The position numbers were made by a program, and so were the translations under genes. Shown here one piece after another: positions 1-35,332 of a stretch of 35,332 bases of DNA. Below the pieces are notes generated by a model. The model was given only the letters and a program-made list of their open reading frames with translations. It searched no databases and had not been told where the DNA came from. Source of the DNA: Acidiphilium sp. (lineage in GTDB: Bacteria > Pseudomonadota > Alphaproteobacteria > Acetobacterales > Acetobacteraceae); contig DAIDMG010000012.1 in NCBI GenBank assembly GCA_027449105.1, positions 1 to 35,332 of the forward strand, written 5' to 3'. Every line of letters begins with the position of its first letter. The stretch's first letter is position 1.

Positions 1-311
1 ATACCCGCCAACAGACAAACGCCGCCAACGTATCCCTTCCTAGCCTATTCACATACCCTCAAAGAACAAAACGACGGCCTACGGTTCACACCGCTCCGTC
101 GGCACCCGCCGAACGTGACGGAGAACGGGCTTCTACGCGCCGACCAGCCACCTGTCAACGCCATCGTTGACGCCGAAAAATTACCGAAAACCTATTGCAA
201 AAACAAACAACTTTCGATTCTTTTCGATCCCGCTGGAACGCCAGAACCTTTGGAAATTTCTCCTGCACGCCCGCCATGATCGAGACGCATGAGGCGCAAC
301 AACAGCGACGC
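1..311. other. Gene-free stretch downstream of clpB
   Basis: I see no credible gene here. Two small inverted repeats are visible: CTCCGTC/GACGGAG (94-100 and 117-123) and GTCAACG/CGTTGAC (154-160 and 165-171, four-base loop). Neither is followed by a T tract in the clpB direction, so neither is a clear intrinsic terminator. Short overlapping frames on both strands have no family resemblance and no good ribosome binding site. Confidence 0.5.
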
Positions 312-2894
312 TTATGCTGCTTTCGGCATACCTTCACTGATCGTCAGACCGCCCGGACCGGCACTAACGCCAACCTCTTGCCCGTCATGGATTGCCCCCT
401 CCAAAATCAAGGTCGCAAGCTTGTTTTGCAAACTCCTCTGAATCACCCGCTTCAGCGGTCTAGCACCGTAGACCGGATCATAACCGGCCTCAGCCAGCCA
501 ATTTAGCGCAGCCTGATCGAGGCGGATCGAGATCTTCCGATCTGCAAGCAGATTCTCCAGATTCCGGAGTTGGATGTCTACGATTGTAGCCATATCATCG
601 CGCTGCAGGCGACGGAACAAGATTACCTCGTCCAAGCGGTTCAGAAACTCTGGCCGAAAGTGTTGGCGCACTACCCGCATGACCTGTGCCTCAGCCATCA
701 CCACGTCCTCTCCTTCCGGTTGAGCCGCCAAAACCTCGCTGCCAAGGTTTGACGTGAGAACAATGATCGTATTCTTAAAATCAACCGTTCGCCCCTGCCC
801 GTCCGTCAGCCGGCCGTCGTCGAGCACCTGCAGCAAAACGTTGAAAATGTCTTCGTGCGCTTTCTCGACCTCATCAAACAGTATCACCTGGTAGGGCCTG
901 CGCCGCACCGCCTCAGTCAGCACACCACCCTCCTCATAACCGACATAACCCGGAGGAGCGCCGATCAGGCGTGCCACCGCGTGCTTCTCCATGAACTCGC
1001 TCATGTCGATCCGTACCATGGCCCGCTCATCATCGAACAGGAACTCTGCCAGCGCCTTGCAGGTCTCGGTCTTTCCGACACCGGTCGGCCCAAGGAACAA
1101 AAAAGAGCCAATCGGCCGATTGGGGTCCTGTAAACCGGCCCGCGCACGTCGCACCGCATCCGATACGGCACGCAAGGCCGCCTCCTGCCCGACCACCCGC
1201 CGACGCAATTCATCCTCCATACGGATCAGCTTCGCGCGTTCGCCTTCCAGCATCTTGTCCACCGGAATTCCAGTCCAACGGGAAACAACTTGGGCAATCT
1301 GTTCTTCCGTTACCGCCTCATTCAGCAGAGTGCCCTCATCCTGCTGAGATGCCAGCTTCCGCTCAAGATCCGGAATCACGCCGTAGATAAGCTCTGAAGC
1401 ACGCGCGAGGTTGCCGGCGCGTTGCGCCATTTCCATTTCCCCTCTCGCATGATCGAGCCTTTCCTTTAACTTCTGGGTCTCGTTCAGGCGATCCTTCTCT
1501 GCTTTCCAGCTCGCTGACATTGCATCAGATTTTTCCTCAAGGGCAGCGATCTCCCCCTCAAGACGGGCAAGACGCTCCTTTGACGCCGCGTCTTCCTCCC
1601 GTTTCAGGGCTTCACGTTCAATTTTAAGCTGCATGAGGCGCCGATCCAACTCGTCCAATGCCTCGGGCTTAGAATCCACCTGCATCCGTAGACGCGAGGC
1701 AGCCTCATCCACCAAGTCGATCGCCTTGTCCGGCAAAAACCTGTCTGTAATATATCGGTTCGACAACGTCACTGCCGCCACTAGCGCCGAATCTGAAATT
1801 CGCACGCCATGATGAAGCTCGTATTTCTCCTTTATACCCCGAAGAATCGAGATCGTATCTTCGACAGTCGGCTCATCGACGAACACAGGCTGAAAACGCC
1901 GCGCCAACGCTGCATCCTTCTCGATATATTTTCGATATTCGTCGAGCGTCGTAGCGCCGATGCAGTGCAGTGCTCCACGCGCAAGTTCAGGCTTGATTAG
2001 GTTCGATGCATCCATCGCACCATCCGCTCGCCCAGCTCCAACAAGCGTGTGCATTTCGTCAATAAAAAGGATGATTTCACCGTTGGCCGCCTCAATTTCC
2101 TTTAACACTGCCTTAAGGCGCTCTTCGAATTCTCCACGATATTTCGCACCGGCCACCATTGCGCCGAGATCCAGAGCAAACAGCTTTTTTCCCTTCAAGG
2201 CCTCGGGCACATCCCCGTTGACAATTCTTAATGCCAATCCCTCGACAATTGCGGTTTTGCCCACCCCGGGTTCTCCGATTAACACAGGATTGTTTTTTGT
2301 CCTGCGCGCCAGCACCTGTATCGCGCGACGAATTTCTTCGTCACGGCCAATCACTGGGTCCAACTTTTGCTCACGCGCAGCTTCAGTGACGTCTCGGGCA
2401 TACTTTTTCAGGGCATCGAAAGTCTGTTCAGCGTTCGCGCTGTTGACAGTGCGGCCTTTGCGGATTTCTGCAACCGCCCGCTCTAATGCCTGCGCTGAAG
2501 CGCCAGCGGATGCCAGAGCGCGCCCTGCCGGTGTACTACTAGCTGCCAAAGCAACCAGAAGACGGTCTTGGGCGACATATTCATCGCCCACTTTGTGCGC
2601 CATAGTCTGGGCCGCATCAAGGACTCGCACGAGATCAGGGGTGATCTGGGGCTGCCCAACACCGGCACCTTGCACTTTGGGTAGCTTCGCAACGCTGGCA
2701 TCAACGGCGAATTTGACTGCACCTGGATCGCCTCCTGCCGCTCGGATCAATCCCGATGCCGCCCCCTCCTCATCGTCAAGAAACGCCTTAAGTAAATGTT
2801 CAGGCGTAATAAACTGATGGTATTCGCGGACCGCGATAGTCTGCGCGGCTTGAACGAAACCTCTGGCCCGTTCCGTAAATTTCTCAAAATCCAT
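312..2894 (-). CDS. clpB: ATP-dependent disaggregase ClpB
   Basis: This is the Hsp100 chaperone that works with DnaK/DnaJ/GrpE in the cytoplasm, threading aggregated proteins through a hexameric ring. The 860-residue length matches full-length ClpB. In order: a Clp N-domain (about 1-145), the first AAA+ module with Walker [10 protein letters not shown] at 207-215 and an IDEMHT Walker B region, a long charged coiled-coil middle domain (about 400-525) that separates ClpB from ClpA and ClpC, and the second AAA+ module with GPTGVGKTE and the GYVGYEEGG pore loop. No ClpP-binding IGF-type loop stands out, as expected for a disaggregase. The ATG at 2894 follows an AAGGGA-type ribosome binding site. 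It stands alone with a candidate heat-shock promoter upstream. Identification is secure. Confidence 0.98.
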
Positions 2895-2966
2895 ATTGGT
2901 TGATCCCTTTCAGCAGGCGACCTCACATTTCCATCCCTTTGACAGGCAATGGCACGAACTTGTCCC

Positions 2967-2999
2967 TATGAAGTGGTTGCTGCATTGATCAGGCTCAAG
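2967..2999 (-). promoter_or_regulatory. Candidate heat-shock (RpoH-type) promoter of clpB
   Basis: Reading the minus strand, CTTGAGC (2999-2993) is followed after 17 bases by CACTTCAT (2976-2968 region). This resembles the sigma-32 pattern of a CTTG-type -35 and a C-rich, CAT-containing -10. It lies about 75-105 bases upstream of the clpB ATG. clpB is a classical RpoH target, which makes the assignment plausible, but the -10 match is imperfect. Confidence 0.35.
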
Positions 3000-3123
3000 G
3001 GGACACCAAGCAAGCATTACAGTCCAAAATCCCGCTCGACGGGCTAAAGATAAATAGGAGCAATACGCCTAAGCCCCCTGCTGTTTTCCCTTTGATTCGC
3101 CATTACCAAAAACATCGGCCTGC

Positions 3124-3173
3124 GCCGAAGCCGGGAATACCACCCGACGGCGGGAACCCGCCAATGCTTCGGC
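3124..3173. repeat. Nested inverted repeat in the clpB-pgsA gap
   Basis: Outer arms GCCGAAGC (3124-3131) and GCTTCGGC (3166-3173) are perfect 8-base complements. Inside them lies a second inverted repeat, GGCGGG-AA-CCCGCC (3149-3162). The structure sits in the 526-base divergent gap 2895-3420, which otherwise holds no gene I can support. No T tract follows on the plus strand. A small run of T follows some 10 bases later on the minus strand. It could be a structured RNA, an operator or an old repeat. Confidence 0.5.
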
Positions 3174-3420
3174 AGAAAGGCACAACAAAAGGTCTCCCCC
3201 ATGCCACCATGCCATCAAACGGCCAAAACGGTGCCCCTACTAAACTGAACAACCCGCCAAACGAGGCATGACAGAAAAGTGGGCATTGAGTGCGGAAGAT
3301 GGCATGTACATCCAAAACATTCATCGCTGCGATATTTGCACCAGCCGTGCGGAGCTACTAAGTGCGAGACTTGCCGAAAACAACCTTACGCCGCCTGCCC
3401 AAAGCGGCTACAGGATCCAC

Positions 3421-4005
3421 ATGCTGTCCGATCTACCAAATGTCTTGACCCTATCCCGGATTGCGGCGATTCCATTGCTGGTTCTGCTGATTGCCATAAA
3501 CCAGCCTATTACAGATCTGCTTGCCGCGTTACTTTTCGCTCTCGCCGCAGCTACTGACTGGCTGGATGGACAAATTGCTCGGACGCGAGCCCAGCTTTCA
3601 GATCTTGGTCGGGTGTTGGATCCAATCGCTGACAAGCTTCTTGTTGGCGCAACGTTGATGGTGCTGGTCGGCTTCCGCCGCCTGCCCTTCGCAGGGATCT
3701 ACCCCGCCATTGTGATCATGCTCCGGGAAATCCTCGTTTCAGGGTTGCGTGAATATCTCGCTCAAATTCGGGTTGGACTGCCGGTGACTCGACTGGCTAA
3801 ATGGAAAACCGGCACGCAAATGGCCTCTCTACTTATATTACTACTAGGCGATCCCGGTGCTCGGCTGATCGGCGTCGGTGGATTTCCAGCTGCTGCAGCC
3901 GGGGCTTCCCTGCTTTGGCTTGCGGCCATTCTGACTTTGATTACTGGTTGGGACTATTTGACCGCCGGATTGAACCACATCAACCATTCGCATGAGACCC
4001 GCTGA
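3421..4005 (+). CDS. pgsA: CDP-diacylglycerol--glycerol-3-phosphate phosphatidyltransferase
   Basis: Makes phosphatidylglycerol phosphate from CDP-diacylglycerol and glycerol-3-phosphate in the inner membrane, the committed step to phosphatidylglycerol and cardiolipin. The CDP-alcohol phosphatidyltransferase signature is complete: D46, D49, G50, A53, R54, G63, D67 and D71 in DG-x2-AR-x8-G-x3-D-x3-D order. Several hydrophobic segments (about 10-27, 33-45, 75-90, 140-150, 160-185) fit a multi-spanning membrane protein. The frame stays open upstream to 3268, but the ATG at 3421 follows AGGA and gives the usual N-terminus (LPNVLTLSRI) and length (194 residues), so I chose it. The mobB frame begins 14 bases before this stop. 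In many alphaproteobacteria pgsA follows uvrC and precedes moaD-moaE. Here uvrC is missing and two genes sit in between. Confidence 0.95.
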   Translation: MLSDLPNVLTLSRIAAIPLLVLLIAINQPITDLLAALLFALAAATDWLDGQIARTRAQLSDLGRVLDPIADKLLVGATLMVLVGFRRLPFAGIYPAIVIMLREILVSGLREYLAQIRVGLPVTRLAKWKTGTQMASLLILLLGDPGARLIGVGGFPAAAAGASLLWLAAILTLITGWDYLTAGLNHINHSHETR

Positions 4006-4570
4006 CTTGCGCCGAGCAAATTTACCCGGACCGATTCTAGCGTTGGTTGGCTGGTCAGGCAGCGGCAAGACAACCCTGCTGACAGCACTGCTGCCGACGC
4101 TCATTGCGCGTGGCCTGACTGTGTCCACCCTCAAACACGCGCACCACGACGTTGAGCCAGATCATCCCGGCAAAGACAGTTACAGACACCGACTGGCCGG
4201 AGCGCAAGAAGTTCTGTTAGCAACCAATAACCGTTTCGCACTATTCTGCGAGTCAAATGGCAACGACGCGTTAGATTTGCTTACCTTGACCGCACGCATG
4301 GCACCGGCTGATCTTTATCTGGCGGAAGGTTTCAAGTCTGCCCCAGTTGCAAAACTCGAGGTCTACCGGGCCTCGCTAGGCAAAGCCCCTCTTTGGCCTG
4401 AGCTTTCCAATGTCATCGCGGTTGCTGGCGACATTGAGCAGAGTACCTGTCCGCTTCCCTTCCTCCCCCTCAGCGACGTCGGTGTGATCTCCAATTTTAT
4501 CCTGACATGGCGTGATCGGAAGTTGAGCGTCGGGCCTCCTCTTGAGACCTCGATCCAAACCGGATCATAA
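3992..4570 (+). CDS. mobB: Molybdopterin-guanine dinucleotide biosynthesis adapter MobB
   Basis: A P-loop GTP-binding protein of 192 residues thought to help MobA attach GMP to molybdopterin. The Walker A motif GWSGSGKTT is at 20-28, followed by the family motifs KHAHHD, DSYRHRLAGA (substrate or GTP region) and AEGFK. The length is slightly above the common 170-175, mostly from C-terminal extension. The start overlaps the pgsA stop by 14 bases, which indicates co-transcription. moaD and moaE lie just downstream, so three molybdenum cofactor genes are clustered here. mobA itself is not in the window. Confidence 0.93.
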   Translation: MRPADLRRANLPGPILALVGWSGSGKTTLLTALLPTLIARGLTVSTLKHAHHDVEPDHPGKDSYRHRLAGAQEVLLATNNRFALFCESNGNDALDLLTLTARMAPADLYLAEGFKSAPVAKLEVYRASLGKAPLWPELSNVIAVAGDIEQSTCPLPFLPLSDVGVISNFILTWRDRKLSVGPPLETSIQTGS

Positions 4571-4595
4571 GGGCACACAACGGAAAGGACCGCTA

Positions 4596-5195
4596 ATGCG
4601 GCTACGGACTTCACGTGTCATGATCGTAATATTGCCATGCATGTTGCTGCTTTCTGGATGTGCAGGCGTTGGCAACTATGTGGGAAGTGTAGCCAACCCG
4701 TTTAGCGTTCCAAACGCATCGACCGCTGAAACTCTAAATATGCAGCGGGCTCGCGGCACCCACGTCGTCGTGCAACCGATTTCTCCAGAGGCTGGGAACG
4801 TCTGGCCTAGCCCAGCAAAGCCAGTGCCAACGCTAGGCCAAATGCAGAAGAACATCGATCTATCATCCGGTCAAAGAAGTTCGAACCAATACCAGCCGCT
4901 ACGTTCCAGGCCTCCAAGCGCCTCCAATGCTTTCGGGGGCACGACGGTACGCGTGCCAACGATTCCTCACTCTCGCGAAAAGGGGCCCGACACCGTGGCT
5001 CTGCCGGTAGGCCAGACGCTTCTCGGCCCGAAAGGTCCCGTCGGCATCGTTACCAGCCCGAGCAACGGTCGTTATCAGGAAGTAGCACCGATAAACGGCA
5101 AAGGCGGCGGTATACTGATCCGATCTGGCGCCGGTAGTGCCACACTTATAGAACCGGGTGGCCAAGTCGTCATTGTACACGTTCCCATACAGTGA
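4596..5195 (+). CDS. Putative lipoprotein of unknown function
   Basis: A 199-residue protein with a classical lipoprotein signal: basic start (MRLRTSR), hydrophobic core and a lipobox LLLSGC with the lipidated cysteine at residue 22 and alanine at +2, which predicts outer-membrane sorting. The rest is low in cysteine, rich in proline, glycine and serine, and contains an extended segment (about 60-110) followed by a glycine-rich, valine-rich C-terminus ending HVPIQ. I recognise no enzyme motif. The ATG at 4596 follows GGAAAGGA and cuts off an unlikely 18-residue extension. It lies 25 bases after mobB and 31 before moaD in the same direction, so it is probably in their operon. Its role there is unknown. 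Confidence 0.8.
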   Translation: MRLRTSRVMIVILPCMLLLSGCAGVGNYVGSVANPFSVPNASTAETLNMQRARGTHVVVQPISPEAGNVWPSPAKPVPTLGQMQKNIDLSSGQRSSNQYQPLRSRPPSASNAFGGTTVRVPTIPHSREKGPDTVALPVGQTLLGPKGPVGIVTSPSNGRYQEVAPINGKGGGILIRSGAGSATLIEPGGQVVIVHVPIQ

Positions 5196-5226
5196 CAATC
5201 TCTCTCATACCCCCCATTTGTACGCC

Positions 5227-5478
5227 ATGAAGATTCTCTATTTTGCCTGGTTGCGTGAGCAGATCGGCCACGCGGAAGAAGACGTTATCCCACCACCGAA
5301 TGTCACGACCGTAGGCGCCCTGACGGAATGGCTGGCCTCATCCAGCCCGGGTCATCGAAAGGCATTTGCCAAGCGTGGCTCACTCAAAATTGCCGTGGAC
5401 CAAACCTTCGCACGCGATGACACTTCAATCGCAGGAGCCTGTGAAATTGCTTATTTTCCGCCCTTTACGGGCGGCTGA
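5227..5478 (+). CDS. moaD: Molybdopterin synthase sulfur carrier subunit MoaD
   Basis: The small ubiquitin-like subunit (83 residues) that carries the C-terminal thiocarboxylate used to put sulfur into precursor Z/cPMP. It starts MKILYFAWLREQIG, a typical MoaD beta-strand, and ends FPPFTGG with the required Gly-Gly tail. The frame is open upstream to 5158, but the ATG at 5227 gives the family length. It is six bases upstream of moaE, the catalytic subunit, as expected for a two-subunit synthase. Confidence 0.95.
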   Translation: MKILYFAWLREQIGHAEEDVIPPPNVTTVGALTEWLASSSPGHRKAFAKRGSLKIAVDQTFARDDTSIAGACEIAYFPPFTGG

Positions 5479-5484
5479 ACCACC

Positions 5485-5934
5485 ATGCCACTGATTCGTG
5501 TTAGCCTAGAGGACTTTGATGTCGCCACCGAGCTTTCGCGACTTCAGGTCAACGCGGGCGCGGTTGCAAGCTTTATCGGAATCGTCCGTGGCGACTCGCA
5601 TGGAAGGGCGCTTCGATCGATGACGCTTGAGCATTATCCGGCGATGACGGAACATGCACTTGCAGAGATCGCCGACCGAGCCATGCGGCGCTGGGATCTC
5701 ACGGATTGCACAATCATTCACCGAATAGGCCGACTTAAACCTGGTGCTCGCATCGTGCTTGCCGCCGCTGCCAGCGCACATCGCAAAGCCGCGCTGGAAG
5801 CAACAACGTTCCTTATCGACTGGCTCAAGACCGATGCGCCTTTCTGGAAACGCGAGGAGTTCTCGTCGGGCGAAAGCGTATGGGTCACCCGAAATGCGGG
5901 AGACGATGAAGCCCGAGCACGCTGGGCAGAATAG
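5485..5934 (+). CDS. moaE: Molybdopterin synthase catalytic subunit MoaE
   Basis: The 149-residue large subunit of molybdopterin synthase; it forms the active site that converts cPMP to molybdopterin with sulfur from MoaD. Family features: the early GAVASFIGIVRG segment, LEHYPAMTE, the IIHRIGRLKPG strand, AAASAHRKAALEA with the conserved His-Arg-Lys, and the C-terminal KTDAPFWKRE with the two lysines that contact substrate. The start follows moaD by six bases without a strong ribosome binding site, suggesting translational coupling. The plus-strand cluster ends here. A weak hairpin CTGTC-TGCG-GACAG (5990-6003) lies downstream. Confidence 0.96.
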   Translation: MPLIRVSLEDFDVATELSRLQVNAGAVASFIGIVRGDSHGRALRSMTLEHYPAMTEHALAEIADRAMRRWDLTDCTIIHRIGRLKPGARIVLAAAASAHRKAALEATTFLIDWLKTDAPFWKREEFSSGESVWVTRNAGDDEARARWAE

Positions 5935-6666
5935 CCTTTTCGGTTAACTTGCGGGCGGGTCAACTCTGTCGGCGTATTGCACCGTTCTCCTGTCTGCGGA
6001 CAGCAGAACGTAAGACTGTACATGGCATCTATGTCGAAGGCTCGAGTTGTTGGCCGATCGCAGAAGAAGTAATGTAGCCCGCGAAGTTCGAATGCTACCG
6101 GACGTGTCGTTTTGGCCATCGTGTATCATTCAAAATTGGTAAAGCCCAATTGATGATACCTGTGTGCAGATGAATGTCGACGGTGGGTGAAAATGCCGGA
6201 TCTCTATTGCTGTTCCCAGACGGAGAAGATCGTGCGCGCTACGTCGGATTGACCAAGAACGGTTTGGTATCGCGGAACCGTTGCGCGCAAGTTCCTTGAT
6301 CGATACTTTCCGACCTTATCAATTCGCGGCTGGTCACGGACCTGCACGAGCTGCTCTACCCGGCATTGAAGGCTAACCCCGCCTAGCGGCACTTCTAGCG
6401 ATGCCAAAGCGCCGCTGCTGGCAATGGGGCTCGACCTGTCCGATGTGAAACTCGCCCTAGCTTCCGATGACCCTGGTGAGGTCTTTGCCTATAACGCCAA
6501 TCACGGTGCCCACTTCCGCGAAGAGTGGCAGGTCACGGATGGCAGGCTCCTAGGTGATCCTGACAGGTTTGTGCGGCCGCGAAAAGCAAGAGACACGCGC
6601 GTCTCGATACCTGAAACCAGCCGATCCATCGCACCGGCAGCCGGATCGAAAAAGTCTTCGGAACGT
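5935..6666. other. Gene-poor stretch between moaE and the IS5-type element
   Basis: I find no intact gene. It contains an imperfect hairpin at 6123-6159 with arms GTATCAT...AATTGG and CCAATT...ATGATAC. A plus-strand frame at 6424-6702 begins MGLDLSDVKLALASDD, but it runs into the inverted repeat of the next element and has no family I recognise. The stretch is probably degraded DNA between an ancient breakpoint and the mobile element. Confidence 0.45.
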
Positions 6667-6683
6667 AGCAGGCTGCTGAAAAA
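6667..6683 (+). repeat. Left terminal inverted repeat
   Basis: AGCAGGCTGCTGAAAAA is the exact reverse complement of 8895-8911. It precedes the IS5-type transposase start by about 60 bases, the position expected of an insertion sequence terminus. Confidence 0.85.
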
Positions 6684-6743
6684 ACCCTCTCGTCATTTTT
6701 AGCGAAGCGTGATTCTGTTGTTCTGAAGCGGAGGGAGGCTGGC

Positions 6744-7587
6744 ATGCGTGGTCGGGATCAGCGGTGCGGAGAATTGTTTTCTTATGTGGATATCGAGGCT
6801 CGTATTCGAGCGGGCCATCCGCTTCGGACGATCAAAGTGCTGGTCGGAGAAGCGCTGAGCGGCGATTTCGAGGCATTATATGCCGATACGGTGGGACGGT
6901 CGTCGATCCCACCGGAACGTCTGCTCCGAGCGATGCTGTTGCAGGCATTCTCATCGAGGCATGGGCGGGGATGAAGAGTTTTCAACTCAGGGACAGTGAC
7001 CGGCAAAGCGCAGGCGGCGGTGCTTCCGAGGACTTCCGCGGGGAGAGAAGACTGAACGCCACACATGTCTCGACGACCGATCCCGAGACCCGCCTCTACC
7101 GAAAAGGCAAAGGCAAGCCTGCGCAGCTTTGCTACATGGGACACGTCCTGATGGAGAGCCGAAACGGTCTCGCGGTCGGCACCCATTTGACGCAGGCGAA
7201 CGGAACCGCCGAACGCGAAGCTGCCCTCACCATGGTTCATGAAGCGGCACTGGGCGCGGGGGCCACGCTGGGGGCCGACAAGAGGCGTACAATGCCTGGC
7301 GCTTCAGGCAAGCGCTCAGAGACCGGAATGTCGTTCCCCACATGGCGCTACGTTCCGACACCGGCTGGGGCGGCGCAAGGATCATCCCGCCATCGAGGTA
7401 CGAGGCCTCGCAGCGCCACCGTAAGCGGATCGAGGAGATCTTCGGGATGGGTGAAGACGGTGGCAGGTCAGGCCCAAGACGAAGTTCCGAGGGCTCGGGC
7501 GGGGTTGCCCACGGTTTCGATCTCGGGGTCGCCGCTTAAAATCTGATTCGCTTGCCCAAGCTCCTTAGTGCCAGCGACCTGCCATGA
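6744..7587 (+). pseudogene. IS5-family transposase, deleted and frameshifted
   Basis: The start MRGRDQRCGELFSYVDIEARI and the segment SSIPPERLLRAMLLQAFSS match the N-terminus of IS5-type (DUF772-containing) transposases. Another frame resumes with the DDE-domain piece DFRGERRLNATHVSTTDPE, then RLYRKGKGKPAQLCYMGHVL and LGADK, and further frame changes lead to the usual C-terminal RKRIEE-FGMGEDGG and NLIRLPKLL segments. The central part carrying the first catalytic Asp is deleted at about 6965-7020. The order of pieces is right but the reading frame changes at least three times. Non-functional. Confidence 0.85.
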
Positions 7588-7812
7588 TGGCGCCGACATG
7601 ATCGGGCGCTGGCGGATCACTCAGGCCGACCTCTGGGATCAAAACTACCTGGATCTTTGCGGGCCAACCACTCTCCTCATCGCTGCCGACGGACATGGCG
7701 AGATCGGCTTCGGTGCGCTGCAGGCGGGATTAATTCTCGAAGGCTATCTGCAAAATCTGGTTGGCTCCAACCTGAAGATGCAGGGAACGGGGGCCCGCCA
7801 AGCGTTGTTAGC

Positions 7813-8323
7813 CTACCTCAGCGAGGCGGCGATGTCGGCGATCGACCGGAACAGCACCAGCGTGTTGTCCTGGGACGGCAGGAACCCACGGCGGCGCCAG
7901 AACACGGCTGCCTCGTCATCGACAGCGTTCACGACCAAGACCCGCCCTCCGATCAGCGCGGCGCCGCTGACACTGCGGGCGAGCGCGTGGTTGAACAGCC
8001 CGGTGCCGATCCCCCTTCCGACCCACGCCTGATCGGTGGCAAGTTGGCCGAGCAGAATGCACAGCGCCGGGTTCGGCGGCTGGCCGGTGCGGACCGAGCG
8101 AGGCAGGGTGGCGGGGACGATCGATGGCCGTCGGCGCCAAGCCGTAATAGCCGACGACACGGCCTGCCACGTGGACGACCATGACCACTGTGAACCCCTT
8201 CTGCTGATTGGCGAGCGCCCGGGTCTTCAGCCATTGATCGAGCGAAGGCTTGCCGCAGGAGAACCGGGATACGTCGTGGCCGGCATTCAGCAGCTCGGGG
8301 GCGGCGAGCGGTGGCTCCGCCAT
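7813..8323 (-). pseudogene. TacT-like GNAT acetyltransferase toxin, frameshifted
   Basis: Toxins of this type acetylate charged aminoacyl-tRNA and are held in check by a DUF1778 partner. The N-terminal frame reads MAEPPLAAPELLNAGHDVSRF, then CGKPSLDQWLK, ANQQKGFTVV and GYYGLAPTAI. The rest, in another frame, reads VPATLPRS, ILLGQLATDQAWVGRGIGTG (acetyl-CoA-binding Q/RxxGxG/A) and VNAVDDEAAVFWRRRGF, the usual GNAT C-terminus. The two frames join at CGATCGAT (8118-8125), where an extra four bases (tandem ATCG) break the gene. The start ATG overlaps the antitoxin stop (TGATG at 8325-8321), the normal arrangement for this pair. Confidence 0.85.
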
Positions 8324-8562
8324 CAGCGCTTTGCTGCACCATTCTCCCAAGGTGCCTTACGGTGGAGGCACGCCACCATTTCCGGGACGGGCGTGGCGGG
8401 GGCGGAGACGGCTTGGACGAACGCCGCGAAGCCCTCGGGTGTCATGCGCAGCAGCGTGTTTTCCATCAGGACCTCCTCGGCGGCCCGGTCGATCATGGCG
8501 ATGTCGCCTTCCGGGAGACGCATCGAGAGCGGATAGTCTTTGCGTTTGGCCGTGCCGGTCAT
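8323..8562 (-). CDS. TacA-like DUF1778 antitoxin with an internal deletion
   Basis: The frame starts MTGTAKRKDYPLSMRLPEGD after an AAGGGGG ribosome binding site, which is why I chose 8562 over upstream starts. It has the ribbon-helix-helix beta strand and first helix (IAMIDRA), then jumps straight to AEEVLMENTLLRMTPEGF and the toxin-binding tail ending HRKAPWE. In the family, the second helix (an SRTDFV-type segment of about 18-20 residues) belongs between these parts and is absent. The reading frame is kept, giving only 79 residues against about 95-100. The DNA-binding dimer is probably destroyed, while the neutralising tail may persist. It is translationally coupled to the toxin relic. Confidence 0.8.
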   Translation of the reverse strand: MTGTAKRKDYPLSMRLPEGDIAMIDRAAEEVLMENTLLRMTPEGFAAFVQAVSAPATPVPEMVACLHRKAPWENGAAKR

Positions 8563-8734
8563 TGTGGCCCCCTTCGCCATGGGGCGAAAGTAGGATGCCA
8601 TAGTAGCGCTTTTTGCAATACGCGACGCGCTGCTGCCTGATATCTTTCGCGTGAGTGTCGTTCGGCGTGGGGTCGAATCGCCGATCGGTATCATAGGTTG
8701 AGCCCAATCACTTTTTGCAATTAGGCTTCTTGAA

Positions 8735-8893
8735 TTTGCCCAAACATCGGTATTTTGCGGATGGGAGGGTTTCGACGAGATAGGCGAGCTGCGGGGATCC
8801 GGATCTGCCACGATTCAGGACGATCAAGGCCTCGAGATCGACTTCAACTTCCACAGCGGCGACGAAGCCATACTCAAAGCCATCAAAATCTGA
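8735..8893 (+). pseudogene. C-terminal tail of a small acidic protein
   Basis: An open tail reads WEGFDEIGELRGSGSA, then DDQGLEIDFNFHSGDEAILK, and ends at TGA 8891-8893, two bases before the right inverted repeat. I recall small hypothetical proteins near mobile elements with a similar WxGFDEM...GDEA pattern, but I cannot name the family. The upstream part is cut by an in-frame stop at 8732, so only a remnant survives. Confidence 0.35.
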
Positions 8894-8894
8894 A

Positions 8895-8911
8895 TTTTTC
8901 AGCAGCCTGCT
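8895..8911 (-). repeat. Right terminal inverted repeat
   Basis: TTTTTCAGCAGCCTGCT is the exact reverse complement of 6667-6683 and marks the right end of the IS5-type unit. Confidence 0.85.
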
Positions 8912-9222
8912 CTCTCACGTCCGCATTCAAGGACTCGGTCACGATTATTCCTTGCGCATCAACGGATGACCGGTAGGGACTGTGAAAGTGCGTAAGGCAG
9001 GAGACAGGACCTGAAGACACCGGTTGAACAAGCTCTCATGGGCGGGTTGGCTACCGCATGACCGTGGTTCCGTCGTGGGGCTGCCTCATGCTAGAGGCGA
9101 ATGTCGGTCCGGGGACCGGCTCATAACAGCTCAGGAGGATTCTCCGACCGTGGTCCTGCCTCCAGCCTTGCGCACCAGATTTATTCGCTGGATATTTTCC
9201 TCCGTCTCCTTCAGCAGTTCTC
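8912..9222 (-). other. Non-coding 3' end of the IS110-type element
   Basis: About 310 bases follow the transposase stop on the minus strand before the IS5-type repeat is reached. No gene is supported. IS110/IS1111 elements keep long non-coding ends, one of which encodes the bridge RNA that pairs with target and donor DNA. A relic of such an RNA could lie here or in 10344-10984. I did not identify its loops. Confidence 0.4.
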
Positions 9223-10343
9223 TCAAGTGAAATGGAGTTGAGCAATGCGGGCGATCGCCGAGATGAAGCCGACCATTTCGTGAGCAACGGCCGTGGTGAC
9301 CGCAACCTTCGGCTTCCCGGAAGCGGTCAGACGGCGATATCGTGCGCACAGTCGAACCTGCGCGTTCCAAGCAATATCTCAGCTGACAGCGGCTCAAGAC
9401 GGTCGTAGATCTTTCGGCTTACGCGTGCTGACGTCCGGTATGTCCAGGCCCCCTCAATCAGCACACGCCGGGCCAGCACATTGCCGGCTTTGGTAATGCC
9501 GCCGCGGCGGACGCTGCCACCTGACGAGTGCTCGCTCGGCACCAGGCCGAGATAGGCCATCAGTTGGCGCGGATTTATGAAGCGGCGAAAATCACCGACT
9601 TCCGCCATAACGGTCACCGCTGCCACGAGGGCAACCCCGCGCATCGCCTGCAGCGCAGCCACAACCGGTGCCATCGGCCAGTTCGGCAGGAAGTCCTCGA
9701 TCTGGCCTGTCAGCCGGTCGCGCCGGGTTTCCGCGTCCTGCACGGCATAGATGTAATCCTGCAGGACGATTTGCTGCGCCGGATGCTCGAACCGCAATGT
9801 CGTCAGCCAGCACCGATAGGCCAAGGTTCAGGCGCGAGGCCTGTGATAAACCCGCTCATGGCGCAGCAAAAATCCTTGCAGATGCTGCAGCGCCTTGGCC
9901 AGTACGCGGACCGCAGTCGTGGCGCGCCCGCGCCAAGTCGTGCATTGCCTCGTGTGCCTGATCTGGAACCCAAAAAGGCAGTCAATTCGCCGGCCCGATG
10001 TAGCTTCCCAAGCATCATCGCATCGCGGCGATCCGTCTTTAGCCGGTCGCCCGTCTTGATCGGGATCAACGATGGCGCAACCACCACGCACTCGTGCCCG
10101 GCAACCAGTCAGCAGTCGTTGCAAACCATAGCCACAAGGACCTGCTTCGTAACAAAAGCAGAGCCGGCGGCCATTCTTGCCAAGCCGTGTTGCCATTTTA
10201 CTCAAAACATCCGGCCGGTTCTCAAACACACCGACCTGCCGAACCTCGCCGTTACGGCTGCTCTCAGCCGCTGCCACGCATACCGTCGCCTTATGCACCT
10301 CAATCCAACAAACGTGATATTGTCCGTCAGGTCTGCCCTCCAT
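9223..10343 (-). pseudogene. IS110-family transposase, multiply disrupted
   Basis: IS110 recombinases combine a DEDD RuvC-like domain with a C-terminal Tnp_20 domain. The N-terminal frame reads IEVHKATVCVAAAES, then NRPDVLSKMATRL and CYEAGPCGYGLQRLL. The second frame holds [22 protein letters not shown] and [10 protein letters not shown]. The first frame returns with [19 protein letters not shown] and is cut by TGA (9830-9828) where a tryptophan is expected. The last large piece contains MRGVALVAAVTVMAEVGDF, GLVPSEHSSGG and RRGGITKAGNVLARRVLIEG. A final frameshift near 9370 leads to the true end at 9223. The first catalytic Asp (GLDVHK in the family) is Glu here (WIEVHK). At least four lesions make it non-functional. 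Confidence 0.88.
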
Positions 10344-10984
10344 GCATGAGGCTCTGTACCGGCCATCCGGCACAACCCTCGATATCGTACATGATGAGGG
10401 CGGGCCGCCGATCACTCAGCGGATATTGGGTCTAGAGTTGTGGCCGATGGGTCCGCATTCATGCCTGATACCACTGGATTTGTTCGGGATGTGGCGCTAC
10501 AGGTCTTTAGGGTGGTGTTGCGACAATTCGGTTGCCTGGCGAAGTCAATCACTGGGCCGGTACGACGTACGAGAGAGAGGTAATTGCGGTAAGTTTTGGA
10601 TTGCCGCTGAGGTGGATTCATCTAAAGCCACTTCAATTTTTCCGGTTTCCTGTCCCGAGTCGTTTTTTTTATTGGGGCGGTCATGCGGGGCCGTAAAGCA
10701 GTGTCCGGTAAGACCGGACTGTGGGGTAGTCGTCACAGCCATCCATGATTGCTTCGGCGTCTTTTTGGCGGTCTTTGAAATGCAGACACCCTCATTATTG
10801 CAACAACCATAGGCTTTTCCACGGGGATGGCACGAAATGCCTGCCAGGGTTTGTTCGCTGCGCGTCGATCAATGCGTCTACTCGTCTTCAGCTGATCAAG
10901 GGGTGGGCGGTTCGCCACGACTTTGTGGATTGTACGGTATTCGATTACAATAATAGCCATTGATTCCACTGAGGAGAGTCCGCC
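10344..10984. other. Non-coding stretch upstream of the aminotransferase cassette
   Basis: No gene is supported. It should contain the 5' end of the IS110 relic and the promoter of the cassette, but I see no convincing -35/-10 pair. The clearest structure is the palindrome at 10703-10719. Short frames on either strand show no family resemblance. Confidence 0.4.
10703..10719. repeat. Perfect short palindrome upstream of the cassette
   Basis: GTCCGGT-AAG-ACCGGAC: seven-base arms around three bases, 266 bases upstream of the aminotransferase ATG. There is no T tract on either side, so it is not an obvious terminator. It could be an operator or the end of a lost IS3-like element, since similar GTCCGG...CCGGAC ends occur in that group. 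Confidence 0.5.
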
Positions 10985-12310
10985 ATGAGCGATGTCGCAT
11001 CACGTTCGAACGCGCCGTTGTTCCACCACTGGATGCCTTTTACCGCCAATCGGCAGTTTCAGGAGTCGCCACGTATCATTGCGCGCGCGGACGGCATCCA
11101 CTACTGGAATACAAAGGGCGAGCGTTTGCTTGATGGTATCTCGGGCCTCTACACCACTCCAGCAGGGCATGGTCGAAAAGAAATTCGCGACGCGGTGGCG
11201 CGCCAAGTAGAAGAACTCGACTACGCGCCGGCGTTCCAATTCGGTGTGCCGGGGTCGTTTCGATTGGCACATGAGCTTGCGGAAATGCTGCCCGAAAGCT
11301 TGAACCGGGTGTTCTTTGCGGGGTCTGGATCGGAGGCAGTTGAAACAGCCCTTAAAATCGCAATTCAATACCATCGTGTTCGCGGGCAAGGTCAGCGCCA
11401 ACGCTTTGTTGGGCGAGCGCGAGCCTACCATGGCGTTAATTTTGCGGGCTGGTCAGTTGGCGGAATGGTAAAAAACCGTGAAGCATTTGGTTTGGGTCTG
11501 CCTGGAGTCTCGCACCTGCGCCATACGCTGGTTCCCGAAAACAAATTCGTCATGGGCCAAGGCGAGCACTGTGGCATTGATCTTGCGGATGATTTGCAAC
11601 GTGTCATTGATTTGCATGGGGCAGACACGATCGCAGCATGCATCGTTGAACCAATTGCTGGCTCAACCGGAGTTCTCGTGCCGCCGAAGGGCTATCTCGA
11701 ACGTTTGCGTACGATTTGCGACCGACATGGCATTCTGTTGATCTTCGATGAGGTAATTTGTGGCTTCGGTCGCACAGGGCATCCATTTGCTGCCAATGCA
11801 TTCGGGGTAACGCCTGATCTTTTAACCATGGCTAAGGCGATAACGAACGGCAATATTCCGATGGCGGCAGTAGCAATACGCGAAGACGTGCAAAAAGCCA
11901 TCTTTGATGTCGCTGAGGCAGATACAATCGAGTTTTTTCATGGATACACGTACTCTGCTCATCCAGTCGCATGCGCGGCTGCACTTGCAACGTTAAAGAT
12001 GTACCGGGACCATGACATGTTCGCGCGTGGTGCAGCGTTGGCGCCGTCTTTTCTTGAGCGTATCGCGTCCATGAGGGACATGCCGGTCGTGATCGACACG
12101 CGCGGGTTTGGCCTGCTTGGTGCTGTTGATCTTGCGCCGGGTGAGAAGCCAGGCATTCGGGGCTTTATGGCTTTGCAGCGTTGTTTTGAACAAGGACTAG
12201 TTTTGCGAGTCACGGGAGACACCATCATCTTTGCTCCGATGTTTATTACTCAAATTGATGACCTTGATCGCATGTTTGAGCTTCTCCGCTCTGTGCTGAA
12301 GACGGTCTAA
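10985..12310 (+). CDS. Class III aminotransferase, omega-amino acid--pyruvate type
   Basis: A PLP-dependent enzyme that moves an amino group from an omega-amino acid or amine to pyruvate (or another keto acid), leaving a semialdehyde. Visible features over 441 residues: HWMPFTANRQF near the start as in beta-alanine--pyruvate transaminases, the PLP-phosphate loop GSGSEA at 113-118, FDEVICGFGRTG with the pyridine-binding Asp255, and the Schiff-base lysine K284 in TMAKAITNG. The family segment GLWCVNAGHGR reads GLYTTPAGHGR here, a changed active-site loop that may mean a different substrate. The start follows GAGGAG. The aldehyde dehydrogenase begins 14 bases downstream. Beta-alanine, taurine, 3-aminoisobutyrate or a polyamine product are possible substrates; sequence alone does not decide. 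Confidence 0.88.
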   Translation: MSDVASRSNAPLFHHWMPFTANRQFQESPRIIARADGIHYWNTKGERLLDGISGLYTTPAGHGRKEIRDAVARQVEELDYAPAFQFGVPGSFRLAHELAEMLPESLNRVFFAGSGSEAVETALKIAIQYHRVRGQGQRQRFVGRARAYHGVNFAGWSVGGMVKNREAFGLGLPGVSHLRHTLVPENKFVMGQGEHCGIDLADDLQRVIDLHGADTIAACIVEPIAGSTGVLVPPKGYLERLRTICDRHGILLIFDEVICGFGRTGHPFAANAFGVTPDLLTMAKAITNGNIPMAAVAIREDVQKAIFDVAEADTIEFFHGYTYSAHPVACAAALATLKMYRDHDMFARGAALAPSFLERIASMRDMPVVIDTRGFGLLGAVDLAPGEKPGIRGFMALQRCFEQGLVLRVTGDTIIFAPMFITQIDDLDRMFELLRSVLKTV

Positions 12311-12324
12311 AAAAGGATAACGAG

Positions 12325-13758
12325 ATGTACAGGGATGTCCTGCTATATATAGGCGGGAAATGGGTCAGTGCATCGGGCGGAAAAAGCATTCCGGTCACCA
12401 ATCCAGCAACCGAAGAGATTATTGGCAGTTGCGCCAGCGCAGAAACTGCCGATATTGACGCTGCTGTCGCTGCGGCAGAAAGTGGCTTTGCTGTATGGCG
12501 AAACTTTTCGCCGCAAAAACGTGCCAAGATCATGCGCAGAGCTGCAGAACTGCTGCGCGAACGTGTTGAAGCGATTGCGCGGGCAATGACAATGGAAGAA
12601 GGCAAGGTGCTTGCCGAATCCCGGGCCGAGACGCTGGTAGCAGCCGACGTAATCGAATGGTTTGCCGAGGAGGCGCCGCGCACGTATGGGCGCGTGATTC
12701 CCGCGCGTGCTATGGAGGTATACCAGCTGGTTATCAAAGAGCCAGTCGGCATCGTCGCGGCGTTTACTCCGTGGAATTTTCCGATCAATCAGGCAGTACG
12801 AAAAGTAGCAGCGGCTCTTGCTGCAGGCTGCTCCGTGATACTGAAAGGGCCTGAGGAGGCGCCGGGTTCCTGCGCGGAGATGGTTCGCTGCTTTGCAGAT
12901 GCAGATGCGCCCCCCGGTGCCGTTAACTTACTGTTCGGCGTTCCAGCACGAATCTCCGAGCACCTAATCTCCCACAGGCTGATACGCAAAATCTCGTTCA
13001 CAGGTTCGACTGCTGTAGGAAAGCATTTAGCTTCTCTGGCGGGGCTTCATATGAAGCGGGTCACGATGGAACTTGGTGGTCACGCACCAGCGATCGTATT
13101 TGAGGATGCTGACGTCGATGCCGCCACTCGCATTTTGGCGGCGAACAAGTTTCGGAATGCCGGTCAGGTTTGTGTTGCACCAACGCGGTTTTTAATCCAT
13201 GAGAACGTGTATGAGGAATTCATGGAGAGATTTCTTTCTTTCGTAGCTAACATTAGGATAGGTGACGGACTTGTTGCGGGAACCACGATGGGACCTCTCG
13301 CGAACGAACGGCGCATAGCCGCCGTTGAAGGTTTCGTTTCTGATGCAGTGGAGCATGGAGCGCATATCGCGGCGGGCGGTCAGAGAATAGGCAATAAAGG
13401 TTATTTTTTCCAGCCAACGCTTCTAACAGATGTTCCGCCAGATGCCAAGGTAATGAATGAGGAGCCGTTCGGACCGATCGCTTTGGTCAATCGATTCACA
13501 ACATTTGGTGAAGCAGTTAAAGAGGCAAACCGACTCAACTACGGCCTTGCTTCATACGCATATACGCGTTCCACAAAGACTGCCACGGCAATCGGGAGAG
13601 CGATCGAAAGTGGTATGGTCTCGATTAACCATCACGGCCTCGCTCTTCCAGAAACCCCATTTGGCGGAGTCAAGGACAGTGGCTACGGTTGGGAGGGCGG
13701 AGCTGAGGCGATTGATGCCTACCTTAATACAAAGTTTATAACACAGGCGTCTGGTTAA
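12325..13758 (+). CDS. NAD(P)-dependent aldehyde dehydrogenase, succinate-semialdehyde type
   Basis: Oxidises an aldehyde to the acid, probably the semialdehyde made by the preceding aminotransferase. The 477-residue protein has the full ALDH superfamily set: PWNFP with the oxyanion Asn151, the cofactor lysine K174, FTGSTAVGK, the general base Glu249 in MELGGHAP and nucleophile Cys283 in NAGQVCVAPTRF. The usual KPAEDTP of GabD reads KGPEEAP, so it is a related subgroup and not classical GabD. The start has a good AAGGATAACGAG ribosome binding site. The SDR gene follows by two bases. The exact substrate is not known; succinate or malonate semialdehyde are reasonable guesses. Confidence 0.9.
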   Translation: MYRDVLLYIGGKWVSASGGKSIPVTNPATEEIIGSCASAETADIDAAVAAAESGFAVWRNFSPQKRAKIMRRAAELLRERVEAIARAMTMEEGKVLAESRAETLVAADVIEWFAEEAPRTYGRVIPARAMEVYQLVIKEPVGIVAAFTPWNFPINQAVRKVAAALAAGCSVILKGPEEAPGSCAEMVRCFADADAPPGAVNLLFGVPARISEHLISHRLIRKISFTGSTAVGKHLASLAGLHMKRVTMELGGHAPAIVFEDADVDAATRILAANKFRNAGQVCVAPTRFLIHENVYEEFMERFLSFVANIRIGDGLVAGTTMGPLANERRIAAVEGFVSDAVEHGAHIAAGGQRIGNKGYFFQPTLLTDVPPDAKVMNEEPFGPIALVNRFTTFGEAVKEANRLNYGLASYAYTRSTKTATAIGRAIESGMVSINHHGLALPETPFGGVKDSGYGWEGGAEAIDAYLNTKFITQASG

Positions 13759-13760
13759 AA

Positions 13761-14492
13761 ATGAGCACAGAGGAGTTAGCTGGCAAATCTGCCATTGTTA
13801 CTGGTGGCAGCAGTGGTATTGGCCGCGGCGTTGCGACTGCTTTTGCGGCTGCTGGAGCTAATGTGCTTATTTGCGGGAGGGATAGAGAGAGGCTGGAATC
13901 GGTATGTCAGAACATTGGGCGTAATGTTAGTTACGTTGTGGCCGACATCACCCTTGAGCGTGATGTTGATCGCCTCTTTACGGAAGCGGAAAGGATATTT
14001 TCCGGTCGGCTAGATATTCTGGTCAATAACGCAGGTCGTTCGACCACAGCCAGAACGGAGGATCTGTCTGTGCAGGACTTCGAAGCCGCAATTGCGCTCA
14101 ACGTTACGAGCGCGTTTCGATGCGCGCTGCGGGCGTTTCGTATCATGAAGGCGCAAGGAAGTGGGCGGATCATCAATATTGGGTCAGTTTCGTCGCGGGT
14201 GCCCCGCGGCAATTCCGTGCCTTACACTACGTCAAAGTTTGCCCTTGATGGCATGACGCGGGCACTCGCCCTCGATGGTCGATCACGTGGAATCGCGGTG
14301 TCCGTTCTGCATCCCGGCAACACCGAAAGCGGGATCTGGTCCGATCAAGATACAATACGAGTGGCGGAGGGGCTGATGCCTGCAGATCAGGTCGCGCGAG
14401 CGGCGCTCCTAATGGCATCGCTGCCGGCCGATATCAATATGCTCGAAGCCACGATGCTACCGCTCAAAATGCCCTTTCTGGGGCGAGGTTGA
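13761..14492 (+). CDS. Short-chain dehydrogenase/reductase
   Basis: A classical SDR of 243 residues. The cofactor motif TGGSSGIG is at 14-21, NNAG at 89-92, and the catalytic Ser142, Tyr155 and Lys159 (YTTSK) are present, so it should be active. An acidic residue is not obvious after the second strand (ICGRDR), which may favour NADP(H), though this is weak evidence. It begins two bases after the aldehyde dehydrogenase stop, so it is co-translated with it. It may reduce a semialdehyde to a hydroxy acid, the alternative fate to oxidation, or act on a separate hydroxy substrate. Confidence 0.88.
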   Translation: MSTEELAGKSAIVTGGSSGIGRGVATAFAAAGANVLICGRDRERLESVCQNIGRNVSYVVADITLERDVDRLFTEAERIFSGRLDILVNNAGRSTTARTEDLSVQDFEAAIALNVTSAFRCALRAFRIMKAQGSGRIINIGSVSSRVPRGNSVPYTTSKFALDGMTRALALDGRSRGIAVSVLHPGNTESGIWSDQDTIRVAEGLMPADQVARAALLMASLPADINMLEATMLPLKMPFLGRG

Positions 14493-15168
14493 CCGAGTTA
14501 GGTTGCGGGTCGCTAGCGCATTAGCAAGAAAATGCATCAGATCGGTCCCATGACCCGCCCCTCATAAAACAGGAAAGTGTGAGCCCGCGCGCATGTGATG
14601 CGCGTGGTTGTTGCATGACAGGGCGACCGCGTGTTTCGGACGAAGATACTGCGTGTTGAGCAAGTGACTTGTCGGGCTGACAGTTGTGCAGGGCACATGC
14701 AAACTTTGGAGGAACGTCACACTGGGCGCAACGGGATACTTATTAGGCGAAGAGTAGCAGCGTCGAGCGGTGCTTCATGTCGTTCTCGGGACGCCATGAT
14801 CGCTTGGTCTGAGGCCTCGAGGCCACTTCGTAAATGATTGAAGTGCGGGACGTGGTTCGGCCGGAGAAGGTTCATCTGAAATGGTTCCTGTTCTACCTGA
14901 TGGAGCGACAGCGCATGGGAATTGCGACTCCAGGAGGCTGGCAAAACCAACAACAACAGAAGCGCTCGTGCCCAAAAATCTTTCCGCTCTCTCCGTTCGT
15001 ATGTTTTGGCGTAACTAGGGGTTTTGCTCAGGTGCTGATGTCACAACGACAGCTTTTACCGTAACATCCCGGCAGTCGGGGGCAATATATCGGCGGACCA
15101 AAGTTGATCTGGATCATGGTTCCGTCACGTAGGGGATGGTATCGATCCTCGTGCTGATGGAGGGATAT
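14493..15168. other. Gene-free stretch between the cassette and the CBS gene
   Basis: I see no supportable gene. A hairpin CGCGCA-TGTGA-TGCGCG (14588-14604) followed by TGGTTGTTGC might end the cassette transcript but lacks a proper T tract. The last 30 bases hold the GGAGGGAT ribosome binding site of the CBS-BON gene. Confidence 0.4.
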
Positions 15169-15879
15169 ATGAAGACCTTAACTACCAGAGAAATCATGAC
15201 GGCGACACCGGTGACCGTTGAACCCGAGACATTGTTGGCTGACGCTGCGCGAATCATGCTGGATCAGCACATCACGGCGCTCCCTGTCGTGGCTCCAGGA
15301 GGGGCGTTGGAGGGCATTCTAACAGACGGCGACCTTCTTAGGCGGTTTGAACTGGGAACTAATAAGAAGATATCGGCGTTAAAAGGGTTTTTTGCCCCGG
15401 AGCAGAGCGCACGCGACTTTGTTCGCTCACATGGGCGGCGGGTTGCCGAGGTAATGACAATTGAGCCGGAGAGCGTTTCATCGGGCACGAGCCTTGATGA
15501 GGTCGTTGACATTATGCAGAAGCGGCATTTCAAGCAGTTGCTTGTTGTCGATGATGGAATTCTGGTCGGCGTGGTTGGGCGGCGTAATCTCTTGGCCGCA
15601 TTAGTCGGTGATCTGATTGCTGTCGATGACGAGTTAGTATCGGACGAATCGGCCGAAGCTAGGATCTTGGCACAGTTTGCCGAGTCAAAATTTGCGCCTC
15701 GAAACGCGGTGGCTGTGCGCGTCAAAAACGGCATCGCGGAACTGGAGGGAACGGTCTTTAGCGATGCCGAACATGATGCGCTGATTGTCATCGCGGAAAA
15801 CACAAAGGGAATAAAGGGGGTGCGTGATCGCATGGAGATTGCTGACCCGAACTCGGGACTGGCTTTTGGAGGGTATTGA
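15169..15879 (+). CDS. Tandem CBS domain protein with C-terminal BON domain
   Basis: A 236-residue soluble protein. Residues 1-60 form the first CBS domain (TREIMTATPVTVEPE, then LPVV and GILTDGDLLRRF). About 88-150 form the second (VAEVMTIEPESVSSG, then LLVVDDGILVGVVGRRNLL). About 160-228 form a BON domain (NAVAVRVKNGIAELEGTV, then GIKGVRDRMEI). CBS pairs bind adenosine nucleotides and sense energy state; BON domains bind lipid or membrane proteins. CBS-BON proteins are common in alphaproteobacteria and not well understood. The ATG at 15169, after GGAGGGAT, is preferred over the upstream 15136 start. Its stop directly abuts the stop of the convergent ABC-F gene. Confidence 0.85.
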   Translation: MKTLTTREIMTATPVTVEPETLLADAARIMLDQHITALPVVAPGGALEGILTDGDLLRRFELGTNKKISALKGFFAPEQSARDFVRSHGRRVAEVMTIEPESVSSGTSLDEVVDIMQKRHFKQLLVVDDGILVGVVGRRNLLAALVGDLIAVDDELVSDESAEARILAQFAESKFAPRNAVAVRVKNGIAELEGTVFSDAEHDALIVIAENTKGIKGVRDRMEIADPNSGLAFGGY

Positions 15880-17727
15880 CTAGGTTTCAGCTAGTGCGTT
15901 TTCTGCTGCTATCCAGCATTCCATCGCGTTTTCAGTTTCCACCGAAATTGCCGCAAGACGTCTGTGAAGTCGCGCCATCTCGTGTGGATGCGCGCGCGTG
16001 TAGAAATCCGGCTCAGAAAGACGCTGTTCTATAGCGGCGCGTTCAGCGTCTAGGTCAGCAACTTTTTGCTCTGCAACTTTTAGATGGCGGCGCAGCGGGA
16101 GGGTTTCGGAGGTTCGTTTCACCTTATGTCCGCGCGATTTTGCCGGGACACTTTGCTTTGGTTCTACATTTTGAAGGACCAATTTCTGGTAGGCGGTGAG
16201 GTCATCGTCATAGGATGCAACCTTTCCGTCTGCGACCAGTAGCAGGCGATCGACGAGCACATCGATTAGGTGCGGATCGTGGGTGATTAGAATTATGGCG
16301 CCGGAGAAATCTGTAAGCGCGCGGATGATGGCTTCGCGTGCATCGATGTCAAGATGATTTGTGGGTTCATCAAGGATAAGGATGTGCGGGGCGTCGCATG
16401 TTGCCAAAGCTAAGAGAAGGCGCGCTTTCTCGCCTCCGGACAGCTGGCGAGTACCAATCTCGATACGATCTGGACCTAAGCCAAAGTTAGCGCCATGTGC
16501 GCGGATTTGAGTCGCCGTTGCGAGCGGTAGGGCGTGCGCGAGATGATCGAATGCTGTGGCGTTGAGGTCGAGATCATCCTCCTGATGCTGCGCGAAATAG
16601 CCGATCCGTAAACCGCCTGTAACAAAAATGCTTCCCGATTGTGGTAAAAGCCGGCTCGAAAGGGCTTTGGCGAGAGTTGATTTACCGTTTCCATTGGCAC
16701 CTAACAGGGCAATGCGGTCGCCCGTGTCCACGCGAAGCGAAATGCCGCGCAATACTGTTTTAGAGTTATATCCTAGGCTGACATCGTCAAGTGATAACAA
16801 TGGCGGAGGAAGGTACTCGGGTTCGGGGAAACAAAACCGTGTTGGTGAATCCTCCACAAGATTTTCGATTGCCGGCAAGCGAGCGATTGCTTTGAGCCGG
16901 GATTGCGCCTGACGAGCTTTGGTTGCTGTAGCGCGAAAGCGATCGACGAATTTTTGAATATGGGCACGTTGTGCAGCGACGCGTGCAGCATTTCGTTTCT
17001 GCTGTTCAGCACGCTCAGTCCGGATGCGGATGAAATCAGTGAATCCGCCTGGAGTGACATCGATTTTGCCTTGATTTAGACGAGCAATGGAGTCGACCGC
17101 GCGATCAAGGAGGTTCCGGTCATGAGAGACCATCAGCACAGCACCCCGAAAGCGGGTAAGCCAAGTTTCCAACCAGACCGCGGCCTCAAGGTCAAGGTGA
17201 TTGGTGGGTTCGTCAAGAAGAAGCAGGTCGGGAGCGGCAAACAGGGCAGAGGCCAAGCCAACACGCATGCGCCAGCCACCTGAAAAGCTCGACATGGGAC
17301 GTATTTGAGCCTCGCTGTTGAAGCCAAGGCCGCTCAGAATGGCGCTGGCACGGGATGGGGCAGAGTCTGCCTGGATGGTAATCAAGCGATCATGAATATC
17401 CCCCAAGCGCTCTGGAGCGGCGTATTCTGCCTCTGCGAGGAGCTGCGTCCGCTCTATATCAGCGCCTAGGACATGTTCCAACGCTGACGCTGCACCACTT
17501 GGCGCTTCCTGCGCCACGCTGCCTAAGCGGGCTCGGTGGCCCAACCGGATTGTGCCACCATCCGGTGTCAGTCCTCCATCTATGAGCCTGAGTAAAGTCG
17601 ATTTGCCAGCGCCGTTTTTACCGATCAGGCCAATCTTCTGGCCGATACCGATAGCCAACGTTGCGTGATCAAGAAGGGCACGCCCAGCGTAGCTGAACGA
17701 CAGGTCGTCAATTTGGAGCAAGGTCAT
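15880..17727 (-). CDS. ABC-F family ATPase (YheS/Uup-like)
   Basis: A soluble protein with two ABC ATPase modules and no membrane segments, 615 residues from the ATG at 17727. Module 1: Walker A GKNGAGKST at 36-44, signature FSGGWRMR, Walker B LLLLDEPTNHLD. Module 2: GANGNGKST, signature LSGGEKAR, Walker B ILILDEPTNHLD. Between them is the charged linker (interaction motif) of ABC-F proteins (RNAARVAAQRAHIQKF onward). The last 90 residues form a basic, coiled-coil-like C-terminal domain. Members bind the ribosomal E site and relieve stalled translation, and some give antibiotic resistance. The length and C-terminal domain favour the YheS group. It is divergent from ndk, with a shared 204-base promoter gap. 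I chose the internal ATG because the 25-residue extension upstream does not resemble the family. Confidence 0.93.
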   Translation of the reverse strand: MTLLQIDDLSFSYAGRALLDHATLAIGIGQKIGLIGKNGAGKSTLLRLIDGGLTPDGGTIRLGHRARLGSVAQEAPSGAASALEHVLGADIERTQLLAEAEYAAPERLGDIHDRLITIQADSAPSRASAILSGLGFNSEAQIRPMSSFSGGWRMRVGLASALFAAPDLLLLDEPTNHLDLEAAVWLETWLTRFRGAVLMVSHDRNLLDRAVDSIARLNQGKIDVTPGGFTDFIRIRTERAEQQKRNAARVAAQRAHIQKFVDRFRATATKARQAQSRLKAIARLPAIENLVEDSPTRFCFPEPEYLPPPLLSLDDVSLGYNSKTVLRGISLRVDTGDRIALLGANGNGKSTLAKALSSRLLPQSGSIFVTGGLRIGYFAQHQEDDLDLNATAFDHLAHALPLATATQIRAHGANFGLGPDRIEIGTRQLSGGEKARLLLALATCDAPHILILDEPTNHLDIDAREAIIRALTDFSGAIILITHDPHLIDVLVDRLLLVADGKVASYDDDLTAYQKLVLQNVEPKQSVPAKSRGHKVKRTSETLPLRRHLKVAEQKVADLDAERAAIEQRLSEPDFYTRAHPHEMARLHRRLAAISVETENAMECWIAAENALAET

Positions 17728-17931
17728 GGTGGCTTGGTATCTTATGGACGCCCACCTGCCCAGCCGGGTAAGGATCAGGCTACATACGCGGCCGGTGCCC
17801 ACAGGCTTGGGATTGACCGAAGCACCGATGAAAACTCACCGACGGTCTACGACATGGCGGTACTTTATGTGGTTGCGCTCGTTTGCCGTTGAGGCTATGT
17901 CGCGCGCGACACAATCTAATGGGATGACGTG

Positions 17932-18354
17932 ATGGCCATCGAACGAACGCTTTCGATCATTAAACCGGATGCGACAAGACGGAACCTCACCGGTCGCATC
18001 AACGCCAAGCTCGAAGCGGAGGGGCTGCGAATCGTGGCGCAAAAGCGGCTGCTTCTGACGAAGAAACAGGCAGAGGCGTTTTATGCGGCACACCGGGAAC
18101 GACCATTTTTCGTTGGTTTGGTGGCGTTCATGACGTCGGCCCCGGTCGTTGCACAGGTGCTAGAGGGAGATAACGCGGTCGCCAAAAATCGCGAGATAAT
18201 GGGAGCTACCGACCCCACAAAGGCAGCGCCGGGAACCATTCGGGCGGAGTTCGCAGAGAATATTGAAGCGAATTCGGTGCATGGCTCGGACTCGTCAGAG
18301 GCTGCGGTACAGGAAATTTCCTTCTTTTTTGCCGGTATAGAAATTACCGGCTGA
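17932..18354 (+). CDS. ndk: Nucleoside diphosphate kinase
   Basis: Transfers the gamma phosphate from ATP to NDPs and dNDPs by a phosphohistidine intermediate. At 140 residues it is exactly the usual length. It starts [15 protein letters not shown], and the active His117 lies in NSVHGSDS. The P-loop-like Kpn region ([17 protein letters not shown]) is intact. The ATG at 17932 is preceded by an in-frame GTG at 17929; the ATG matches the family. It is the only plus-strand gene between 15.9 and 30.5 kb. Confidence 0.98.
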
Positions 18355-18604
18355 ATCGCTATGTGCGGCAGCACGTGAGTACAACACTGCGTCGGCTGAC
18401 GCCGGTCGGTCGTTTGGATCTGGAGTCTATAACGGAATAACTTGCGGCCATGTCGCGTTCCGGCCTTTTTCGACGGCAAGGCTACGCGGGTTGGTTACGC
18501 TCACTACCATGTCGTGCCTCGGTTCACATTGGCATGCACTGCATGACCTCGTGCGATAAGCAAGCTGGTCCAATCGAACCGATCGAACCGCTCAAGGCAT
18601 CAAC

Positions 18605-20476
18605 TCATGGGCTATCTTCCAAACCGATCGCTGGCGCCAATTCGGCGTAAAGAGAATCGACCATAGCTTCCGGTGCGCTATCTACCGTGCGGAGCCAGAA
18701 TTCGGGATTTTCGGGCGGTTCATAAGGGCTGTCGATGCCCGTGAAATTCCGAATTTGGCCAGCATCAGCTTTACGATACAGACCTTTCGGGTCGCGCGAG
18801 CGGCAGACCTCGATCGGGGTATCGACAAATACCTCGTGAAAGACACCAGGCTCGACTAATTCGCGCGCCATTTGTCGTTCGGCACGAAACGGCGAGATGA
18901 AGCTGACCAAAACTATTAGGCCAGCATCGGCAAAGAGCTTCGCAACCTCAGCAACACGGCGGATGTTTTCTACTCGATCGGCATCAGTGAAACCCAGATC
19001 GCGGTTCAGGCCGTGCCGTATATTGTCGCCGTCGAGCAGGTAGGTGTGTGCACCGGCGGCGTGAAGGCGCGTTTCAAGAAGGTTCGCGATAGTGGACTTG
19101 CCGGCGCCGGAGAGGCCTGTGAACCAAAGGATGGCTGGTCGATGGCGGTTACGGGCCACGCGGTCGGCGCTGCGGATGGTTACGGCCTGCCGATGAATAT
19201 TGTTGGCGCGACGAAGAGGAAATCGGATCATGCCGGCCCCAGCGGTGGTGTTGGTGACACGGTCTATGACAATGAACGCACCCATTCTGCGGTTTGCTTC
19301 GTAAGGATCGAAGGAGACAGGAGAGGCGAGGGCAACATTGACTGCACCAATTTCATTCAAACTTAGACGGTCTGCAGCCAAATGTTCCAGGTGGTCGATA
19401 TCAAGTTTATGCTTGATACGCGACACCACACCACTAACGGTTGCAGTGCCGATTCTGAAGAGATAGGGACGTCCCGGAAGAAGATCTGCTGCATCCATCC
19501 AGATTAGATCGGCTGCAAATTGGTCGGCAACTTCTGGTCGAGAGTCTGAGCTTGCAATAACATCACCACGCGAGATATCAATGGCGTCGGCAATCGTTAG
19601 TGTAACCGCGTCGCCCGCACGAGCAGTGTCGCGATCTCCATCGGCGGTAACAATGCGGGCAACCCTGGTGATTCGTCCTGAGCCGGAAATAACAACTGAA
19701 TCGCCTGGGCGGACGGTGCCGCTCGCTATGGTTCCAGCGTAACCGCGGAAACTGGCATCTGGCCGGTTTACCCACTGAACTGGCAACCGGAATGGGCCAA
19801 CGTCGGCACGCTCAGGCTCGATGGCCTCAAGATGTTCGAGAAGCGTCGGTCCATCGTACCAAGGCATGTTTGTGCTACGCCATACGACATTATCACCATG
19901 GCGAGCCGAAAGCGGAATCGGTATTATCGACGAAAAATGGAATTTTGCTGCGAAATCGCAGAACACGCTGGCGATTTCCACGAACCGCGACTGACTGTAA
20001 GAAGTCAGATCTATTTTGTTTATGGCGAGCACAACGGTGCGAATTCCAAGCAAGTCAGCGATGGCAGCGTGCCGGCGGGTCTGGGGTTGAAGACCTTGGG
20101 TTGCGTCGATCAGTAAGACTGCTACCTCGGCGTTAGAGGCGCCAGTAGCCATGTTGCGCGTGTATTGCTCATGTCCGGGAGTATCGGCAATAATGAATTT
20201 TCGGCGCCGTGTTGCCACGAAACGATATGCCACATCGATTGTGATGCCTTGCTCGCGTTCGGCTTCCAGACCATCCACGAGCAAAGCGTAGTCTACTTCG
20301 GCGCCATTTGTTCCGTATCTTTTCGAATCCCAGAGCAGTGCGGCGCGTTGATCATCGGGTACATTATCGGTATCAAAAAGGAGGCGGCCGATCAACGTTG
20401 ACTTGCCGTCATCTACGGAGCCACAAGTGAACACGCGAAGAAGTGAGCGGGAGTCTTGAAGGCGCATATCATTCAT
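18605..20476 (-). CDS. cysNC: Bifunctional sulfate adenylyltransferase subunit 1 / APS kinase
   Basis: The CysN half (about 1-430) is a translational-GTPase relative whose GTP hydrolysis drives APS formation by CysD: G1 GSVDDGKST at 19-27, switch QGITID, G3 DTPGHEQY, G4 NKID. The CysC half (about 440-623) phosphorylates APS to PAPS: P-loop [39 protein letters not shown] and [11 protein letters not shown] are all present. The CysNC fusion of 623 residues is common in alphaproteobacteria. The start overlaps the cysD stop (TAATG at 20478-20474), so translation is coupled. PAPS could feed assimilation or sulfation; no reductase gene is in the window. Confidence 0.97.
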
Positions 20477-21387
20477 TAGAAATATCCTTCCCGCTTCTTT
20501 TTTTCCATTGCAGCGGTATCGTCATGGTCAATCAGGCGCCCCTGACGCTCGGATAGCCGTGACTTGGCCATTTCCGAAATGATAGCCTCTAGTGTCGAGG
20601 CCGTAGACTCGATTGCCGCCGTGAGAGGGTAGCAGCCGAGGGTACGGAAGCGTACCGAGCGAAGTTGGGGTGTTTCGTTATGCAGTAGGCGAAAGCGGTC
20701 ATCGTCGACCATCAAAAGCTGCCCGTTCCGTTCAACAACCGGGCGAAGCCTGGCGAAATACAAGGGTACGACGTTGATTTTCTCGCGTGCGATGTAGGAC
20801 CAGATATCGCCTTCGGTCCAGTTTGATAGCGGAAATACTCGCATTGTTTGACCGGGACCGAGCGCCGGATTGAATAGATTCCAAAGTTCGGGGCGCTGAG
20901 CCTTTGGATCCCAGCCGTGCCGCGCATTACGGATCGAGAAGATTCGTTCCTTTGCACGAGACTTTTCTTCGTCGCGGCGTGCGCCACCGAAGGCTGCATC
21001 AAAGCCAAATTCGTCAAGGGCAGATTTCAGAGCTTCCGTCTTCATGACTTGGGTGTAGACGGATGCGGCATGGTCAAAGGGATTCATGCCGTTGGCGGCG
21101 GCTTCAGCATTGGTGCGGACGATAAGATCTAGGCCCAGTTGTTTGACTGTTGTATCGCGATGCAAAATCATTTCGCTAAACTTCCAGCCCGTATCGATGT
21201 GCAATAGCGGAAAGGGAGGCTTTGCCGGATAGAAAGCTTTACGAGCAAGATGAAGCATCACGGAACTATCTTTGCCGATCGAATAGAGCATGACGGGTTT
21301 ACGAAAGCCAGCCGCTGCTTCGCGGATGATCTCAATGCTTTCCGCTTCGAGTACATCGAGGTCAGAAGCGTGTTCGGTAAGGTACAT
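20476..21387 (-). CDS. cysD: Sulfate adenylyltransferase subunit 2
   Basis: The catalytic subunit that adenylates sulfate. At 303 residues it has the ATP-pyrophosphatase (PP-loop) motif SIGKDS at 36-41, the [16 protein letters not shown] segment and the C-terminal [25 protein letters not shown] typical of CysD. The frame is open to 21426, but the ATG at 21387, with AAGGAT upstream, gives the family N-terminus ([16 protein letters not shown]). Only 37 bases separate this ATG from the degP terminator, so either the operon promoter overlaps the hairpin or the hairpin is in its leader. Confidence 0.97.
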
Positions 21388-21424
21388 GCAATGATCCTTA
21401 TAGCGGCCTAGGGACTCTGGAAAC

Positions 21425-21455
21425 AAAAAAACCTCCGGCCCGCAAGGGCCGGAGG
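21425..21455 (-). terminator. Intrinsic terminator after degP
   Basis: On the minus strand the stem CCTCCGGCCC / GGGCCGGAGG (10 perfect pairs, four-base loop) is followed at once by TTTTTTTG. This is a textbook rho-independent terminator. It lies 87 bases past the degP stop and 37 bases before the cysD ATG. Confidence 0.92.
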
Positions 21456-21541
21456 CGATTTCAGAAAGAACCGTTTGTCAACCGCTGCAAGCGGCGAATG
21501 ATTTACGGCGAAAGCCCGAGGTAGAGAGAAAATCCGGCGAC

Positions 21542-23068
21542 TTATTTTTTTGGTTGCGGCAACTGAACCGCGACAAAAATTGCCTGATTTTCACGCATCA
21601 CCCGCAGGGCGATTGCCTTGGCGTGGGCGGCTTCTGCCTTGTGGATTGCATCGATCACTTCCGCGGGATTTTTGGTATTTGCAGATCCTACACCAATGAT
21701 AACATCCCCGGACTGCAATCCGGCAGCATCGGCCGGCGAGTTTGGCGCAACGTGAACGATTACAGCACCTTGCGTACTTGTTGGTAGGTGAAGTTGAGCA
21801 ATATCGCTGCTTGTTAACGGTCCAATCGACATGCCCAGCTCTGGCTTTTGAGCGACTCCTGCACCAGATCCCGGCACTTGGCCCATTAGCGCGGCTTCTG
21901 GATTGCCTGGCATGGTCTCGACTTTTATCGTGGTGTGATTTTCCCGTCCGTTTCGCAAATACGTGACATGGGCGTCGTCACCTGGTTTAATCGACGATAT
22001 CGCGAGAGCTAGCTTCCGTGGCGAATCGATCGGTTTGCCATTGACGTCTGTAATGACATCTCCTGGTTTGATTCCGGCCTTGGCCGCCGGAGCGTTTGGC
22101 TCGACAGCCGCGATCAGTGCGCCCGTAGGTTTGCCATCGATCATCTTTACCCCCATGGCCTGCGCCATGGCCGGCGTGATCATCTGGACTGACACACCGA
22201 TAAACCCTCGAGTGACCTTTCCAAATTTAATTAGCTGGGAAGAGATCGTTTTAACCATATTGGATGGGATGGCAAATCCGATACCCACGGAACCGCCAGA
22301 AGGAGATAGAATGGCGGTATTGACCCCGATAACCTGACCTCTCTGGTTAAGGAGTGGGCCGCCTGAATTGCCTTCATTGATTGGTGCGTCAATCTGAATA
22401 AAGCTGTCGTATTCGCCGTCGCCAATGTCACGGCCGAGGGCAGACACGATACCGGCGGTGGCCGTCTCCGCCAATCCAAACGGATTGCCAATGGCGACCA
22501 CCCATTCCCCCGGTGAAACCGCGGCTGAATCACCAAGCTCAAGATAGGGGAATGGCTTGTCACGGTTAACCTTAAGTACCGCTAGGTCAGTGCGAGGGTC
22601 GCGGCCGACAATCGTCGCGGCGAGCCTCTGGCCGTCTGACAAAGTCACAAAGACCGACTTGGCATTACGAACGACATGGTTGTTGGTGACGAGGTATCCT
22701 TTTGGGCTAATGAAGAAACCGGAGCCTTTTGCCTCGATGGCTTGGGGCTGCTGCGGCTGCGGGATCGGGAACGGAAACGGGAAGGGAAAGGGTGCCATAC
22801 CTGGGGGTTGCCCTTGAGCCTGCTGGCCCGAGACCCTGTTGATCCTGAGATGTACTGTGACGGAAACTACCGCTGGACTGACGTCGTGGACCAATGGTGC
22901 GAAGCTGGGGATCGGTTTAAAGTCCTTTTGCACCTGTGATGTGGCATTTAAGGCGGCATCATCGGCAAAGGCATTACCGCCAGCCATCAGTGTAGCGCCG
23001 GCGAGGAGGGCGAGGGCGAGCGCTCGCATCCGCGTGGAGCGGCCTGTGGCGTTTAGCGAAGTTGTCAT
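21542..23068 (-). CDS. degP: Periplasmic Do-like serine protease DegP/HtrA
   Basis: A periplasmic protease and chaperone for misfolded envelope proteins, 508 residues. The signal peptide spans about 1-35 (LALALLAGATLMAGGNAFA). The trypsin-like triad is His131 (TNNHVV), Asp161 (DPRTDLAVLK) and Ser235 (GNSGGPL). Two PDZ domains follow (about 265-360 and 405-500; GVSVQMITPAMAQAMG and VIVHVAPNSPADAAGL). In the N-terminal segment, before the protease core, there is a Phe-Pro repeat (MAPFPFPFPFPIPQP, 91-105), an unusual low-complexity linker. The ATG at 23068 has the AAGGATGAGAG ribosome binding site and is preferred over 23173. A strong terminator lies downstream and a 16-bp palindrome upstream. 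Confidence 0.95.
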   Translation of the reverse strand: MTTSLNATGRSTRMRALALALLAGATLMAGGNAFADDAALNATSQVQKDFKPIPSFAPLVHDVSPAVVSVTVHLRINRVSGQQAQGQPPGMAPFPFPFPFPIPQPQQPQAIEAKGSGFFISPKGYLVTNNHVVRNAKSVFVTLSDGQRLAATIVGRDPRTDLAVLKVNRDKPFPYLELGDSAAVSPGEWVVAIGNPFGLAETATAGIVSALGRDIGDGEYDSFIQIDAPINEGNSGGPLLNQRGQVIGVNTAILSPSGGSVGIGFAIPSNMVKTISSQLIKFGKVTRGFIGVSVQMITPAMAQAMGVKMIDGKPTGALIAAVEPNAPAAKAGIKPGDVITDVNGKPIDSPRKLALAISSIKPGDDAHVTYLRNGRENHTTIKVETMPGNPEAALMGQVPGSGAGVAQKPELGMSIGPLTSSDIAQLHLPTSTQGAVIVHVAPNSPADAAGLQSGDVIIGVGSANTKNPAEVIDAIHKAEAAHAKAIALRVMRENQAIFVAVQLPQPKK

Positions 23069-23847
23069 TCTCTCATCCTTAGGTCTACGACCGAGAATTC
23101 GGCCTTGGTTGTTTGCCGGTCCCGCTGGTGCAAAACACGACTTTGCAGGTGGGCCGCGATTGGAACGAAACATGACGAGCGCACCGTGATGTGGCGGGCT
23201 TGATGCACCTTCGATATAGACGTTAATCTAAACGTGGCCAACATGCGGGGATGAAACTCGTTTCATTCGTGCACCTCCACAAGCATGTTTTCGGCTTCTT
23301 CGGTACTTCATTTGATCACAATTACTTGTTTCGCGTTGAAATTCATCGCCACATCCCTCCGGTTAACTGTCTGTACCCTAAGAGCAAGAGTCGGAACAAA
23401 TCATAAACATAGCGCCTTGCGCTATTAATGAGATGTTCCGCGACGCAGAAACGGTTCGGACGGGGTTCGAGAAGGCGCGTTTGTTGGACAGCCCGAAATG
23501 CCTGATCTGCAGCTCCATCCATCAGTCGCTTTAGTTGTTGGCTACCACGCCACCGTCGACCCCCGGCTACGCGCACTCCAGCACGGCGACGGGTCCCATT
23601 GGGTTCACGTTAACCTAGTCGACTCGTTCAACAGCCTATGCGTTGTGTCGAGGTTGGCGCCTGGCGGCCAGTTCAGCGTCAGGCAGGGCATCCGGATATT
23701 TAGGCATCCGAGGCCATTTTCCGCTTGAACCGGAAGCCCCGCAACCCGTTGGCCCAGATATGGCGCAACTTGTTGTCCGCAGTGGCGGGGGCAGACTTGG
23801 CCCCGGATTTGGGCTCGCCTCGTCAACCTGATAGTGCCCAAAGGAAT
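23069..23847. other. Long gap between degP and marR
   Basis: The first 200 bases upstream of degP should hold its promoter and contain the palindrome at 23251-23266. The rest shows no supportable gene. On the minus strand near 23720-23780 a short piece reads LRHIWANGLRGFRFKRK, reminiscent of the start of DUF559 (VSR-like) endonucleases, but it stops within a few residues. If real it is a dead fragment. Confidence 0.4.
23251..23266. promoter_or_regulatory. Palindrome upstream of degP, candidate operator
   Basis: ATGAAAC-TC-GTTTCAT is a perfect inverted repeat with seven-base arms and a two-base spacer, about 185 bases upstream of the degP ATG. The geometry suits a dimeric regulator. Which one is unknown. 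Confidence 0.4.
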
Positions 23848-24318
23848 TCAGCTATCAGCGTTGCTTTTTGAGCGGTTGGCTGCTCCTTGACCCAAGCGGC
23901 GAAGTAAACGGCTGAGGATCGTCAACTCGTCGAGGGAAAGTGGAGCCATCGCGTGATGGATGTCGGCTGCATGCAAAGGGAACAATGACTCGATCAGCAA
24001 GCGGCCTTCTTCCGTTAGTGCGACGCGAACGCTACGTCGGTCCTCTGGGCAGATAGTCCGGTGCACTAGTTTCCGTCGTTCAAGTTTATCGATGACGTCT
24101 GTAAGGTTGCCGGGGCTTGTCAGGATCTTGCGGCCAAGGTCACGTTGGGGAAGAGGGCCTAGGTGCAGCAGGGCCTCTAGGACGCCGAGCTGGTTAGGTG
24201 TTAGATCCGATTGATGGAGGCGACCGACCACTCGAGCCGTAACCGCGCGGCTGGCACGCAGCAGCTTTACGTATGCTTTGACCGACGTTTCAATTGCCGG
24301 ATCGGTGACGCCGAACAT
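23848..24318 (-). CDS. MarR-family transcriptional regulator
   Basis: A 156-residue winged helix-turn-helix regulator. The DNA-binding region covers about 38-105: LTPNQLGVLEALLHLGPLPQ, then DLGRKILTSPGNLTDVIDKL (recognition helix) and the wing CPEDRRSVRVALTEEG. N- and C-terminal helices form the dimer. MarR proteins usually repress neighbours and release DNA on binding a phenolic ligand or after oxidation; I see no obvious redox cysteine pair. The ATG overlaps the uspA stop (TGATG), so it is made with the universal stress protein. The 14-bp palindrome in front of uspA is a candidate site for autoregulation. Confidence 0.9.
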   Translation of the reverse strand: MFGVTDPAIETSVKAYVKLLRASRAVTARVVGRLHQSDLTPNQLGVLEALLHLGPLPQRDLGRKILTSPGNLTDVIDKLERRKLVHRTICPEDRRSVRVALTEEGRLLIESLFPLHAADIHHAMAPLSLDELTILSRLLRRLGQGAANRSKSNADS

Positions 24319-25208
24319 CAGCGATTCATTAGAACTGGCAGTTGTGCGTGCTCGAGCACGTACCTCGTAACTCCTCCGAGAATGAGTTGCCGGAGACGAG
24401 AGTGAGAGTAGGCACCCATTACGAGAAGATCCGCACCGTATTCAGTAGCGGCGGCGAGAAGGCCGGCACCAACACTGCGGTCCACCGAACTAAATTCGAC
24501 TACTTCCGCAGCAACGCTGTGTAAGGCGAGGTAAGACGCTAGTTTTTGTGCTGGCGGGCCTTGGCGGTGGTATTCAACCGAATGCAATATGCGAACCGAA
24601 TGAGCGTCGATCAACCAAGGGAGCGAAGATGCAACGGCTGCAGAGCTTTCGGCGGTTCCATTCCATGCTACCGCAATGCGCGTGCCGAGGTTGGTGGGCT
24701 CTTCGACCGGAGCGATCAATGCTGGGCGACCTGAATCAAACAAGACGGCATGCAAAGCATCTGTGGACGCAACTTCTTCAGCTGATTTCGGATGTGGAAC
24801 AATGATCAGGTCCGAGACACGAGCTTCACCTGCAACCAGCTCTTCTTCTCGTCCAATTATGGACTCGAATTGCGCTGACGCTGCGATTTTATTGGTGGAC
24901 GGCGCATGCGGCCCGTGAAAATCCGGAAGTGTAATCTTCACGTCGGCATCGGCGCACATGGTTTCGAACAGGACTTTGAGCGCGTTGGCCTCTGATCGGC
25001 CGGTCTGCTCGGTGGCAGTCATCATTTCCTCGATCATTGCCCCGGACAGGCCCTCGCCGGCCAGTGGTGCTACGTCGCGGACATCGGTTCGGACATGTAA
25101 GGCCAAAAGGTGAGCGCTATGGCGTCGTGCGATTTGCAGTCCCGTGGCGACAACGGAGCGCGCGGAGGACACGCTGGTAAGAGGCAGGAGCACTTTGTGG
25201 ATAGCCAT
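24318..25208 (-). CDS. Universal stress protein, two-domain UspA type
   Basis: A 296-residue protein with two Usp-like alpha/beta domains. The N-terminal half (1-150, starts MAIHKVLLPLTSV) lacks a clear ATP-binding glycine motif. The C-terminal half (about 165-296) has RIAVAWNGTAES, then VMGAYSHSRLRQLILGG-VTRYVL, which fits the G-x2-G-x9-G(S/T) nucleotide-binding pattern in modified form. Such proteins help in starvation, oxidative or membrane stress, but specific partners are unknown. It is the first gene of the uspA-marR operon. A 14-bp palindrome lies 169 bases upstream. Confidence 0.88.
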   Translation of the reverse strand: MAIHKVLLPLTSVSSARSVVATGLQIARRHSAHLLALHVRTDVRDVAPLAGEGLSGAMIEEMMTATEQTGRSEANALKVLFETMCADADVKITLPDFHGPHAPSTNKIAASAQFESIIGREEELVAGEARVSDLIIVPHPKSAEEVASTDALHAVLFDSGRPALIAPVEEPTNLGTRIAVAWNGTAESSAAVASSLPWLIDAHSVRILHSVEYHRQGPPAQKLASYLALHSVAAEVVEFSSVDRSVGAGLLAAATEYGADLLVMGAYSHSRLRQLILGGVTRYVLEHAQLPVLMNR

Positions 25209-25376
25209 GTCAATGCACCGAAATCACCCTGCTGACTTTACCGTGCCAAATGCAAATGCCACAAGTTTCTGGCACCGCGCCACCGATATTTCAACGAGTG
25301 GGGCTGGCATCGCGCATTTGTTCGGTCTCGCACGGAAGTCAGCACGATAAGGCATCTCCATCGTTAGGTCACGCCA

Positions 25377-25390
25377 TCTTACATGTAAGA
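25377..25390. promoter_or_regulatory. Perfect 14-bp palindrome in front of uspA-marR
   Basis: TCTTACATGTAAGA is fully self-complementary and lies in the 240-base gap between mreB and uspA. MarR dimers bind palindromes of about this size, often in their own promoters, so this is a natural candidate operator. Its position 169 bases before the uspA ATG implies a long leader or a second function. Confidence 0.45.
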
Positions 25391-25448
25391 CCAATGCGAA
25401 GCCACCTCAATTTGAAAATGAGTCGTCCAATGTTTGGGAAGATCATCA

Positions 25449-26621
<1,173 letters not shown>

Positions 26622-26682
26622 TTAAAACGCGAGAAAATAATTCTTCGCGGAACTCTCGAATTGACTAAGTGGACCGCAATAT

Positions 26683-27033
26683 ATGGAACAAAGTACGAAC
26701 ATGATGCTTCGCGCTTTCGATGAGATGTTTCCGAACGAGGATGCCGTACGGGCGTGGTTCGAGAAAGCACGATGGCCGAGCGGCCCTGAGTGTTATCATT
26801 GCGGCGCGATCGGCAAAGCGCTATCCGGTCTTCGCCGGTGTGTGGTGGAAGCGAACGCTTCGGTAATGGCGGACGGGCTTCCCGCCTACAAGCATATTGG
26901 CAAGGGACAAGCACATTTCCCGGTCGAACATGACGGATGCCTGGAGACGCAGGGCAGGTGTCTCGACCGGAGCGTCGATTTGCCGACCATGGAGCGGGGG
27001 GCGGAACATTGTGGTGCTGTTGCTCGCCTATGA
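26683..27033 (+). pseudogene. IS1595-family transposase relic
   Basis: The frame opens MEQSTNMMLRAFDEMFPNED, then VRAWFEKARWPSG and CYHCG, the N-terminal zinc-ribbon region of IS1595-type transposases. It then passes directly into VVEANASVMADGLPAYKHIG and KGQAHFPVEH, which belongs to the catalytic ISXO2-like DDE domain much further on. The second half of the zinc ribbon and the first catalytic residues are deleted, and the end is out of frame. Non-functional. The following 265 bases up to proC hold nothing I recognise. Confidence 0.8.
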
Positions 27034-27298
27034 CCATCACCTCTATCCGCGTGGGCAGGTCAGCAGGATGTTTTCGTGACCGAAGCTTCGGACATGACAG
27101 GCAAGTTCCAATTCGGCGTTGCCACCGGGATCGGTGTAGCTTGCGCTGCACGCCGTGCGGCCGATCGGCCCGAGTGAGATGCGATGGCGCTTGACTTCGG
27201 GCTGTCACCTTGTTCGCGGACGACGATGGCCAATTGCTGCCCAGCGATTGGCTAAAGGTGCTTATGGCGTCTCGCCTCGTTCGTGTCCTACGTCACCA

Positions 27299-28117
27299 TC
27301 AGGAGCCGAGTTCACATGAACGCAGTGTTGCGGCGGCGATCGCCTCGCTAATTGTACGAGGCCAACCTGAGTCCGCCATTAGAATTGCGAGAGCCCGCTC
27401 AGTGGTGCCTGCCGGGCTGGTAACGGCGCGGCGAAGCGATGCGGCATCTTCAGAGGTGGACTCAAGAAGTTTAGCGGCACCAATTATTGTTTGGCGTGCG
27501 AGCGTACGGGCGAGGCTTGGACATAAACCTTGTTCAATACCGGCTCGCTCCAGGAGTTCCACCAGCAGAAAGACGTAAGCCGGTCCCCCGCCAGAGATCG
27601 CAGTGACGGGGTTGAGCTGTGTTTCATCGACGACGAATTCGACGTGGCCAATAGTGGAAAGAAGCAGCTGGGCTAGGTTTCTTGCCGGCAAAGAAACGTG
27701 TGGGCCAACGCAAGCGACACTGATACCAGCACGGATTGCCGCTGGCGTGTTTGGCATTGCGCGGACGACAGCAGCAGTGTCGCCGAGGGTGGCACGTAGC
27801 CATGCGATCGTACGGCCGGCCATTATCGAAATAAAAACAGATGAGCCTGCAAAGCGACGGAGGGGCATTAAAGCGTCGGAAGCCGTTTGCGGTTTCACCG
27901 CCACGATAATCGCGTCAGGTGTGAAGCCAGCGGGAATTTGATCTGCATCACGGATCACAAGCAAATCGGGACCCGCAAGAGCATCGGTGATTGGCGACGG
28001 ATCGATCAGCACGCTTGGCGCCATGCCGTATTCTCGCCAGCTGGAAAGCATCGCGCTTCCCATATGACCACCACCAATGAGGAGTAGCGGTGGCAGTCGT
28101 GTGGACTGATCCGTCAT
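27299..28117 (-). CDS. proC: Pyrroline-5-carboxylate reductase
   Basis: Last step of proline synthesis: reduces 1-pyrroline-5-carboxylate with NAD(P)H. The 272 residues show the Rossmann motif LIGGGHMGSAM, AVKPQ, VVRAMPNTPAAIRAGIS and the C-terminal dimerisation/active-site block AISGGGPAYVFLLVELLERA with TSPAGTT. The ATG at 28117, preceded by GGGGAGG, overlaps the ybjN stop (ATGA). I prefer it to the frame extending to 28132. The ybjN-proC order is widespread in alphaproteobacteria. Confidence 0.96.
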   Translation of the reverse strand: MTDQSTRLPPLLLIGGGHMGSAMLSSWREYGMAPSVLIDPSPITDALAGPDLLVIRDADQIPAGFTPDAIIVAVKPQTASDALMPLRRFAGSSVFISIMAGRTIAWLRATLGDTAAVVRAMPNTPAAIRAGISVACVGPHVSLPARNLAQLLLSTIGHVEFVVDETQLNPVTAISGGGPAYVFLLVELLERAGIEQGLCPSLARTLARQTIIGAAKLLESTSEDAASLRRAVTSPAGTTERALAILMADSGWPRTISEAIAAATLRSCELGS

Positions 28118-28617
28118 GCCTCCCCGATGCACTCCAACATGGCAGCCGCCAGAGCATCATCTGGTGTTCTGCCGCCCCAGAGGACGAACTGGAACGCAGG
28201 AAAGAACCGTTCGCATTCCGTAACAGCGATATCGACCATGTCCTCAACACTTTCGGCCGAGGCGCTGGTTACCCCCCGAAGCAGGACGGAATGGCGAAAT
28301 ACCGGCATGCCATCATCTGGGTCCATGCCAAAGTGACCAATCCAGAGCTTTTCATTGGCGCGCGCAAGCAGCTCGTATAAGGCGCCGCGTCGCCTTTCTG
28401 GCGCCTTGAGGTCAAATGTGCACGAAAAATGCATGACAGCGATGTCACGCGACCATGAGAAATAAAGACCGTAGTCGCACCAACGACCCGGAACTTCCGC
28501 CGCGATTTCACAATCACTGCGCCGATCGAAGAGCCAGTCATTACTAGAAATAACTTGCTCGACGATATCCAGCGGATTGGCGGTTTGATCGGATTGGTTC
28601 GTGGCGAGGGCGGCCAT
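28114..28617 (-). CDS. YbjN domain-containing protein
   Basis: A 167-residue soluble protein of the YbjN family (PF10722), a fold related to secretion chaperones but of uncertain function. E. coli YbjN affects motility and stress tolerance. Core pieces: PLDIVEQVISSNDWLFDRRS, IAAEVPGRWCDYGLYFSW, LYELLARANEKLWIGHF and a C-terminal AVTECERFFPAFQFVLWGG. The ATG at 28617 after AGAGGAG gives a normal length. It overlaps proC by four bases (ATGA), so the two are translated together. Confidence 0.85.
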   Translation of the reverse strand: MAALATNQSDQTANPLDIVEQVISSNDWLFDRRSDCEIAAEVPGRWCDYGLYFSWSRDIAVMHFSCTFDLKAPERRRGALYELLARANEKLWIGHFGMDPDDGMPVFRHSVLLRGVTSASAESVEDMVDIAVTECERFFPAFQFVLWGGRTPDDALAAAMLECIGEA

Positions 28618-28789
28618 CACGATACTCCTCTTCAGTCGGGCCAACCGGATAGGCAGATTAAGCCAATACCCGGCAAGACGCTGTGCGGCATGAACGTCGC
28701 GAATCGGAGTCTAGCGGAGTTTTCTTTGTATCCGCAATGCAGTGTTGAGCTCTTTGTTGATGGAAGACGAGGCAGAATTGCAATGTCGC

Positions 28790-29095
28790 TCAGGGTGCAG
28801 CCTTCGTGCTTTTGCGAGCTTGCGCGCGTATGACCCGACGTTTTAGGGCACGAGCCGCGGCAGGTAATTTCCTGGCAGGGGTAGAAATTAGGAAGGCATC
28901 AAGGCCGCCTTTGTGTTCGATTGTGGAAAGCCCACGTGGTGTCACCCGAAGCCGCACGGGGACACCTAATGCGTCTGATTGCAGTGAAGAATCCTGCAAA
29001 TTAGGCAGGAAACGCCTCCGCGTTTTGTTGTTGGCATGGCTCACGTTGTTACCGGAGAGCACCTTTTTGCCGGTGATGTCACAGCGCCTAGTCAT
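28790..29095 (-). CDS. rpmB: 50S ribosomal protein L28
   Basis: A 101-residue basic ribosomal protein. The start [20 protein letters not shown] and the following [13 protein letters not shown] are the L28 signature; the tail is the alphaproteobacterial extension rich in Arg, Lys and Ala. No CxxC zinc pair is complete, as in most proteobacterial L28. It lies 172 bases upstream of ybjN on the same strand. The end of a dead TnpB gene lies about 200 bases upstream of its start, so its promoter must be within or beyond that relic. Confidence 0.95.
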
Positions 29096-29303
29096 TGCAA
29101 ACTTTCACTAATTTCGGGCCAGTCTGAAGTCAGAACGTCTACCTCGACAACGCAGGAGCATGCCAAGGTTGCGGGGTATATCGCGAAAAAAGAGGAGGCG
29201 GTCAAGCTGTCGATTCCGCTCTTCAGGATCTACGCAAGCCTGCTTGCCGTGATTAAAGTTAGGCAGCGAAGTTGCTGATTGTACAGGGTCGACGAAACCC
29301 GTT

Positions 29304-29387
29304 TCAGGCGGGGTTTGCGGCCAATCGCTTGAGGTTCCTGGCGACGTTGAGATTGCGGCTGGTTTCGTATCCGCATTCATCGCGGTG
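29304..29387 (-). pseudogene. C-terminal zinc-ribbon tail of a TnpB (IS200/IS605 OrfB)
   Basis: A short frame ending at TGA (29306-29304) reads HRDECGYETSRNLNVARNLK then RLAANPA. This matches the final zinc-ribbon part of TnpB proteins (CGxxxxRDLNAAxNLxxLA). The first cysteine pair and everything before it are lost, and an in-frame stop lies just upstream. TnpB is an RNA-guided nuclease whose guide RNA is made from the 3' end of its own gene, so traces of that RNA could remain in 29100-29303. Confidence 0.6.
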
Positions 29388-29757
29388 GATCGCTGACTAC
29401 GGCCGGTCCACGCCAGAGGTCCTATAGGAGGAACAGGTTTGCTACTTGTCTGCAGGATCCAGGGTGGAGCGTTGGGCGCCGGCGATCAGCATTTGGAGGA
29501 ATCCTCGACCGCCTTGTGCATGCCATAGAGCGGAGAGGCTCCATCGGGTAGTGATCATGCGTATATAAAGGCAGCGGGTTCCTTGAGATCGCGACTTGAC
29601 TTCGGTCGCACGGAAGGATGCTCGTGGGGGTGGTACATCCAGTGTTCTTCAACTGTACTGGACACGTATACGGGTGCGAAGGACTTGGCGCAAAAATGAA
29701 TTGGCTCCTTGGAGAAAGGGCTGCATTGGTTCTGCCGAGAAGCAGTCCAAAAATTAC
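29388..29757. other. Gene-free stretch between the TnpB tail and the EVE gene
   Basis: I see nothing supportable here. Short frames on both strands lack family resemblance. It probably represents decayed DNA left by the IS200/IS605-type insertion. Confidence 0.4.
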
Positions 29758-30171
29758 TTATATAGAGATGCCGGCGAGCATCATGATTTTTTGCCAATGT
29801 CTGGTACTGACAGGCATGACGGACAGCCGTGATTGGCGAACTAGCGCAAAATCGGTGAACAAGGGATCAGCCTTCAGCGTGGCAAGGCTTATCGGCTTGG
29901 GCAGGGATCGAACAGCTTTCATGTCAACGGCGACCCAGTCTCCCGAAATGGCTGTTGGGTCGGGATAAGCTTCTCGAACTACCTCGACGATACCGACAAT
30001 CTCGCGACCGACGTTGGAATGGTAGAAAAGCGCGAGGTCACCGATGGCCATTGCCCTAAGATTTGCCTTAGCCGCATGATTGCGTACTCCAGTCCACGGC
30101 TCGACATCGCTTGCTACTTGCTGGTTCCATGAGAAGGACGCAGGTTCGGATTTTACCAACCAGGTTTTCAC
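29758..30171 (-). CDS. EVE domain protein
   Basis: A 137-residue single-domain protein of the EVE/PUA-like fold, which in its relatives flips out and reads modified bases in DNA or RNA. It starts MKTWLVKSEP, the family hallmark (xxWxxKxEP), then WTGVRNHAAKANLRAM and DLALFYHSN, followed by GIVEVVREAYPDP. These are the conserved pocket residues. It overlaps the YciI gene by four bases (ATGA), with YciI first in the transcript. In many alphaproteobacteria this pair follows tsaD and gpsA, linking it loosely to tRNA modification. Those genes are missing here. Confidence 0.93.
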   Translation of the reverse strand: MKTWLVKSEPASFSWNQQVASDVEPWTGVRNHAAKANLRAMAIGDLALFYHSNVGREIVGIVEVVREAYPDPTAISGDWVAVDMKAVRSLPKPISLATLKADPLFTDFALVRQSRLSVMPVSTRHWQKIMMLAGISI

Positions 30172-30461
30172 GCGGTAACCACTCCGTTACGAACAACGGT
30201 ACGAAATGCAAGCATTTCGACTTTACCAAACAAACCCGCTTTTGCATAAGGGTCGTTCTCGATCAGATGCGTGGCGATTTCGCGGTCTGTCACATCGTAT
30301 ACGATGACGCTCCCGCAAGGTTCGCCTGCTTTATCGATAATGGGGCCTGCGAACACGATGTAAGCGGAAATGCTTTTTAGGTATTCGAGGTGTTGTGGGC
30401 GTATCGCCTGTCGAATGGTGAACGCGTCTGGCTTGTCACGAGCGATCAGGATAAACTGCAT
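30168..30461 (-). CDS. YciI-family protein
   Basis: A 97-residue protein with a ferredoxin-like dimeric fold. It starts MQFILIARDKPDAF, has IRPQHLEYLK with the conserved His, then FAGPIIDKAGEPCGSVIVYD and ENDPYAKAGLF. The family includes some enzymes with a His-Asp pair (dehydrochlorinase-like), but most members have no known reaction. It is first of a two-gene operon with the EVE gene. A promoter should lie in the divergent stretch above 30461. Confidence 0.92.
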   Translation of the reverse strand: MQFILIARDKPDAFTIRQAIRPQHLEYLKSISAYIVFAGPIIDKAGEPCGSVIVYDVTDREIATHLIENDPYAKAGLFGKVEMLAFRTVVRNGVVTA

Positions 30462-30566
30462 GTAACTTCTTCCAAGTTTCCTAAACGAGCGAATGATATG
30501 GTATCGAAACCGCTATATTCTTTGCCATAGAGCGATCATATTGCAAAACCTCTCAGGAGGAGATGC

Positions 30567-30638
30567 ATGCACGTCGATGCATTTTGGGATAGCACGGCGT
30601 ATATCGGTGCTTCCGCCAGTTTTCCGATCCGATTTTAG
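30567..30638 (+). CDS. Possible 23-residue peptide or truncated gene start
   Basis: A very strong ribosome binding site CAGGAGGAG precedes the ATG at 30567, followed by MHVDAFWDSTAYIGASASFP and a stop at 30636-30638. The composition is protein-like, with a hydrophobic stretch, but the frame ends abruptly. It could be a leader peptide, a small membrane peptide or the broken N-terminus of a former gene divergent from yciI. I do not recognise it. Confidence 0.35.
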   Translation: MHVDAFWDSTAYIGASASFPIRF

Positions 30639-31361
30639 GCCAGTCGATCTTTAACTTTCTACTACATGCGAGGTAGCGAGATGATTTGTCTGGTCAGCAC
30701 CGTCACGCTGTTTGATAATACGTTGTTTAAACGCGGATGACAGCTTTTACTACAGTTGCCGCTAATGTTGGACTGCCTCGAAGCGCCCCGACATCGAAAG
30801 GACATAGACACTGAAGCGCCTGGACGAAGGTGTGTGCTAGAGACCTGTTGCCTGCTTTTGGCATGCCGAAGTGTATTGGGAAGGCCATGCCCGTGTTGAT
30901 GGGGCTCTACGCTGAACACTTCATTCGGCGGTTTCCTCCGGCGGAATTTTTTCCTGTGATTTCCTCGCCGCCCCGAGGGTCGTTCATAGGGAAGGGAACT
31001 ACCAAGTTGACGTAGTGAGCACCGAATCTGGTGCTTTGGTCTGACTGCCATCCAGACTGCGTTGTGTGTTTCCACGAAGCAGGGTTTGGACGATCGCGGG
31101 CCGGCGGTGGACCCTCTCCCACCGGTCTGGTGAGCGAAGGGCGCCAGGTGTAGGAAGGGACGCCACCGCTATCACGCGATGGGCTTCCCTGCTTCAGAAG
31201 GATGGCACCTGCGGCGCGGATGTCGAGAACAATGACACTACCCAATCTGGCGGCGGAATGAGCTAACCCGATAATGCCCATTATTGGGGGGTGGCCTGTT
31301 CGACCGAAACGATTTTAGCTGGATTGCCACAGTTCGTGGCCGTTGCTAATTGCATGACTGT
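30639..31361. other. Long gene-free stretch upstream of tRNA-Pro
   Basis: Overlapping minus-strand frames cover 30662-31281, but they show no conserved motif and no ribosome binding site, and I do not trust them. The G+C-rich part near 31110-31210 could fold. I could not match it to RNase P RNA, SRP RNA, tmRNA or a riboswitch. Confidence 0.4.
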
Positions 31362-31438
31362 CGGAGCGTAGCGCAGCCTGGTAGCGCATCAGTCTGGGGG
31401 ACTGGGGGTCGTGGGTTCGAATCCCGCCGCTCCGACCA
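31362..31438 (+). tRNA. tRNA-Pro (anticodon GGG)
   Basis: A 77-base cloverleaf with encoded CCA at 31436-31438. The acceptor arms CGGAGCG and CGCTCCG pair fully. The D arm GCGC...GCGC contains AGCCTGGTAGC. The anticodon arm TCAGT-CTGGGGG-ACTGG gives anticodon GGG, reading CCC. The T arm GTGGG-TTCGAAT-CCCGC is canonical. Confidence 0.96.
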
Positions 31439-31717
31439 TTAGAACGAGGTCCGTTCCGGACACATAGGTGACACCCTCGTGCCGAGCAGGTTGTCGATGG
31501 GTTGCAAGATTTCCTGCTCCAGATCGATGTAGGCCAGATCATGGTGCATGAAGAGGACAAGCCAAAAGCCGCCGTCGACTTCCTTGAGGCCGATTGAACC
31601 GGCCCCGATCTGCAGGCCGAACCTCGGCGACAAGCGAGTTCCATTTACAAGTGCCTCGTAAATCGGGCATGGGGTGATCCTGCAACTTTGCAGTTGCGTC
31701 TGATACAAGCGCGTCAA
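31439..31717 (-). pseudogene. IS481-type transposase, C-terminal relic
   Basis: The minus-strand frame contains IGLKEVDGGFWLVLFMHHDL, then AYIDLEQEILQPIDN and VSPMCPE. This matches the C-terminal Mu-transposase-like part of IS481 proteins (GIKEVxDxIWLVSFMxYDLG...RxEPxxNPF...PMxPE). The catalytic DDE core is absent. The fragment ends exactly against the CCA of tRNA-Pro, so the tRNA 3' end is a junction. Confidence 0.65.
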
Positions 31718-31759
31718 CTACAATTTGACTTCCTTTCCATTCTGCCACACCCGGAACAC

Positions 31760-32716
31760 ATGCGTCATTTTCTTGATTTTGAAAAAGCGGTCGCTGAGCT
31801 GGAGGCGAAGATTGACGAGCTGCGCCGGATGACCGACCCCGGTGAGCTAAATATCGCTGAGGAGGTGGCGCAGCTCTCGGATAAGGCAGAGCGCCAGCTG
31901 CGTGCGATCTACAGTAAACTCACTGCTTGGCAAAAGACTCAGGTGGCTCGCCACCCAGAACGACCGAAAGCTAAGGACGTAATATCTGGCCTGATCACAG
32001 ATTTTACGCTGCTATCGGGCGATCGCGCCTTTGGCGAAGACGCTGCCATCGTTGCTGGCCCAGGGCGCTTTCGTGGTGATCCGGTCATGGTAATCGCTAT
32101 TGAGAAAGGGTCAGATCTCGAGTCCCGCCTCAAACATAATTTTGGGTCCCCGCGACCTGATGGATACCGAAAGGCGCGCCGGTTGATTGAAATGGCTGGG
32201 CGCTTCGGGTTGCCGATCCTGTCGTTCGTTGACACGTCAGGAGCTTATCCCGGGATTGATGCTGAGGCGCGCGGGCAAGCTGAGGCAATCGCGCGCGGCA
32301 TAGATGCGTGTTTGGCAGCTCCCGTACCGTTCGTTGCTTCGATCATCGGGGAAGGGGGGTCGGGTGGAGCCATCGCGATCGCCGCGGCTGACTTTGTGCT
32401 AATGTTTGAGCATGCGATTTACTCGGTAATTTCTCCGGAAGGTTGTGCTGCGATATTATGGGAAGATCGGGCGAATGCTGCACAAGCTGCCGAGGCAATG
32501 AAGATTACTGCACAGGATTTGAAGCGGCTAAACATTATCGATCGCATTGTCCGGGAGCCGCTGGGTGGGGCAAACCGTGATCCTAGGGCCGCAATCGCAA
32601 GCCTTGGTGAGGCGATTGCGGGTGCACTCAAGCCTCTTCAGGGGCTGACGCCTGAGGCGCTTCGCGCGAAACGGCGTGAGAAATTCCTCGCCATGGGCCA
32701 GAGTCAGTTAGGCTGA
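31760..32716 (+). CDS. accA: Acetyl-CoA carboxylase carboxyltransferase subunit alpha
   Basis: Together with AccD it transfers CO2 from biotin to acetyl-CoA, giving malonyl-CoA for fatty acid synthesis. The 318 residues are the family length. It starts RHFLDFEKAVAELEAKIDEL and has KHNFGSPRPDGYRKARRL, FVDTSGAYPGIDAEARGQ, IIGEGGSGGAIAI (oxyanion) and VISPEGCAAILWED. I take the ATG at 31760; the frame is open to 31688, but the extension runs into the IS481 relic. The ribosome binding site is weak (CGGAA). It is convergent with mutL, stops 18 bases apart. Confidence 0.97.
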   Translation: MRHFLDFEKAVAELEAKIDELRRMTDPGELNIAEEVAQLSDKAERQLRAIYSKLTAWQKTQVARHPERPKAKDVISGLITDFTLLSGDRAFGEDAAIVAGPGRFRGDPVMVIAIEKGSDLESRLKHNFGSPRPDGYRKARRLIEMAGRFGLPILSFVDTSGAYPGIDAEARGQAEAIARGIDACLAAPVPFVASIIGEGGSGGAIAIAAADFVLMFEHAIYSVISPEGCAAILWEDRANAAQAAEAMKITAQDLKRLNIIDRIVREPLGGANRDPRAAIASLGEAIAGALKPLQGLTPEALRAKRREKFLAMGQSQLG

Positions 32717-32734
32717 AAACGCGGCGCGATTCGC

Positions 32735-34465
32735 CTACTTGGTCCGTCCGAACATCTTGTCGAGGTCGCTGCGCGTTAGCCGTAATACTGTCGGCCTGCC
32801 GTGCGGGCACGTTTGTGACCGCGGGGTAGCTTCCATCGCGCGCAACAATGCGGACATCTCTGCGTGGTTTAGCCTGCGTCCTGCGCGGATGGAGTGATGA
32901 CAGGCCATGCGCGTCAGAACCGCGTCAAGGCGGTCCGAGAGTACTGTCGAGTCCCCATATTCGTTTAATGTGTCGGCGATATCACGGACCAGCGCAGTTG
33001 GGTCGGCATCGCCGAGGACGGCCGGCATCGTGCGCACCATGATGGCACCGGGTCCGAACCCTTCGATCTCTAAGCCAAGTTCTCTGAGCGAATCGGCAGC
33101 GGCGAGAAGGCGGCGAGCATCGGTGGCTGGAAGATCAACGGGTATGGGTGACAGGAGCGCCTGCGGCGTGATTCCCAAGCCCGCGCGCTCATCGCGCATG
33201 CGTTCCTGAGTCAGTCGTTCATGAGCGGCGTGCTGGTCAACTAGGACGAGCGTATCCTCGCTAGCCAATGCAAGAATGTATGTATTGAAGATCTGTGCAA
33301 TTGGTGCGCCAAGCGGAAAGTGATGCATGGTCTCACCATCCGCCAGGGCATCAACATGCAGACTTCGTATCGCTGGTACGCCGAGATCGAAGCGAGACTG
33401 ACTTTCCTCTCCTGAAGGCGTGCGACCGCTTGGCGGCATGAAATACCGAGACTGAACCGATGGTAGAGGAATGTTTCGTTGTGAAATTGGTGTGGCTACT
33501 GCTTCGCGGACTGTCTTTATCACCAACGCACGTACCGAGTCCGCGTCCGCGAACCGGAGTTCCGCTTTCGCAGGGTGCACGTTTACATCCAGCTGCCTGT
33601 GAGGGAGCTCCAACCATAGCGCGGCCAATGGATGGCGGCCAGCTGGTATGGTGTCACGATACGCCAGCCGAAGGGAAAGCCGCAGAAGCTGGTCATGCAC
33701 GGACCGGTCGTTCACAATGAGATGTACGTGGCGTGCCGTGCTACGCGTCAGCTCGGCCGGGCTGACAAAGCCAGTGAGCTGCAAATCTCCATGTTCCGCT
33801 CCAACCGGCAAGAGGTTCTGAGAGTTCTCTTTTCCAAATAGACTAGCGAGTCTCGCGGTCCGATCTTGGCTCGGTAGATCAAATTCCACGATACCATCGA
33901 CGGTAAGAGTAAATGAAATCTGCGGGGCAGCGAGGGCAAGACGGCGCACTATTTCGGCACACGCAGAGCTCTCGGCACGAACTGATCGGAGAAATTTCCG
34001 CCGTGCTGGCGTAGCAAAAAATAGGTCTTCGACGACAGCGCGTGTGCCGAACGGTGCTGCAGCCGGCTCGATTGTCCCGATGGCACCACCAGCAACACGG
34101 ATTCGGGCTGCAACATCCTGACCTCTTGGCCGAGACGTTAAGCTGAGATGCGCCACGGCCCCGATCGAGGGGAGCGCTTCACCGCGGAAACCCAGCGTCG
34201 TTATCCTTACCAACGCAGAGTCGTCCAACTTGGAGGTTGCGTGCCGTTCAATTGCGAGGGCCAATTCATTTTCCGGAATGCCGGCACCGTCATCACGTAC
34301 ATCGATTCGCGTAATTCCGCCGTCGAAAACCGCGATCTCAATACGGTGGGCGCGCGCGTCAATGGCGTTCTCCACCAATTCTTTCAAAGCGGCGGCGGGG
34401 CGTTCGATTACTTCCCCAGCTGCGATCCGATTGACGGTCGTAGAGTCGAGTCGTCTGATGACCAT
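32735..34465 (-). CDS. mutL: DNA mismatch repair protein MutL
   Basis: A GHKL ATPase that links mismatch recognition by MutS to strand removal. The N-terminal ATPase (1-330) has ELVENAIDARA, DDGAGI and GFRGEALPSIG. A short linker (about 335-385) follows, then the C-terminal dimerisation/nuclease domain with DQHAAHERLTQE from residue 410, which fits the DQHAx2Ex4E metal motif, and CPHGRP at 553. It should therefore be a nicking endonuclease, as in bacteria without MutH. The 576-residue length is normal. The ATG at 34465 begins VIRRLDSTTVNRIAAGEVIE as usual. Confidence 0.97.
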   Translation of the reverse strand: MVIRRLDSTTVNRIAAGEVIERPAAALKELVENAIDARAHRIEIAVFDGGITRIDVRDDGAGIPENELALAIERHATSKLDDSALVRITTLGFRGEALPSIGAVAHLSLTSRPRGQDVAARIRVAGGAIGTIEPAAAPFGTRAVVEDLFFATPARRKFLRSVRAESSACAEIVRRLALAAPQISFTLTVDGIVEFDLPSQDRTARLASLFGKENSQNLLPVGAEHGDLQLTGFVSPAELTRSTARHVHLIVNDRSVHDQLLRLSLRLAYRDTIPAGRHPLAALWLELPHRQLDVNVHPAKAELRFADADSVRALVIKTVREAVATPISQRNIPLPSVQSRYFMPPSGRTPSGEESQSRFDLGVPAIRSLHVDALADGETMHHFPLGAPIAQIFNTYILALASEDTLVLVDQHAAHERLTQERMRDERAGLGITPQALLSPIPVDLPATDARRLLAAADSLRELGLEIEGFGPGAIMVRTMPAVLGDADPTALVRDIADTLNEYGDSTVLSDRLDAVLTRMACHHSIRAGRRLNHAEMSALLRAMEATPRSQTCPHGRPTVLRLTRSDLDKMFGRTK

Positions 34466-35124
34466 TCAGGATTTTAACCCGGCTCCGTGTCTCATGTCCA
34501 AGGGCCAGTGAAACGGGATGACGTGCTGCGCACTGGTGGGTGGCGTAGCACAAGTGTAGGCTGTATCAGCTCGGCTCGCATTCATGCCGGCGCGCGATTG
34601 AAGCGTCCTGGTAGGTGCAGAGCGACTTGCGGGTGAAGTTTCATAAAACTAGGTTTGCAGCGGCTGAACGAGAGCGGACATCCCGGAGGCTGTCCACCGG
34701 CAAGGCGCATAGCCACAAATATACACCAAAAATGATTATATCATAGATGTTCCTGATATCGAACAACGGTACGCAAGATGTTTTATAAATAACAAAGAAT
34801 CTGTGCAAAATATCCTGAGTAACGCAAAAAGAAGGTGTATTGTTTGCGGCCATCGGCAAACGCGTTAGTGAAACTGATCTGGCGTCAACAAAATCTTTGG
34901 ATCGCACTCGTAGTGAGCTAGGAGGGTGCATATATGGTAAACATCCACATGTTCGTGGTGCCACGGTGGCCGAGACGGCGTCTAATTCGTAGCGATAACC
35001 CGTTAATTTCGTGTCGGGGGCAACCAATGGCAGCGGATTTCGTTTGACCCGGTGTGTGACAAGCGCTTCTATTCAGGGTGTGGCAGGATAGCGTGGGCGG
35101 CGTAGCCGTCCTTGCGTGTCGGCT
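34466..35124. other. Gene-free, partly A+T-rich stretch
   Basis: The segment 34715-34835 is clearly A+T-richer than its surroundings and may hold promoters or foreign DNA. A small repeat GTTTGC/GCAAAC lies at 34842-34861. A minus-strand frame at 34641-35027 has no recognisable motif. The last part should include the end of the IS200-type element. Confidence 0.4.
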
Positions 35125-35332
35125 TCAGTGCGGGATCTGTTGCTGTTCGATATACTGGCGGATGATGCTGATGGGGGCGCCGCCGCACGATGAGGCGAAG
35201 TAGGATGGCGACCACAAGACGCCTTTGTGGTAGAAACGCCGGGCGATGTCCGGTCTTTCGTTGCGCAGCACGCGGCTTGAGGCTCCCTTGAGACTGTTCA
35301 CCAGTGAAGACACGGATACTTTTGGTGGATAC
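35125..35332 (-). CDS. tnpA: IS200/IS605 family transposase TnpA, 5' part outside the window
   Basis: The Y1 HUH single-strand transposase. The visible end reads YPPKVSVSSLVNSLKGASSR, then YHKGVLWSPSYFASSCGG and ISIIRQYIEQQ. This is the family C-terminus with the catalytic tyrosine in RQYIEQQ. The frame is open to the window edge at 35332, so only about 68 residues are seen and the HUH motif lies beyond. No lesion is visible, making this the only mobile gene in the window that may be intact. Confidence 0.9.
   Translation of the reverse strand, partial: YPPKVSVSSLVNSLKGASSRVLRNERPDIARRFYHKGVLWSPSYFASSCGGAPISIIRQYIEQQQIPH

Follow-up and report, generated by a model that had tools for sequence, protein, structure and literature searches.

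The window analysed here is a 35,332 nt stretch of DNA from an Acidiphilium genome, and three intact genes lie close together on its forward strand: a class-III omega-aminotransferase (10985–12310), an aldehyde dehydrogenase (12325–13758), and a classical short-chain dehydrogenase/reductase (SDR; 13761–14492). They were assigned by ORF calling and profile searches (PF00202, 285.6 bits; PF00171, 527.2 bits; and PF00106, 176.1 bits, respectively), supplemented by alignment and a tree for the aminotransferase and by a structure-sequence search for the dehydrogenase. The intergenic gaps are 14 and 2 bp, bearing out the three tightly spaced genes of the initial annotation, and a Shine-Dalgarno-like sequence, GAGGAGAG (10971–10978, forward strand), can be read ahead of the aminotransferase gene. 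Between an upstream IS110 remnant and a CBS-BON gene at 15136 the only other rightwards ORF of at least 90 aa is an unscanned 156-aa ORF (10342–10812), so that no transporter or regulator is evident at the cassette, as had been proposed; ald, xsc, and MocR/tauR genes are also absent beside it. The further description of the cassette as an orphan is true only locally, because an xsc gene sits elsewhere in the same genome. There is no composition break at the cassette (GC 0.51–0.57 there, 0.61–0.64 upstream at 7–10 kb), no RNA family reaches its gathering threshold between 8500 and 18500, and a promoter scan gives chance-level results (3 sites, 2.8 expected). Terminator-like sites number 10 compared to 5.4 in shuffled sequences, but eight of these fall within cassette genes and they are not used as evidence.

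The IS110 family transposase remnant (9327–10415, reverse strand; defined by ORFs, profiles, and comparison with a sister genome) is a neighbour outside the cassette, broken into two reading frames. One piece (9327–9824) matches PF02371 and also NF033542, the latter at 122.5 bits and below the cut-off of 140, and the other (9828–10415) matches no model at the thresholds used. The cassette had been suggested to be an acquisition on account of this position, but the aminotransferase is present in all 12 congeners (13/13 with the window genome) and parts of the cassette are common to Acidocella and two other lineages, so that import from outside is not supported, and arrival with the IS110 is rejected as its origin. 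The cassette looks old and inherited within the Acidocellaceae. A pyrD-like gene lies upstream in all ten congeners outside the window subclade and other genes do so within it; the cassette may therefore have shifted its position in the genome, whether by way of the IS110 or not. DNA of the sister genome G008 matches the window from 10621 rightwards, a weak comparison as only 146 bp of G008 extend further upstream. Four genomes (G000, G002, G009, and G012) are less than 90% complete, and absences from them are therefore weak.

The aminotransferase carries the loop GLYTTPAGHGR at residues 54–64, identical in 12/12 congeners and in the genome G035. Phe or Tyr replaces Trp in this loop at all 80 loci compared, the best 80 of 587 confirmed matches to the window protein, and GLW is found in 19 of 20 Trp-type controls, the remaining one being unread by the pattern. 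In a tree that does not include C. crescentus AptA itself, the protein falls within an 88-row branch (support 100/100) apart from the Trp-type AptA rows and P. aeruginosa 4b98, and the window clade is set on a long branch (0.35). The loop is the signature of an enzyme branch and not a private change; it does differ from the GLWCVNAGHGR usual in Trp-type enzymes, as had been noticed, but is no sign of an unusual enzyme. The alignment shows that the enzyme retains its PLP lysine as well as Asp255 and the flipping Arg408. NCBIfam gives the name AptA to both branches, and the window protein scores 613 bits with its model NF052567 (cut-off 500). Among solved structures the protein matches beta-alanine:pyruvate transaminases best (450 bits; 213/428 identical residues with 4b98), and we found no characterised homologue bearing the same loop, though one may exist. 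The C. crescentus omega-aminotransferase is described as favouring beta-alanine and beta-aminobutyrate (PMC3281772).

Gene neighbourhoods of the branch point towards taurine. Outside the window clade a MocR-type regulator, alanine dehydrogenase, xsc, Pta, or an oxidoreductase set lies nearby at 40 of 66 loci by ORF clustering, a count that covers test loci only. By tblastn, with some neighbour queries drawn from the test group, such neighbours are present at 52/66 of these outgroup loci and at 0/20 Trp-type controls. Flanks were about 4.5 kb for controls and up to 6 kb for test loci, many of them cut; several loci belong to genomes that also carry a G handle (e.g. L024 is G008 and L031 is G035). 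The controls were drawn from 27 genomes with a 47–55% match, of which 20 were used; five of the other seven have it less than 1.4 kb from a contig start, and two were in excess of the 20 stretches taken. The neighbour set resembles the TauR regulons described in PMC5320631, and a MocR representative scores highest with NCBIfam PdxR, not TauR. Within the window clade a taurine-type neighbour, a MocR match, is found at one of 28 loci in a redundant set. The mmsA gene is far rarer near the aminotransferase (7/66 outgroup loci), and at three loci it stands alongside xsc or ald, fitting a double use of taurine and beta-alanine.

The window genome encodes sulfoacetaldehyde acetyltransferase (xsc) above cut-off and away from the cassette, in a form that diverges from the G001 type (47%) and lies apart from sulfonate genes. 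It is one of six Acidiphilium genomes of 13 with xsc; the other seven retain the aminotransferase, and Acidocella has an xsc-Pta-SauS locus. Where an SDR gene adjoins the aminotransferase, the only position at which it was scored, xsc is present in 10/11 genomes, compared to 0/9 without the SDR. A follow-up set of 20 genomes or loci includes seven genomes for which the association was predicted beforehand, and the prediction held in six, the exception being G035 with an SDR but no xsc. It also includes 11 loci of our choosing (L038–L096), some of which (e.g. L064) were already known to have xsc nearby; xsc is found in ten of these, L096 being without, and in G036. At lineage level the association is weak (p 0.04), and the SDR co-occurs with xsc but not with mmsA. 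No entry named IsfD is among the best 60 of 620 matches listed for the SDR.

The nearest solved relative of the cassette dehydrogenase is AbKGSADH (5x5t; 567 bits), and it conserves the residues with which that enzyme binds acid semialdehydes. The KGPEEAP motif, which begins at residue 174, is present as the initial annotation stated, but KGPEE[TA]P occurs in every cassette dehydrogenase examined and is a lineage feature. Scores fall below the cut-offs of the succinic semialdehyde dehydrogenase model TIGR01780 (477.3 bits, cut-off 646) and, by far, of the SafD sulfoacetaldehyde dehydrogenase model of NCBIfam (271.8 bits, cut-off 700). A link of the dehydrogenase with mmsA was also considered, and none was seen.

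We consider it somewhat more probable than otherwise that the three genes form an operon long established in the Acidocellaceae and directed at a small acidic omega-amine, in which the aminotransferase works on taurine (also beta-alanine) with pyruvate as acceptor and the dehydrogenase and the reductase act on sulfoacetaldehyde or malonate semialdehyde. We infer the substrates, the dehydrogenase step, and the SDR direction as follows. The aminotransferase would transaminate taurine, and probably beta-alanine too, against pyruvate, which yields alanine together with sulfoacetaldehyde (or malonate semialdehyde); the dehydrogenase would oxidise sulfoacetaldehyde to sulfoacetate (or malonate semialdehyde to malonate), and the SDR would interconvert sulfoacetaldehyde and isethionate (or malonate semialdehyde and 3-hydroxypropionate). 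Where xsc occurs, as in the window genome, sulfoacetaldehyde may also be converted to sulfite and acetyl phosphate. Among the amines listed at the outset (beta-alanine, taurine, 4-aminobutyrate, and polyamine-derived amines), taurine and beta-alanine are the best supported.

The solved relatives would suit a cassette that only breaks down beta-alanine or another beta-amino acid to malonate semialdehyde, malonate, and 3-hydroxypropionate, with no role for taurine, and mmsA, besides its place at some outgroup loci, is above cut-off in 9/13 congeners. In some of these it adjoins an amaB-type gene, and the stretches fetched there contain no such aminotransferase. This is unlikely in view of the predominance of taurine-type neighbours over mmsA in the branch, the tracking of xsc by the SDR, and the window subclade (G000, G002, and G008), which keeps the cassette with no mmsA above cut-off. 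Less likely still is a different amine (a polyamine, 4-aminobutyrate, or an aromatic amine) whose aldehyde the partner enzymes oxidise or reduce. The enzyme class is promiscuous, as reported in PMC4907197, the long branch sets the window clade off, and in G035 an ABC transporter, read as of the branched-chain-amino-acid type (124 bits, cut-off 477), precedes the aminotransferase and SDR genes; but a polyamine:pyruvate transaminase matches at only 318 bits compared to 450 for the beta-alanine enzyme, the dehydrogenase retains an acid-binding pocket, and the SDR co-occurs with xsc.

A biosynthetic use, in which the aminotransferase makes beta-alanine for pantothenate from malonate semialdehyde, would fit a family with panD in 0/80 genomes but panC and the aminotransferase in 13/13 of the genus, and both enzymes of the uracil route are above cut-off in only 4/13. 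We regard it as very improbable, and give as little credence to its extended form, in which the SDR supplies malonate semialdehyde from 3-hydroxypropionate and the beta-alanine of coenzyme A arises with neither aspartate decarboxylase nor uracil breakdown. A PF00282 decarboxylase in 13/13 genomes is a possible alternative source, the route presupposes a supply of malonate semialdehyde, and the incompleteness of several genomes weakens the absences. None of the pan genes was seen next to the aminotransferase, panC being unmatched across the 80 loci L024–L103. Moreover, R. etli also lacks panD, and there transaminase mutants are described as growing normally and amaB as required (PMC7142369).

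Several broader points follow. The NCBIfam label AptA covers a branch found in taurine-type gene contexts, which the Phe/Tyr-for-Trp change in a single loop distinguishes from the Trp-type enzymes. The distribution of xsc in Acidiphilium and the Acidocella locus are pointers to C2-sulfonate metabolism in acidophilic Acidocellaceae, and the cassette dehydrogenase and SDR are candidate sulfoacetaldehyde enzymes outside the SafD family. As a separate observation, panD is absent from the 13 congeners as well as from the wider family while panC is retained, making the origin of beta-alanine in the family a testable question.

One of the closest known systems is the Tpa/Ald/Xsc pathway of TauR regulons, as aminotransferases of the same branch adjoin MocR-type, ald, and xsc genes and the window genome has xsc; the cassette differs in having the dehydrogenase and SDR in place of ald, xsc, and MocR. 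The cassette protein is a class-III aminotransferase with the PLP lysine and flipping arginine expected of a Tpa. AptA and the beta-alanine:pyruvate transaminases 4b98, 3a8u, and 4uhm share the fold class and key residues, but the window enzyme has Tyr56 for Trp61, Met161 for Ile166, and Glu166 for Lys171, and lies on its separate branch, where its NF052567 score compares to 772 for a Trp-type member. The taurine-nitrogen pathway with IsfD also combines an aminotransferase with an SDR, and ours may act on sulfoacetaldehyde; as described in PMC6616044, however, that pathway uses a taurine:oxoglutarate aminotransferase, TauABC, and an exporter. Finally, the cassette dehydrogenase resembles AbKGSADH in its score and conserved pocket, but has KGPEEAP in place of KAPEETP and is encoded together with an aminotransferase.

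The cassette at 10985-14492 (+) of the window is real and old, is inherited within the family, and contains an aminotransferase from a branch with a taurine context; its substrates we infer. The three ORFs are uninterrupted along their full length, and family searches assign them, in order, to a class-III aminotransferase, an aldehyde dehydrogenase, and a classical short-chain dehydrogenase/reductase (SDR), confirming the initial annotation of three tightly spaced genes; with intergenic gaps of 14 bp and then 2 bp, they likely form one operon. The sequence GAGGAGAG is located upstream of the first ATG, and an IS110 remnant, split over two frames on the minus strand, lies 5' of the cassette. 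The region adjoining the remnant (7001-10000) has a GC content of 0.61-0.64, compared with about 0.51-0.59 in the remaining window. About 6 kb past the cassette there is a PAPS-reductase-domain protein gene (20479-21426 (-); PF01507, 186 bits), which probably acts in sulfate activation.

The window genome (G000) is a draft of 2.77 Mb in 388 contigs and is 88.4% complete. Aminotransferase orthologues are present in all 12 congeners (78-97% identity) and in G035, a genome outside the genus (75%), and the cassette genes are thus native to the genus, contrary to the earlier suggestion that they may have been acquired. Nine of the 12 congeners have a dehydrogenase orthologue (74-95%), and the top matches in G003, G011 and G012 are at just 40-41% (G012 is 83% complete). 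Both partner genes adjoin the aminotransferase in G000, G001, G002, G008, G009 and G010; the dehydrogenase adjoins it without the SDR in G004-G007 and loci L035 and L037, the SDR without the dehydrogenase in G035 (locus L031) and Acidocella loci L032, L033, L034 and L036, and neither does so in G003, G011 and G012. The most parsimonious history is that of an old cassette of three genes followed by several losses. A gene read as pyrD (cluster F3) is upstream of the locus in all ten congeners outside the window subclade, whereas in the subclade (G000, G002, G008) a CBS-BON gene and then ABC-F-like and ndk-like genes (our own naming) lie 3' of the cassette; these differing flanks reflect one rearrangement in the subclade. 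The proposed IS110 link therefore survives in that the element may have contributed to this rearrangement, but not as a sign of foreign genes.

The aminotransferase loop was described as altered, and the window protein indeed lacks the Trp, but Phe or Tyr replaces it in all 80 loci that are the best of 587 matches, making this a common branch trait. The loop is GLYTTPAGHGR in all genus rows and G035, and GLYCIPLGHGR in six rows (Acidocella, L035 and L037); Trp is present in 19 of 20 Trp-type control loci, the remaining one being unread. In a 94-row tree the window clade (20 rows; support 100/100) is nested in an 88-row branch (100/100), with Trp-type rows L019-L023 and 4b98, the P. aeruginosa beta-alanine:pyruvate transaminase structure, outside, although 4b98 has a long branch (1.39) and its placement is unsure. 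The NCBIfam AptA model (cut-off 500) covers both branches, scoring 613 for the window protein, 588-628 for other rows of its branch, and 772 for a Trp-type row. The window protein is identical to 4b98 at 213 of 428 aligned residues and retains Lys284, Asp255, Arg408, Phe19, Phe84, Tyr148 and Asn164, with Trp61, Ile166 and Lys171 of 4b98 replaced by Tyr56, Met161 and Glu166; all of these residues except Trp61 are named in the excerpted text of PMC4907197.

Among the 66 of these loci outside the window clade, ORF clusters within 4.5 kb of the aminotransferase include a MocR-type regulator (20), alanine dehydrogenase (17), the sulfoacetaldehyde acetyltransferase gene xsc (16), a molybdopterin-oxidoreductase-like gene (5; our own naming) and Pta (3), with at least one member of this taurine-type set at 40 loci; mmsA is near seven, three of which also have xsc or ald. 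Cluster representatives match the NCBIfam models for xsc (TIGR03457, 950 bits), alanine dehydrogenase (TIGR00518, 508), PdxR (358, the best match of the MocR-like gene) and Pta-type (341). By tblastn over whole loci, at thresholds differing from those of the ORF-cluster count, taurine-type neighbors are present at 52/66 loci (xsc or ald at 33/66) and at 0/20 Trp-type controls, with mmsA present at a single control; the 28 window-clade loci, a redundant set, give a single MocR match. Upstream of the aminotransferase and SDR of G035 (L115, 5913-10762) are four genes read as a branched-chain-amino-acid-type ABC transporter.

The genomes with xsc above cut-off are the same six in which the SDR adjoins the aminotransferase (G000, G001, G002, G008, G009, G010); none of the seven remaining genus genomes and none of 14 named controls pass. 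Predictions from the SDR, written beforehand for seven further genomes, held for xsc in L032, L033, L034 and L036 and for its absence in L035 and L037, but G035 has an SDR and no xsc above cut-off, which counts against a strict rule. Overall, xsc is in 10/11 genomes with the SDR and 0/9 without it, where absence means not adjoining the aminotransferase (one-sided p 6e-5 assuming independent genomes; p 0.04 over nine lineages counted from the tree). The window genome xsc (L180, 5914-7662; 916 bits) shares 47% identity with the G001 type, belongs to a subtype common to G000, G002, G008 and G010, and has neighbors read as nucleotide-sugar genes. At the G001 locus, xsc is accompanied by a gene read as MocR-type and by an SsuA-family ABC transporter (168.5 bits, cut-off 163.5). 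G010 encodes a further aminotransferase of the window protein's branch (L173, 3064-7165; 57% to the window protein) next to similar transporter genes. The xsc locus of Acidocella L197 (2851-13424) also encodes SauS (782 bits, cut-off 600), a Pta-like protein, a GMC-type dehydrogenase, an MFS-type transporter and a pair of CoA ligases that score under their cut-offs; this gene set suggests isethionate and sulfoacetate use.

AbKGSADH is the closest solved relative of the cassette dehydrogenase (567 bits), which falls under both the SSADH and SafD cut-offs. Dehydrogenases of the window subclade carry the motif KGPEEAP, the remaining cassette dehydrogenases KGPEETP, and AbKGSADH KAPEETP. The AbKGSADH pocket residues, as given in the excerpt of PMC5385487 and hand-mapped on the alignment, are all kept (window Asn155, Gln156, Arg159, Glu249, Arg277, Cys283), and this fits a short aldehyde carrying an acid group.

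Beta-alanine is also needed for pantothenate; panD is present in 0/13 genus genomes and 0/80 family genomes, and panC is kept in 13/13. TIGR01879 is above cut-off in 8/13 and TIGR02033 in 5/13, together only in G003, G005, G006 and G011. The excerpt of PMC7142369 lists A. cryptum JF-5 as having neither ADC nor PYD2, and one copy each of PYD3 and AAM; it also reports that in R. etli amaB is required and that transaminase mutants grow. At least one PF00282 decarboxylase is above cut-off in 13/13 genus genomes and is a possible other source; among those at L159, L160, L162 and L165, the G000 and G011 proteins match no NCBIfam model above cut-off, and one from G001 is a glutamate decarboxylase.

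We propose that the aminotransferase would convert taurine (or beta-alanine) and pyruvate to alanine and sulfoacetaldehyde (or malonate semialdehyde), which the dehydrogenase would oxidize; the SDR may reduce the aldehyde or re-form it from isethionate, and Xsc, where encoded, would yield sulfite and acetyl phosphate. An SDR that only made waste isethionate should help most without xsc, yet this one is missing along with xsc, and a role in feeding isethionate to Xsc, or as an overflow valve, fits better. The cassette SDR carries the motifs TGGSSGIG and YTTSK; IsfD, a known sulfoacetaldehyde reductase, is itself an SDR that depends on NADPH (PMC6616044). The neighbor set of the branch resembles the TauR regulons described in the excerpt of PMC5320631, some of which include GabD-family dehydrogenases.
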